Shown in pieces: positions 1-64,000 of a stretch of DNA of 64,000 bases. Each line of letters opens with the position of its first letter. The first letter of the stretch is position 1. Source of the DNA: Pseudorhodoplanes sp. (lineage in GTDB: Bacteria > Pseudomonadota > Alphaproteobacteria > Rhizobiales > Xanthobacteraceae); assembly GCA_019187085.1 (NCBI GenBank), contig JABARS010000021.1:1-64000 (forward strand), written 5' to 3'. The translations under genes and the position numbers were made by a program. The notes below the pieces were generated by a model. That model was not told where the DNA came from, searched no databases, and worked only from the letters and a program-made list of their open reading frames with translations.

Positions 1-162
1 GACCGTCAGGCCGCACGCCGGAACACGCCGTGCAGAAACGAATGGGACAGACTGAGGCCGCATGCGGCGCGAATCCGGACGCTCGAAAAACGTTAAGCCG
101 GATTAACGCCTTTTATGGTTAACAAAGACTAACCGGCCCATGCGCCATCCTTTGCGCCGCCC

Positions 163-708
163 TTATTTGTGGGGCTTGCGCCTGGCGCGGCCCGAGGCGG
201 TCTCGGCCGGATGCTTCATCGGCTCGCTGATCCGGTCGGCGATGACCACGATAAGCAACGAGCCCAGAAACACGCCGTGGATCCCGACCAGCCAGGCGAG
301 CCGGTCGGTGTCGAACTTCTCGATATTCATGAAGCCCTTGAGCACCTCGATCGCCGAGATGGCGACGATCGACGTCATCAGTTTCTGCTTCAGTCCGCCG
401 AAATCGACCTTGGTCATCCAGTCGGGCCGGTCGTGATCCTTGATCTCCATCTTCGAGACGAAATTCTCGTAGCCGGAAAAGATCACGATCAGCACCAGAT
501 TGGCGGTGAAGGACAGATCGATCAGCGCCAGAATACCGAGAATGACCTCGCGCTCCGTGGCGCGCGGAATCATGACCGCGAAATGGAAGAACTCCACGAC
601 GAAGTGATAAAGCAGAAGCGCCAGCGCCAGCACGAGGCCGACATAAAACGGCGCCAGCAGCCAGCGGCTGTTGAACAGAAATCTCTCAAGCCCGTTCTCG
701 AACCGCAT
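163..708 (-). CDS. UPF0114 (YqhA-type) inner-membrane protein
   Basis: This 181-residue protein has four predicted membrane segments, at roughly residues 16-38, 55-79, 107-125 and 137-160, and a basic C-terminal tail. The general pattern (NSRWLLAPFYVGL at the N-terminus, a polar loop with the motif KVDFGGLKQKL, and a segment ending IADRISEP) is that of the YqhA/UPF0114 family, whose members are small inner-membrane proteins of unproven function. The start is well supported: a strong purine-rich Shine-Dalgarno (GGGGAGGGGG) lies just upstream on the minus strand. The gene stands alone with no obvious operon partner. The family assignment is fairly sure; no function is claimed. Confidence 0.85.
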   Translation of the reverse strand: MRFENGLERFLFNSRWLLAPFYVGLVLALALLLYHFVVEFFHFAVMIPRATEREVILGILALIDLSFTANLVLIVIFSGYENFVSKMEIKDHDRPDWMTKVDFGGLKQKLMTSIVAISAIEVLKGFMNIEKFDTDRLAWLVGIHGVFLGSLLIVVIADRISEPMKHPAETASGRARRKPHK

Positions 709-802
709 CGCCCCCTCCCCGGATCCGGATGCACGACTAAAAAATTAGCCCAGGCGCGCGACCGCGCCTAGGCCTTGCATTCTCCGTCCGCATCAAACGG
801 CG

Positions 803-1462
803 TCAGTGCGCCGCAACGCCGGTGCCGATCGCGCACGCCACGCCGGTTCCACCGAGACCGCAATAACCCATCGGGTTCTTGGCGAGATATTGCTGGTGAT
901 AATCCTCGGCGAAATAGAATTCGGGCGCATCGACGATCTCGGTCGTGATGGCGCCATGGCGCTTTTCGGCGAGCGCCCTGGCATACATCGCCCTGGACGC
1001 TTCCGCTTCCTTGCGCTGCTGCGCGGAGAACGCGTAAATCCCCGAACGATACTGGGTGCCGACATCGTTGCCCTGACGCATGCCCTGCGTGGGATCATGG
1101 TTCTCCCAGAACGTCTTCAATAGCCGCGCGTAGGAAATCCTGCGCGGGTCGAAGACCACGAGCACCACTTCATTGTGGCCGGTGCGGCCGCTGCACACTT
1201 CCTCGTAGGTCGGATTAAGCGTCTGGCCCGCGGCATAGCCGGCGGCGGTGATGAAAATGCCCTCGCCGAGCTGCCAGAACTTGCGCTCCGCTCCCCAGAA
1301 ACAACCCATGCCGAACATGGCTTTCTCGTAGCCCTCGGGATAAGGCCCCTTGAGCGGATTGCGGTTGACGGCGTGGGATATGGCGGTCGGGATCGGCGTG
1401 GCCCGGCCCGGCAAGGCCTCGCCCGGCGCCGGCATCGACAATGATTTCTTGAGCATGAACAT
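803..1462 (-). CDS. msrA: Peptide-methionine (S)-S-oxide reductase MsrA
   Basis: MsrA repairs oxidised protein methionine by reducing the S-sulfoxide. The 219-residue product carries the catalytic motif GCFWGAE with the nucleophilic Cys near residue 54, the conserved [22 protein letters not shown] region and the EDYHQQYL motif; a C-terminal Cys in a glycine-rich tail (YCGLGGTG) can act as the recycling residue. The reading frame continues upstream to 1591, but the start at 1462 is preferred because a GGGAGAA Shine-Dalgarno lies about six bases upstream and the extra N-terminus looks like arginine-rich read-through. No signal peptide is evident, so it is probably cytoplasmic. Confidence 0.95.
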
Positions 1463-1650
1463 GGCAGGTTCTCCCGCGATGGCTGCAATATAATGTGTGT
1501 GCGAAAGCCCCGCACGCCCGCGGCCATCACGTCTTCGCGCAAATCCGCGTGGCGGCGTCACAAATCCGCGATGAGGACGAGGCGCTGGCACGTCCGCCCA
1601 ATCTGCGCTATCGGCAGGACGGGCGATCCGGGACCTAGAGAGGAAGCACC

Positions 1651-2139
1651 ATGCCGTTTGCGAGGTTCGTGGCCGCGTTGTTGTTCGGTCTGTGCGCAGC
1701 CGCCCCGGCTGTCGCGCAGCAGACGCCGCCCCCCTATGGCCCTCCCATCACCCTCGAAATGGCCAAAAAAGTCATGGCCGGCGCCGAAGCCGAGGCCCAG
1801 CGCAGCAACTGGGCGGTCTATATCGTGATCGTCGACAGCGGCCGGAACATAGTTCTGCTGCAGCGCTCTGACAACGCGCAGCTCGGATCGCTGGAGCTTG
1901 CCAAAGGCAAGGCGCAGACCGCGGTCGATTTCAAGCTGCCGACCAAGGCGCTGGAAGACGCCATCTCCGCCGGCGGCTCCGGCCTGCGCCTGACCACGCT
2001 CAACAACATCACCCCGCTCGAAGGCGGCCTGCCGATCATTTCCGACGGCAAGGTCATCGGCGCGATCGGCGTTTCCGGCGTCCTGTCGGCGCAGGATGCC
2101 CAGATCGCACGCGCCGGCATTCAGGCCTTGGGGCGCTGA
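1651..2139 (+). CDS. Secreted GlcG/HbpS-like (DUF336) protein
   Basis: The product is 162 residues with a clear signal peptide (hydrophobic residues 4-20, cleavage probably after AVA-Q near residue 22-23). The mature part is a single GlcG/HbpS-type domain, recognisable by the pattern [19 protein letters not shown] followed by [10 protein letters not shown] and a C-terminal glycine-rich [11 protein letters not shown] stretch. Members of this family bind heme or cobalamin-like ligands or have unknown roles, so a periplasmic small-molecule-binding role is only inference. The start has a GAGAGGA ribosome-binding site at about eight bases. It is divergent from msrA with a 188-base gap. Confidence 0.85.
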
Positions 2140-2161
2140 TTTTTGGCGCCAAGGGACGCGA

Positions 2162-2485
2162 TCAGTCGCGCCCGTAGCCGATCACGGGCTTTTTCCGGCG
2201 GCCGAGCAGGACCAGCAGCACACCAAGCACGCCCAGCACCAGCCAGGCCGGCTGGTTGAGCAAGGTCACCGCGGCCGGATCCCAGGCCCAGGCGCCCAAG
2301 CGCCGTTCGAGCATCGGCTGAAGATCGATCAGGCTGGTCTGATGGATCGCCGCCCAGACATCCTTGCCGCGCGTGACAAAAAAGCTCGACCGGTCGGCGA
2401 TCGACTTGGTGCCGTCGTAAATCAGGAAAATGAACGCGGCGGCCAGAACCCAGAGGCCGGCGAAGCGAAACAAAAACCGTATCAT
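2162..2485 (-). CDS. Small two-span membrane protein, unknown
   Basis: A 107-residue protein with a hydrophobic segment at each end (about residues 4-22 and 79-97) and a soluble stretch of about 55 residues between them, ending in the basic tail RRKKPVIGYGRD. The layout implies two membrane helices with the middle part on one side, probably periplasmic. It lies convergent with the preceding GlcG-like gene, with a gap of about 20 bases. I do not recognise the family. The Shine-Dalgarno is weak, so the start is less certain than the frame. Confidence 0.6.
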   Translation of the reverse strand: MIRFLFRFAGLWVLAAAFIFLIYDGTKSIADRSSFFVTRGKDVWAAIHQTSLIDLQPMLERRLGAWAWDPAAVTLLNQPAWLVLGVLGVLLVLLGRRKKPVIGYGRD

Positions 2486-2776
2486 GAGGATGCAGCCATG
2501 GACCGTGAACGCACCGGCGGCCGGGATTAGCGCGCCCGCGAATTGCCTTCAAGACAAAGACACATCATTGGGTTCCCGACGGGCGGTGTCCGGTTCAATC
2601 AAAGAGGCATAAAAGGCACCCGCGGCGCAACCCCGGCCCGCCGGGGCAGGCGCCGCTTCACCCATCGCGGGCGGCCTGCGTGCGGGGCGGCGCAAACCCG
2701 CAGCGAAAGGATTCCACTGCGGCGCGTCATGCGCTAGGTTCCCGCAAGCGGCGCCTGCCGCCCGTAAGGAGTTGGA

Positions 2777-5056
<2,280 letters not shown>

Positions 5057-5084
5057 GCCGCGCGCAACCGATCGCAGGACCATC

Positions 5085-5981
5085 ATGAGCGAGAAGAAAC
5101 TCGGCGGCGTCATCGCCGCGATCGCAACCGCGGTCGATGCCACGGGACGGCCCGACCATGCGCGCTGCGTGCGGCTCGCGCGCCATCTGCTCGACAATGG
5201 CTGCGACGGGCTCAACGTGCTCGGCACCACCGGCGAGGCGACGTCGTTCTCGCTCGAGGAGCGCATGGGCCTGATGCGCGCCTATCGCGAGGCCGGCCTG
5301 CCCATGCACCGGCTGATGGTCGGCACCGGCGCCGCCGCCGTCGCCGACGCAGTCGCGCTCACCCGCCATGCCGCCGATCTCGGATTTGCCGGTGCGCTGG
5401 TGCTGCCGCCGTTCTATTACAAGGGCGTGCCGGACGACGGTCTCGCTGCCTATATCGGCGCCATCGTCACCGGCACCGCGGCAAAGGCCATCCCGATCTA
5501 CCTCTACCACTTCCCGGCTTTGTCCGGCCTGCCCTGGCATGTCGCACTGATCCGCCGCCTGATGGACGCCTTCGGGCCGCGCATCGCCGGCCTGAAGGAT
5601 TCGTCCGGCGACATGCCGTTTGCGCGCGAAGCCGCGCAGCTCTCCCGGCATTTCGACGTGTTTCCCTCGACCGAAGCCTGCCTCCTGGAGGCGCGCGCCG
5701 GCGCGTTCGCCGGCTGCATCTCGGCGACGGCCAATTGCAATGCCGATCTGTGCGCTCGCGCCTGGACCGCAGGCGAACAAAACACGCTCGCGCAGGCTGT
5801 GGCCATCCGCCAGCTCTTCGACGGCAAGCCCCTCGTGGCCGGCGTCAAGGCGCTGCTGGCCCATATCCATGGCGACGCCGCCCTTGCGACGGTCAAGCCG
5901 CCCCTCGCCGCGCTCCCGGCCGCCGACGGCGCCGCCGTGATTGCGGGTTACCAGCGCGTCCGGGCCGGACAGGGCGCGTAA
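5085..5981 (+). CDS. DapA-family aldolase (DHDPS/NAL superfamily), not a canonical DapA
   Basis: A 298-residue class I aldolase of the dihydrodipicolinate synthase / N-acetylneuraminate lyase superfamily. The Schiff-base lysine is visible in GLKDSSGD near residue 171, the catalytic tyrosine in YLYHFP near residue 142 and the phosphate/carboxylate-binding GTTGEATS motif near residue 46. The arginine that true DapA carries just after the tyrosine (YNVPGRT) is absent here (YHFPALSG), so lysine biosynthesis is unlikely to be its job; a keto-deoxy sugar acid or other pyruvate-type aldolase/lyase is more likely. It starts 28 bases after maeB, with a possible earlier ATG at 5043 that overlaps maeB; the internal ATG with AGGAC is preferred. 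Confidence 0.85.
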
Positions 5982-6011
5982 ACACCGCGCCGACCCCGGT
6001 TCGCGCCGGCG

Positions 6012-6040
6012 TTGACGCCCGCACGGCACGCCTCTATAAG
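6012..6040 (+). promoter_or_regulatory. Sigma-70-type promoter for rpsT
   Basis: A TTGACG -35 hexamer (6012-6017) and a TATAAG -10 hexamer (6035-6040) are separated by exactly 17 bases. They stand about 60 bases before the rpsT start, in the short gap after the DapA-like gene. This is one of the best promoter matches in the window. Confidence 0.7.
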
Positions 6041-6052
6041 CTGCCCGCATGT

Positions 6053-6075
6053 GGCGGCGGAGGACTTCCGCCGCC
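6053..6075 (+). promoter_or_regulatory. Hairpin in the rpsT leader
   Basis: A perfect nine-base-pair stem (GGCGGCGGA with TCCGCCGCC, loop GGACT) sits between the promoter and the AGGAA ribosome-binding site (6086-6090). It is followed by a short T-rich run (GTTTGTCTT). It may be a structure for S20 autoregulation or a weak attenuator; this is inference. Confidence 0.5.
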
Positions 6076-6097
6076 GTTTGTCTTCAGGAACATCGCG

Positions 6098-6364
6098 ATG
6101 GCCAATACCAAGTCGGCACGTAAGGCAACACGCGTCATTGCGCGCCGCACCAAGATCAACAAGTCCCGCCGCTCGACCATGCGCAGCGCCGTGCGCGAGC
6201 TCGAAGAGGCGATCGCGAGCGGCGATCAGACCGCCGCGGCAGCCGCCTTCAAGAAAGCCGAGCCGCAAATGATGCGTGCGGCGCAAAAAGGCGTGGTGCA
6301 CAAGAAGACGGCGAGCCGTAAAGTGTCCCGGCTCGCGTCGCGCATCGCCAAGCTCGGCAAATAA
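6098..6364 (+). CDS. rpsT: 30S ribosomal protein S20
   Basis: An 88-residue, lysine/arginine/alanine-rich protein starting [12 protein letters not shown] and containing the S20 core pattern ([19 protein letters not shown], then [20 protein letters not shown]). S20 is a primary 16S rRNA-binding protein of the small subunit. Length is standard. The frame extends further upstream through the DapA-like gene, but the start at 6098 is fixed by the AGGAA site eight bases upstream and by family length. The rpsT-dnaA pairing is common in this order of bacteria. It has its own promoter, leader hairpin and terminator. Confidence 0.98.
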
Positions 6365-6388
6365 TTTCCAAAATCCGGAAATCCGAGA

Positions 6389-6420
6389 AAGCCCGGCCTC
6401 GTTGCCGGGCTTATTTTATT
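6389..6420 (+). terminator. Rho-independent terminator of rpsT
   Basis: The arms AAGCCCGGC (6389-6397) and GCCGGGCTT (6404-6412) form a perfect nine-base-pair stem with a six-base loop, followed by the T-rich run TATTTTATTTTG. Position 25 bases after the rpsT stop fits an intrinsic terminator. Confidence 0.85.
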
Positions 6421-7519
6421 TTGTTTCCACTTTTTTTGCGCACGCGCAGCGCGACCCACGCAATTTCCGCGCGCCGGGCGGGCCGCGATGCCTGCAACGA
6501 ATGCCACCGATCACATCATGCGAGCGAAGTCGGCGGGATTGATCGCCCGGCTGCGACGCGCCGGGCGCGAAGGAAATTCCGCGCGGAGGCTACATTCAAT
6601 TTCGGACAAAAAAATTCACGATACATGAAGAGTTTAAGTGGCAAGCGCCGTACGGGCCGCAAAATCCACCTTATGACACCGCTCGGGAATGCCGCATTTT
6701 ATGGGGTTTTTCTGCGGCATGCGGCGCATGAGCGCATAAGCATGCGACAAAAAAACAATTCGGCGATTCAAGACGTTGTCGTGACACGTTACAGGGACTT
6801 CGCGTGTTGCCGGCGCCACAATCGATTTCGATCCCGCGCATTCCGCAGAAAATCCATTGCAGGTCGGAGCAAGGCGTGTATTTTCAAATTGCTTCCGCGC
6901 CAGCGGAAGTCTTCAGTCAAAGGTCTTTCTACGAACTCATCGAAGATGAGAACGGGCGACATATGTCTCGAAACGTATCTCGAAACGTGCCTCGAATCCT
7001 CAATTTCGAAGAATTCTTGGACCAGACCGCGTTGGCGTAAGACTTGCCACTGATCTTCGCGTTCGCCGGTTTTTGTTTGGCAAATCAGCGAGGAAAGGTT
7101 TCCGGTACTTCGAACGTCAGAAATGCAATAACCGCCGCGCCGGTTGCGCGGATGGGAGGGGGACTTATGACCAAATTACACATGCTGAATGCGGCGATGC
7201 GGCGAGCCCTGATCAATTTCGCGGGGACGGGACGTACTCACGGCCTCCCCTGCCCGCAGCCCGAACGTGTATTGCACACCGACCGCTCCTCCTGCGTCGT
7301 CAAGATCGGCGCCCTCGGCGTCGCCTCTCCCCCGATTGCCTGAACGCCCGCGGTCCGGTTCGAACCGGCGCGATCCAGTCTGACGAGCGCATCCGCACCG
7401 TTGCGCGGATTGCCGCCCGCCCGGCTTGACGCATCGGCAACCGGCCGCAGGCGGCGGCGCAGCCGGCACACCGGCCGCGCTTAGGGCGCAAGGGGCAACA
7501 TCGGGAAGAGGCGACCGAT
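6421..7519. other. 1.1-kb gene-free stretch upstream of dnaA
   Basis: No open frame here looks like a real protein; the frames present are short and show no family pattern. The stretch is visibly richer in A and T than its neighbours between about 6560 and 7110 and contains homopolymer runs and a 12-base tandem repeat. I found no exact DnaA box (TTATCCACA or its complement) in it, so although its place before dnaA would suit a replication origin or a long regulated dnaA promoter, the sequence alone does not establish that. Confidence 0.5.
6966..6989. repeat. 12-base tandem repeat upstream of dnaA
   Basis: Two nearly identical 12-base units, TCTCGAAACGTA and TCTCGAAACGTG, are followed by a decayed third (CCTCGAATC). 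They lie in the A/T-richer part of the dnaA upstream region. They could be binding sites (iterons) or chance duplication. Confidence 0.6.
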
Positions 7520-8947
7520 ATGGAAATCAACGATCAGGAGCGGTGGGCGCGTGTCAAAGGGCGCCTGAAGGCGGAAGTCGGCGACGACGTATTTTCGAGC
7601 TGGTTTGCACGCATGGATCTGGAAGGCGTGAACAACGATACGGTTCGCCTCTCGGTGCCGACGCGGTTTCTCAAGAGCTGGGTGCAGTCGCATTACGGCG
7701 ACCGCGTCCTGAATTGCTGGCAGGCGGAAGAAGGCAAGATCCAGCGGATCGAGCTCACCGTGCGCTCCGCCGTACTGCGCACGAACGCCACCAAGCCGGC
7801 GGCCAACGGACAGGCGGCGCCGTTCGAAACGCGCATGGCAAAGCCCGGCGCCGACGAGCCGCGCCAACCAGGACATCAGTCGGCCATGACCAACGATGCG
7901 CTCGGCGGCTCGCCGCTCGACGCGCGGCTGACGTTCGAGAATTTCGTGGTCGGCCGCTCCAATACGCTCGCGCATGCCGCCGCCAAGCAGGTGGCGGTCG
8001 CCCGGCGCGGCGACAGCGTGATGTTCAATCCGCTCTACATCCATGCCGGCGTCGGCCTCGGCAAGACGCATCTGCTGCACGCGGTGACCTGGGCCGGCAA
8101 TGCCGGCGGCGAACGCAAGGTGCTCTATCTCACCGCCGAGAAATTCATGTACGGATTCGTCTCGGCGCTCAAGACGCACACCGCGCTCGCTTTCAAGGAA
8201 GCGCTGCGCGGCATCGACGTGCTGGTCATCGACGACCTGCAGTTCCTGCAGGGCAAGAACATCCAGGCCGAATTCTGCCACACGCTGAATGCGCTCATCG
8301 ACGCCGGCCGCCAGGTCGTGATTGCGGCCGACCGGCCACCGACCGATCTGGAGAATCTGGACGACCGTGTCCGCTCCAGGCTCGCGGGCGGACTCGTGGT
8401 GGAGATGGGACCGCTCGGCGAGGAATTGCGCCTTGAAATCCTCAAGGGCCGCATCGCGGCCGCCAAGTCCCATCACGAGAGCTTCACGGTCCCCGACGAA
8501 GTGGTCGAATTCATCGCCAAGTCGGTGACGCATAACGGCCGCGACCTCGAAGGGGCGCTCAACCGCCTGCTCGCGCACAGCAAGCTGACGGGCCAGCCGG
8601 TCACCCTCGAAATGGCCGAGCGGGAAGTACGCGACCTGATCCGCCCGCAGGAGCCCAAGCGGGTCAAGATCGAGGACATCCAGCGCATCGTCGCCCGGCA
8701 ATACAATGTCAGCCGCTCCGACCTCTTGTCGTCGCGCCGCACCGCCAATGTCGTGCGACCCCGGCAGGTGGCGATGTATCTGGCCAAGACCCTGACCCTG
8801 CGCTCGCTGCCGGAGATCGGGCGCCGGTTCGGCGGCCGCGACCACACCACCGTGCTGCATGCCGTGCGCAAGATCGAAGGGCTGGTCGGCACCGACAGCG
8901 CCCTGGCCGACGAGATCGAGCTGCTCAAGCGCCAGCTACAAGAATAG
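7520..8947 (+). CDS. dnaA: Chromosomal replication initiator DnaA
   Basis: DnaA binds origin 9-mers and opens the chromosome origin in its ATP form. The 475-residue protein shows domain I at residues 1-80, a linker, the AAA+ domain with Walker [10 protein letters not shown] near residue 178 and Walker [10 protein letters not shown] near residue 236, and a C-terminal DNA-binding domain with the DnaA signature [15 protein letters not shown] near residue 440. Length is normal for the order. The ATG is preceded by an AAGAGG site. It begins the dnaA-dnaN-recF-gyrB series, all on the same strand, but 150-180-base gaps with hairpins separate the genes, so they need not be one transcript. Confidence 0.98.
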
Positions 8948-9008
8948 CAGGCGCGGGCAACCCGAATGCGGCCCTTGCGATTTCGGGCCGGAAGCGTCAA
9001 TTTGGTGC

Positions 9009-9043
9009 ATCCCGGCCCCCGCCTCTGCGCGGGTGGCCGGGAT
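9009..9043. repeat. Long GC-rich palindrome between dnaA and dnaN
   Basis: ATCCCGGCC (9009-9017) pairs with GGCCGGGAT (9035-9043), and inside it CCCGC pairs with GCGGG, leaving a six-base loop and one bulged base: a 14-base-pair stem. No T-tract follows. It resembles the CCGG-type REP palindromes elsewhere in the window and may serve as a transcript-end or mRNA-stability element. Confidence 0.65.
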
Positions 9044-9097
9044 CATCGTCACACCGGGGCGCTTCAAGCGTTCGTTCGATTGCGGGCGGGGTCTGAA

Positions 9098-10216
9098 ATG
9101 AAGGTCACTGTCGAGCGTGCCCAGCTCCTCAAGTCCCTGGGTCACGTGCATCGCGTGGTCGAACGGCGGAACACGATCCCGATCCTGGCCAACGTGCTCA
9201 TCCGCGCCGAGAAGTCCAAGCTCGGCCTCAAGGCGACCGACCTCGACCTCGAAGTGAACGAGACGATCGCCGCCGAGGTGTCGCCGGGCGGCTCGACCAC
9301 CGTCCCCGCACACATGATCTACGACATCGTGCGCAAGCTGCCGGAAGGCTCGCAGGTCGTCATGGAAGCCTCCGGCGACCGCGCCGTGCTTTCGATCCGG
9401 GCCGGGCGTTCGCGCTTCACGCTGCAGACGCTGCCGGAGAGCGATTTTCCCGATCTCAATGCCGGCGAGATGTCCCACAGCTTCAAGATCGCCGCAGCCG
9501 ATCTCAAGCGCATGATCGACAAGACGCAGTTTGCAATCTCGACGGAAGAGACGCGCTATTATCTCAACGGCATCTATCTGCACACCGCCACGGCCGGCAA
9601 AGCGGAGACGCTGCGCGCGGTGGCGACCGACGGGCACCGTCTCGCGCAATACGAGATTGCGCTGCCGGCCGGCGCCAAGGGCATGCCCGGCGTGATCGTG
9701 CCGCGCAAGACGGTGAGCGAGGTGCAGCGCCTGATCGAGGATACCGAAGCCGACGTCGGCGTTGAATTGTCGCAGGCCAAGATCCGCTTCAGCATCGGCG
9801 ATGTCGTGCTGACCTCCAAGCTGATCGACGGCACCTTCCCGGACTATGCGCGCGTCATCCCGCTCGGCAACGACAAGGAACTCAAGGTCGACAAGGCCGA
9901 ATTCGAGGCCGCGGTCGATCGCGTCTCCACCGTCTCGAGCGAGCGCGGGCGCGCCGTCAAGCTGTCGCTGAGCGGCGGGCGGCTGACGCTGTCGGTCACC
10001 AACCCGGATTCGGGCAGCGCAACCGAGGAGATCGAGGTGGAATACGATTCCGATCCGCTCGATATCGGTTTCAACTCGCGTTACCTGCTCGACATCGCCT
10101 CGCAGATCGAAGGCGAGACGGCGGTGCTCAAGCTCGCCGATCCCGGCTCGCCGACGCTGATCCGCGACAAGGATTCCAAGGGCGCGCTTTACGTGCTGAT
10201 GCCGATGCGGGTGTGA
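9098..10216 (+). CDS. dnaN: DNA polymerase III sliding clamp (beta subunit)
   Basis: DnaN forms the ring that tethers DNA polymerase III to the template. The 372-residue protein begins MKVTVERAQLLKSLGHVHRVVERRNTIP and ends in the family motif LYVLMPMRV, with three clamp-fold repeats of roughly 120 residues and the conserved ATDGHRLA motif near residue 175. The frame is open back to 8966, but the family start and length place the ATG at 9098. It lies 150 bases after dnaA, behind a strong palindrome. Confidence 0.98.
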   Translation: MKVTVERAQLLKSLGHVHRVVERRNTIPILANVLIRAEKSKLGLKATDLDLEVNETIAAEVSPGGSTTVPAHMIYDIVRKLPEGSQVVMEASGDRAVLSIRAGRSRFTLQTLPESDFPDLNAGEMSHSFKIAAADLKRMIDKTQFAISTEETRYYLNGIYLHTATAGKAETLRAVATDGHRLAQYEIALPAGAKGMPGVIVPRKTVSEVQRLIEDTEADVGVELSQAKIRFSIGDVVLTSKLIDGTFPDYARVIPLGNDKELKVDKAEFEAAVDRVSTVSSERGRAVKLSLSGGRLTLSVTNPDSGSATEEIEVEYDSDPLDIGFNSRYLLDIASQIEGETAVLKLADPGSPTLIRDKDSKGALYVLMPMRV

Positions 10217-10376
10217 GCGGCCGCGCGGCGGCTCTTTCCCGGATTTCGGGATAGACGGCCTGCGAGCCCGGTCTTCCGCCCCGCCAGCGTCGCGCCCGAC
10301 AGCCATGCCTTTGATGTGCGGTCAGGGCGCCGACAGCTGGGACAGGCCCGCTCATGGCGGGTAGAACAGCAATCCC

Positions 10377-14136
<3,760 letters not shown>

Positions 14137-14154
14137 CGCACACAGGGAGGCCGG

Positions 14155-15159
14155 ATGCTGACATTCGGCCTCTTCCTTCTCGCGGTCGCGCTTTACGCTT
14201 TATTCCTTCTCTGGTGTCTGGCTCCGCTGCGGCGCTTTCCGCGCGCGGGCCTTGGCGGCTGGCTGCGCATCGTTCTCGGTCTCTGGCTGCTGACGGCAAA
14301 TCTCATTCCGCTGCTGGCGCTGCCGTTCCTGATGCCGCTCAGGCTGATCGACCGTACCCTCGCCGAAAAATCGTTCGCGATCCCGCTGTTCGTCCGCACC
14401 CTGCCGATCTATGTCCGCAACGTGCTTGCGCATGACAGCGCGACCGCGACGGTCGCCGAGCTCGAATTCCGGATCAATATCGGCGGCAAGCATTATCGTC
14501 CGCGCCTGACCATCGCCTGCACCAGGCGGCGCATGCTCAGCGTCGACAAGATGGTCGACGTGCATGTGTTCGAGAATTATCCGACGCTGACGGGTGGCGA
14601 TTTCATCGGTCGCGCCGACAATGCGATCGTGGTCGCAGGCCCGCCGAACAATTTCTGCTCGCCCACGGAGGATACGCCCCTTATACCCGGCCCCTATCCG
14701 CGCTTCAAAAGCGGGTTCGGCCTCGGACCTTCGGTCTTCGTCATCCGCGGCGAAGCCGACAAAACCACGCTTTACGAGTTGCGCTTTGACGGCCAGCAGC
14801 CGCGCATCGACGACATTTCGCTCGATCAGCCGATCCTCGTGCAGGTGACGCAGCGGCCGGCGCGGGAAGTGGTCCCGCTCGGCGCGCTGTGGCCGACACC
14901 GCAACATGGCGAGATGGGTCACCGCGTTCCCGAACTCATCACCTCATATCGTCAGATCGGCGTTCCCGCCAACGGCTGCATCGAGCTTGCCTATTCCGAC
15001 ATGGATTTCAGAACCCGAACGATGACGGCGCGGCGCTGGCGGATGACCGATTTGCGGAACATTCCGGCGGCCGAGCGGCCGGCCTATTGCCGCCGCGAGC
15101 TTGGTCTGAAGATCATAATTCCTGCGGCAATGCCGATGACACCCGTGCCCGAGCACTGA
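14155..15159 (+). CDS. Membrane-anchored protein of unknown function
   Basis: A 334-residue protein with two N-terminal hydrophobic segments (about residues 2-22 and 37-60) and a large, mostly soluble remainder. It begins 19 bases after gyrB with an AGGGAGG site, so it may be co-transcribed with gyrB. The soluble part has no motif I can assign; it contains four cysteines (near residues 120, 167, 277 and 313) and a proline-rich stretch near residue 175 (PLIPGPYPRF). The gene is convergent with the glutamine-synthetase-like gene, the stops being only a few bases apart. No function is proposed. Confidence 0.7.
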   Translation: MLTFGLFLLAVALYALFLLWCLAPLRRFPRAGLGGWLRIVLGLWLLTANLIPLLALPFLMPLRLIDRTLAEKSFAIPLFVRTLPIYVRNVLAHDSATATVAELEFRINIGGKHYRPRLTIACTRRRMLSVDKMVDVHVFENYPTLTGGDFIGRADNAIVVAGPPNNFCSPTEDTPLIPGPYPRFKSGFGLGPSVFVIRGEADKTTLYELRFDGQQPRIDDISLDQPILVQVTQRPAREVVPLGALWPTPQHGEMGHRVPELITSYRQIGVPANGCIELAYSDMDFRTRTMTARRWRMTDLRNIPAAERPAYCRRELGLKIIIPAAMPMTPVPEH

Positions 15160-15165
15160 ACGGCA

Positions 15166-16650
15166 TCAGAAGAAATCGAAATACTCCTTCTGCTCCCAGC
15201 GCGTGATCTCCGGATCATCGTCCTTCTCGCTCTGGCGGAAGCGCGCGATCTCGGCCTCCTTGATCCGGCAGTAATAATCGACGAAGCCGGCGCCGAATTT
15301 CGTAACGAACAGCGTGTCGTCGCGCAGGGCCGCCAGAGCCTCCGCGAGCGACTTCGGCAAGGGCTCGGCCCTGGTCTCGTAGGGCGTGTCGGCCGAGGGA
15401 CCCGGATCGAGCTTGCGCGCGATGCCGTCGAGCCCGGCATGGATCTGCGAGGCGACATAAAGATAGGGATTGGCCATCGGCTCGCCGACGCGGTTCTCGA
15501 TATGCGTCGCCGGATCGCCGGGCTCTCCGAGCACGCGCAGCATGACGCCGCGATTGTCGCGCGCCCAGATCGCGCGGTCGGGCGCCAGCGAATAGGCGCG
15601 GTAGCGCTTGTAGCCGTTGATGGTCGGCGTGGTGAAGGCGGCGGCGGCGCACGCGTGGGCAATGAGGCCGGCCATGTAGTGGCGCGCGAGCGGGGAGAGC
15701 ACGTCGCGGTCGTTGCCGGAGCGGAAAAGGTTCTTCCCGGTCCTGCGATCGAGCAGCGACTGATGCAGATGCCAGCCGCTCGAAAACAGGTTGGGCAGCC
15801 CCGGCCGGCACATGAAGCTGACGAGATAGCCATGCCGGCGCGCCACCTGCTTCATCGCAGCGCGGAACAGGATCATCTGATCGGCCGGCAGCAGGCCGGT
15901 GTCCGCCGCGAAGGTGAATTCGCACTGGCTCGGCCCGAGCTCGATCTCCAAGGAGCGCAGCGGCAGCCCGAGCGCCACGATATGGCGGCGCAGGATGTCG
16001 AGAACCGGATCGATCTGGTCGAAGCGTGTCTCGGTCAGATACTGGAAGCCCTGGGTGACGAGGCTGACATCGGCCGGCTCGGCCGGCCAGGTCGCGTCCG
16101 AAGGGGCAAGCCGCGGATTGTCGATGCGGAACAAATGGAATTCGACTTCCAGCCCCGACATGAAGTCGAAGCCGGCCTGCGCCGCCTGCGCGAGCGCCGT
16201 CCGCGCGATCTGGCGGGTGGAGAACGGCACCGGCTTGCCGTTCGTGAAATAGATGTCGCACAACATCCAGCCGGTGCGGTCCGCCCAGGGCAGGACGCGG
16301 AAGGTCGAGGGGTCGGCGATCATGACGAAATCGCCGCCGCCCTCCATTTCCGGCATGCCGAAGCCGCCGCCCGCGGTGAACACCGGAAACACGGTGCGGT
16401 GCGAGGTATCCTTGGCGAGCAAGGTCGTCGTCAGGTTGACGCCCGCGCGCATCAGCCTCTCGGCTTCGCCCGCCACCACGGTCTTGCCGCGCAGGACGCC
16501 GTGCTGGTCGGCAAAGGAAAAGCGCACAAGCTCGAGCCTGTGCCGCTTGATCGCGCGCGCAACCTCGCGCGCGGCCGCGCTCTGCTCCGCGGTCCACAGA
16601 CCGTGGCGTTCGACAAAGCTCGACCCTGACGACGTCTTGCGCGTGGCCAT
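15166..16650 (-). CDS. Glutamine synthetase family protein
   Basis: A 494-residue glutamine-synthetase-fold enzyme (ATP-dependent gamma-glutamyl ligase family). Visible family motifs are GLEVEFHLFR for the first metal-binding glutamate, LEIELGPSQCEFTF, a SSGWHLHQSL motif in place of the classical nucleotide/metal histidine motif, and ARDNRGVMLRVLG with ENRVGEPMANPYLYVAS. The N-terminus shows the short GS beta-grasp domain. The spacing and the HxH motif are those of non-housekeeping relatives such as gamma-glutamylpolyamine or methylamide synthetases, so assimilation of ammonia is less likely than ligation of an amine. It lies 20 bases downstream of the Rieske oxygenase on the same strand, suggesting one operon and a shared catabolic route. 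Confidence 0.8.
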   Translation of the reverse strand: MATRKTSSGSSFVERHGLWTAEQSAAAREVARAIKRHRLELVRFSFADQHGVLRGKTVVAGEAERLMRAGVNLTTTLLAKDTSHRTVFPVFTAGGGFGMPEMEGGGDFVMIADPSTFRVLPWADRTGWMLCDIYFTNGKPVPFSTRQIARTALAQAAQAGFDFMSGLEVEFHLFRIDNPRLAPSDATWPAEPADVSLVTQGFQYLTETRFDQIDPVLDILRRHIVALGLPLRSLEIELGPSQCEFTFAADTGLLPADQMILFRAAMKQVARRHGYLVSFMCRPGLPNLFSSGWHLHQSLLDRRTGKNLFRSGNDRDVLSPLARHYMAGLIAHACAAAAFTTPTINGYKRYRAYSLAPDRAIWARDNRGVMLRVLGEPGDPATHIENRVGEPMANPYLYVASQIHAGLDGIARKLDPGPSADTPYETRAEPLPKSLAEALAALRDDTLFVTKFGAGFVDYYCRIKEAEIARFRQSEKDDDPEITRWEQKEYFDFF

Positions 16651-16670
16651 TGCGGGCGACCGGACGACGA

Positions 16671-17999
16671 TCAGTGGCCGTTCAGCCAGGACGACTGCCT
16701 GCGCCGGCGCTCCTCGGCGGCGCGCCAATAGCCCTGCCAGTCGTCCAGGGGTCCCACACCGTCCACCGCCGCGGGTCCGGTGATCGACGCCGCGCCGCCC
16801 TCGTCGAGCACCATCAGCGGCTTCCTGCCCTCGCCGGCTCCCGCGATCGCATCGCGCAGCAGGCGCCGGTAAGTGGTGATCGCGCGGTCGGCCTGGCCGA
16901 GATGCTCCCTGGTGCGGTCCTGGATCGCACCCTGCGATTCCACCGCCCACTGGTCGTGCACGTTGATGTCGGCGCCCATGCCGGTATAGGTCGCGTGCTC
17001 CTGCTCGTGCGGATCGTAGCCGTAATCGTTGCGCTTGTTCTTGCGCGAGACATAATCCGGCAGTTCGTACAATTCGAGCCGCTGGCGGCGCATCTCGGCC
17101 TTGTCGACCGGATTCCCGAAGCTCGTGAAGATCGCGTACCAGTAATTATTGGTGTCATCGACCGGCACATGCCACTGTGAAATCGTCATCTCGCCCGACA
17201 TCGGGATGATGAAGGCGTTGGGGAACAGGAGGTTGGTGACCCGGATGTGCGCCTTGGCGTCGTTGATCTGACGGCGCGTGACGAGGCGCATGCCGTAATC
17301 CGTCGGCTCGATCTCGATCTGCGGACGGGTGTATTCGCGCATGATGCGCGTGATCGGCATGTCGGAATCGAGCGTCCGGTCGCGGAACTGCTTGCCGTAG
17401 CCTTTGGAAGGGTCTTCGTCCTCGAAGAAGCGGTGCAGGAACGAGGTATGCGAGGGATCGATGCCGACTTCGAGCGCCTGCAGCCAGTTGCACTCGATCA
17501 GGCCCTTGAACGCGAACACGTGGCTGTCGGGCGCGATGAAGCAATCCAGATGCGGAAAGGCCGGCGGTTCGCCCGGCCCGAGATAGGCCCACAGGATGCC
17601 GCTGCGCTCGACCACCGGATAGGCGGTCTGTTTTATGTTGGCGCACAGCGGCGAGCCGACCGGCTCGGCCGGCGTGTCGAGGCATTTGCCGTTCACGTCG
17701 AACAGCCAGCCGTGGAAGGAACAGCGCAGGCCACCATCCTCAAGCCGGCCGAAGGCGAGATCGGCGCCGCGATGCGGGCACTGGCGGTCGAGAAGGCCGT
17801 AGCGGCCCTTCTCGTCGCGAAACAGGACGAGATTTTCGCCGAACAGGCGGATCGGCTTGACGGGACGGTTGGTGGCGAGTTCGTCGACAAGCACCGCCGG
17901 CTGCCAGTATCGCCGCAACAGCGCCCCCGCCGGCGTGCCCGGGCCGATCCGGGTGATCAAATCGTTCTGTTGCGCACTCAACATCGCCAGCGTCTCCAT
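16671..17999 (-). CDS. Rieske non-heme iron oxygenase, large subunit
   Basis: A 442-residue aromatic-ring-hydroxylating-type oxygenase. The Rieske [2Fe-2S] motif is CPHRGADLAFG with CSFHGW near residues 74-98 (C-x-H and C-x2-H), and the mononuclear iron site is DPSHTSFLHRF near residue 181 (the two histidines) with an aspartate expected further on. The full length, with a strong LIxxVGPD-like C-terminal half and the ANIKQTAYPVVERSGILWAYLG segment, is that of phthalate-4,5-dioxygenase-type single-component oxygenases. No reductase or ferredoxin gene is adjacent. It is followed by the glutamine-synthetase-like gene. The substrate cannot be read from the sequence. Confidence 0.9.
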   Translation of the reverse strand: METLAMLSAQQNDLITRIGPGTPAGALLRRYWQPAVLVDELATNRPVKPIRLFGENLVLFRDEKGRYGLLDRQCPHRGADLAFGRLEDGGLRCSFHGWLFDVNGKCLDTPAEPVGSPLCANIKQTAYPVVERSGILWAYLGPGEPPAFPHLDCFIAPDSHVFAFKGLIECNWLQALEVGIDPSHTSFLHRFFEDEDPSKGYGKQFRDRTLDSDMPITRIMREYTRPQIEIEPTDYGMRLVTRRQINDAKAHIRVTNLLFPNAFIIPMSGEMTISQWHVPVDDTNNYWYAIFTSFGNPVDKAEMRRQRLELYELPDYVSRKNKRNDYGYDPHEQEHATYTGMGADINVHDQWAVESQGAIQDRTREHLGQADRAITTYRRLLRDAIAGAGEGRKPLMVLDEGGAASITGPAAVDGVGPLDDWQGYWRAAEERRRRQSSWLNGH

Positions 18000-18060
18000 T
18001 GACCGGTCGTATCGGAGACAAGCTTAGACGATCGCCGCCCGCACGGGGAGCACAATCAAA

Positions 18061-18091
18061 GCCACGGGACGGCGCCGCGCCGTCCCGTGGC
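18061..18091 (-). terminator. Strong hairpin, probable terminator of the GIY-YIG-like gene
   Basis: GCCACGGGACGGCG (18061-18074) and CGCCGTCCCGTGGC (18078-18091) form a perfect 14-base-pair stem with a three-base loop. Read on the minus strand it comes 20 bases after the stop of the 18111-18452 gene and is followed by TTTGATTG, a weak T-run. It separates that gene from the Rieske oxygenase. Confidence 0.65.
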
Positions 18092-18110
18092 TATCGCTGC
18101 GATGATCTGA

Positions 18111-18452
18111 TCAGCCCGCCAAGGTCCGGCGCCGCCAATAGGCGTCGCGGCGATCCCGCAGGTGCTCGGCAGCCGACTTGGCCTCATGCGCGCTGGCGGT
18201 CGCGCAGGTGCGGTATTCGAGCTCCTCGACGCGGTGCGGAAGCGGCCGGCGGAAGGCCCGGAACAGGCGCGCCGAGGGCTTCGGCGTCATGTCCGACAGG
18301 ACGCGCGCCACGTTTCCGGTATGGCCGAACGCCACCAAGGCACCCGTCTCGGCGTGGCGCACCTCATAGATTCCGGGGCCGACCGGGGCCTCGATCGGCC
18401 GGTCCGATTGCGGATCGGGAAACGACCGCCATACTCCCCACGGGGGCACCAT
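18111..18452 (-). CDS. Small protein with a GIY-YIG-like fold
   Basis: A 113-residue protein. Its core reads GPGIYEVRH, then VAFGHTGNVARVLSDM, then EYRTCATASAHEAKSAAEHL. This matches the layout of GIY-YIG nuclease domains (GIY strand, a variant of the YIG-T-N-L-R motif, a distal arginine and a conserved acidic residue near the end). The second motif is altered (AFGHTGN in place of YIGxTxN), so it may be a divergent or inactive member. The start has an AAGG site. A strong hairpin follows the gene. The GIY-YIG call rests on pattern recognition only. Confidence 0.6.
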   Translation of the reverse strand: MVPPWGVWRSFPDPQSDRPIEAPVGPGIYEVRHAETGALVAFGHTGNVARVLSDMTPKPSARLFRAFRRPLPHRVEELEYRTCATASAHEAKSAAEHLRDRRDAYWRRRTLAG

Positions 18453-18567
18453 GCGCTAACCTTCGTGCGTTTGAAACGTCAGCGGGCATTCAATGGCTCC
18501 GCGGACGCCGACTATCTGCGTCTGGCGGCAACGTCATGCAAGCCGTAATGTTCCCGGGGCCACCCGG

Positions 18568-18576
18568 TTATCCACA
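18568..18576 (+). promoter_or_regulatory. Single perfect DnaA box
   Basis: The exact 9-mer TTATCCACA occurs once in the 147-base gap between two minus-strand genes, framed by CCGG and CCGG. I saw no other exact copy in the window. It could be a titration or regulatory DnaA site or a chance match. Confidence 0.4.
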
Positions 18577-18599
18577 GACCGGGGAGCGACCGCGGTGCG

Positions 18600-19433
18600 T
18601 CAGCGGCCGGGCAAAACCAGAAATCTCGGCGCCGTGGGCAACGTCGTCTTGGAAATGACGACCGACGGCGTGTCGCTGAATTCGACCGCAAATTTTTCGC
18701 GCGCGCGGTCGAGAAAGCGGTTGAGCGTATAGACGCTGAAATAATGCATCGGGATCATCAGCGGCGCCTTCAGCGCCGTCACCACTTCCAGCATCCCGTC
18801 CATGTCGAGCGTGTAGCTGCCGTCGACCGGCACGAGAACCGCATCGACGCGACCGATCTCGTTCAATTGCTGCTGCGTCAGCGTGTGGTGCAGATGACCC
18901 AGATGCGCGATGCACAGGTTCGCAACCTCGAACACGAAGATCGAGTTGCCGTGCATCTCCGTGCCGCCGCTATAGCTGCGGATATTGGTCGGCACGTTGC
19001 GCACCCGCACGTCGCGGATCTGCACGTCGTGCCGCACCGGCTTGCCGTATTCGGCCGCCCAGCCGCGCAGCACGTGCTTGATCGCCGGATCGGGACTGTC
19101 GGTATAGTGCGTGGTGTGCGCGTGGTTCATCGTGACGACGTCCGGCAATACCGGCGGGCGCACGTAATCGTTATAGTCGGTGGCGATGCGCACGAGCTTC
19201 GGGCTCTCGATCAGGAAGGTCGAGTGGCCGGCATAGGTGAGGCGGACCTGGTCGGAGGCGAGCGCCGCAGGGATCGGGCGCAGCGGCCGCGATGCGATCA
19301 GGCCGGGACAGCCTTCGTTCATCTCCGGCGCCGGCGTGACCTGCACACGCTCGATCGCGGAAGCCGGGACGAGACCGGCAATCAGCGCAGCGAACAGCGA
19401 CAGGATGCAGCGCGGCGTTGCAATCGCCACCAT
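18600..19433 (-). CDS. Secreted metallo-beta-lactamase-fold hydrolase
   Basis: A 277-residue protein with a signal peptide (residues 1-23, ...LVPASA-IE) followed by an MBL/UlaG-like domain. Recognisable elements are TYAGHSTFLIESPKLVRIATDYN near residue 65, VVTMNHAHTTHYTDSPD (the HxHxxH-like metal motif, here NHAHTTH), ANLCIAHLGHLHHTLT and a C-terminal PMHYF. These give most of the metal-binding histidines of a beta-lactamase-fold metal-dependent hydrolase. The start at 19433 was chosen because GGGAG lies about eight bases upstream and because it gives a clean signal peptide; the frame continues to 19544. The substrate is unknown; periplasmic location is inferred. Confidence 0.85.
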   Translation of the reverse strand: MVAIATPRCILSLFAALIAGLVPASAIERVQVTPAPEMNEGCPGLIASRPLRPIPAALASDQVRLTYAGHSTFLIESPKLVRIATDYNDYVRPPVLPDVVTMNHAHTTHYTDSPDPAIKHVLRGWAAEYGKPVRHDVQIRDVRVRNVPTNIRSYSGGTEMHGNSIFVFEVANLCIAHLGHLHHTLTQQQLNEIGRVDAVLVPVDGSYTLDMDGMLEVVTALKAPLMIPMHYFSVYTLNRFLDRAREKFAVEFSDTPSVVISKTTLPTAPRFLVLPGR

Positions 19434-19523
19434 GGCAAGGCTCCCGTGTCCGGCCGGCAAAATATGACACCGGCAACCGAAGCCGGTCATGACAATCGCG
19501 TGAGTCGGTACGGTCGTCTGGAC

Positions 19524-19554
19524 AAAATAAAACGGCGCCCGCAAGGGGCGCCGT
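19524..19554 (-). terminator. Rho-independent terminator (minus strand)
   Basis: ACGGCGCCC (19532-19540) pairs perfectly with GGGCGCCGT (19546-19554); on the minus strand the stem is followed by TTTTATTTT. It stands just after the stop of the 19577-20287 gene and so should end that transcript. Confidence 0.85.
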
Positions 19555-19576
19555 CATCTGCGCTGACAGGTCGCGG

Positions 19577-20287
19577 TCAGTCGCGTGCGGTGATCAGGCC
19601 GCGCGAGGTGACGACGACCCAGCGGCCCTCCTGCCGGCGGATATTCTCCACCCGCCCGCCACCGGGCAGCGGCGTTCCCGGGACGACCTCGAAAATGCCA
19701 TGGCGGCTTTCGATGAAGGCGCGGCCGCCGACAATGTCGCGCAACACCCAGCCTTCGACCTGCGGCGCGCGCGCCGGCGACTTCGTAACGATGGAACCGG
19801 TGACGTCGGGACTGGCGGCGCCGGAGACCTTCTTCTCCAGCCGCTCGACGGCTTCCGAGAGTTTGGCGAGACGTCCGGCGGGGTCGGTCTGCGCTTTCTC
19901 GGCGCGCTCCACGCGCTCGGCGATCTTCGTCAGTTGCGCGGCGGCGGCCTTGTTGCTGGCCTCGAGCGCGCTCCTGAGCGCGTCGATATCGGCGCTCATC
20001 TGCGACAGCGTTTCCGTGATCGGTTTGCCTTGTGCCGTCACGCCCGGAAGCTTGTCCGAGCCCGAACGCATGAGCGCAAAGCCGGCAAGCGCGCCGGCAA
20101 CCGAACCGAGCGCGGCGGCGATCGCGATCGCTGCGGCAATGACGGTGAGGCGTCCGGTGCGGCGGCGCGACGTCGAAGGCGACGCATCGGCAGCGTCGTC
20201 GGCCGCCGGCACGAAGATCGCAGGCAGGGAATTTGCGGCAGCGGGCTCCTGCCCGTTCGAGGCAGCGGTGGAATCGGATGCGGTCAT
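19577..20287 (-). CDS. Single-span membrane protein with coiled coil
   Basis: A 236-residue protein: a low-complexity cytoplasmic N-terminus, one membrane helix at about residues 48-73, then a probable coiled coil at residues 85-155 (heptads in TLSQMSADIDALRSALEASNKAAAAQLTKIAERVERAEKA are seen over this span) and a small C-terminal beta domain (VEGWVLRDIVGGRAFIES...GVIxVxPGTPLPGGGRVENI type). I recall similar C-terminal domains in unannotated rhizobial membrane proteins, but no function is known to me. A GGAG ribosome-binding site supports the start and a terminator follows the stop. Confidence 0.7.
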   Translation of the reverse strand: MTASDSTAASNGQEPAAANSLPAIFVPAADDAADASPSTSRRRTGRLTVIAAAIAIAAALGSVAGALAGFALMRSGSDKLPGVTAQGKPITETLSQMSADIDALRSALEASNKAAAAQLTKIAERVERAEKAQTDPAGRLAKLSEAVERLEKKVSGAASPDVTGSIVTKSPARAPQVEGWVLRDIVGGRAFIESRHGIFEVVPGTPLPGGGRVENIRRQEGRWVVVTSRGLITARD

Positions 20288-20366
20288 GACAGAACTCCGG
20301 TGAAGACGATCTTCACCAAGCGCTAACCATGTTCCGCTTACGATTCCGTTAATGATCGCGCCGCCG

Positions 20367-21368
20367 TCAGGCCGGCAGCCCGCGCTGGCCGGCGAGATCC
20401 TTCAACGAACCCTCCGGCCGCGCGCCGAGATGCTGGATCACCTCGGCCGCCGCCAGCGCGCCGAGCCGGCCGGCGGTGACATGATCGCGATTGCGCGCAA
20501 GGCCGAACAGGAAGCCGGCAGCGAACAGGTCGCCCGCTCCCGTCGTGTCGACCAGATTGTCGAGGGGCGCGGCCGGGACCGCCTCGACCCCGTTGCGCGA
20601 GACGACGACGCAGCCTTTTTCACTGCGCGTGACAGCGGCGAGCTTGGCATCGTTGCGCAGCGCCGCGACGCCGGCATCGAAATCCGACGTCTCGTAGAGG
20701 CTCTTGAGTTCGGCTTCGTTGGCGAACAGAAGATCGACGACGCCGTCGCGCAACAGCGCGATGAATTCGGAGCGATAGCGATCGACACAGAATGAATCCG
20801 ACAGCGTCAGCGCCACCATGCGTCCGGCGCCGTGCGCGACCGCGGCGGCCTTGAGGAAGGCGTCCTTGGCATCCTTCGGATCCCACAGATAGCCTTCGAG
20901 ATAGACGATGGCGGATGCCGCGATCGCCGCCTCGTCGAGATCGGCAGGGTGTAGGTTCTGCGCCGCGCCGAGATAGGTGTTCATCGTGCGCTCGCCATCC
21001 GGGGTGACCATGATGTAGCAGCGCGCGGTCGAGGGGCCGTCGGCGGCCGGGCGCGTATCGAAGTCCACGCCGGCCTTGCGGATGTCATGGGCGAAAATCC
21101 GCCCGAGCTCGTCGTTCTTGACCTTGCCGACAAAAGCCGCACGCGCACCGAAGCTCGCCAGCCCGACAATGGTGTTGGCGGCCGACCCGCCCGATATCTC
21201 GACCGCCGGTCCCATGGCGTCGTAGATCGCCTGCGCGCGCGCCTCGTCAATCAGCGCCATGCCGCCTTTCTGCATGTTCTGCGCGACCAGGAAATCGTCG
21301 TCGGCCCGCGCGATGACGTCGACAATGGCGTTGCCGATTCCGAGGACGTCGTAGCGAGGTGCGGTCAT
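20367..21368 (-). CDS. Adenosine kinase, PfkB family
   Basis: A 333-residue ribokinase-family sugar/nucleoside kinase. It begins MTAPRYDVLGIGNAIVDVIA and carries the first PfkB signature (SGGSAANTIVGLASFG near residue 55) and the second, DTTGAGDLFAAGF near residue 283, with the catalytic aspartate. The overall pattern, including GGMALID, KVKNDELGRIFAHDIR and NLVDTTGAGD, is that of bacterial adenosine kinase annotated in this order; other ribosides are possible. The frame extends to 21437, but the ATG at 21368 gives the family N-terminus. It is flanked by a divergent unknown membrane gene. Confidence 0.85.
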   Translation of the reverse strand: MTAPRYDVLGIGNAIVDVIARADDDFLVAQNMQKGGMALIDEARAQAIYDAMGPAVEISGGSAANTIVGLASFGARAAFVGKVKNDELGRIFAHDIRKAGVDFDTRPAADGPSTARCYIMVTPDGERTMNTYLGAAQNLHPADLDEAAIAASAIVYLEGYLWDPKDAKDAFLKAAAVAHGAGRMVALTLSDSFCVDRYRSEFIALLRDGVVDLLFANEAELKSLYETSDFDAGVAALRNDAKLAAVTRSEKGCVVVSRNGVEAVPAAPLDNLVDTTGAGDLFAAGFLFGLARNRDHVTAGRLGALAAAEVIQHLGARPEGSLKDLAGQRGLPA

Positions 21369-21503
21369 TGGCGGATCCCGTTGGCGTGAAGGTCGCGCAC
21401 TATAACCACCGCGGACCGCGCGGCAAGCCGCAAGCACGCGGCCTCTTGCCCACCGTCGGATGCGGTGGCACGAATACCCTGATCGGGCAAACGGGGTGGG
21501 CCG

Positions 21504-22016
21504 ATGGCGTCCGGCAAGCGTGTCATTTCGGGTCGGCGGCCAAGCCGGCGCCAGACCAAAGACGTCGTGTTCGAAACACGGGACAAGAATGTCCGCTCGT
21601 TGTACGAAATGCTCAACATCATCGACGGCAAGGCGTCGGCGCTATTGTCGTTCAACGCGCTCCTGCTAGCGGCGATCTCGATCTGGTTGCAGTATGTGCC
21701 GCAGAATTATCTGCACCTGTTTCTCGATCTGGCGTTTCTGGTACTGCTCGCCTCCTGTTTCTTTCTTCTGTGGATCATCTGGCTGCATTGGCCGCAATCG
21801 AGCGAAGCCAGTACGCTCGATGCCTTTCGAAGAGCACGAACCCGGCGTTACCGGATTTCATGGGTGCTATCGATGATCGCTGTCTTCGTGGTCAGCGCCG
21901 TCAGCGTCGTTCACACCGTCGGCACGGGGCTCAAGGCATTCGGCCATTGCCAGTCGGGTCCGTGTGCGCATTTCTTCGGTCCCGACGTTTTCGGCAATCT
22001 GGATCACGACCGCTGA
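21504..22016 (+). CDS. Three-span membrane protein resembling PycTM/SLATT-like domains
   Basis: A 170-residue protein with a basic N-terminus, then the segment [31 protein letters not shown] (residues about 32-62, first membrane helix), a second helix at about 70-93 and a third at about 118-140, with a short C-terminal tail. A conserved Asp-Gly-Lys-Ala just before the first helix together with three helices is the layout of the PycTM-type effector domains of cyclic-pyrimidine signalling and of related SLATT-type proteins. No nucleotide cyclase lies beside it. The similarity is from pattern recognition and unverified; it could be an ordinary small membrane protein. Confidence 0.55.
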
Positions 22017-22110
22017 CCCAAGACGAAAAGCGCTCCGGTTCACGGAGCCTCTTCTCTTGCATTCCCTCCCATCTCCGTGGCATGGGACGCCCGCAACACG
22101 GGACACGATC

Positions 22111-23145
22111 ATGGCATTCCAGCAGCGGGTTTTTTCCGGCGTGCAGCCGACCGGGAATCTCCATCTCGGCAACTATCTCGGAGCCATCGTGAAATTCGTG
22201 GCTCTGCAGCAGAGCCATGACTGCATCTATTGCGTCGTCGACATGCACGCGATCACGGTCTGGCAGGACCCGGTCGAATTGCCGCGCGCCACGCGCGAGG
22301 TGACCGCGGCGTTCCTCGCCTGCGGTATCGACCCCAAGAAGCACATCATCTTCAACCAGAGCCAGGTCGCCGAGCACGCCGAGCTGGCCTGGGTGTTCAA
22401 TTGCGTCGCGCGGGTGGGCTGGCTCAACCGCATGACGCAGTTCAAGGAGAAAGCCGGCAAGGACCGCGAGAACGCCTCGGTCGGGCTTTATGTCTATCCG
22501 AACCTGATGGCCGCCGACATCCTGGTCTATCGCGCCACCCACGTTCCGGTCGGCGAGGACCAGAAGCAACATCTGGAATTGTCGCGCGACATCGCGCAGA
22601 AATTCAACAACGACTTCTCGGCCTCGATCGCCGCGCGCGGATTTGGCGACGCCTTCTTTCCGCAACCCGAGCCGCTGATCCAGGGACCGGCGACGCGCGT
22701 GATGTCGCTGCGCGACGGCACGAAGAAAATGTCGAAGTCCGACCCTTCGGACTATTCGCGCATCAACCTGACCGACGACGCCGACGCGATCGCCCAGAAG
22801 GTGCGCAAGGCCAAGACCGATCCCGATGCCCTGCCGAGCGAGGCGAAGGGTCTCGAAGACCGCCCGGAAGCGGAAAATCTCGTCGGCATCTATGCCGCGC
22901 TGAAAGAGGTGCCGGCGGCGGACGTGCTGGGGGAATTCGGCGGCGCGCAGTTCTCGACCTTCAAGTCCGCGCTGGTTGATCTTGCGGTCGCCAAGCTCGG
23001 GCCGATCGGGGCTGAGACCAAGCGCCTGATGGGCGATCCGGCCTATATCGATTCGGTGCTCGCCGACGGCTCCAACCGTGCACGCGAAATCGCCGCGCAG
23101 ACCATGAGCGCGGTCAAGGACATTATCGGGTTCATCCGCCACTGA
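22111..23145 (+). CDS. trpS: Tryptophanyl-tRNA synthetase
   Basis: Class I aminoacyl-tRNA synthetase charging tRNA-Trp. The 344-residue protein begins [25 protein letters not shown], containing the HIGH-type motif as NLHLGN near residue 17, and has the KMSKS motif as [10 protein letters not shown] near residue 208, plus the [18 protein letters not shown] tryptophan-binding segment near residue 133. The frame continues upstream to 21964 inside the membrane gene, but the ATG at 22111 gives the family start and length. Confidence 0.97.
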
Positions 23146-23265
23146 TCGGGCGTACCGGCGGGCGGCCTTTCGGTGAGCTTGTTCCGGCGAAGCCTGTCAT
23201 GGCAGCATCGTTGCACATACCGGCAGGACCAGACGTGTCCGGTTCCTGCGAACCCGGAGAGGCCG

Positions 23266-23760
23266 ATGACCCGCAAACGCCGCGCCTATGAGAGCGGACA
23301 TCGCGCCAAATACCTCGTGATCATCGACGACAGCGAGGAATGCGACCGCGCGATCTATTATTCGAGCCGACGCGCGGTGCGCACCAGCGCCGCCGTCACC
23401 ATGCTGCGGGTGATCGACACCAAGGACCGCCACCAGCAATGGCTCGGCGTCGCCGACATCATGCGCGCAGAGGCCCATGAGGCGGCGCGCGCCGCCCTCG
23501 AACGGGCCGCCGGGCGCGCCAACGGGGTCGCCGGCATCACCGCCGAGATGGTGATCCGGGAGGGAGACCTGGCCCAGGAAATCCTCAATCTGATCGAGGA
23601 AGACGAGGATATCGCCCAGCTCGTGCTGGCCGCCAGCACCGGCCAGGAGGGCCCCGGCCCGCTGGTTTCCAGTCTCGCCAAGACCGCCGGACAGTTCCCT
23701 ATACCGGTCACCATCGTGCCCGGACACCTGAGCGACGAGGAAATCGACGCCCTGTCATGA
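23266..23760 (+). CDS. Universal stress protein (UspA family)
   Basis: A 164-residue single-domain Usp protein. It has an N-terminal LVIIDDSEECDRAIYYSSRRAVR segment (with the family Asp near residue 20) and, near the end, the weak ATP-binding pattern around PGPLVSSLAKTAGQFPIPVTIVP. Usp proteins are cytoplasmic proteins induced by various stresses; some bind ATP. The ATG at 23266 has GGAGAGG just before it, while a GTG at 23173 would add a long poorly conserved extension. It sits between trpS and nfu. Confidence 0.85.
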   Translation: MTRKRRAYESGHRAKYLVIIDDSEECDRAIYYSSRRAVRTSAAVTMLRVIDTKDRHQQWLGVADIMRAEAHEAARAALERAAGRANGVAGITAEMVIREGDLAQEILNLIEEDEDIAQLVLAASTGQEGPGPLVSSLAKTAGQFPIPVTIVPGHLSDEEIDALS

Positions 23761-23857
23761 TCCCCGGGCAGGCGATTGCCGGTTGACCTTGGCCGGCAAA
23801 CCACCATTTTATGTGGCAGCGGGCGCGTGCGACCGGCCGCGCCCCGGAGCGACAATA

Positions 23858-24415
23858 ATGTTCATCCAGACCGAAACCACGCCCAACCCCTCCACGCTCA
23901 AGTTCCTGCCCGGCCGCCCGGTGCTGGAAAACGGCACCCTCGACATTCGCGAGAAGGCGCAGGCCGCGAAATCGCCGCTGGCCGAACGCCTGTTCGATAT
24001 CGCCGACGTGGAAGGGGTCTTTTTTGGCTCCGATTTCATCGCCGTGACCAAGGCGAAGGGTGAATGGCAGCAGCTCAAGCCACTCGTGCTCGGCGCCATC
24101 ATGGAACACTTCATGTCCGGCGCGCCGCTGTTGCGCGACGGCGAGGCCGAGGGCGACGACGAACAGGAATTTTTCGACGCCACCGATGCGGAGACCGTGC
24201 AGACGATCAAGGACCTGATCGAGACGCGGGTGCGTCCGGCCGTCGCCAATGACGGCGGCGACATCACGTTCCGCGGCTTCAAGGACGGCGTCGTCTATCT
24301 CGCCATGAAGGGTGCCTGCTCCGGTTGCCCCTCCTCGACGGCCACGCTCCGCCACGGCATCCAGAACCTGCTTCGGCACTTCGTGCCCGAGGTCCAGGAA
24401 GTCCGGCCGATGTAG
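23858..24415 (+). CDS. Nfu-type iron-sulfur cluster carrier
   Basis: A 185-residue protein with the NfuN domain (MFIQTETTPNPSTLKFLPGRPVL start) followed by the NifU C-terminal thioredoxin-like domain whose CxxC is visible in GACSGCPSS near residue 152. The pattern is that of mitochondrial-type NFU1 proteins, which transfer [4Fe-4S] clusters to client enzymes. The ATG at 23858 is favoured by a GGAG site and by the family N-terminus. It is the first of a co-directional run (nfu, tsaB, rimI, fur) that is usual in this order. Confidence 0.93.
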   Translation: MFIQTETTPNPSTLKFLPGRPVLENGTLDIREKAQAAKSPLAERLFDIADVEGVFFGSDFIAVTKAKGEWQQLKPLVLGAIMEHFMSGAPLLRDGEAEGDDEQEFFDATDAETVQTIKDLIETRVRPAVANDGGDITFRGFKDGVVYLAMKGACSGCPSSTATLRHGIQNLLRHFVPEVQEVRPM

Positions 24416-24460
24416 GCCTGCCGGCCGGCACGCCCGTACCCGGATTTTCCGCCTTTCGTA

Positions 24461-24494
24461 TTTTCGGCGACCCTGTCTTTTCGGCGACCCTGTC
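24461..24494. repeat. 17-base perfect tandem duplication
   Basis: The unit TTTTCGGCGACCCTGTC occurs twice in direct succession (24461-24477 and 24478-24494) in the gap between nfu and tsaB. It may be a slippage product; no function is evident. Confidence 0.85.
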
Positions 24495-24561
24495 ACGGGG
24501 CGCAGGCGCACGTTAGGCTAGCTGCCGATCAAGGACGGATTGATCGGGGACCGGTGGCCTG

Positions 24562-25245
24562 ATGCGTGTGCTTGCGATCGATACCGCTCTGGAGGCCTGC
24601 TCGGCGGCGCTGCTCGACACGACGCAGGGAAGCCTGCTTGCAAGCCTGTCGCTGCCAATGACCCGCGGCCACGCCGAATCCCTGATGCCGGTGATCGACA
24701 CGGTGATGCGCGATTCCGGCCTGTCCTTTTCCGATCTCGACCGCATCGCGGTGACCACGGGCCCCGGCAGTTTCACCGGCCTGCGGGTCGGGATTGCGGC
24801 CGCGCGCGGCCTCGGGCTTGCAGCGGGCAAGCCCGTGGTCGGACTGACGACACTCGCCGCGCTCGCAGCTCCGCTGATCGCTGCCGACGACCGCCTGCCG
24901 GTCACCGCCGCGATCGATGCCCGTCACGATCACGTCTATATCCAGATTTTCGGGCCCGGCGGGCGAACCGTGCTGTCCGCGCGCATCATTGCGGTTGCCG
25001 ATGCCGTGCGCGCGGCAATCGCGATGGACAAGATGCGGCTCGTCGGATCCGGCGCGGCCCTGATGGCCGCCGCCTGGCCGCCGGCAGTACCCCTGCACTC
25101 CGTCGATGAGCGGCGCGCGGCCGATATCGGCTGGGTGGCGCGGCTTGGTGCCGCGTCCGACCCGCAGCAATCCGCACCCAGGCCGTTCTATCTGCGTGCG
25201 CCCGACGCGCGTCCGCAGGACGCCGCCCAATTGCCCCGACGATGA
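24562..25245 (+). CDS. tsaB: tRNA threonylcarbamoyladenosine biosynthesis protein TsaB
   Basis: TsaB partners TsaD in making t6A37 of ANN-decoding tRNAs. The 227-residue protein shows the ASKHA-fold N-terminus MRVLAIDTALEACSAALL, the diagnostic GPGSFTGLRVGIAAARGL motif near residues 72-89 and the DARHDHVYIQIF region. Its stop overlaps the rimI start by four bases (ATGA), so the two are translationally coupled. Confidence 0.95.
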   Translation: MRVLAIDTALEACSAALLDTTQGSLLASLSLPMTRGHAESLMPVIDTVMRDSGLSFSDLDRIAVTTGPGSFTGLRVGIAAARGLGLAAGKPVVGLTTLAALAAPLIAADDRLPVTAAIDARHDHVYIQIFGPGGRTVLSARIIAVADAVRAAIAMDKMRLVGSGAALMAAAWPPAVPLHSVDERRAADIGWVARLGAASDPQQSAPRPFYLRAPDARPQDAAQLPRR

Positions 25246-25736
25246 ACGCGATCCTCGCCTGGCTTCGCGCGCTGTTCGGGGCCGACGAGCCGGCTTTGGC
25301 CGACGCGACGGCCGCCGACGCAGCCGATATCGCGCGCCTGCATGCGCGGTCCTTCCGGCGCGGCTGGAGCGAGGACGAAATCGAGCGGCTGATCGCGGAG
25401 CGCTCCGTCCTTGCGCAGTGCGCGCGGACCGGACGCAAGCTCGCAGGCTTCATCATGTCGCGCCGCGCCGCAGGAGAGGCCGAAATCCTGTCGGTGGCGG
25501 TCGCACGCGAGCGGCAGGGGCGCGGCATCGCGCAGCGTCTGCTCGTCTCGCATCTCGGTCGCCTGATGGCGCTCGGCACGCGCGCGGTGTTTCTGGAGGT
25601 CGACGAGGACAATGTGCCCGCGCTGCGGCTTTACCGCCGGGCCGGCTTCCGCGAGGTCGGCCGCCGGCCCGGTTATTATGCCGGCCGCGACGGCAAACCC
25701 GCGAATGCGCTCGTCCTGCGACGCGATCTCACATGA
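25242..25736 (+). CDS. rimI: Ribosomal protein S18-alanine N-acetyltransferase RimI
   Basis: A 164-residue GNAT acetyltransferase. The acetyl-CoA-binding motif is visible as ILSVAVARERQGRGIAQRLL near residues 84-103 and the C-terminal part as FLEVDEDNVPALRLYRRAGFREVGRRPGYY, which is the RimI pattern. RimI acetylates the N-terminus of S18, though genome-adjacent RimI proteins can have other targets. It overlaps tsaB by four bases and precedes fur by a 75-base gap. Confidence 0.93.
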   Translation: MNAILAWLRALFGADEPALADATAADAADIARLHARSFRRGWSEDEIERLIAERSVLAQCARTGRKLAGFIMSRRAAGEAEILSVAVARERQGRGIAQRLLVSHLGRLMALGTRAVFLEVDEDNVPALRLYRRAGFREVGRRPGYYAGRDGKPANALVLRRDLT

Positions 25737-25811
25737 ACGCGGGAAGAAGATTTTTACCCGCCGCGTTCGATTGTGATATTGAGCCTGCCGAGAGAGCTTC
25801 CGCGAGGTTCC

Positions 25812-26246
25812 GTGTCAAAAAAGGCGCTCAACACGATCGAAGCCCGCTGCGTCGAAAAGGGCATGCGCATGACCGAGCAGCGGCGGACCATCGCGCGCGT
25901 GCTCAACGAATCCGACGACCACCCCGACGTGGAAGAATTGTACCGGCGCTGCGCCAGCCTCGACAGCCGCATCTCGATCTCCACAGTCTACCGGACCGTG
26001 AAGCTGTTCGAGGATGCCGGCATCATCGAGCGCCATGATTTCCGCGAGGGCCGTGCCCGCTTCGAGCAGGCTACCGACGCCCACCACGACCACCTGATCA
26101 ATTTGCGCACGGGCGAGGTGATCGAATTCCAGTCCGAAGAGATCGAGCGCCTGCAGGCCGAGGTCGCCCGCAAGCTGGGCTATCGTCTGATCGACCACCG
26201 GCTCGAACTCTATGCGGTCCCGCTCGCCGAGAACAAAAAGAGCTGA
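25812..26246 (+). CDS. Fur-family iron/manganese regulator (Fur/Mur)
   Basis: A 144-residue Fur-type metal-dependent repressor. It has the winged-helix region with SISTVYRTVKLFEDAGIIERHDF, the metal ligands of the dimerisation domain in the region HHDHLINLRTGEVIEF and no HHH run of Irr type. In this order the gene in this position is Fur, which often senses manganese (Mur). The preferred start is the GTG at 25812 with GAGG four bases upstream; upstream GTG (25773) is possible. It is the likely companion of irr at 56 kb. Confidence 0.9.
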   Translation: MSKKALNTIEARCVEKGMRMTEQRRTIARVLNESDDHPDVEELYRRCASLDSRISISTVYRTVKLFEDAGIIERHDFREGRARFEQATDAHHDHLINLRTGEVIEFQSEEIERLQAEVARKLGYRLIDHRLELYAVPLAENKKS

Positions 26247-26469
26247 AAAGCCGCGTTTGGGGCGCGTTTGCGGGTTTTCGGCCTAGATAGCGATCGCCGA
26301 AATACAATCTGTGATTGAAGCATTCCAATTCGGGCCAGAAAACGCTATGCATCGGCCGACGGCGCGAACCATCCGGCCGTTCACCAGCGGAATGGGACTG
26401 TGAGAAAAATCGAGCCTTTTGAGGCCTTCGGACCGTTGGCAATTCCGCCTGATGGACCGATCGAGCGGC

Positions 26470-27870
26470 ATGACGCGACCCCGTAAGCTCTTCGTCAAAT
26501 CCTACGGCTGTCAGATGAACGTCTACGATTCCAATCGTATGGCGGACACGCTGGCCCCCGAGGGCTTCGTCGAGACGGCGACGGCGGAGGACGCCGACCT
26601 CGTCATCCTCAATACCTGCCACATCCGCGAAAAAGCGGCCGAGAAGGTCTATTCCGAGCTCGGCCGGCTGCGCGTGCTCAAGACGGCGGCGCAGGCCGAA
26701 GGCCGCAAGCTCACGGTCGCAGTCGCCGGCTGCGTCGCCCAGGCCGAAGGCGAGGAAATCCTGCGGCGCGCGCCGGTGGTCGATCTCGTGTTCGGTCCGC
26801 AAAGCTACCACCGCCTGCCCGACCTGCTCGCGCGCGCGGAGCGCGACGGCCGCGCCATCGACACCGAATTCCCGGTCGAGACCAAGTTCGATTTCCTGCC
26901 CGCCCCCTCCCGCGACAAGGTGCGCGCCCGCGGCGTGACCGCCTTTGTCACCATCCAGGAGGGGTGCGACAAATTCTGCACCTTCTGTGTCGTGCCCTAT
27001 ACGCGCGGCGCGGAAAGCTCGCGTCCGGTCGCCAAAATCGCAGCCGAGGTCGAGCGGCTCGCCGCGGCCGGCGTGCGCGAGGTGACGCTGATCGGGCAGA
27101 ACGTGAATGCGTTTCACGGCGATGACGTCGACGGCAGCACCTGCTCGCTCGGACGATTGCTGCGCCGGCTCGCCGAAATCCCCGGCATCGCGCGCTTGCG
27201 CTACACGACGAGCCATCCGCGCGACATCGACGAGGAGCTGATCGCCACCCATCGCGACCTCGATGCGCTGATGCCGCAACTGCATCTGCCGGTGCAGTCC
27301 GGCTCCGACCGCATCCTCAAGGCGATGAACCGCCGGCATACGGCGGACGATTATCGCCGGGTGATCGACCGCCTGCGCGGCGCACAGCCCGCGCTCGCCT
27401 TCACCTCCGACTTCATCGTCGGTTTCCCAGGCGAGACCGACGCCGACTTCGAGGCCACGCTGCGGCTGATCGAGGACGTCGGCTTCGTGACCGCGTTCTC
27501 CTTCAAATATTCGCCGCGGCCGGGAACGCCCGCAGCGGAGCTTGCCGACCAGGTGCCGGAAACCATCAAGTCCGAACGCCTGCAGGCGCTGCAGGCCCTG
27601 ATCCTGCGCCTGAACGCGCAATTCCAGCGCTATTGCGTCGGACGCGCGTTCGACGTGCTGTTCGAAAAGCCCGGCCGCCATCCTGGCCAGATCGTCGGAC
27701 GCTCACCATATCTGCAGCCGGTGCAGGTGCTGGGTCCCGAAACTCTGATTGGCGAGGTCCGGCGGGTGCGCGTCACCGAAGCCGGCCCCAACAGCCTGTT
27801 CGGCGACCTCGCTATCGCCCCGTCCGCGCGACGCGACGCCGCCGCAGCCCTTACTGCAACTGGAGCCTGA
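26470..27870 (+). CDS. miaB: tRNA-2-methylthio-N6-dimethylallyladenosine synthase MiaB
   Basis: MiaB is a radical-SAM methylthiotransferase acting on ms2i6A37 of tRNA. The protein is 466 residues from this start: N-terminal UPF0004 domain with cysteines in SYGCQMN, NTCHIRE and AGCVAQAEG, the radical SAM motif CDKFCTFC near residue 160 and a C-terminal TRAM domain. The start is uncertain: ATG at 26470 gives [17 protein letters not shown] and best matches homologues I recall, while an in-frame ATG at 26452 and a TTG further up are also possible. It begins the miaB-phoH-ybeY-corC-lnt run, all tightly spaced. Confidence 0.95.
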
Positions 27871-27876
27871 GTCGAT

Positions 27877-28926
27877 TTGCGCAATTTTACGCCCGACAAG
27901 AATGCGATGACGCCGGCGAACGGCGACGCGAGCCCGATGACGCAAGTGGTGCTTGCCTTCGACGACAATCGGCTGGCTTCCATCCTGTTCGGACAATACG
28001 GGCAGAACCTCGCCTTGATCGAACGCAAGCTCGGCATCGTCGCGGATTCGCGCGGCAACCATGTCACGGTCGAAGGTTCGCGCGAATCCTGCGACCAGGC
28101 CCGTCGCGTGCTGGAAAACCTCTACAACCAGATCAAGGGCGGCGCCGAGCTCGTGCCGGGCGATGTCGAGGGCGCCATCCGCAACGTGATCTCGCAGGGC
28201 TCGCTGTTCGATTTCGATCCGGCCGCCGCGCGCCCGACATTCGAGGAGATCAACCTGCGCAAGCGCACCGTGCGCGCGCGCACGGCCGGGCAGGACGCCT
28301 ATATCCGCACGCTCAAGCGCAACACGCTCGTGTTCGGCACCGGACCGGCCGGCACCGGCAAGACCTGGCTCGCGGTCGCCCATGCGCTCGCCCTGTTCGA
28401 GCGCAAGGAGGTCGACCGCATCATCCTGTCGCGCCCGGCGGTGGAAGCCGGCGAGCGGCTCGGCTTTCTGCCCGGCGACATGCGCGAGAAGGTCGATCCC
28501 TATCTGCGCCCGATCTATGACGCGATGTTCGATCTCATGGACATGCGCATGGTCGAGCGCGCGTTGCAGGCCGGCGAGATCGAGATCGCCCCGCTCGCCT
28601 TCATGCGCGGACGGACGCTGCACAACGCCGCCGTCATCCTCGACGAGGCGCAGAACACGACCGCCATGCAGATGAAGATGTTCCTCACCCGGCTGGGCGA
28701 GAACAGCCGCATGATCGTGACCGGCGACCCGAGCCAGGTGGACCTGCCCAACGGCCAGACGTCCGGCCTGTCGGAGGCGGTCCGTCTCCTGGCGGGGCTC
28801 GAGGGAATAGGCCACGTCGCCTTCACGCACGAGGATGTCGTGCGCCACGAATTGGTGTCGCGGATCGTCGCCGCCTACGACAAGTCCGGGCGCGACGGCG
28901 GCCGCAAACGCGAGGTCCGGGAATGA
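27877..28926 (+). CDS. phoH: PhoH-family ATPase
   Basis: A 349-residue PhoH-like protein: a KH-like N-terminal domain and a RecA/AAA-type ATPase with Walker A GPAGTGKTWLAVA near residue 154 and Walker B VILDEAQNT near residue 252. PhoH/YbeZ acts with YbeY in ribosome and rRNA quality control. The start is a TTG at 27877 (GGAGC upstream); an ATG at 27907 is an alternative. Its stop overlaps the ybeY start by four bases, and the pair is conserved. Confidence 0.94.
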   Translation: MRNFTPDKNAMTPANGDASPMTQVVLAFDDNRLASILFGQYGQNLALIERKLGIVADSRGNHVTVEGSRESCDQARRVLENLYNQIKGGAELVPGDVEGAIRNVISQGSLFDFDPAAARPTFEEINLRKRTVRARTAGQDAYIRTLKRNTLVFGTGPAGTGKTWLAVAHALALFERKEVDRIILSRPAVEAGERLGFLPGDMREKVDPYLRPIYDAMFDLMDMRMVERALQAGEIEIAPLAFMRGRTLHNAAVILDEAQNTTAMQMKMFLTRLGENSRMIVTGDPSQVDLPNGQTSGLSEAVRLLAGLEGIGHVAFTHEDVVRHELVSRIVAAYDKSGRDGGRKREVRE

Positions 28927-29444
28927 CGCCCGCCGCGGACAACGCCTCCGAAACCGTCCCGGTCGATGTCGTGATCGAGTGCGATCTCTGGACCGCGCAC
29001 GAGCGGATTGCGGATACCGTGCGCGGCGCGATCACCGCCGCCGCGCGGATGCTGCCGCATGCGCACGGAAGCGTCGTCGTCGCCCTGACCGACGATCGGG
29101 CCATTCGCGCGCTGAACCGCGCGTGGCGCGGCAAGGACAAGGCCACCAACGTGCTGTCCTTTCCGGTCCCCGCCGCAGCCAATCCGCCCGGCCTGCGTCA
29201 TCTCGGCGACATCGCCATCGCCTACGAGACCACCACGCGCGAGGCCGCCGCGGAGGACAAGATTTTCGCGCATCATGTCGCGCATCTCGCGGTCCATGGC
29301 TTTCTCCATCTGCTCGGCTACGATCACGAGACCGACGCGCAGGCGGAAGACATGGAGCGGCTCGAACGTGCCGTGCTGGCGCGCCTGGAAATTCCCGATC
29401 CCTATGCGCGGCCGCCGGCCGAAACGCTGACCTCTCATGCCTGA
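28923..29444 (+). CDS. ybeY: Endoribonuclease YbeY
   Basis: YbeY is a zinc metallo-endoribonuclease for 16S rRNA 3' maturation and 70S quality control. The 173-residue protein has the diagnostic motif HGFLHLLGYDHETDAQAE near residues 123-140 with three zinc-binding histidines. It starts with ATGA overlapping the phoH stop and ends in an eight-base overlap with the corC gene, implying tight co-translation. Confidence 0.97.
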   Translation: MTPAADNASETVPVDVVIECDLWTAHERIADTVRGAITAAARMLPHAHGSVVVALTDDRAIRALNRAWRGKDKATNVLSFPVPAAANPPGLRHLGDIAIAYETTTREAAAEDKIFAHHVAHLAVHGFLHLLGYDHETDAQAEDMERLERAVLARLEIPDPYARPPAETLTSHA

Positions 29445-30522
29445 CACCGATCCATCACTTCAGAGCGACACTCCGACGGCGTTCGACCGCGGACGCAACC
29501 TGCCGGCCGTGGTACCGGCGTCACGCACCGAAGACAGCGAGAACGTCTTCACACGCTGGCTGCGTGCCCTTCTCGGCTGGCGCACGGGATCGATGCGCGC
29601 CGACCTCAAGGTGGTGCTCGAAGAAGGCGCCGCCGCCGAAACCGGCTTCTCGCCCGAAGAAAGCCAGATGCTCCGCAACATTCTCGGCTTGCGGGAACGG
29701 CGGGTGGCCGACGTCATGGTGCCGCGCGCCGACATCGTTGCCGTGCAGAAGGACATCACGCTCGGCGAACTGATGAAGGTGTTCGAGAATGCCGGTCACT
29801 CGCGACTGGTCGTCTATGACGACACCCTCGACGACCCCTCGGGCATGGTCCACATCCGCGACCTGATCGCCTTCATGACCGCGCGCGCGTCCCAGACCAA
29901 GCGGCGGCGCAAGAAGGCGGCCGCAACCGGGCTTGATCTGGCGGCAGTCGACCTGTCGATGTCGCTGTCGGCGGCCAAGATCGTGCGCAAGATCTTGTTC
30001 GTGCCGCCGTCGATGCCCGCTATCGACCTGCTGGCCAAGATGCAGGCTACCCGCATCCACCTCGCGCTCGTGGTTGACGAATATGGCGGCACCGACGGCA
30101 TCGTCTCGATGGAGGACATCGTCGAGCAGATCGTCGGCGAGATCGACGACGAGCACGACGAGGACGAGGCGCCGAGCGTCGTACGCCAGCCGGACGGCTC
30201 GTTCGTCGCCGACGCGCGCGCGACGCTGGAAAAGGTGATGGCCGTGGTCGGCTCCGGCTTCGACGTCGGCGACGTCGTGAAGGAAGTCGACACGCTTGGT
30301 GGCTATCTCGTGACCCAGGCGGGGCGCGTTCCGGTGCGCGGTGAACTCGTGCCCGGCCCCGGCCCGTTCGAGATCGAGGTGCTGGATGCCGATCCGCGGC
30401 GCGTGAAGCGCGTGAAAATCCATCGCGGCCGCCAGCGCCGTATCGATCGCGGGCGCAGCGCCGCGACGGCCGCCGAGCCACCGGCATCCGACAACGCCTC
30501 CAGCACTCCGCGCCGCCCGTGA
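29437..30522 (+). CDS. corC: CBS-domain protein, CorC/HlyC type
   Basis: A 361-residue soluble protein with two CBS domains (about residues 90-150 and 165-220, with MVPRADIVAVQKD and LALVVDEYGGTDGIVSMEDIVE) followed by a CorC_HlyC C-terminal domain with GYLVTQAGRVPVRGELV. It lacks the CNNM membrane domain, so it matches the CorC/YbeX type that accompanies YbeY-PhoH and links to magnesium transport and ribosome function. The start overlaps ybeY by eight bases, and the lnt GTG overlaps its stop by four bases. Confidence 0.93.
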   Translation: MPDTDPSLQSDTPTAFDRGRNLPAVVPASRTEDSENVFTRWLRALLGWRTGSMRADLKVVLEEGAAAETGFSPEESQMLRNILGLRERRVADVMVPRADIVAVQKDITLGELMKVFENAGHSRLVVYDDTLDDPSGMVHIRDLIAFMTARASQTKRRRKKAAATGLDLAAVDLSMSLSAAKIVRKILFVPPSMPAIDLLAKMQATRIHLALVVDEYGGTDGIVSMEDIVEQIVGEIDDEHDEDEAPSVVRQPDGSFVADARATLEKVMAVVGSGFDVGDVVKEVDTLGGYLVTQAGRVPVRGELVPGPGPFEIEVLDADPRRVKRVKIHRGRQRRIDRGRSAATAAEPPASDNASSTPRRP

Positions 30523-32108
30523 ACCTGACGCATCTGTCCCATTCCATCGTTCTGGCTTGGGGCTGGCGCCGCGCGGCCATCGCCTTTGCGGCCGGCGCGG
30601 TATCGACATTGGCGCTGGCGCCGTTCGACGCCTGGCCGCTGATGTTCCTGACCTTCCCGGTCCTGATATGGCTCGTTGACGGCGCGGCCGCCGGACGCTG
30701 GGGCGGGGTGCTCGCGGCGTTCGCGACCGGCTGGTGGTTCGGGTTCGGCTATTTTCTCGCCGGCCTCTACTGGATCGGCCACGCCTTTCTGGTCGACGCT
30801 CATATTTTCGGCTGGCTGCTGCCGTTCGCGGTCACCGCCTTGCCGGCGGGCCTCGCCCTGTTCACCGCAAGCGGCGTTGCCTTCGCGCGCCTGATCTGGA
30901 CGAAAGGCCCCTGGCGGATCCTCGCCCTCGCCGTCGCGCTGACCGCGGCCGAATGGCTGCGCGGCCACATCCTTACCGGCTTTCCCTGGAACGCCTTCGG
31001 CTATGCGCTCACCGGCCCGCTGGTTCTCGCCCAGGGCGCGGCCGTGGTCGGGCTCTGGGGCATGACGTTCCTTGCGGTGCTTTTGTTCGCGAGTCCCGCC
31101 GCATTCGCCGACGATCCGGCCTATTCGCGCCAGCGCTTCGTGCCGGCCGTGGTCGCCGGCGCGCTGCTCGTCGCACTCGCGGCCTATGGCAGCATGCGGC
31201 TTGCGCGCTCGCCGACCACGTTCGTGGACGGCGTGCGCCTTCGCATCATGCAGCCTAATCTGCAGCAGGACGAGAAGTTCAATCGCGGCGCCAAGCAGAG
31301 CGTGATGGCGCGCTATCTCGCGCTCTCCGACCGGGCAACCGGCCCGCAGCAATCGGGGATGCGCGAGGTCACGCATCTGATCTGGCCGGAATCGGCATTC
31401 CCGTTTTATCTCACGCGCGAACCAGACGCGCTGGCGCAGATCGCCGATCTTCTGCCGCAGGGCAGCGTCCTCATCACCGGCGGCGTGCGCCCGGCGGACG
31501 ATCCGCTCAACCGGTCGGCGCCGCGCGCCTACAACTCGGTCTTCGTCGTCAATCACGACGGCTCGATCCTTGCCGCCTACGACAAGGTGCATCTCGTGCC
31601 GTTCGGCGAATACCTTCCCTTCCAGGCCGCGCTGGAAAGTCTCGGCCTGATGCAGCTCACCAAGGTGCGCGGCGGCTTTCTCGCCGGCGACCGGCGACGG
31701 ACCTACACCGTGCCGAACGCGCCGCGCATGCTGCCGCTGATCTGCTACGAGATCGTCTTTCCAGGCGCCGCCGTTCCGCCCAACGAAACACCGGGCTGGA
31801 TGCTCAATCTCACCAATGACGGCTGGTTCGGCCGCAGCACCGGACCTTATCAGCACTTCCAGCAGGCGCGCGTGCGCGCCATCGAGGAAGGATTGCCGCT
31901 CGTGCGCGCCGCCAATACCGGTATTTCCGCCATCGTCGACCCGTTCGGACGCGTCGTGCGGTCGCTGCCGCTCGGGACCGAAGGCGTGATCGACGGCCCG
32001 CTCCCGCGCCGGACAATCGCACCGCTCTATGCGCGCACCGGCGACGCGCCCGTCGCCCTTGTCCTTGCGGTCGCGCTGGTTCTGGTCGTGCGTCGGCGCG
32101 CACGCTAG
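30519..32108 (+). CDS. lnt: Apolipoprotein N-acyltransferase
   Basis: Lnt adds the third acyl chain to lipoproteins at the periplasmic face of the inner membrane. The 529-residue protein has several N-terminal membrane helices (about residues 14-210) and a nitrilase-type domain with catalytic Glu in WPESAFPF, Lys in YDKVHLVPFGEYLPF and Cys in LICYEIVFPG, followed by a final helix near residue 505. The GTG start at 30519 overlaps the corC stop by four bases, so it belongs to the miaB operon run. Confidence 0.95.
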   Translation: MNLTHLSHSIVLAWGWRRAAIAFAAGAVSTLALAPFDAWPLMFLTFPVLIWLVDGAAAGRWGGVLAAFATGWWFGFGYFLAGLYWIGHAFLVDAHIFGWLLPFAVTALPAGLALFTASGVAFARLIWTKGPWRILALAVALTAAEWLRGHILTGFPWNAFGYALTGPLVLAQGAAVVGLWGMTFLAVLLFASPAAFADDPAYSRQRFVPAVVAGALLVALAAYGSMRLARSPTTFVDGVRLRIMQPNLQQDEKFNRGAKQSVMARYLALSDRATGPQQSGMREVTHLIWPESAFPFYLTREPDALAQIADLLPQGSVLITGGVRPADDPLNRSAPRAYNSVFVVNHDGSILAAYDKVHLVPFGEYLPFQAALESLGLMQLTKVRGGFLAGDRRRTYTVPNAPRMLPLICYEIVFPGAAVPPNETPGWMLNLTNDGWFGRSTGPYQHFQQARVRAIEEGLPLVRAANTGISAIVDPFGRVVRSLPLGTEGVIDGPLPRRTIAPLYARTGDAPVALVLAVALVLVVRRRAR

Positions 32109-32145
32109 CAAATGAAAATCCAAATTTGTTATCGCGGCATGCCGC

Positions 32146-32190
32146 TTTGATATGCGTTGCTTTGATGTGCATTGCCGTACAGCGTATATG
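32146..32190 (+). promoter_or_regulatory. Promoter with 15-base direct repeats in front of the XRE regulator
   Basis: Two 15-base units, TTTGATATGCGTTGC (32146-32160) and TTTGATGTGCATTGC (32161-32175), differ at two bases. The second contains the -35-like TTGATG (32162-32167), followed 17 bases later by TATATG (32185-32190). The repeats therefore overlap a likely promoter and could be the operator of the regulator. Both carry a CATTGC/CGTTGC element seen again before metK. Confidence 0.55.
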
Positions 32191-32327
32191 GAATGCATAA
32201 ACAATGCTGGGGCGTGTTAGAGGTGAGCGGCACGGCAGCGCAGAAGGAAACGTAAACGTGCCGTATTCGGAGGGTGTCCCGCATGCCGGGCGTGTCAGGT
32301 AAAGAGGTTGGTTTCAAGGAGAACGAG

Positions 32328-32735
32328 ATGGTGAAGAAAGCCCCCAACCCGACCGACAAGCATGTCGGCAGCCGCGTGCGGATGCGCCGCATGATGCTGA
32401 GTATGAGCCAGGAGAAACTTGGCGACGCGTTGGGGCTGACCTTCCAGCAGGTGCAGAAATACGAGAAGGGAACGAACCGCATCGGCGCGAGCCGCCTGCA
32501 GCAGATTTCCCACATCCTGCAGGTTCCCGTATCGTTCTTTTTCGAAGGCGCCCCCGAACAAGGCGGCCAGCCGAACGGCCTTGCCGAAGCGCCGTCGCCG
32601 ACCTTCGTCTCGGACTTCCTGGCGACGTCCGACGGACTGGCGCTGACCCGCGCCTTCATGCGGATCAAGGAACCCAAGCTGCGCCGGCGGATCGTCGATC
32701 TGGTCGAGCAGATTGCGGGCGAGGACGGCGACTGA
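32328..32735 (+). CDS. XRE-family helix-turn-helix regulator
   Basis: A 135-residue DNA-binding protein: the HTH occupies residues 16-70, seen as RVRMRRMMLSMSQEKLGDALGLTFQQVQKYEKG with the recognition helix in the middle, followed by a C-terminal extension (residues 80-135) rich in hydrophobic residues that may dimerise or sense a ligand. The ATG at 32328 has AAGGAG seven bases upstream, better than the upstream GTG at 32274. Its location directly before metK, repeated in relatives, suggests it senses or regulates methionine/SAM metabolism; that is inference. Confidence 0.88.
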   Translation: MVKKAPNPTDKHVGSRVRMRRMMLSMSQEKLGDALGLTFQQVQKYEKGTNRIGASRLQQISHILQVPVSFFFEGAPEQGGQPNGLAEAPSPTFVSDFLATSDGLALTRAFMRIKEPKLRRRIVDLVEQIAGEDGD

Positions 32736-32794
32736 GCGCCAGCCTCGCCGGGCCGGCGCCCACCCGCGCCCACATCTTGACCACGCGGCTGGAC

Positions 32795-32821
32795 GCTGCA
32801 ATGACACTGCGACATTGCAGC
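32795..32821 (+). promoter_or_regulatory. Perfect inverted repeat upstream of metK
   Basis: GCTGCAATG (32795-32803) and CATTGCAGC (32813-32821) are exact complements separated by nine bases. The repeat lies 44 bases before the metK start. It shares the GCAATG/CATTGC element with the region before the XRE gene, so it may be an operator, or alternatively a leader RNA hairpin. Confidence 0.5.
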
Positions 32822-32864
32822 CGACGAACGCCGACCGCTTCGTCCCGAAAGGGAGTCTTTCTCA

Positions 32865-34136
32865 GTGCCGCGCAAGAGCCACTTGTTTACCAGCGAATCC
32901 GTGTCCGAGGGACATCCGGACAAGGTGAGCGACCAGATTTCCGACGCCATCCTCGACGCCTTCATTGAGAACGATGTCAAACTCGGCATTGCCGACGAAA
33001 GCCTCGTCAACACGCGGCTCGGCTGCGAGACGCTGACGACCACCAACAAGATCGTCATCGCCGGCGAAGGCCGGGGCCAAGCTCCGTTCTTCAAGAATTA
33101 CGGCTCGAAGGCCGTGGTGAACCGCGAGCTGATCACCGAGATCGCGCGCGAGGTCGTCAAGGATATCGGCTACGACCAGGACGGCTTCTCCTATCACGGC
33201 GCCGACGTCGAGGTGCTGCTGCACGGCCAGTCGCCCGACATCGCCATGGGCGTCGATGCCAAGAAGAAGGGCGCGGAGCAGGAAGGGGCCGGCGACCAGG
33301 GCATGATGTTCGGCTTCGCCTGCACCGAGAGCGAGGTCTATGAGAAGAACTCGTTCATGCCGGCGCCGATCTATTTCGCGCACAAGATCCTGAAAGTGCT
33401 GTCCGACCAGCGCCGCTCCAAGAAGCTGTTCGACCTGCAGCCCGATTCCAAGAGCCAGGTCACGGTCAAATATGTCGACGGCAAGCCGGTCGGCTGCACC
33501 AAGGTCGTGGTTTCGACGCAGCACAACGCGACGAGCCGCAACGGCAAGAAATACACCCCCTCGATGGTGAAGGACCTGATCGGCGACGCGGTTGCCTCCG
33601 CCCTGCCGAAGGGCTGGATGCCGGCCCGGGAGTCCGACTTCCTCGTCAACCCGACCGGCAATTTCGTGGTCGGCGGCCCGGACGGTGATTGCGGCCTGAC
33701 CGGACGCAAGATCATCGTCGACACCTACGGCGGCTATGCCCCGCACGGCGGCGGTGCCTTCTCGGGCAAGGACCCGACCAAGGTCGACCGCTCGGCCGCC
33801 TATGCCGCGCGCTATCTGGCCAAGAACGTGGTCGCCTCCGGCGTCGCCGAACGCTGCACGATCCAGGTGGCCTATGCCATCGGCGTCGCCGACCCGATGT
33901 CGCTTCTGGTCGACACGCACGGCACCGGCAAGGTCGACGAAGCCAGGCTCGAGAAGATTCTGGCCGAGCTTTTCCCGCTGCGGCCGACCAATATCCGCCG
34001 CACGCTCAAGCTCAACCGGCCGATCTATCGCCGCACCGCGGCTTACGGCCATTTCGGCCGTGCGCCGGAAAAGGACGGCGGCTTCTCCTGGGAAAAGACC
34101 GACCTCGCCGACCAGATCCGCCGCGCCTTCAAATAA
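32865..34136 (+). CDS. metK: S-adenosylmethionine synthetase
   Basis: MetK makes SAM from methionine and ATP. The 423-residue protein includes GHPDKVSDQ near residue 20, the ATP-binding hexapeptide GAGDQG near residue 143 and [19 protein letters not shown] near residue 297. Length is longer than the usual 384, typical of this order because of an extended loop near residue 133 and elsewhere. The start is a GTG with GGGAG upstream. It follows the XRE gene by 129 bases. Confidence 0.97.
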
Positions 34137-34180
34137 CGGGCGCCGTCATACGCCCCCGTCGACAGGGGTTGAGTTTTGCA

Positions 34181-34207
34181 GACGGCCGCATCATGGATGC
34201 GGCCGTC
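34181..34207 (+). promoter_or_regulatory. Hairpin whose loop is the probable trmB start codon
   Basis: GACGGCCGCATC (34181-34192) and GATGCGGCCGTC (34196-34207) are perfect complements separated only by ATG (34193-34195). The stem is therefore 12 base pairs with a three-base loop, and its loop is the best candidate start codon of trmB. Confidence 0.7.
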
Positions 34208-34975
34208 ATGCATTCAGGGTCTCACAAATCAGGGTCTTATAAAGACGACGGGCTTGAAGGCGGCGGGTTTGCCGCCGGCGACCGCGCCTTCTTCGGTCGC
34301 CGCAAGGGCAAGCGCTTGCGCACCCATCAGGCGCACCTGCTGGAAACGCTGCTGCCGCAGCTCGCCGTGAACCTCGCCTCGCCCGCGCCTGCCGACCTCA
34401 CGACATTGTTCGCGCCGGGCGCGCAGGAGGTACGGCTCGAAATCGGTTTCGGGGGCGGCGAGCATCTGATCGCGGAAGCGCAGCGCCATCCGCAGGTCGG
34501 CTATATCGGCGTCGAGCCGTTCGTGAACGGCATGGCGAAGGCGCTCGCGGCGATCGAGAAGCACGAAATGACGAATATCCGCCTGCATCAGGGCGACGCC
34601 GCCGAGGTGCTCGCCTGGCTGCCCGACGACGCGCTCGCGCGCATCGACCTGATCTATCCCGATCCCTGGCCGAAGCGGCGGCACTGGAAGCGCCGGTTCG
34701 TGCAGGACCGCATGGTGAGCGCGCTGGCACGGGTGCTGCGGCCGGGCGGCGTCTTCCGCTTTGCCAGCGACATTGCCGACTATGCGGCCTGGACGCTGAT
34801 CCGTTTCCTGCGTTCGCCGTCCTTCGAATGGACGGCGGAAAAAGCCGCCGACTGGCAGGCGCCATGGTCGGGATTTGACAGCACGCGCTACGAGGCGAAG
34901 GCCAAGCGCGAGGGGCGCGCGCCCTGTTACCTGACATTCCGCCGCCGCCCGCCGGCCAAGGTCGGCGTGCGCTAA
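34193..34975 (+). CDS. trmB: tRNA (guanine-N7-)-methyltransferase
   Basis: TrmB makes m7G46 in tRNA using SAM. The 260-residue protein has the SAM-binding motif [11 protein letters not shown] near residue 82, the TrmB motif [15 protein letters not shown] near residue 155 and a C-terminal methyltransferase part ending in FRRRPP. The start at 34193 is an ATG in the loop of a strong hairpin; a second ATG at 34208 lies right after the hairpin and would be better exposed. The first ~25 residues are poorly conserved, so either start is possible. Confidence 0.93.
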
Positions 34976-35073
34976 AGCGTTTTCGAGCGAAGTGGGGACC
35001 GGCTCGCGTGAAGAAAACGCGTCAAAGCAAAAAGTTGGAACCCCTGTTTTGATTCCATCAAAGCAGGAAAGAC
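34973..35073. repeat. Dispersed palindromic element after trmB
   Basis: GCGTTTTC (34977-34984) pairs with GAAAACGC (35013-35020), and a second hairpin follows (CCTGTTTTGAT with ATCAAAGCAGG, 35043-35067). The sequence matches a repeat family I remember as common in intergenic regions of Bradyrhizobium-type genomes. It lies between the convergent trmB and DUF2336 genes and may terminate one of them. Confidence 0.6.
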
Positions 35074-35074
35074 T

Positions 35075-36184
35075 CTAGCCGGCCGGCGACACGCCTTCGG
35101 CGGCGCGGCCGTGCCCCGCCTGCCAGAAGCGCACGACGCGTTGCGCGGTCGCAGGCGACAGCCGCTCGAAGTTCGCCTGTGCCTCGTCGAGCGTCGCGCT
35201 CGATTTGCCGCGCGTGCCCGGCCGCACGAGAATGAGCGCGCGCGCGGTCGACCAGGAAAATCCGTTCGCCTTACACAGGATGAGGATCGGGTCCGGACGC
35301 TCGCCGTACATGAGCTTGTCGACGACCTCGAGCGGCACCGCGCAAAGCTTCGCAAGCGCGACGGCCGTATGCTCGTAGCGACCCTTGCCGGCATGCTCGA
35401 TAAGACAGGCCTGGTCGAGCGTGCCGGCCGCGACCAGCCGGTCGATATCGGCCAGCGCCGCGGAAAAATCCCGGTCGGCGGGCATGCCCGCGCCGACCTC
35501 GCTCGACACCTTGGTCAGGACCCGCCGGATCTCGGCCTGCGTTTCCGGTCTGGCCGCCGCCAGCAGGCGACGCTGGACGACCTCGGTCGCCCGCAGGACC
35601 AGTTCGCGGAACAGATAGGCCGGAATATCGGCGCGCTGCGCCACGCTTTCGGCCAGCGCCGAATCCCGCTCCGCCCGCTTGACCAGCCGCGCATAGCCGG
35701 TGTCGGAAAGCCGCGCGCCGGGATTTTCGGCCATCTTGCGCACGACCTCCTGGTCGCCGCGCGAGACGAGAATGTCGGTGATGCTTTCGGTCAGGCTTTC
35801 GCGCGCCGAGATCGCATAAAGGTGCGACTGCCCCTTCGAGCGCGCGATTGAGAGGATGTCGGCATCCGCAAGCCGCGGCGATTTCGCCAGGATAGGCCCG
35901 GCGATCATGATGTCGTCGTCTTCCGCGAGGCGCCGGATGATTTCGGTCGGCGCATTGGCGATCGGAGCCAGCCGCCGCGACAATTCCGCGCGCGCCTTGG
36001 CCTCGATTTCCTCGATCAGACGCCCGAAGACGTCGTCGAACAGGCGGATATGGTCTTCGTTGAAACGCGGAGCGCTTTGCAGAAACAGCGTCGTGATCTG
36101 CCGCAGGACGTCGCCGTGCTTTTCCGGAGAACCGTGCTGAAGGACCTCTTCAAGTTCCGGTATCAGGGAGGCGACAGGGGGCAT
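35075..36184 (-). CDS. DUF2336 domain-containing protein
   Basis: A 369-residue, largely alpha-helical protein without signal peptide or membrane segment. The pattern of helical repeats with SxxLTESITDILVSRG, YARLVKRAERDSALAESVA and FRELVLRATEVVQRRLL is that of the DUF2336 family, in which the repeats resemble HEAT-like scaffolds; the function is unknown. The start at 36184 (MPPVASL) was chosen over a TTG at 36226. It is convergent with trmB and divergent from the rimP promoter region. Confidence 0.8.
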   Translation of the reverse strand: MPPVASLIPELEEVLQHGSPEKHGDVLRQITTLFLQSAPRFNEDHIRLFDDVFGRLIEEIEAKARAELSRRLAPIANAPTEIIRRLAEDDDIMIAGPILAKSPRLADADILSIARSKGQSHLYAISARESLTESITDILVSRGDQEVVRKMAENPGARLSDTGYARLVKRAERDSALAESVAQRADIPAYLFRELVLRATEVVQRRLLAAARPETQAEIRRVLTKVSSEVGAGMPADRDFSAALADIDRLVAAGTLDQACLIEHAGKGRYEHTAVALAKLCAVPLEVVDKLMYGERPDPILILCKANGFSWSTARALILVRPGTRGKSSATLDEAQANFERLSPATAQRVVRFWQAGHGRAAEGVSPAG

Positions 36185-36279
36185 TGGCGGGACGCAAAAC
36201 ACGGACAATGGCAGGGGTTCCCGCAAATCTAGAGAGGGAGTGTGAACGAAGCGTTAGCCATGCCGGCCGGGCCGCGGCC

Positions 36280-36307
36280 TTGCGAAGGGCCGAAAATGCG
36301 CTATATT
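36280..36307 (+). promoter_or_regulatory. Probable promoter of the rimP-nusA-infB operon
   Basis: TTGCGA (36280-36285) and TATATT (36302-36307) are separated by 16 bases. The position, about 160 bases before rimP and just upstream of a terminator-like hairpin, fits an attenuated leader. Confidence 0.6.
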
Positions 36308-36355
36308 CGGCGCGTCCGCTAATGGACATCTCATAAATCCAAGCTGGGTTTGTTG

Positions 36356-36387
36356 AGAGTGGGCCCCGCCCGGGACCCGCTCTTTTT
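36356..36387 (+). terminator. Terminator-like hairpin in the rimP leader (possible attenuator)
   Basis: The stem AGAGTGGG with CCCGCTCT (eight pairs, one G-T; loop of 12 bases, 36356-36383) is followed directly by TTTTTG. It lies 80 bases upstream of rimP, after the promoter, so most transcripts could be stopped here unless antiterminated. This is a classical attenuator layout. Confidence 0.6.
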
Positions 36388-36467
36388 GTTATCTGAATGC
36401 GGCTTTCGTGACGCCATAGCCGCACCGGGCATACGGACGTCCAGTCAGACCCATTCCGATCAGGCCC

Positions 36468-37163
36468 ATGACGACGACTGCCAAAGCCAATGCCGCCGCC
36501 GAGCCGCGACTGATCGTCGAGCCCGGGCTGGCCGCGCGCGTGGCCGCCATAGCCGAGCCGGTCCTGCACGACCTCGCTTTCCGGCTGGTCCGCGTGCGGG
36601 TCACGGGCGCCCAGGGCTGCACGGTGCAGATCATGGCCGAGCGCCTCGACGGCACCATGAGCATCGAGGATTGCGAGGCGGTGTCGCGCGCACTTTCGCC
36701 AGTGCTCGACGTTGCCGACCCGATCGAGGGCGCCTACCGGCTCGAGATTTCGTCCCCCGGCCTCGACCGTCCGCTGGTGCGGCGCTCGGATTTCGAACGG
36801 CACGCCGGCCATCTCGTGAAGATCGAGATGAACGTCGCCATCGAGGGCCGCAAGCGCTTCCGCGGCGCCATTCTGGGCGTCGAGGGCGACGCGGCGCGCA
36901 TTCGCCGCGACGATGCCCGTGCCGGCGAGGAGACCGACGTGCTGCTTCCGATCGAGGACATGCTGGAAGCCAGGCTCGTGCTCACCGACGCGCTCGTGGC
37001 CGAATCCCTGCGGCGCGGCAAGGCCGCCGGGCGCGAAGCGCAGGAACAGCACGAACCGGCACGTGCGCGCCCCACCCGCAACGGCGGCAGAGCCGCCCGA
37101 CCCGACCATTTCCGGCCCGCGAAAGGCAAGAAGCCCCGCGCGGCCCATTATGAAGGAGACTGA
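36468..37163 (+). CDS. rimP: Ribosome maturation factor RimP
   Basis: RimP assists 30S maturation. The 231-residue protein has the family N-terminal domain ([40 protein letters not shown]) and the SH3-like C-terminal domain with [18 protein letters not shown] near residue 95; the last 50 residues are a basic, poorly conserved extension typical of this order. It stands three bases before nusA, which has its own GAAGGAG site. Confidence 0.95.
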
Positions 37164-37166
37164 CCG

Positions 37167-38774
37167 ATGGCTGTCAGCGCCAACCGGCTCGAACTGTTGC
37201 AGATCGCCGACGCAGTCGCGCGTGAAAAGTCGATCGACCGCAGCATCGTGATCACCGCCATGGAGGATGCGATCGCGAAAGCCGCCCGCTCCCGCTACGG
37301 CGCGGAAACCGACGTGCATGCCGAGATCAATCCCAAGACCGGCGAACTGCGCCTGGCGCGGCATCTGCTGGTCGTCGAGACCGTCGAAAACCCGTCGAGC
37401 CAGATCAGCCTAGACGACGCCCGCGTGCGCAACCCCGCCGCACAGATCGGCGACACCATCGCCGACGCCCTGCCGCCGCTCGAATATGGCCGCATCGCCG
37501 CCCAGTCCGCCAAGCAGGTGATCGTGCAGAAGGTGCGCGAAGCCGAGCGCGACCGGCAGTACCAAGAATACAAGGACCGCATCGGCGACATCGTCAACGG
37601 CATCGTCAAGCGGGTCGAATACGGCAACGTCGTCGTCGATCTCGGCCGCGGCGAAGCCATCGTGCGGCGCGACGAGATGCTGCCGCGCGAGACGCTGCGC
37701 ACCGGCGACCGCATCCGCGCCTATATCTATGACGTGCGCCGCGAGCCGCGCGGCCCGCAGATTTTCCTGTCACGCACGCATCCGCAATTCATGGCGAAGC
37801 TGTTCGCCCAGGAAGTTCCGGAAATCTACGACGGCATCGTCGAGGTGAAGGCGGTCGCGCGCGATCCGGGATCGCGCGCCAAGATCGCGGTGGTGTCGAA
37901 CGATTCCTCGGTCGACCCGGTCGGCGCCTGCGTCGGCATGCGCGGCTCGCGCGTGCAGGCGGTGGTCAACGAGCTGCAGGGCGAGAAGATCGACATCATT
38001 CCGTGGTCGCCCGACATCGCCACCTTCGTCGTCAATGCGCTGGCGCCGGCCGAAGTCGCCAAGGTGGTGCTCGACGAGGACCGCGAGCGCATCGAGGTGG
38101 TGGTTCCCGACGCCCAGCTTTCGCTGGCCATCGGCCGCCGCGGACAGAACGTGCGCCTGGCGTCGCAGCTCACCGGCTGGGATATCGACATCCTGACCGA
38201 ACAGGAGGAATCGGAGCGCCGCCAGACCGAGTTCCAGAACCGCACCAAGATCTTCATCGAGGCGCTCGATGTCGACGAGGTCGTCGCGCAGCTTCTGGCT
38301 TCGGAAGGCTTCACCTCGGTCGAGGAACTGGCGCTGATCAATCCCAAGGAAATCACCTCGATCGAAGGCTTCGACGAGGAGACCGCCGAGGAATTGCAGA
38401 ACCGCGCGCGCGATCATCTGGCGCGGATCGAGGCGGAATACGACGCCAGGCGCCGCGAACTGGGCGTCGCCGACGCGCTGAAAGACGTGCCCGGCGTCAG
38501 CACGCCGATGATGGTCAAATTCGGCGAGAACGACATCAAGACGGTCGAGGATCTGGCCGGCGCGGCCACCGACGACCTCGTCGGCTGGACCGAACGCAAG
38601 GACGGCGAATCCACCCGCCATCCCGGCATTCTCGACGGCTTCGAGCTGTCGCGCGAGGACGCCGAGGCCATCATCATGCAGGCGCGCGTGAAGGCCGGCT
38701 GGATCAGCGAGGCCGATCTCGCGCCGGCCGTCGTAGAAGAGACGGCCGACGAGCCGGCCGAAGCGCAGGCCTGA
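37167..38774 (+). CDS. nusA: Transcription elongation/termination factor NusA
   Basis: NusA modulates pausing, termination and antitermination. The 535-residue protein begins with the NusA N-terminal domain, then S1 (about residues 137-200), KH1 and KH2 (about residues 205-345, with [27 protein letters not shown] and [17 protein letters not shown]), and C-terminal helix-hairpin-helix repeats near residues 365-520 typical of alphaproteobacteria. The start has GAAGGAG. It is followed by ylxR at 17 bases. Confidence 0.97.
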
Positions 38775-38791
38775 ACCGGAGCACCCCGACG

Positions 38792-39469
38792 ATGCTGGTG
38801 CATGCCGTTCCCGACGACAGCGATGCCGGTCCGAAAAAGGCCGGACGGGAACGGCTGTGCGCGCTCACCCGCGAGGTCAGGCCGGTCGCCGAGATGATCC
38901 GCTTTGTGGTCGGCCCCGACGGCAGCGTCGTGGCGGACCTCAAATGCAATCTTCCCGGCCGCGGACTGTGGCTGACCGGCACAAGTCAGGCGCTGGCCGA
39001 GGCGATCAAGCGCCGGGTCTTCGCCCGCGGGTTCGGGCAGGACGTCCGGGTACCGGCCGATTTTCCCGACCGCGTCGAGACCCTACTCGAAGCGTCGGCC
39101 CTCGACGCGCTGGCGATCGCCCGCAAGGCGGGCGCCGTCGCCTGCGGATTCATGAAGGTGGAAACCGCCCTGGCCGACGATCCGGTCATCGCGGTCATCC
39201 ATGCCGGCGGCGCCGGCGCCGACGGAATCCGCAAGCTCGATGCGACCATCCGTCGTCATGGCGCTCCCGACCGGGCCGAAATCGCGGTCATTTGCGATTT
39301 CGACGGCAGCCAAATCGATTTGGCATTGGGCCGGCCAAATGTGGTACATGCTGCCCTGCTCGCCGGTCCGGCAGGGAACACTTTCATCGCCCGATATCTG
39401 CGCTTGAAACGTTTTCGGACCGGCGGACAGGACAATCCGGACGCCGGCCAAACACAGCGCAAAGCCTGA
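38792..39469 (+). CDS. YlxR/DUF448 RNA-binding protein
   Basis: A 225-residue protein with an N-terminal YlxR (DUF448) domain: [22 protein letters not shown] near residue 23 and [12 protein letters not shown] near residue 51. A second region resembling ribosomal protein L7Ae (residues about 98-190, with [18 protein letters not shown]) follows, as is usual in alphaproteobacteria. Both suggest RNA or nucleic-acid binding in the nusA-infB operon. The start is an ATG with GGAG ten bases upstream. Confidence 0.92.
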
Positions 39470-39483
39470 GGACTGACAGCGGA

Positions 39484-42057
39484 ATGAGCGACACGAAGAA
39501 TCCCGGCGACAAGAAATTGGGCGTAGGCAGCAAGACGCTGACGCTCAAGCGTGGCGTCGAGCAGGGGACCGTCCGCCAGAGCTTCAGCCACGGCCGAAGC
39601 AAGCAGGTCGTCGTCGAGAAGGTGAAGCGCCGCGTCATCGGCGCACCCGCCGAAGCCAAGCCCGAGACGGCCGCTCCCGAGACGCCGGCCAAGCCCGCGC
39701 CCGCCAGGAGTGCCGCAGGCAGGGCCGCGGCTGCGAAGGCCGCGCCGGCCGAGGCCGCGCCCAAGCCGTCCGGCGTCGTGCTGCGCACGCTGACCGAGGA
39801 AGAGCGCGTCGCGCGCGCGCATGCGCTCGCCGATGCGCGCGTCCGCGAGGCCGAGGAACGCAAGCTCGCCGAAGAGGAAGCCCTGCGCCGCGCCAGCCGC
39901 GAGGTCCATGAAAAGGCCGACCGCGAAGCCGCCGAATTGCGCAAGCGCGAGGAAGACGAGCGTCATCGGCGCGAGGAAGAAGCCAAGCGCAAGGCCGAGC
40001 AGGAAGCCAAGAAGCGCTTCGGCGAGGACGTGACCGCCCGCGTCGGCGCGGCGCGTCCGGCCCTCGAAGCCGAGGAAGAAGAAGCCCCGCGCAGCGCCCG
40101 TCGCGGTGCCGGCGCTGCCCCCCGTCCGGCGGTTACGCCGCGTCCCGCCCGCGGCGGCGCGCAGAAGCAGCGTACCCGCCTCACCCTCGTCACCGCGCTG
40201 ACTGCCGACGAAGAACGCGAGCGATCGGTCGCTTCCTTCCGCCGCCGGACGCAGCGCCTCAAGGGTCACGCCTCCGACGAGCCGAAGGAAAAACTTGTGC
40301 GTGAAGTCATCGTTCCGGAAACGATCACGATCCAGGAACTCGCGAACCGCATGTCGGAGCGCGGCGTGGACGTCATTCGCATGCTGATGAAGCAGGGCCA
40401 TATGGCGACCATCAACGACGTGATCGACGCCGATACCGCGCAGCTGATCGCCGAGGAACTCGGCCATAGCGTCAAGCGCGTCGCCGAATCGGACGTCGAG
40501 GAAGGCCTGTTCGACACCGCCGACGATCCCGCTTCGCTCGTTGCGCGCGCCCCCGTCGTCACCATCATGGGTCACGTCGACCACGGCAAGACGTCGCTGC
40601 TCGATGCCATTCGCCAGACCGAGGTGGCGGCCGGCGAGGCCGGCGGCATCACCCAGCATATCGGCGCCTATCAGGTGACGTCGCCCTCGCACGGCAAGGT
40701 CACGTTCATCGACACCCCGGGCCACGCCGCCTTCACCGCGATGCGCGCGCGCGGCGCGCGGGTCACCGACATCGTCGTGCTGGTGGTGGCCGCCGACGAC
40801 GGCGTGATGCCGCAGACGATCGAAGCCATCCATCATGCCAAGGCGGCGAAGGTTCCGATCATCGTCGCCATCAACAAGATCGACAAGCCGGACGCCAAGC
40901 CCGAACGCGTGCGCACCGAGCTGCTCCAGCACGAAATCCAGGTGGAATCGCTCGGCGGCGACGTGCTCGACGTCGAGGTGTCCGCGATCAAGAAGATCAA
41001 TCTCGACAAGCTGCTCGAAACCATCGGCCTGCAGGCGGAAATCCTCGACCTCAAGGCCAATCCGAGCCGTCCGGCCGAGGGCACGGTCATTGAGGCCAAG
41101 CTCGACCGCGGTCGCGGACCAGTGGCCACCGTGCTCGTCCAGCGCGGCACGCTGCAGGTCGGCGACATCGTCGTCGCCGGCACCGAGTGGGGACGCGTGC
41201 GCGCGCTCGTCAACGACACCGGCCAGACCGTGCAGAGCGCCGGGCCCTCGATCCCGGTCGAGGTCCTGGGCTTCAACGGCACGCCCGACGCCGGCGACCG
41301 CCTCGCGGTCGTGCAGACCGAGGCACGCGCCCGCGAAGTGACCGACTATCGCTCGCGCCAGCGCCGCGACAAGCTGGCCGCGCGCGCGACCGGCATGCGC
41401 GGCTCGCTCGAACAGATGATGGCCCAGGTCAAGACGGCAGGGCGCAAGGAATTCCCGCTCATCGTCAAGGGCGACGTGCAGGGCTCGATCGAAGCCATCC
41501 AGGGCGCGCTCGACAAGCTGTCCACCGACGAGGTGGCCGCCCGCATCATCCATTCCGGCGCCGGCGGCATCACCGAATCCGACGTCACGCTCGCCGAATC
41601 TTCGGGCGCGGCGATCATCGGCTTCAACGTGCGCGCCCACAAGGAGGCGCGCGAGGCCGCGGAGCAGGCCGGCATCGAAATCCGCTACTACAACATCATC
41701 TACAATCTCGTCGACGACGTGAAAGCCGCCATGTCGGGCCTGCTCACGCCCGAACGGCGCGAAACCATGCTGGGCAACGCGCAGATCCTCGAGGTCTTCA
41801 ACGTGTCCAAGGTCGGCAAGGTCGCCGGCTGCCGCGTCACCGACGGCACCGTGGAGCGCGGCGCGAATGTGCGCCTGATCCGCGACAACGTCGTGGTGCA
41901 CGAAGGCAAGCTGTCGCAACTGAAGCGCTTCAAGGACGACGCCAAGGAAGTCACCGCCGGCCAGGAATGCGGCATGGCGTTCGAGAACTACCAGGACATG
42001 CGCGTCGGCGACGTCATCGAGTGCTATCGGGTGGAGCAGGTCCAGCGCAGCCTCTGA
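39484..42057 (+). CDS. infB: Translation initiation factor IF-2
   Basis: IF-2 is the GTPase that brings initiator tRNA to the ribosome. The 857-residue protein has a long charged, alanine/glutamate-rich N-terminal part (residues 1-270), then GTP-binding motifs [12 protein letters not shown] near residue 362, [16 protein letters not shown] near residue 408 and [11 protein letters not shown] near residue 462. The C-terminal half has the IF-2 C1 and C2 domains. The low-complexity N-terminus is typical for the order. It follows ylxR by 14 bases. Confidence 0.97.
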
Positions 42058-42087
42058 GTCCAAGTCTCGGGGCTTCGACTGTCGTCT

Positions 42088-42118
42088 GTCGTCGCCGGGG
42101 TTGCCCCGGCGATCCATC
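42088..42118. repeat. REP-type palindrome between infB and rbfA
   Basis: TCGCCGGGG (42092-42100) pairs exactly with CCCCGGCGA (42104-42112), a nine-base-pair stem with a three-base loop followed by TCCATCC. It belongs with the CCGG-type REP palindromes at 49646-49675 and 53832-53854, all of which end in ATCCA. Confidence 0.7.
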
Positions 42119-42200
42119 CGCAAAGAAGCAAGTCTTGCGAAGCTTATGAATGCGCGGGTCAAATCTCCATTGCCCGCGCACGAGCATATTTGAGATCGTC

Positions 42201-42611
42201 ATGCGACACAGGAAGCAAAGAAACGATACCGGTCCCGCCGCGGCATCGCAGCGCCAGTTGCGCGTCGGCGAACTGATCCGCCACGCCGTCTCCGACATGC
42301 TGACGCGCGGCGAGGTGCACGATCCCGTGCTTGAAGGCCATCTCGTCACCGTACCGGAAGTGCGCATGACCGCGGACCTGCGGCTCGCCACGATCTATGT
42401 GATGCCGCTCGGCGGCAAGGACGAGAACGAGGTCATCGAGGCGCTCAATCGAAACAAGCGCTTCCTGCGCGGAGAAATCGCGCACCGCGTTAACCTGAAA
42501 TTCGCACCTGAAATCCGCTTCCGGACCGACGAGCGATTCGACGAGGCGGAACGGATCGAGAAATTATTGAGAACACCCGCGGTCCGGCGCGATCTGAAGG
42601 GCGATGAATGA
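42201..42611 (+). CDS. rbfA: 30S ribosome-binding factor RbfA
   Basis: RbfA is a KH-fold 30S assembly factor. The 136-residue protein begins [34 protein letters not shown] and has the family pattern [21 protein letters not shown] and [23 protein letters not shown]. The ATG at 42201 is chosen over the upstream open frame because of family length; its Shine-Dalgarno is weak. Its stop overlaps the truB start (ATGA). Confidence 0.95.
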
Positions 42612-43738
42612 ACGAGAAGGATCCGCGCAATCCCTCCCGGCCTCAGGGTGAGGAGCATGCGCCGCATGCGTCTCGCACCATGGGGCCGTCCCCATCCTTC
42701 GAGACGCGCCCTGCCGATGCTTCTCAGGGTGAGGGCGGACGAAAGCAGCAATTCCGGCGCGAGAAACGCGACGTGCACGGCTGGGTCGTGCTCGACAAGC
42801 CCATCGGCATGACCTCGACGCATGCGGTCGCGGTGGTGAAGCGGCTGTTCTCGGCCAGACGGGCGGGCCATGCCGGCACGCTCGATCCGCTCGCCTCGGG
42901 CTGCCTGCCGGTCGCGCTCGGCGAGGCGACCAAGACCGTGCCGTTCATCATGGACAGCCGGAAGACCTATCGCTTCACCGTCCGCTGGGGCGAGGAGCGC
43001 GACACCGACGACGCGGAGGGGCGCGTCACCGAGACGAGCGCCGAGCGCCCCTCGCGCGAAGCCATCCTCGCCGTCTGCCCCCGCTTCACCGGCCGGATCG
43101 AGCAGACCCCGCCCCGCTTCTCGGCGATCAAGATCGAGGGCGAGCGCGCCTACGATCTGGCCCGCGACGGGCAGGAGGTCACCCTGCAGAGCCGTCCCGT
43201 GGACATCGAACGGCTGACGCTGGTCGACATTCCCGACCCCGGCCATGCCGTTTTCGAGGCGGCTTGCGGCAAAGGCACCTATGTGCGGGCCCTGGCGCGC
43301 GACATGGGGCGCGAACTCGGCTGTCTCGGCCATGTTTCGGCGCTGCGGCGGACCTCGGTCGGACCGTTCGGGCCGGTTGAGATGATTTCACTGGAACAAC
43401 TTACGGCTTTATGCGATAGAGCCGCCGCCGGCGAGGCGCGCCTCGCCGATGCATTGCTGCCCGTCGAGACCGCGCTGGACGACATCCCGGCGCTGGCCGT
43501 CAGCCGGGCGGACGCGGCAAGGCTCCAGCGGGGTCAGGCCGTCCTCCTGCGTGGACGGGACGCTCCCATACTCCACGGCACGGTTTACGTCACCGCAGCG
43601 GGCGAACTGGTCGCCCTTGCCGACGCCGACCGTGGCGAGATCGTCCCCAAGCGCGTGTTCAACCTCGCCGGGCTGCACGGCAGCGCGGTACGAAGAAAGG
43701 TCATCGACGATGTCGATTACGGTCAGCCGCAAGGCTGA
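42608..43738 (+). CDS. truB: tRNA pseudouridine(55) synthase TruB with a repeat-encoded N-terminus
   Basis: TruB makes pseudouridine-55 in tRNA. The catalytic aspartate lies in [12 protein letters not shown] near residue 98 and the core starts at about residue 55 ([19 protein letters not shown]). The protein is 376 residues, longer than usual: residues 12-43 come from a palindromic repeat (42641-42734) that matches an intergenic repeat at 52816-52924. The start is secure because the ATG overlaps the rbfA stop (ATGA) and the frame remains open; an internal ATG (residue 25) is less likely. The extension has no visible fold and precedes the conserved core. rpsO starts 29 bases before the truB stop. 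Confidence 0.94.
42641..42734 (+). repeat. Palindromic repeat inside the truB coding sequence
   Basis: The block begins CCTCAGGGTGAGGAGC, contains CGTCTCGCACCATGG and CCTTCGAGACGCGCC, and ends CTCAGGGTGAGGG. It aligns along its full length with the intergenic copy at 52816-52924 (CCTCATGGTGAGGAGC ... CATCCTTCGAGACGCGCC ... CTCAGGATGAGG). The outer ends form inverted CCTCA/TGAGG elements. It is in frame with truB, giving residues 12-43. Confidence 0.85.
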
Positions 43739-43979
43739 AGTCATCAAGACGTATGCACGCAAATCCGGCGACACGGGCTCGCCGGAAGTCCAGGTTGCGA
43801 TCCTGTCGGAGCGCATCAACAACCTGACCGAGCACTTCAAGACCCACGTCAAGGACAACCACTCGCGCCGCGGGTTGCTCAAGCTCGTCTCGCAGCGCCG
43901 TCAGCTCCTCGACTATATCAAGCGCAACGACGAAGCCCGTTACAAGGACCTGATCGAGCGGCTCAATATCCGCCGCTGA
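43710..43979 (+). CDS. rpsO: 30S ribosomal protein S15
   Basis: The 89-residue protein has the standard S15 length and motifs: [25 protein letters not shown] near residue 20 and [19 protein letters not shown] near residue 53. S15 binds the three-way junction of 16S rRNA. The start codon overlaps the end of truB by 29 bases and is preceded by GAAAGG. It is followed by pnp after 224 bases. Confidence 0.98.
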
Positions 43980-44036
43980 TCGCCGCGCGGAATCCGCGCA
44001 TCTGTGAAGCGGACGCGTATTGCGCCGCTGTACGTG

Positions 44037-44054
44037 CGGCGGCAAAAGCCGCCG
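44037..44054 (+). promoter_or_regulatory. Hairpin in the rpsO-pnp intergenic region
   Basis: CGGCGGC (44037-44043) pairs with GCCGCCG (44048-44054) around an AAAA loop. There is no T-tract after it, so it may be an RNase III processing site or a pnp autoregulation structure, as known for the pnp leader in other bacteria. Confidence 0.45.
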
Positions 44055-44203
44055 GAAAGGAACGGGCGCCATGCAGGCCCCGTTCGTACCCGAAAGGGAT
44101 GAACGCCATGGCAGGATCGCCAGGTGCTGTCGGACGCCGCAGCATCTCGCCGTCTTGCTCATGGCTTTCATCTCCGTTCGAAAAACCATGAGAGACAAGA
44201 CAC

Positions 44204-46354
44204 ATGTTCGATATCAATCGTGTTGAGCTCGATTGGGGCGGGCGCAAGCTCACCCTCGAGACCGGCAAGGTCGCACGCCAGGCCGACGGCGCCGTCATCG
44301 CCACCTACGGCGAGAGCACCGTCATCGCCACCGTGGTTTCCGCCAGGGAGCCGAAACCCGGGATCGATTTCCTGCCGCTGACCGTCAATTACCAGGAGAA
44401 GTTTTTCGCCGCCGGCCGCATTCCCGGCGGTTATTTCAAGCGCGAAGGCCGGCCGACCGAAAAGGAAACGCTGGTGTCGCGCCTGATCGACCGGCCGGTC
44501 CGCCCGCTGTTCGCGAAGGGCTACCGCTGCGATACCCAGGTGATCGTCACCACCCTCTCCCACGACATGGAGAACGATCCCGACATCCTGGCGATGGTCG
44601 CCGCTTCCGCCGCGCTCACGCTGTCGGGCGCCCCGTTCATGGGGCCGGTCGGCGCGGCGCGCGTCGGCTTCATCAACAACGAATACGTGCTCAATCCGCA
44701 GATCGACGAGATGGTCGAGAGCCAGCTCGATCTCGTGGTCGCGGGCACGGCCGACGCGGTGCTGATGGTGGAATCGGAAGCCAAGGAATTGTCCGAGGAC
44801 ATCATGCTCGGGGCCGTGATGTTCGGTCACCGTCATTTCCAGCCGGTGATCAAGGCGATCATCGAGCTCGCCGAGAAGGCCGCCAAGGAGCCGCGCGACT
44901 TCAACCCCGCCGACAATTCCGCGCTCGAGAAGGAAATGACGGCGCTGATCGAAGGCGACCTGCGCGCCGCCTATTCGATCGCCGGCAAGATGGGGCGCCA
45001 CGACGCGGTGGATGCGGCGAAAGCCAAGGCGCTCGCGCACTTCTGCCCGGACGAGGCGCCGAAATACGACAAGCTCACCGTCGCGGCCGTGTTCAAGGAG
45101 CTGGAAGCCAGCATCGTTCGCAACAACATTCTCGATACCGGTCGCCGCATCGACGGCCGCGACGTGAAGACCGTGCGCCAGATCGTGGCCGAAGTCGGCC
45201 TCCTGCCGCGCACCCACGGCTCGGCGCTGTTCACGCGCGGCGAGACGCAGGCGCTCGTGGTGGCCACCCTCGGCACCGCCGAGGACGAGCAGTTCGTCGA
45301 CGCGCTGCAGGGCACCTACAAGGAAACCTTCCTGCTGCACTACAACTTCCCGCCCTTCTCGGTCGGCGAAACGGGCCGCATGGGCTCGCCCGGACGGCGC
45401 GAAATCGGCCACGGCAAGCTTGCCTGGCGCGCGATCCATCCGGTGCTGCCGCCGCATCACGAGTTCCCGTACACGATCCGCGTGGTCTCCGAGATCACCG
45501 AATCGAACGGCTCCTCCTCGATGGCGACCGTGTGCGGCACCTCGCTCGCGCTGATGGATGCCGGCGTGCCGATGAAGCGGCCGACGGCGGGCATCGCCAT
45601 GGGCCTGATCCTGGAAGGCGAACGCTTTGCCGTGCTGTCCGACATCCTCGGTGACGAGGATCATCTCGGCGACATGGACTTCAAGGTCGCCGGCACCGAA
45701 AGCGGCGTGACCTCGCTGCAGATGGACATCAAGATCGCCGGCATCACCGAGAACATCATGAAGATCGCGCTCGGCCAAGCCAAGGACGGCCGCATGCATA
45801 TTCTCGGCGAGATGGCCAAGGCGCTGCACACCGCACGCGCCGAGCTCGGCGAGCATGCTCCACGCATCGAGACGTTCAAGATCCCGACCGACAAGATCCG
45901 CGAAGTCATCGGCACCGGCGGCAAGGTCATCCGCGAAATCGTCGAGAAGACCGGCGCCAAGATCAATGTCGAGGACGACGGCACGGTGAAGGTCGCTTCC
46001 GCCAACGGCGAATCGATCCGCGCCGCGATCAAGTGGATCAAGTCGATCGCCTCCGATCCGGAGGTCGGCCAGATCTACGAGGGCACCGTGGTCAAGGTCA
46101 TGGACTTCGGCGCGTTCGTGAACTTCTTCGGCGCCCGCGATGGCCTCGTCCATATCAGCCAGCTGGCGGCGCAGCGCGTGCAGAAGACCTCCGACGTCGT
46201 CAAGGAAGGCGACAAGGTGAAGGTGAAGCTGCTCGGCTTCGACGATCGCGGCAAGGTGCGCCTGTCGATGAAGGTCGTCGACCAGGAGACCGGCGAAGAC
46301 CTCGAAGCCAAGCAGAAGGCCGAGCGTGAGCCGGAAGCGGCGGCCGGCGAATAA
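44204..46354 (+). CDS. pnp: Polyribonucleotide nucleotidyltransferase
   Basis: PNPase degrades RNA from the 3' end phosphorolytically and is part of the RNA degradosome. The 716-residue protein has two RNase PH domains (the second with [28 protein letters not shown] near residue 385), a KH domain near residue 560 ([25 protein letters not shown]) and an S1 domain near residue 630 ([27 protein letters not shown]). It follows rpsO as usual. A GAGA purine run precedes the ATG. Confidence 0.98.
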
Positions 46355-46380
46355 CCGGCGGCAACCGCATACGGATCCGG

Positions 46381-46405
46381 AAAGGCGGCCTGCGGGCCGC
46401 CTTTT
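46381..46405. terminator. Terminator shared by pnp and oxyR
   Basis: AAAGGCGGCC (46381-46390) pairs with GGCCGCCTTT (46395-46404) around TGCG, then TTCTATTTC. It sits between the convergent ends of pnp and oxyR and, read the other way, is followed by A/T-poor sequence, so it chiefly terminates pnp. Confidence 0.75.
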
Positions 46406-47293
46406 CTATTTCACGGTCTGCTGCACGAGCCTGGCGAGCGCCAGGAAGTCCGCCTCGCGCGCGGAGGTGCGGCGCCAGGCCAGCCCGATGGTGCGCCGCG
46501 GCTTCGGTTCGGCAAACGGGATGATGCGCACGCGCTCGTCGCGCGCCTCGGTCGCAATGGCGATTTCCGGCAGCAGCGTCACGCCGTACCCGTTCGCCAC
46601 CATCTGCAGCACGGTGGCAAGGCTGGTGGCGCCGAGCTCCTTCAGCGTCTGGTCGCCGGACACCGAGCAGATCGACAGCGCCTGATCGCGCAGGCAATGG
46701 CCTTCCTCGAGCAGGATCAGCCGGGCGGGATCGATGTCGCCGGGCGAGATGGTCCCGCGCCTGGGCAGTTTCTCGTTTACCGACGCGGCCAGCAGGAAGG
46801 CGTCCTCGAACAGATCGAGCGTGCGCAAATCCGGGTGATGCAGCGGCAACGCGACCATCGCAGCATCGAGCGCCCCGCGCCCGAGCTCGTCGAGCAGGAA
46901 GCGGGTCTGCGTCTCCCGCAATTCCAGCCGCAATTGGGGATAGTGCGCCTGCAGGAGCGGAAGCAGTCGCGGCAGCAGATAGGGCGCGAGCGAGGGAATG
47001 ACGCCGAGACGCAGCGGCCCGCACAGCACCTGCGCGCGATGGCGCGCATGGTCTTCCAGATCGCGGACGGCACTCAGGATCGTCTGGCCGCGCTCGGCGA
47101 TCTGGCGGCCGACATCGGTCAGGCTGACTTCGCCCGGCCGCCGCTCGACCAGTTCGACGCCGAGATCCTGCTCCAACTCCCTGATCTGCATCGACAAAGC
47201 CGGCTGACTGACGGCGCAGGCCTCGGCGGCACGGCCGAAATGCCGGTGACGGACGAGCGCGTCGAGATAGCGGAGCTGCCGAAGGGTCAACAT
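46406..47293 (-). CDS. oxyR: Peroxide-sensing LysR-type regulator OxyR
   Basis: OxyR is a LysR-family activator of peroxide defence. The 295-residue protein begins MLTLRQLRYLDALVRHRHFGRAAEACAVSQPALS (HTH) and carries the two redox cysteines in GHCLRDQALSIC (spacing C-x8-C), near residues 205 and 214, as in E. coli OxyR. The ATG is at 47293; a GTG three bases earlier is also in frame. It is divergent from katG, its likely target, with a palindrome at the start site. Confidence 0.95.
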   Translation of the reverse strand: MLTLRQLRYLDALVRHRHFGRAAEACAVSQPALSMQIRELEQDLGVELVERRPGEVSLTDVGRQIAERGQTILSAVRDLEDHARHRAQVLCGPLRLGVIPSLAPYLLPRLLPLLQAHYPQLRLELRETQTRFLLDELGRGALDAAMVALPLHHPDLRTLDLFEDAFLLAASVNEKLPRRGTISPGDIDPARLILLEEGHCLRDQALSICSVSGDQTLKELGATSLATVLQMVANGYGVTLLPEIAIATEARDERVRIIPFAEPKPRRTIGLAWRRTSAREADFLALARLVQQTVK

Positions 47294-47295
47294 CA

Positions 47296-49634
<2,339 letters not shown>

Positions 49635-49645
49635 TTTTCCTTGGC

Positions 49646-49675
49646 CGTTGCCGGGCGCGACCCGGCAATCCACCG
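49646..49675. repeat. REP-type palindrome after katG
   Basis: TTGCCGGG (49648-49655) pairs with CCCGGCAA (49661-49668), followed by TCCACC. It is of the same family as the palindromes at 42088 and 53832 and lies right before the katG terminator. Confidence 0.75.
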
Positions 49676-49680
49676 GAACG

Positions 49681-49709
49681 AAAAGGGCGGCGGCAGCGCC
49701 GCCCTTTTT
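49681..49709 (+). terminator. Rho-independent terminator of katG
   Basis: AAAAGGGCGGCG (49681-49692) pairs perfectly with CGCCGCCCTTTT (49697-49708) around GCAG, giving a 12-base-pair stem with flanking A and T runs. Confidence 0.9.
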
Positions 49710-49740
49710 ATTGGCTGCTCCTGATCGACTCTTTTCCTGG

Positions 49741-49780
49741 CCCGTCGTCCCGGCCGCGCGAAGCGGGAGCCGGGACCGTT
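49741..49780. repeat. REP-type palindrome, second family
   Basis: GTCCCGGC (49747-49754) pairs with GCCGGGAC (49769-49776). The core CCCGGCCGCGCG is repeated in reverse orientation at 49802-49850, so two copies of this family stand close together. Confidence 0.7.
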
Positions 49781-49801
49781 TTCCATGAATGACGGGACAG
49801 G

Positions 49802-49850
49802 CGGCACGCGATCCCGGATCGCGCTGCGCGCGGCCGGGATGACGGTGCCG
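49802..49850. repeat. REP-type palindrome, second family, inverted copy
   Basis: ATCCCGG (49811-49817) pairs with CCGGGAT (49834-49840), flanked by CGCGATCC and GATGACGGT. A third, partly decayed copy is at 52613-52665, on the other side of the IS element. Confidence 0.7.
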
Positions 49851-50316
49851 CGTACGCATCGTCTGCGCATCTTCCGACCGGTATCCTGCGATGCGACGGT
49901 CAGACAGCCAAAGCTCCGCCGCCCGTATTCTTTGCGGCGCCGGGTACGCCGTCGTCTGCACCGTTGCCGTCCCGTGAAGGGACGCGCGGAACGCCGGGCT
50001 CTCAGCCTGCCCGCGGCCCCGTGCGGCATGTTGAAGTTGGCCACACGAGCTTGCAGTCACCACGGACATGCCGATCTCCGGCGTTCCGCGCGCGATGTTT
50101 GGAGGCTTGCTCTGCGAAGACCCCGGAGGAGAGACATCCCAGCGACGGGATTGCGCTTGATATCCTCCGCTGGTGACCCACGGCCCGTGGGCCGGATCGC
50201 CACAGCTTGGGCCTCCGCGCGGCGGGTGTACGTCCTGCACCCTCGCGCGGCCACCGCCTGCCGGGCCGCGTCTCCTGACGCTCATGAGACGCCCCTTGGG
50301 CGGCCCGGCATGTAAA
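49851..50316. other. Gene-free, structured-looking block left of the IS element
   Basis: No coding frame here resembles a protein. The block (including the segment GTTGAAGTTGGCCACACG and several GC-rich inverted stretches) gives the impression of a sequence I have met as a dispersed, non-coding unit in Bradyrhizobium-type genomes. I cannot verify this here. It ends at the left inverted repeat of the IS element. Confidence 0.4.
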
Positions 50317-50352
50317 GGAATATATTCCCAATTATATACTTGAAACCACAAG
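50317..50352 (+). repeat. Left inverted repeat of the IS element
   Basis: A 36-base terminal repeat beginning GGAATATATTCCCAATTA; it pairs with 52506-52541 with a single mismatch at base 28. Confidence 0.9.
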
Positions 50353-50369
50353 GGACTTAATGTAGTGCC

Positions 50370-50555
50370 ATGCCCGACAGGCCGGCGCTAAAAATACCCG
50401 ACGAGGCAACCTCGGAGTCGATCAGGGCCTTGTGGCTTGCGACCGGGGAGATGATTTCTATTGAGGAATATAGAGGGGCGGTTTCTCTATTATTTTCGGA
50501 GCTTGAACGGCGGGGGTGGGTGATCGCCCCGCCCGGTGCTCGTAGTGGTCGATAA
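50370..50555 (+). CDS. Possible small passenger protein in the IS element
   Basis: A 61-residue frame with a plausible, charged alpha-helical composition (SIRALWLATGEMISIEEYRG). It begins close to the left inverted repeat and its last 98 bases overlap, on the opposite strand, the end of the 184-residue passenger gene. No ribosome-binding site is clear. It may be noise or a real small gene. Confidence 0.3.
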   Translation: MPDRPALKIPDEATSESIRALWLATGEMISIEEYRGAVSLLFSELERRGWVIAPPGARSGR

Positions 50556-51012
50556 GGAAATACATCCAGCGCGATACGTAGTTCATGTATTGCTCTTGGA
50601 GTGTCAGCAGCGGAACGTCGATTTTGTAGATTTTTACAAACGTGGGGCCTGTCGCCGTCTGGGCGGACTCCTCTAGGTTCGCGAATACGAGTTCGTCGTT
50701 GCCCGAATACCAGTGGGCGTGTGCATACTGGTTTCGGATGGACTTGCAGTGCCGAACCGCGCCTAAAGTGGCCTCGTACTCGTTTTTTAGATCAACGGCG
50801 TTTAGTGCCGTGCGGACTAAGGCATCCATGACTCGGATGCGTGTTTCTTCGCCCTTGGCTCGGAATATGATGCGGATTGCCTGGTCTTTGTCGTTAAGGA
50901 CGGTCCCAACCAGTTGGGACATTTCGAACTCAAGTTCCGGGTACTCTGCCAATATGCGGCCAACGAGAGCGGCTTCCTTTGGGAAGTCGTGAAAAGCAGA
51001 ATAAATCTCCAT
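50458..51012 (-). CDS. IS passenger protein with an R-x4-H motif (HEPN-like candidate)
   Basis: A 184-residue, mostly alpha-helical protein with no signal or membrane segment. Near residue 102 it has SIRNQYAHAHW, an R-N-x3-H arrangement that matches the catalytic Rx4-6H motif of HEPN ribonucleases; it is preceded by helical segments (MDALVRTALNAVDLKNEYEATLGAVRHCK) in the place expected for the HEPN helices. HEPN domains act as RNases in toxins and defence, but this assignment is pattern-based and unproven. Its ATG at 51012 overlaps the ATG of the 47-residue divergent gene, so each start lies within two bases of the other. Base composition is clearly lower in GC than in flanking genes. Confidence 0.6.
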   Translation of the reverse strand: MEIYSAFHDFPKEAALVGRILAEYPELEFEMSQLVGTVLNDKDQAIRIIFRAKGEETRIRVMDALVRTALNAVDLKNEYEATLGAVRHCKSIRNQYAHAHWYSGNDELVFANLEESAQTATGPTFVKIYKIDVPLLTLQEQYMNYVSRWMYFLIDHYEHRAGRSPTPAVQAPKIIEKPPLYIPQ

Positions 51013-51154
51013 GGCAAAAGACCCTGAGAAATACGACGAAAAGGAAGCGCAAGAGCGCTTCGAGAAGGCATTGCGCGGCGGACTGAAAACATCGCCCAAG
51101 CCGCTGAAGGATGTCCCCAAGAGACGGGGCGAGCCAACGAAGAAAGATGAATGA
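51011..51154 (+). CDS. Small basic passenger protein (47 residues)
   Basis: A 47-residue, highly charged protein, MAKDPEKYDEKEAQERFEKA at its start, ending in a lysine-rich tail. I recall small proteins of this composition in alphaproteobacterial mobile elements and near phage genes, with unknown function. It is divergent from the R-x4-H gene, with start codons overlapping by two bases (CATG), and its stop is three bases from the stop of the next convergent gene. The ribosome-binding site is weak, so expression is uncertain. Confidence 0.5.
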   Translation: MAKDPEKYDEKEAQERFEKALRGGLKTSPKPLKDVPKRRGEPTKKDE

Positions 51155-51157
51155 ACT

Positions 51158-51433
51158 CTATTTTTTTAGCAGCCCCTGATCTTCCAGCATCAATTCGAGG
51201 CCGGATAGAAATTCAGCAAAGGAGTCTTCGAAGGCGCCGGATGCTAAGGCGGCTTGAGCTGGGTCTTTTGTCGGCCAACGCTCTGTGCGTCGCTTTTCTA
51301 GTATTGCGGAGTGCGCTGCTCTGATTGTTTCCTCCGGGGTTTTGTTCGAAGCGTATGTGATCATGTAAAGACGCTGGAGCATGTATTCCAGTGTCGCAAG
51401 GCGGGCTTCGAGTAGCAACGCTTTCTCGGACAT
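51158..51433 (-). CDS. Small passenger protein of 91 residues
   Basis: A 91-residue helical protein (LEARLATLEYMLQRLYMIT at residues 8-26 could be a leucine-rich coiled coil) with an excellent AGGGGG ribosome-binding site before its ATG. No family is recognised. It lies between the transposase (same strand, 100 bases upstream) and the 47-residue gene and belongs to the IS element. Confidence 0.6.
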   Translation of the reverse strand: MSEKALLLEARLATLEYMLQRLYMITYASNKTPEETIRAAHSAILEKRRTERWPTKDPAQAALASGAFEDSFAEFLSGLELMLEDQGLLKK

Positions 51434-51533
51434 GGAATCCCCCTATCTAATCCAAATGCGTTTGATTTTACGCGGCTTTGCATTGCGCTTCCTCCAACGC
51501 AGGAAGCGTTTAGCCGCCTTAGAGTAGTCGGGT

Positions 51534-52466
51534 TTAACGAGGTTGACGATACGTCAGACGCTTGTTTGCGGCCCCACGGATCGCGGCGTCTGCACGTTCC
51601 CCATCGTTAAAACCAAGCTTGGCGCGATGATTGTATCTGAAATCGTATTCCGCGAGATAGCGGTGCAAATGTTTCTCGCGGCAATGCTGATAGACGCCTC
51701 TCATCCCGCGCTTGAAGATTGAGAAATAGCCTTCGGCTGAATTGGTGTGCACGTCACCGCGCACGTATTCTCCGCCTGAGTGCTTCACAGTCTCATGCGA
51801 GGCAAAGTGTCCGGCGAGATCGCCATAGAGGCGGCTTTCGTCGGTATGTATGCGAGTTTCGCGGTCAACGTTATCCTTGACGATCTTGTCAACGGTCGGC
51901 TTGTCGGCAACCGCAACATGGAACGTGCGAACAGGGCCGCCGCGTTCGACAAGAGCAACGATAGCGCGCTTGTTTGCGGGCCCTGATTTGCCGCCCTTGG
52001 TCGGCTTTGTGTAACGCTTCGTCTTGCGTTCGCGCGGCGTGTCGTATTTGCCGAAATAGGTTTCGTCGGCTTCAACAATGCCGCCACCGCCGCCCATAGG
52101 GGCAAGACCGCCTTCGCGCATCGCTTCACGAATACGGTGTGCAAGGAACCACGCGGTTTTGTAGGTGACCTTAAGAGTACGATGAAGCTGATGCGCGCTC
52201 ATGCCCTTCTTGGACGAGGTCATGAGATAGAAGGCGCGCAACCAGACGTGCAACTTGACGTGCGAGGATTCCATCACCGTCTTGGTGGTGACGGAGAAAT
52301 CCTTGCGACAAGTTGACTCAGCGCAGCGATAGACACCTTCCTTCTTGGTGGCGTAAGCGCGGCCAATCGTTCCGCAGTGCGGGCAAACAGGCTCGCCGCC
52401 CCAACGCAAGGCTTCGAGATACTTGCGGGCTTCGTCGTGGCTCTGGAAATGGGGCGCGTCGAACAT
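51534..52466 (-). CDS. IS1595-family (ISXO2-like) transposase
   Basis: The 310-residue protein has an N-terminal zinc ribbon (CPHCGTIGRAYATKKEGVYRC, with a second CxxxxC) followed by an ISXO2-type DDE domain: EADETYFG near residue 138, HTDESRLYGD near residue 212 and HTNSAEGYFSIFKRG near residue 245. These suit the catalytic Asp-Asp-Asn/Glu set. The ATG at 52466 follows CGAGG. The frame is intact, so the element may be active. A TTG two codons earlier is also in frame. Confidence 0.92.
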   Translation of the reverse strand: MFDAPHFQSHDEARKYLEALRWGGEPVCPHCGTIGRAYATKKEGVYRCAESTCRKDFSVTTKTVMESSHVKLHVWLRAFYLMTSSKKGMSAHQLHRTLKVTYKTAWFLAHRIREAMREGGLAPMGGGGGIVEADETYFGKYDTPRERKTKRYTKPTKGGKSGPANKRAIVALVERGGPVRTFHVAVADKPTVDKIVKDNVDRETRIHTDESRLYGDLAGHFASHETVKHSGGEYVRGDVHTNSAEGYFSIFKRGMRGVYQHCREKHLHRYLAEYDFRYNHRAKLGFNDGERADAAIRGAANKRLTYRQPR

Positions 52467-52505
52467 GGCCAAACCTCGTTTCTGGCCATGTTCTATATGT
52501 CGGGG

Positions 52506-52541
52506 CTTGTGGTGTCAAGTATATAATTGGGAATATATTCC
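52506..52541 (-). repeat. Right inverted repeat of the IS element
   Basis: A 36-base terminal repeat ending in GGGAATATATTCC, the complement of 50317-50352 except for one base. It lies 39 bases upstream of the transposase start, where it may include the transposase promoter. Confidence 0.9.
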
Positions 52542-52935
52542 TTGATTGTGGCGGCCTGATGACGCGAGGAAAAAATTCCGCGTGTTCCCCGTTTCAATGG
52601 ATTGGCCGGCAACGGCACACGCGCGATCCCGGGGATCGCGGCGCGCGCATCCGCGATGACGGTCCGGAACGAGCGCGGATTACGGCGTGATCGCCACCTT
52701 GAGGACGCCGGCCGGACCCGTTCGATCGCGTCACCGACGCAGCGCAACAGGCGGCCTGATCGATCGGTTTCAGTCCAAACAAAGGCCGGGATCGCTCCCG
52801 ATCCTTTACTTTCATCCTCATGGTGAGGAGCGGGCAGAGCCCGCGTCTCGAACCATAAGGGCAATGCATTGCCACTTTCGGCCTCATCCTTCGAGACGCG
52901 CCTTCGGCGCTCCTCAGGATGAGGATGAGCGTTAC
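52542..52935. other. Gene-free gap with palindromic repeats before fabI
   Basis: The 394-base gap contains a decayed copy of the second REP family (52613-52665) and the large repeat at 52816-52924. No coding frame between them is convincing. It is the right-hand flank of the IS element. Confidence 0.6.
52816..52924. repeat. Intergenic palindromic repeat (same family as in truB)
   Basis: The block starts CCTCATGGTGAGGAGC and ends CTCAGGATGAGG, with CGTCTCGAACCATAAGG and CATCCTTCGAGACGCGCC inside. It aligns with 42641-42734 inside truB. The family looks like a rhizobial intergenic repeat, with inverted ends CCTCA / TGAGG. Confidence 0.85.
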
Positions 52936-53748
52936 CTACCCTATCGTCCCGGCATCGGCGCGCAGCGCATCCGGCTGCGGCATGGCGATGACGTTGTAGC
53001 CGCAATCGACGAAATGAATCTCGCCGGTGACGCCGGTCGAGAGATCCGACAGCAGGTAGAGACCTGCCCCGCCCAACTCCTCGAGCGTCACGCCACGGCC
53101 GAGCGGCGAATGACGCTGCTGGAACGCGAACATGTAGCGCGCGTCGCCGATGCCGGCGCCAGCCAGCGTGCGGATCGGGCCGGCCGAGATGGCGTTGACG
53201 CGGATCTTCTGGCCGCCGAAATCGACCGCGAGATAGCGCACCGAGGATTCGAGCGCCGCCTTCGCCAGACCCATCACGTTGTAATTGGGCATGGCGCGGT
53301 CGCCGCCGTTATAGGTCAGCGTCAGCATGGCGCCGCCGTCCGGCATCAGGGCCGCGGCGCGCCGGGCGGCCTCGGTGAACGAGAAGCAGGAAATCACCAT
53401 CGAGCGGACGAAATTCTCGCGCGAGCTGTCGGCATAGCGGCCTTTCAGCTCGCTCTTGTCGGAGAAGCCGATGGCATGCACGAGGAAATCGAGCCTGCCC
53501 CATTTGCTGCCGATCTCGCCGAACACCGCATCGACCGAGGCGATGTCCTCGACGTCGCACGGCATCACGAAAGAGGAGCCGGCCTCCTGCGCCAGCGGCG
53601 TGATGCGCTTATGCAGCGCCTCGCCCTGATAGGTGAAGGCAAGATCGGCGCCGTGCGCCGCCAGCGTCTTGGCAATTCCCCAGGCGATCGAATGGTCGTT
53701 GGCGACCCCCATGATCAGCCCGCGCTTTCCGTCCATCAGTTTTGTCAT
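52936..53748 (-). CDS. fabI: Enoyl-[acyl-carrier-protein] reductase FabI
   Basis: FabI performs the last reduction of fatty acid elongation with NADH. The 270-residue SDR protein has the NAD-binding variant GVANDHSIAWGIAKTLAAHG near residue 14 and the catalytic Tyr-x6-Lys as YNVMGLAKAALES near residue 157. It shares strand and operon order with fabB and fabA, 330 bases between (including a REP). It is the triclosan-type enoyl reductase. Confidence 0.97.
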   Translation of the reverse strand: MTKLMDGKRGLIMGVANDHSIAWGIAKTLAAHGADLAFTYQGEALHKRITPLAQEAGSSFVMPCDVEDIASVDAVFGEIGSKWGRLDFLVHAIGFSDKSELKGRYADSSRENFVRSMVISCFSFTEAARRAAALMPDGGAMLTLTYNGGDRAMPNYNVMGLAKAALESSVRYLAVDFGGQKIRVNAISAGPIRTLAGAGIGDARYMFAFQQRHSPLGRGVTLEELGGAGLYLLSDLSTGVTGEIHFVDCGYNVIAMPQPDALRADAGTIG

Positions 53749-53770
53749 GACCCGCTACCCATTCATGCCG

Positions 53771-53856
53771 CCATGCCCGCGCCCGCGGCGGGCATCCACG
53801 TCTTTCGGCTCAAGGGAAAAAGAAGACGTGGATGGCCGGGGCGAGCCCGGCCATGA
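53771..53856. repeat. Composite REP/BIME palindrome between fabI and fabB
   Basis: Three nested inverted repeats are visible: ATGCCCGC with GCGGGCAT (53773-53795), ATCCACGTCTT with AAGACGTGGAT (53794-53833), and ATGGCCGGG with CCCGGCCAT (53832-53854). The ATGGCCGGG palindrome belongs to the same family as 42088 and 49646. It lies between the same-strand fabB and fabI. Confidence 0.75.
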
Positions 53857-53861
53857 CCCGA

Positions 53862-55079
53862 TTACGCATCCAGCCGCTTGAACACCACCGAGGCATTGGT
53901 GCCGCCGAAGCCGAACGAGTTCGACAGCGCGCACCCGATCGCGACATTGTCGCGGCGCTCGCGCACGATCGGCATGTCGGCAAAGGCCGGATCGAGCGTC
54001 TTGATGTTGGCGCTCTCGCAGATGAAGCCGTTGTTCATCATCAGCAGCGAATAGATCGCCTCCTGCACGCCGGCCGCGCCGAGCGAATGCCCGGTCAGCG
54101 ACTTGGTCGCCGAGATCGGCGGGCATTTCGCGCCGAACACCTCGCGGACCGCCTCGATCTCCTTGGCATCGCCGACCGGCGTCGCGGTCGCGTGCGGGTT
54201 GATGTAGTCGACCGGCGCCTTGACGGTCGAAAGCGCCATCTTCATGCAGCGCACCGCGCCCTCGCCCGAGGGCGCCACCATGTCGTAGCCGTCGGAGGTC
54301 GCGCCGTAGCCGGCCACTTCGGCGTAGATTTTCGCGCCGCGCGCCCTGGCATGTTCCAGTTCCTCGAGCACCAGCACGCCGGCGCCGCCGGCGATGACGA
54401 AGCCGTCGCGGTCGGCGTCATAGGCGCGCGAGGCGCTTTCCGGGGTGTCGTTGTATTTGGAGGACATCGCGCCCATCGCGTCGAACAGGACCGACAGCGT
54501 CCAGTCCAGCTCCTCGCAGCCGCCGGCGAAAATCATGTCCTGCTTGCCGACCTGGATGATCTCGGCAGCGTTGCCGATGCAGTGGTTGGAGGTCGCGCAG
54601 GCGGACGAGATCGAATAATTCACGCCCTTGATCTTGAACCAAGTCGCAAGCGTCGCGGACGCGGTGGAGGACATCGCCTTGGGCACCGCGAAGGGGCCGA
54701 CGCGCTTGGGGCCCTTGCTGCGCGCAGTATCGGCGGCCTCGACAACGGCGCGGGTCGACGGACCGCCGGAGCCCATGATGATGCCGGTGCGCTCGTTGGA
54801 GATTTCCGTCTCCTCCAGGCCGGCGTCGCGGATCGCCTGCTCCATCGCGACATGGTTCCAGGCCGCGCCGCCGCCGAGAAAGCGCATGGCGCGGCGGTCG
54901 ACCACCGATTCCGCATCGAGCGACGGCGCGCCGTGCACCTGGCAGCGGAAGCCCAGCTCGGCGTATTTCTCGGCCCGCACGATGCCGGATTTAGCCTCGC
55001 GCAGACTCGCGAGCACTTCCTGCGTGTTGTTTCCGATGGACGATACGATGCCCATCCCCGTCACAACCACCCGCCTCAT
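53862..55079 (-). CDS. fabB: Beta-ketoacyl-ACP synthase I FabB
   Basis: FabB condenses malonyl-ACP with acyl-ACP and is required for unsaturated fatty acid synthesis. The 405-residue protein begins [16 protein letters not shown] and has the catalytic Cys in [10 protein letters not shown] near residue 160, the two histidines in [11 protein letters not shown] and [11 protein letters not shown] near residues 295 and 330. The ATG at 55079 with GAGG upstream is chosen over a TTG at 55100. It is followed by fabI and preceded by fabA, a conserved fabA-fabB pair. Confidence 0.96.
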
Positions 55080-55234
55080 GCCTGCCTCGCTCTCGTTCAA
55101 CGGGCGCCGCGCCGGGCGCCGATATCCCAGTGTATCAAACGATCATCCTGCCGGTCGGATCAAAGTCAGGCAGCCGCCGCGACCCCGAAATTCCCTGCGT
55201 CCTGAAATCGCCGGAGCGGCGGACCAAACACCGG

Positions 55235-55765
55235 TCAGGCGGCGCCCGGCTGCATTGCGGCCGCGTCCTTGAACAGGCCGACCTTCAGGTCGCTTGCCCG
55301 GTAGATGACCGTGCCGTCGGCCGACAGCCAGCCGTCGCCGATCCCGAGCACGAGCTTGGAGCGCATCACGCGCTTGATTTCGAGGCCGTAAATGACCTTC
55401 TTCATGCTTGGCAGGACCTGGCCGGAAAATTTCAATTCGCCGAGACCGAGCGCGCGGCCCTTGCCCGACGACCCGAGCCAGCCGAGGAAAAACCCCAGCA
55501 ATTGCCAGAGCGCGTCGAGGCCGAGGCAGCCCGGCATGACCGGATCGCCTTTGAAATGGCAGGGGAAAAACCACAAATCCGGCTTCACGATCAGCTCGGC
55601 GCGGACGAGCCCCTTGCCGTACTCCCCGCCCTCCTCCGACAATTCGGTAATCCGGTCGAACATCAGCATGGGCGGCAGCGGAAGCTGAGGGCCCTCGGCG
55701 AACATCTCGCCCCGCCCGCAGGCCAGAAGATCCTCGAATTCATAGCTGGTACGGCGATTTTGCAT
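55235..55765 (-). CDS. fabA: 3-hydroxydecanoyl-ACP dehydratase/isomerase FabA
   Basis: FabA dehydrates beta-hydroxyacyl-ACP and isomerises the C10 intermediate, starting unsaturated fatty acids. The 176-residue protein has the hot-dog-fold motif [21 protein letters not shown] near residue 72 with the active-site His and Asp. It begins [17 protein letters not shown], with GGGGAG just upstream. It is divergent from irr with a shared 216-base gap containing control elements, so fabA may be iron-linked as well. Confidence 0.96.
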
Positions 55766-55861
55766 TGGCTCCCCGCGCAAAACGGCCGTCTCTGACCGCA
55801 AGGCTGATTTCCTAACATAGGCCCGTATGCCGGCAAAGCCGCGAGGCATCAATACTATAGC

Positions 55862-55916
55862 TTAGAAGCGTTCCCAGTTGCGAAACAGTTGCAAATTCAG
55901 GGTCGGTGCCTATAAT
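55862..55916 (+). promoter_or_regulatory. irr promoter region with ICE-like and Fur-type motifs
   Basis: A perfect -10 TATAAT (55911-55916) stands 16 bases after TTGCAA (55889-55894). Just upstream lies TTAGAAGCGTTC (55862-55873), which partly matches the iron control element, and an 11-base tandem AGTTGCGAAAC / AGTTGCAAATT (55876-55897) overlapping the -35, which resembles the TGC-type direct hexamers bound by Bradyrhizobium Fur. The site can thus be read by Irr, Fur or both. Confidence 0.6.
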
Positions 55917-55981
55917 GTTTCGAATGAAACGATCCGGGGCCCCGGATCCGAGCTTTATGTGTTTGGCCAGGCGGGCGTTTG

Positions 55982-56488
55982 ATGGCACTCCCCAAGACGA
56001 TGATTTTCTCGACGCCGTTGGAGCAATTGTCCGTGCCGGGCCACATGCCCGTGAGCCGGCCGGTCGATCTCAATGGCTGCCCCTGGCACGACGTGAAGTC
56101 GATGCTGCGCGACGTCGGTCTGCGCCCGACCCGCCAGCGCATGTCGCTCGGCTGGCTCTTGTTCGCCAAGGGCGACCGCCACATCACCGCGGAAATGCTC
56201 TACGAGGAAGCGAGCAAGGCCAAGGTGCCGGTCTCGCTGGCGACCGTCTACAACACGCTGCACCAGTTCACGGAAGTGGGCCTGCTGCGCCAGGTCGCGG
56301 TGGACGGCTCCAAGACCTATTTCGACACCAACGCCTCCGACCATCATCACTTCTTCGTCGAGGGCGAGAACGAGCTGGTCGATATTCCAGGCGCCGACGT
56401 GATCGTCGACAAGATGCCGACGGCGCCGGAAGGATACGAGATCGCCCGCATCGATGTCGTGGTGCGACTGCGCAAGACCGGCCGCTGA
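55982..56488 (+). CDS. irr: Iron response regulator Irr (Fur family)
   Basis: Irr is a heme-status regulator of iron genes in Hyphomicrobiales. The 168-residue protein contains the N-terminal heme-regulatory motif GCPWHDV near residue 33, known in Bradyrhizobium Irr, the Fur-like winged helix SLATVYNTLHQFTEVG near residue 83 and the histidine run SDHHHFFVEGE near residue 117. The ATG at 55982 follows a weak purine site; TTG three bases before is possible. The HRM links stability to heme availability. Confidence 0.95.
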   Translation: MALPKTMIFSTPLEQLSVPGHMPVSRPVDLNGCPWHDVKSMLRDVGLRPTRQRMSLGWLLFAKGDRHITAEMLYEEASKAKVPVSLATVYNTLHQFTEVGLLRQVAVDGSKTYFDTNASDHHHFFVEGENELVDIPGADVIVDKMPTAPEGYEIARIDVVVRLRKTGR

Positions 56489-56609
56489 TCCAGACCGCCG
56501 ACAGGATTTGCACTGATCGGGACCCGCCGCTGACGCGTCAGGTTCTTTACGCTTGGTCATAGTCGCGGCGGCAGCGGCGGTATGATTCCTCGCCGGCCGG
56601 TTTCCCCGC

Positions 56610-57149
56610 TCAATCGATCTTTTCGTTGGGATAGACGCCCCAGAGGCGCTCCTGCACGACCCAGCCATCGAAGTCCGTCCCGGAAATCCGGCACCAGGCC
56701 CCGGTGCATGAGCGGATCGCCGCGAGAACGCCGGCCTGCAGCTTCGCCTGCGTCTGACACGGCTCCTGCGGGCGCGCGCACAGCGGCACCAGTTCGTCCT
56801 TGGGCCTCGGGTTGACGATCGCGGTGCGCCGGCCGGTCAGCAGCGAGTGATAGACCCAGCCTTCCGCCCCCTCGCCGTCACGCACCCGCCGCCAGTTCTC
56901 GAACTCGGCGGTGATCTCCACCGGCAGGCCGGCGCGGGTGAAGACCCACGCCACCTCGTGATCCTTGGTCGGCCCGGTGCGCACATTGACGCGATCGGAC
57001 TTGATGCTCACGAAACGCGGCACCGGCAACCCGCTCACCGGCCCCTGCGGCGTTTCCGCCGCCGCCTGCGCCTCGGCAAAGCCCGTCGCGAGCACGAGCG
57101 CGAGGACAATACGAATGACTTGGCGAATGCCTTGTGTTGCAGATGCCAT
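56610..57149 (-). CDS. Secreted SH3-domain protein
   Basis: A 179-residue protein with a signal peptide (hydrophobic residues 10-22, then AEAQA) and two bacterial SH3-like segments: RFVSIKSDRVNVRTGPTKD with AGLPVEITAEFENWRRVRD and GWVYHSLLTGRRTAIV near residues 44-106, and a second, C-terminal one with SCTGAWCRIS...GWVVQERLWG near residues 140-172. Such domains bind cell-wall or peptide ligands. The ATG at 57149 was chosen because it gives the signal peptide; the ribosome-binding site is weak. It is divergent from the dehydrogenase gene. Confidence 0.8.
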   Translation of the reverse strand: MASATQGIRQVIRIVLALVLATGFAEAQAAAETPQGPVSGLPVPRFVSIKSDRVNVRTGPTKDHEVAWVFTRAGLPVEITAEFENWRRVRDGEGAEGWVYHSLLTGRRTAIVNPRPKDELVPLCARPQEPCQTQAKLQAGVLAAIRSCTGAWCRISGTDFDGWVVQERLWGVYPNEKID

Positions 57150-57265
57150 CTGATAGAGAAAGCTGAACTGGAACCGGACGCCGGGGATCGCACGGGAGTG
57201 TCTGCCAGCGCGGTTAAAGAGGGCTGAACGGCCGGCGCGCGAACCGCGGTTCCCCGATCGGGACG

Positions 57266-57313
57266 GACACGAGGCCAAGACGACACGAGGCCGAGACGAC
57301 ACGAGGGCTGAAA
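57266..57313 (+). repeat. 16-base tandem repeat in a gene leader
   Basis: Three units of about 16 bases, GACACGAGGCCAAGAC, GACACGAGGCCGAGAC and a decayed GACACGAGGGCTGAAA, follow each other right before the dehydrogenase start at 57316. Each contains ACGAGG, so each resembles a ribosome-binding site; the last serves as the actual one. Confidence 0.8.
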
Positions 57314-57315
57314 CA

Positions 57316-58317
57316 ATGCCAAGCCGAAAAAAGCCCCTGGTCATCGTGACGCGCAAGCTGCCCGATACCGTCGAAACGCGCATGCGCGAGCTTTTCGACA
57401 CCCAGCTCAATCTCGACGACAAGCCGATGAGCCAGACGCAGCTCGCCGAAGCGGTAAAGATCGCCGACGTCCTCGTTCCCACCGTCACCGACCGCATCGA
57501 CGCGTCCGTCCTCAGCCATACCGGCGAGAAGCTCAAGCTGATCGCGAATTTCGGCAACGGCGTCGACAATATCGACGTCGCCTCCGCGCTCCAGCGCGGC
57601 ATCACCGTGACCAACACGCCCGGCGTCCTGACCGAAGACACCGCCGACATGACGATGGCGCTCGTGCTCGCGGTGCCGCGGCGGCTGACCGAGGGCGCGC
57701 AGGTGCTCACCGGCGACAACGAATGGAGCGGATGGTCGCCGACCTGGATGCTCGGCCACCGCATCTGGGGCAAGCGGCTCGGCATCATCGGCATGGGACG
57801 CATCGGGCAGGCGGTGGCGCGCCGCGCGCGCGCGTTCGGCCTGCAGATCCACTACCACAACCGCCGCCGCGCGGCCCCGCAGATCGAGGAAGAGCTGAGC
57901 GCCACCTATTGGGAAAGCCTCGACCAGATGCTGGCGCGCGTCGATATCGTGTCGGTGAATTGCCCGCACACGCCGGCGACCTTCCATCTATTGTCGGCGC
58001 GCCGGCTCAAGCTGCTGCGCCCGGAAGCCTATGTCGTCAATACCGCGCGCGGCGAGATCATCGACGAGAATGCGCTGATCCGCATGATCGCCGCCGGCGA
58101 GCTGGCCGGCGCCGGGCTCGACGTGTTCGAGCACGAGCCGGCGGTCAATCCGCGGCTCGCCAAGCTGGCGCGCGAGGGCAAGGTCGTCCTGCTGCCACAC
58201 ATGGGCTCGGCGACGATCGAGGGCCGCGTCGACATGGGCGAGAAGGTCATCATCAACATCAAGACCTTCATGGACGGCCACCGTCCGCCGGACCGCGTGC
58301 TGCCCTCGATGCTCTGA
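57316..58317 (+). CDS. D-2-hydroxyacid dehydrogenase, glyoxylate/hydroxypyruvate reductase type
   Basis: A 333-residue D-isomer-specific 2-hydroxyacid dehydrogenase. The NAD(P) motif is IIGMGRIGQAVARRA near residue 155, the catalytic Arg lies in NTARGEIID near residue 240, and Glu and His in FEHEP and LPHMGSAT. The sequence pattern is that of GyaR/glyoxylate reductases of this order. The reduction of glyoxylate or hydroxypyruvate is an inference by family. The start lies behind three tandem repeats with GAGG. Confidence 0.9.
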   Translation: MPSRKKPLVIVTRKLPDTVETRMRELFDTQLNLDDKPMSQTQLAEAVKIADVLVPTVTDRIDASVLSHTGEKLKLIANFGNGVDNIDVASALQRGITVTNTPGVLTEDTADMTMALVLAVPRRLTEGAQVLTGDNEWSGWSPTWMLGHRIWGKRLGIIGMGRIGQAVARRARAFGLQIHYHNRRRAAPQIEEELSATYWESLDQMLARVDIVSVNCPHTPATFHLLSARRLKLLRPEAYVVNTARGEIIDENALIRMIAAGELAGAGLDVFEHEPAVNPRLAKLAREGKVVLLPHMGSATIEGRVDMGEKVIINIKTFMDGHRPPDRVLPSML

Positions 58318-58321
58318 GCGC

Positions 58322-59134
58322 TCAGCGATACCCCGACAGATCGCGGATCGTGGGCGTCTCGCCCGACAGCGGGTTGGCCGGGTCCCAGCGATAGTGCAGC
58401 GTCTCGAAGCGCATCGCGCGCGCATCGATCATCAGCAGCCGCCCGACAAGGCCCTCGCCGAAGCCGACGATCTCGCGGATCGCTTCGAGCGCGATCATCG
58501 ATCCGAGGATGCCCGCAAGCGCGCCGAGAATGCCGGCTTCCGCGCAGGCCGGCACCGTGCCCGGCGGCGGCGGCTCCGGGAACAGGCAGCGGTAGCTCGG
58601 GTTCGGCGTGCCGTCGGCACCGCGCTCGTGCGCACGCACGGTGGTCAGGGTGCCGTCGAAGGTCCCGAGCGCGGCGGTGACGAGCGGCTTTGCGGCAAGG
58701 TAGCAGGCGTCGGACACGAGATAGCGCGTCTCGAAATTGTCCGACCCGTCGGCGACCAGATCGTAGCCGCCGATCAGGTCGAGCGCGTTCGTACCGGTCA
58801 GCCGCAGCGGATACGTCACGACCCGCACATGCGGATTGAGGCGCGCGATCGCCTCCGCCGCGCTTTGCGTTTTCTGCCGGCCGACATCGCCGGTGGCGTG
58901 AATGACCTGGCGCTGGAGATTCGACAGCGCCACCGTGTCGTCGTCGACGACCCCGAGCGTGCCGACGCCGGCGGCGGCGAGATAGAGCAGGACCGGTGCC
59001 CCGAGCCCGCCGGCTCCGATCACCAGAACGCGCGCCGCCTTGAGCCGCGCCTGACCGGGGCCGCCCACTTCGCGCAGTACGATATGCCGCGCATAGCGTT
59101 CCAGTTCGTCCGGGCCAAGCACCGCAGAGTTCAC
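58322..59134 (-). CDS. ThiF/MoeB/HesA-family adenylyltransferase lacking zinc cysteines
   Basis: A 270-residue E1-like enzyme that adenylates the C-terminus of a ubiquitin-like sulfur carrier. The nucleotide-binding motif is VIGAGGLGAPVLLYLAAAG near residue 37, and the arginine finger and acidic motif lie in SNLQRQVIH and VADGSDNFETRYLV. The conserved PCYRC and CPxCG zinc motifs of MoeB are here PSYRC and NPLSG, so only one of four cysteines remains, while the CAEAGILG cysteine is kept. The start is a GTG at 59134 (an ATG at 59236 is possible). It may be a MoeB with altered zinc site or a related enzyme. Confidence 0.85.
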   Translation of the reverse strand: MNSAVLGPDELERYARHIVLREVGGPGQARLKAARVLVIGAGGLGAPVLLYLAAAGVGTLGVVDDDTVALSNLQRQVIHATGDVGRQKTQSAAEAIARLNPHVRVVTYPLRLTGTNALDLIGGYDLVADGSDNFETRYLVSDACYLAAKPLVTAALGTFDGTLTTVRAHERGADGTPNPSYRCLFPEPPPPGTVPACAEAGILGALAGILGSMIALEAIREIVGFGEGLVGRLLMIDARAMRFETLHYRWDPANPLSGETPTIRDLSGYR

Positions 59135-59293
59135 GACAGACCCGCCCTTCCGGAACCGTGCGCCGGGATCGCCGTGACGCGCGGGCGCAACGCCGCCGCG
59201 CGCCGGACCGCGGGACGCAGAAGCACTCTTGCGCATCGTACGCCCGATTGGCCATGCTTGCCGCCCGGGCGACCGGCGTACGGGGCGTAGGTC

Positions 59294-60748
59294 ATGCGAG
59301 TTCCAGTTCTTGTCGCGCTTGTGGCGGTTTCGGCGGTCTGTAGTCTTCTTTTGACGCCCGGGCGGTCCGTTGCGCAAGAGGCCCGCACGCCTCCCGCGCC
59401 GGGCCAGCCCAAACCGCAATCGCCGAAACCGCAAGCCACCAAGCCGCAAACACCCAAGCCGCGCGCGGGCGCATCCGAGGCTCCGGCCGCCGAGCGGCCG
59501 GCCGCGCCCACCAACGGCGCGCTGCGGGAGGCCTATGCCGCGCTGCCGCTGGCGGAGCGCTTCGCCATCCAGTCCGACCTGATCTGGTCCGGCGACTATA
59601 ACGGGATGATCTCCGGCGACGTCGGCGACCGCGCGATCGCGGCCGTGAAGGCCTTCCAGAAGCGCAACAAGAGCAAGGAGACCGGCATCCTGACGCCGGA
59701 GGAGCGCGCGCTGCTCGCCGCAAGCGTGCGCGAGAAGCAGGACCAGGTCGGCTGGACGCTGGTCGAGGACCCGGTGATGGTCGGCGTGCGTCTCGGCATT
59801 CCCGCCAGGCTCGCGCCGCGCAAGGAGCGCGGCCGCACCGGCGGACGCTGGACCTCGGCGCGCGGCGAAGTGCAGATCGAGACGTTCCGCGACAGCATCG
59901 CCGACACCACGTTCGCGGCTCTGTTCGAGCAGCAGAAAAAGAGCCCGGCCGGACGGCGGACCGAATACAGCGCCCTGCGTGCGGATTTCTTCGTCCTGTC
60001 CGGCCTGCAGGGCCTGAAGAAATTCTACGTCCGCGCGCAGCTTCGCGAGAACGAGGTGCGCGGCATCAGCATCCTCTACGATCAGGCGATGGACGGCATC
60101 ATGGAGCCGGTCGTCGTCGCGATGTCGAGCGCGTTCGCGCCGTTCGCGGCCGGCGACGCGCTGATCGGCGTCAAGCGCAATGTCGAATACGCCACCGCCG
60201 TGGTCGCAAGCGCCGACGGCCATCTGGTCACCGACCGCGCGGCGACCGACGGATGCCATGTCATCATCGTCGCCGGCCACGGGCATGCCGAGCGCATCGC
60301 CGAGGACCCGGCCGCCGACCTCGCGCTGATCCGCGTGCACGGCCCGCATCGCTTTGCGCCACTCGCCTTGTCCGCCGATCCGCCGCGCAGCGGCGACCTC
60401 GCCGTGGTCGGCATCGGCGATCCGCAGACCCAGGACGGCGGCCACGCGATCACCGCGCCGAGCATCCGCATCCGCGGCGTCGAAGGCGGGCGCGTCGTGC
60501 TGGACCCGCCGCCGCCGCTCGGCTTCGGCGGCGGCGCCGTCATCGACGGCCAGGGTCGGTTCATCGGCCTGACCGTGCTCAAGCCGGCGGTGGTGGCGGG
60601 ACCGCCGGCCCCGCCGCAGGCCGCGCTCGCCTCCGCCGCCGCCATCATCCGCTTCCTTGAAACGAACAAGGTCGCGCCGGCGATCGGAAACGCCAGCGTC
60701 GAGGCGGCGCGCGCGTCGGTCGTGCGTCTGATATGCGTGCGGAAGTAA
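59294..60748 (+). CDS. Secreted protein: peptidoglycan-binding plus degenerate trypsin fold
   Basis: A 484-residue protein: signal peptide (residues 1-28), a Pro/Lys-rich linker to about 70, a peptidoglycan-binding-like helical region (residues 80-150, SGDVGDRAIAAVKAFQKRNKS), a middle region and a C-terminal trypsin-like region from about 285. In the last, the His motif is DRAATDGC rather than the usual NxHV, the Asp motif is DPAADLALIRV (kept) and the Ser motif is GFGGGA rather than GxSGGP. So catalytic His and Ser are not visible and it is probably a pseudoprotease. It is divergent from the ThiF-like gene. Confidence 0.8.
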   Translation: MRVPVLVALVAVSAVCSLLLTPGRSVAQEARTPPAPGQPKPQSPKPQATKPQTPKPRAGASEAPAAERPAAPTNGALREAYAALPLAERFAIQSDLIWSGDYNGMISGDVGDRAIAAVKAFQKRNKSKETGILTPEERALLAASVREKQDQVGWTLVEDPVMVGVRLGIPARLAPRKERGRTGGRWTSARGEVQIETFRDSIADTTFAALFEQQKKSPAGRRTEYSALRADFFVLSGLQGLKKFYVRAQLRENEVRGISILYDQAMDGIMEPVVVAMSSAFAPFAAGDALIGVKRNVEYATAVVASADGHLVTDRAATDGCHVIIVAGHGHAERIAEDPAADLALIRVHGPHRFAPLALSADPPRSGDLAVVGIGDPQTQDGGHAITAPSIRIRGVEGGRVVLDPPPPLGFGGGAVIDGQGRFIGLTVLKPAVVAGPPAPPQAALASAAAIIRFLETNKVAPAIGNASVEAARASVVRLICVRK

Positions 60749-60754
60749 CCGCGC

Positions 60755-61528
60755 CTACCGGTTCTTGAAGTTCGCGGCGCGCTTGGACGCGAACGCCGCC
60801 ATGCCTTCCTTCTGGTCTTCGGTCGCAAACAGCGAATGGAAGACCCGCCGTTCGAAACGAACGCCCTCGGCGAGCGTCGTCTCCAGCGCGACGTTGACGG
60901 CTTCCTTCGCCATCATCGTGGCCGGCAGCGGCATCGAAGCGATCGTCTCCGCCATTTTCATCGCTTCGTCCATGAGAGACGCCAGCGGCACGATGCGCGC
61001 GACGAGGCCGGAGCGCTCGGCTTCCTGCGCATCCATCATGCGGCCGGTCAGGCAGAGATCCATCGCCTTGGCCTTGCCGATGGCGCGCGTCAGCCGCTGC
61101 GTGCCGCCGATGCCGGGGATGACGCCGAGCTTGATCTCGGGCTGGCCGAACTTCGCGTTGTCGGCGGCCAGAATGACGTCGCACTGCATCGCCAGCTCGC
61201 AGCCGCCGCCGAGCGCAAAGCCGGCCACCGCCGCGATCAGCGGCTTGCGGGCGCGCGCCGCGCGATCCCAGTCGGCGGCGAAGTTGGCCATGTAGACATC
61301 CATGAAGGATTTCTCCGACATCTCCTTGATGTCGGCGCCGGCCGCGAAGGCCTTGTCCGAACCGGTGATGACCAGACACCCGATCGCCGGATCCGCCTCG
61401 AACGCGTCGATCGCCGCCGCGAGCTCGCGAATGAGCGCGCTGCTCAAGGCGTTCATCGCCGCCGGGCGGTTGAGCCGGATCACGCCGACGCGTCCGCGCG
61501 TTTCGACAAGGATGTTCTCATAAGCCAT
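60755..61528 (-). CDS. Enoyl-CoA hydratase
   Basis: A 257-residue crotonase-fold enzyme of fatty acid beta-oxidation. Both catalytic glutamates are present at the right spacing: [11 protein letters not shown] near residue 115 and [13 protein letters not shown] near residue 133; [17 protein letters not shown] follows. The ATG at 61528 gives the family start ([22 protein letters not shown]), with AAGGGA upstream, while the frame extends to 61678. It is convergent with the pseudoprotease gene, only six bases apart. The CoA substrate is not specified by the sequence. Confidence 0.94.
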
Positions 61529-61704
61529 GGCTGCCGGTCCCTTCTGAATCCGGGCTCTGGGGTAGCCGAGACGACGATTGCACGCAACGCGTCCGGGGGC
61601 CGCCGGCAAGCGGCCGGCCGACGCCCGCTCGGCGGCCGGAATTAGCGCATTGTTCGCGCACGATCTTTTCCAAGGCACCGCGGCGCCTCATTCGCCACGG
61701 TGCG

Positions 61705-62493
61705 TCAGTGAAATTCGGCGACCGCCGCAATCAGGCGCTCGATGTCTTCCGGACGCGACAGGCGATGATCGCCGTCCTTGATCAGGGTGAAAACGACATC
61801 CTCGCGCGCCAGGAGCGTCACCAGCTCGGCGGCATGCTGCCAAGGCACGTCGCGGTCCTTCACCCCTTGCAGGATGCGGACCGGACAGCCGGTCTCGATC
61901 AGCCCACCCATGATCAGATGCCGGCGGCCGTCCTCGATCAGCCGGCGCGTCACGAGATAGGGCTCGTCGGAATATTCCGACGGCACCGTCCACGATCCCC
62001 TCTCCTCGATCTGCCGCCTGATCTCGGGCGTGAAGCGCTGCCACATCAGGACTTCGGTGAAGTCGGGGGCCGGTGCCACCAGCACCATGCCGCAGGGACG
62101 TGCCGGCGCGGCTTCGCCGTTCGCAGCACCTTGCGCCAGCGCGCGCGCCAGAAGCAGCGCCATCCACCCGCCCATGGACGAGCCGACGACGACCTGCGGT
62201 CCGCGGCAGAAGCTCCGGAATACGGCGAGCGATTCCTCCAGCCAGCGGCCGATGCTGCCCTCGGCGATGGCACCGCCGGATTCGCCGTGCCCGGAATAGT
62301 CGAAGCGCACGCAGCCGCGCCCCTGAGCGGCGGCCCAGGCGTCGAGCGCCTCGATTTTCGTTCCGCGCATGTCGGACATGAAACCGCCGAGCCAGAACAC
62401 GCCCGGCCCCGCGCCTTCGCGCACCCGCACCGCGATGCGCCGCGCGTCCGCGCCCGTTCCAACATCGATATGTTTCAGGCTAACGTCGCTCAT
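61705..62493 (-). CDS. Alpha/beta hydrolase
   Basis: A 262-residue alpha/beta hydrolase. The nucleophile elbow is GSSMGGW near residue 104, the acid is probably in LQGVKDRDVPW near residue 211, and the His in DGDHRLS near residue 242. The pattern (WLGGFMSDMRGTKIEALDAWA) resembles ABHD10-type thioesterases/esterases. It is on the same strand as the enoyl-CoA hydratase, 176 bases upstream, so they may share a transcript. The substrate is unknown. Confidence 0.85.
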   Translation of the reverse strand: MSDVSLKHIDVGTGADARRIAVRVREGAGPGVFWLGGFMSDMRGTKIEALDAWAAAQGRGCVRFDYSGHGESGGAIAEGSIGRWLEESLAVFRSFCRGPQVVVGSSMGGWMALLLARALAQGAANGEAAPARPCGMVLVAPAPDFTEVLMWQRFTPEIRRQIEERGSWTVPSEYSDEPYLVTRRLIEDGRRHLIMGGLIETGCPVRILQGVKDRDVPWQHAAELVTLLAREDVVFTLIKDGDHRLSRPEDIERLIAAVAEFH

Positions 62494-62618
62494 CGTCCTG
62501 ATTCGCAGCGATCCGCCGACCGATCATCCGGTTTCCCAGCGATGCCCGAATCTGTTTCGCCGCAAGCCGGCGTCAGCGCAAGAGGATATTGCCGCGGACT
62601 CCACCGGGAATTTGCGGC

Positions 62619-63914
62619 ATGAGCAACCAAGCGCGCATCCCGCTGGACGCCGTGCGGCGGCTTGCCGGCGCGACCGTCCTTCTCCTCGCCCCCAAACCCG
62701 ACGACGAACGGGCGGCGCAGTCGGCGCTCGACATCGCCTTCGCGCTGCAGAAGGCCGGCGCCCGCGCGATCGTCGCGAGCCGGCGCGGGCCGCTCGTCGA
62801 CAGGCTGCAGGCCGCCGGGATCGCGTGGCGAGCGCTTTCCCACGACAGCGTCAATCCTTTCCGCCTGCGCGCGAACGCGCGACGGCTCGAGCGGCTGATC
62901 CTCGCCGAGCGCGTCGACATCGTGCATGCGTACAGCGCCGGCGGCGCCTGGAGCGCGCTGGCGGCGACGGAAAAGCTTCCGGTCTGGCTCGTCACCGCAT
63001 TCCCCGACGCGGTGCCGGCGCGGTTCTCGCTGCGGACATTCTATTGGGGCGCGCTCGCACGCGGCGACAAGGTCATCGCGCATTCCTCGTTCGTGGCGGG
63101 CCCCACCATCCGGCGCTTCAACATCGCGCGCGACCGCGTGGCGATCGTGCCGGAAGCGGTCGATGCCGACATGTTCAATCCCGCGACGATGCGCCCGGAA
63201 CGCGTGCTGGCGCTGCGCAAGCTCTGGAACGTGCCGAACGGCAACCGCGTCATCCTGGTGCCGGGCCCGCTCGCGCCCGCCGAAGGGCAGGACGTGCTGA
63301 TCGAGGCTGCGGCCATGACGCCGCCGCACCTGTTGCGCGACGTCACGTTCGTCCTGATCGGAGAGACCCGCGCGCACCGCCGCTATGCGCGCGCGCTTTC
63401 GGCGAGCGCCCGGCGCCGTCGCATCGCGCCGCTGTTCGTGCGGCCGGGCGCATGCACCGACTGGCCGGCGGCGCTCGCGGCCGCCGATTTCGTCGTCATG
63501 CCGGCGGTCACGCAACGCCTCTACGGCGACCCGATCCCGCAATCGCAGACGATGGCGCGCCCGGTGATCGCCTCCGCCGCGGGCATCCTGCCGGAGCACC
63601 TGCTGGCGCCGCCGCGGATGCCGAAATCGCTGCGCACGGGCTGGATCGTGCCGCCCGGCGACCCGCAGGCACTCGCCGAAACGCTGACCGAGGCCATCTC
63701 CCTCGATCTGGCCGGCTACCGGGCGCTGGCCGCCCGCGCCCGCCGGTTCGCGGAATTCATGTTTTCGCCGCAAAACGTTGCCGCTTCGGTCCTCAAAATT
63801 TATAATGAATTATTGGAAGGCAATCCTGACACATTGCATACGCAGGTAAGACCGACTATCAATCCATTCGACGCCGCCGCGACCCCGTATCTCGTTCCGC
63901 GCGCTCCGCACTAA
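62619..63914 (+). CDS. GT4-like glycosyltransferase
   Basis: A 431-residue protein with the two-domain GT-B layout: N-terminal Rossmann (ATVLLLAPKPDDERAAQSALDIAFALQKAGARAIVASRRG) and C-terminal domain with VILVPGPLAPAEGQDVLIEAA and a nucleotide-sugar region (VVMPAVTQRLYGDPIPQSQTMARPVIAS). The loop DPIPQSQTMARPVIA has the E-x7-E position altered (no second Glu visible), so the activity is less sure. The ATG at 62619 is chosen over an upstream ATG. It may act in lipopolysaccharide or exopolysaccharide synthesis; that is inference. Confidence 0.8.
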   Translation: MSNQARIPLDAVRRLAGATVLLLAPKPDDERAAQSALDIAFALQKAGARAIVASRRGPLVDRLQAAGIAWRALSHDSVNPFRLRANARRLERLILAERVDIVHAYSAGGAWSALAATEKLPVWLVTAFPDAVPARFSLRTFYWGALARGDKVIAHSSFVAGPTIRRFNIARDRVAIVPEAVDADMFNPATMRPERVLALRKLWNVPNGNRVILVPGPLAPAEGQDVLIEAAAMTPPHLLRDVTFVLIGETRAHRRYARALSASARRRRIAPLFVRPGACTDWPAALAAADFVVMPAVTQRLYGDPIPQSQTMARPVIASAAGILPEHLLAPPRMPKSLRTGWIVPPGDPQALAETLTEAISLDLAGYRALAARARRFAEFMFSPQNVAASVLKIYNELLEGNPDTLHTQVRPTINPFDAAATPYLVPRAPH

Positions 63915-63939
63915 CGCAGCCAATATTTTCGAGGTGTTC

Positions 63940-64000
63940 GTGGCATCCGGTTCCGCCGCCCGTCTTTTGTCCGAGAGCCAGCCACACGGTCTGCTGTTTG
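63940..64000 (+). CDS. Start of a truncated reading frame at the window edge
   Basis: A GTG at 63940 with GAGG five bases upstream opens a frame that runs to the end of the window (about 20 codons, MASGSAARLLSESQPHG). Too short to identify; the continuation lies outside the window. Confidence 0.35.
   Translation, partial: MASGSAARLLSESQPHGLLF

Follow-up and report, generated by a model that had tools for sequence, protein, structure and literature searches.

A hairpin that shares its foot with the rimP-nusA-infB leader terminator in Pseudorhodoplanes and relatives: a candidate brake on attenuation

In a Pseudorhodoplanes sp. genome, the operon that carries nusA begins with a promoter, and a terminator-like hairpin stands between that promoter and the first gene. 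Is this hairpin part of a switch, and if it is, could NusA be the signal that the switch reads? We address these questions in a window of 64,000 nucleotides (assembly GCA_019187085.1, contig JABARS010000021.1, positions 1 to 64,000 of the forward strand) and in related genomes. Pfam matches give the gene order 3' of the leader as rimP-nusA-ylxR-infB-rbfA-truB, all on the plus strand: rimP at 36468-37163 (RimP_N 5.4e-23, DUF150_C 1.9e-14; ATG at 36468), nusA at 37167-38774 (NusA_N 5.3e-39, KH_5, S1), ylxR in frame 38003-39466 ahead of infB (YlxR 2.3e-17), infB, encoding IF2, at 38857-42057 (IF-2 7.2e-42, IF2_N; the open frame is long, and the actual start is further inside it), rbfA at 42150-42611 (RBFA 6.9e-30), and truB at 42608-43738 (TruB_N 7.2e-52). 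The nearest RimP found among genome contigs belongs to a Pseudorhodoplanes MAG (88% identity). On the other side of the leader, a DUF2336 gene (35075-36226, minus strand, by Pfam) lies between a trmB-like methyltransferase gene and rimP and is divergent from rimP; at L007 and L008 the bases directly 5' of the leader resemble, by eye, the 3' end of the trmB-like gene instead.

Promoter, hairpins and their conservation

The preliminary description of this DNA placed here a promoter, TTGCGA-N16-TATATT, and a stem followed by TTTTT and 80 bases to rimP, and inspection of the sequence finds all of them where they were said to be. The promoter (36280-36307, plus strand, like all leader features) consists of a -35 element, TTGCGA (36280-36285), a 16-base spacer, and a -10 element, TATATT (36302-36307, within CTATATT); from its position, transcription is predicted to start at 36314, 7 bases after the -10 element and at the foot of the first hairpin. 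The intrinsic terminator (36355-36387) reads GAGAGUGGG-CCCCGCCCGGGA-CCCGCUCU and then a U-run, with arms AGAGTGGG (36356-36363) and CCCGCTCT (36376-36383) and TTTTT at 36383-36387; the U-run is UUUUUGUUA, five U interrupted by G at 36388, and the remaining 80 bases of leader (36388-36467) run up to rimP. What the preliminary description did not mention is a pair of hairpins upstream, one of which overlaps the terminator. Folds and covariation support P1, the 5'-terminal hairpin GUCC-loop-GGAC (36314-36327). Folds also predict P2, UCUCAUAAAUCC...GGGUUUGUUGAGA (36329-36358), a competing, antiterminator-like hairpin whose 3' foot, GAGA (36355-36358), is common to the terminator.

Taken alone, the window gives weak evidence for the promoter and the terminator. 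A sigma-70-type scan of 34000-43000 finds two promoter-like sites, the one at 36280 among them, versus 0.7 expected, and a simple terminator scan finds nine versus 7.5 expected, with the leader hairpin absent from its list. In predicted folds, the terminator hairpin is strong (-20.4 kcal/mol), and the 80-nt leader reaches -32.6 kcal/mol (z -3.46; 1 of 200 shuffles equally good); the 188-nt stretch running into rimP has no such advantage over its shuffles (z -0.79, 41 of 200 equally good). The pattern GAGAGTGGG-N3-16-CCCGCTCTTTTT, picked after sight of the motif, occurs once in the window and in none of 100 shuffles, and GAGTGGG-N3-16-CCCGCTCTTTTT has one copy in the 3.68-Mb assembly.

The decisive point is that the leader elements are conserved across relatives, which places them beyond chance. 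Such conservation had been named as a check in the preliminary description, and it holds: the terminator core lies 5' of rimP in 18 of 18 loci (L002-L019) that were found by RimP protein alone. By label or clear resemblance all 18 are alphaproteobacterial, 17 being labelled as groups of that class and one just as Proteobacteria; RimP led to 24 loci in total, and the remaining ones (L020-L025), from Clostridia and Schaalia, are outside this count. A wider set of 117 loci joins these 18, for which RimP is thus given, to 99 found through the leader, some of them repeats of one sequence; L018 and L019 are its members from lineages other than the window's order. RimP is present at 113 of the 117 (at 95 of the 99 leader-found loci, repeats included) and a core at 108. 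Five loci have RimP without the core pattern (L037, L050, L109, L250, and L284), and at L037, L250, and L284 a leader terminator with altered letters can be made out by eye.

Searches with the leader itself reach further. A loose BLAST at E<=1 gives matches in 56 of 61 genomes, the source genome included, although a large share of the poorest ones are short fragments that match by chance. Within the order, a covariance model from 27 leaders (R1) matches 165 of 249 genomes at E<=0.05, and across the class it matches 25 of 192 at E<=0.1; two of the seven class-level matches inspected are rimP leaders (L059 and L081), and five are not. The matches at L057, L058, L060, and L082 resemble terminators beside other genes, those at L057, L058, and L082 being weak covariance matches with a leader-like stem elsewhere, such as GAGAGAGGGTCC...GGGCCCTCTCTTTTTT; L083, in the source genome, looks like chance. 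RimP itself was found in 171 of the 192 class genomes. The strict core pattern is present in 76 of 130 regions read 5' of alphaproteobacterial rimP (30 from loci, 100 fetched); 109 of the 130 carry some hairpin with a T-run, part of which are other motifs. L240 and L241 have another stem, AGAGCGGGG...CCCGCTCT, with a T-run about 310 to 350 nt before the RimP match, and in the rimP leaders L204 and L208 the stem takes a variant form, GGGTGGCCCGG...CCGG.GCCACCT.

Forty leaders were aligned; 34 of these were used for the promoter, and alignment A1 holds 27 of the 34, seven short or divergent rows being omitted. With the -10 element placed by a TATRY pattern, TTGC stands 5' of it in all 34 leaders and CTTGC in 33, at a spacing of 16 to 17 in 32, and CTTG-N19-25-TATA-like sites occur in 86 of 108 leaders of the wider set on the forward strand and in 0 of 108 on the reverse. 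By its sequence, this is a housekeeping-type promoter. All 27 leaders in A1 retain the eight terminator pairs, and the stem is near-invariant: seven of the eight pairs, the U.G pair included, never change, and the U-run of these relatives mostly has six U. P1 has changes on both sides at four of five pairs (83.5% of cells paired), and the inner P2 helix has them at three of six pairs, where three rows, the window's included, are gapped at most pairs and the window's own P2 has other letters. Together, P1 and inner P2 show seven pairs changed on both sides, versus 2.7 in shuffles, with 0 of 500 as high. The anatomy in relatives is a -10 element, a short gap, P1 (GUCC/GGAC, GUCU/AGAC, or AUCC/GGAU), UCUCAUAA, inner P2, and a terminator with foot GAGA followed by GUGGG...CCCGCUCU-U5-6. 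A four-codon frame, ATG GAC ATC TCA TAA (36322-36336), lies near the 5' end of the window's leader; as a leader peptide (ATG-GAY-AYC-TCA-TAA) it was rejected, the ATG being present in 15 of 27 leaders and the start thus not conserved.

Nucleotides shared by P2 and the terminator

Does P2 truly contend with the terminator for the same letters? In the window, UCUCA (36329-36333) can pair with UGAGA, of which GAGA is also the terminator foot. Across 83 leaders, the four nucleotides before GUGGG have an upstream pairing probability of 0.737, versus 0.451 with the upstream part shuffled (Wilcoxon 1e-11, a value that is not clean given that rows share ancestry), and the probability is at least 0.5 in 68 of them. 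These 83 are leaders less than 80% alike, taken from the 108 that bear a core; nearly all come from the window's order, and most were collected by searches whose seeds (the window leader in BLAST, and R1) themselves include CUCA.

A three-letter pairing table for 84 leaders, which rests on best folds, follows each shared letter with its upstream and downstream partners. The shared letter is able to pair both ways in 51 leaders at -1, 71 at -2, 71 at -3, and 69 at -4, and in 13 of the 84 the -2 letter is unpaired upstream in the best fold. At -2, all three letters are changed, from C-G-C to U-A-U, in L136, which belongs to a family outside the order, and L143, from another genome of the same genus, has the same form. 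At -3, all three go from U-A-U to C-G-C in L274, and L266, of the same family, has identical letters via a different best fold. At -4, the upstream partner and the shared letter are changed in L108, L270, L256, and L103, the letters being A-U or U-A in the first three and downstream pairing being lost in L108 and L270. Judged from these letters, changes compensated on all three sides are few, clear in L274 and, outside the order, in L136. They are few, and partly shared by descent, because positions -1 to -4 scarcely vary (GAGA in 68 of 84); the overlap helix in the 27 aligned leaders, whose four pairs are 98.1% paired yet near-invariant, proves little.

Across the class, the overlap is not significant (0.379 versus 0.339, n = 74, p = 0.25), and the same 74 leaders have a significantly stable upstream hairpin (energy z -0.80, p 1e-6). 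The P2/terminator overlap therefore belongs to the order, together with at least one further lineage, and does not extend to the class as a whole. Two further motifs were considered. CUCAUA, which we take to resemble M. tuberculosis boxC, is not class-wide as a NusA-KH site; CCCATA occurs in 7 of 76 class leaders versus 1.05 expected and CCATAG in 6 versus 0.97 (75 nt 5' of the core, shuffles), weak counts given that many k-mers were tested and several of the strongest are promoter words. A long-range helix, CCTCATAAC/GTTACCTGAGG, across the U-run can be seen by eye in some leaders, but its downstream half is lost in many, and it was dropped.

Published relatives of the leader

By place and form, the leader terminator is of the published rimP-leader kind (Naville and Gautheret 2010, PMC2965389). 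It lies in the rimP-nusA-infB 5' leader, 80 nt before the gene (published range, 4 to 130), and has a G-rich/C-rich GGG...CCC stem and a U-run; the published stem is GGGc...gCCC, from which the window's GGGC...ACCC departs at one of the two lower-case positions, and GGGCC..GGCCC is common outside the order. For the general motif, that description reports no visible antiterminator, whereas the window's order keeps P1 and an overlapping P2; in some gammaproteobacteria, a second, upstream terminator comes with an antiterminator (PMC2965389). The nusA-operon attenuator of B. subtilis, likened here by description, is likewise a leader terminator, and NusA dependence is reported for it (PMC12288461). 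Rfam RF01770 (rimP) shares the gene context and is listed as the gammaproteobacterial form (PMC5955585). Its model has no match in the window at the gathering threshold, nor in 36200-36520 at E<=5, and none of 41 genomes is above the 47-bit cut-off; there are two weak own-genome matches on other contigs. The leader also gives weak Rfam matches to RefA9, on the opposite strand (E 0.34), and to L20_leader (E 1.5), both far below cut-offs and put down to chance.

For S. meliloti, we take the gene SMc02911 to be rimP. The RNA Sm76, between SMc02910 and SMc02911, has a conserved sigma-70 promoter and a terminator before SMc02911, with an expected length of 60 to 150 nt; it is detected on Northern blots in a complex pattern, is overlapped by SmelC037 (94 nt), and is conserved in rhizobia, Agrobacterium, Brucella, and Ochrobactrum (PMC2573895, PMC2873474). 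Likened by place and description, Sm76/SmelC037 probably come from the same leader as the window's. The preliminary description had raised the idea that the leader could also exist as a small RNA, and in relatives that idea gains support from Sm76/SmelC037 (PMC2573895, PMC2873474) and from the naming of the rimP leader among ProQ-associated RNAs derived from attenuators (PMC5391140). The competing P2, present in a large group of soil and plant-associated bacteria, seems to be a refinement that has not been described before: an alphaproteobacterial rimP antiterminator is not named among the literature titles and abstract openings listed, and a supplementary figure on Sm76, "alternative secondary structures," may already draw part of it. 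In word searches, nusA was unmentioned in PMC3927594, PMC7717549, PMC2245857, and PMC7566282, and infB in the latter three.

A proposed switch and its rivals

We propose that P2 resists completion of the terminator, leaving termination weak and NusA-dependent. In this mechanism, RNA polymerase would start near 36314 and make P1 first and P2 next, such that P2 would precede the terminator in time and sequester GAGA, the terminator's 5' foot. The terminator core, GUGGG...CCCGC, would then form beside P2, and completion would require GAGA to leave P2 for the UCUU adjoining the U-run. P2 would thereby act as a brake, and a fraction of polymerases would pass into rimP. NusA, which aids hairpin formation in the RNA exit channel, would shift the balance to termination, so that high NusA would shut its own operon by negative feedback; the terminated leader, of about 75 nt, may survive as a stable RNA. 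The folding order, the brake, NusA as the signal, and the survival of the short RNA are what we infer from an arrangement (promoter, P1, P2, terminator, and shared nucleotides) that sequence comparison establishes.

Predicted folds are consistent with such a brake. As the window leader grows in length, P2 is complete at 45 nt, stands beside the terminator core at 68 nt, and is shortened at 72 nt, where the terminator is full-length. Against competition, the overlap spans only 3 to 4 nt, which leaves room for P2 alongside most of the terminator, and the complete terminator remains the more stable fold. The gain from completing it is 3.0 kcal/mol in the window; over 84 leaders the median gain is 4.2 kcal/mol, versus 7.1 kcal/mol with the upstream letters shuffled (five shuffles per leader, keeping composition and not dinucleotides). 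Because completion still gains energy, and less than with shuffled letters, P2 is in these models a moderate brake and not a block. Signs that the terminator is suboptimal are mixed: its U-run is broken at 36388 and P2 competes with it, yet its hairpin is strong at -20.4 kcal/mol, and most relatives in A1 have six U.

Why NusA? The preliminary description read the terminator as an attenuator through which NusA regulates itself; attenuation draws support from conservation and from the published family of rimP-leaders (PMC2965389), and NusA as effector stands as a sound guess by analogy, and the best explanation, given the B. subtilis precedent. NusA there is reported to limit its own operon through leader termination, and NusA is reported to aid exit-channel hairpins and to drive termination where the hairpin is weak or the U-tract interrupted (PMC12288461, citing Mondal 2016 for the former). 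In E. coli, operon transcripts increase in mutants with lowered NusA termination, as recounted in PMC6511841. On the B. subtilis precedent we favor NusA-driven attenuation, and we lean modestly toward the full reading, in which the rimP-nusA-infB leader is a transcription attenuator with P2 as the brake and NusA driving termination.

Could the terminator work with no competition at all? NusA, or RimP, may act directly on the GUGGG stem, with P2 just a neighbor that stacks on the terminator or stabilizes the RNA. Protein recognition has been proposed (Naville and Gautheret, PMC2965389), the core recurs across the class, where the overlap is not significant, and in the 76 class cores (found with a pattern permitting G(T/C)GG(G/C)) GUGGG makes up the 5' arm in 72, whereas the 3' arm is split between CCCGC (38) and CCCAC (33), as would be expected if a factor recognized the letters of the 5' arm. 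Against this stands the order set, where the P2 foot matches GAGA beyond shuffles and the partner shifts with the foot in several leaders; we consider a plain terminator unlikely, if still a serious contender. Alternatively, temperature may set read-through, either by the balance of P2 and terminator or by a cold-shock protein, with RimP, NusA, IF2, and RbfA up in the cold. In E. coli, cold induces the operon, and two terminators lie 5' of rimP (PMC6511841); enrichment of Sm76 among short RNAs was detected in cold shock and in basic and oxidative stress (PMC2573895), and the window's competing folds are 3 kcal/mol apart; we rate control by cold as improbable.

We put slightly less faith again in the notion that promoter and terminator form an independent gene for a trans-acting small RNA, with rimP served by another promoter. 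P1 at the 5' end and the terminator at the 3' end do resemble a stable RNA, and Northern blots of Sm76 in S. meliloti have bands of about 90 to 100 and 180 to 210 nt (PMC2573895, PMC2873474). However, RimP accompanies nearly all leader-found loci, the motif is single-copy in the assembly, SmelC037 was assigned to type 3, the mRNA leaders (PMC2873474), and the sigma-70-type scan finds no promoter-like site between terminator and rimP (36388-36467). Last, the 3' arm GCUCUUUUUUGUUA, which we take to resemble E. coli boxA, almost certainly does not serve as a NusB/S10 binding site for antitermination: the rRNA upstream regions of three relatives read GCTGTTTGACA or GCTGTTTGAAA at the expected boxA place, CTCTTT is absent from the 420 bases 5' of 16S rRNA in these genomes (G031, G007, and G030, all of the same family; among 14 genomes these were the three in which a search located 16S rRNA, and none was found in the window's own assembly), and GCTCTTT is in the 3' arm of just 7 of 76 class leaders. 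We therefore reject a boxA-controlled leader here, although in gammaproteobacteria Nus-factor genes are reported to be under such control (PMC5725501).

To generalize NusA-driven attenuation further, might the Hyphomicrobiales share a three-hairpin switch, in which one tetranucleotide common to a brake hairpin and the rimP terminator lets the NusA level be read as the ease of strand exchange, setting RimP, NusA, IF2, and RbfA together and freeing a stable leader RNA? We offer this wider version tentatively, as one that may well prove wrong. The rimP-leader has been termed the most ubiquitous bacterial attenuator (PMC2965389), and how its terminator is regulated has been left open in the general form because no antiterminator was seen; a conserved competing hairpin offers a concrete, testable switch, in genetically tractable bacteria such as Sinorhizobium and Bradyrhizobium. 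If true, it would tie Sm76, a short RNA that is detected and unexplained, to the control of NusA and IF2.
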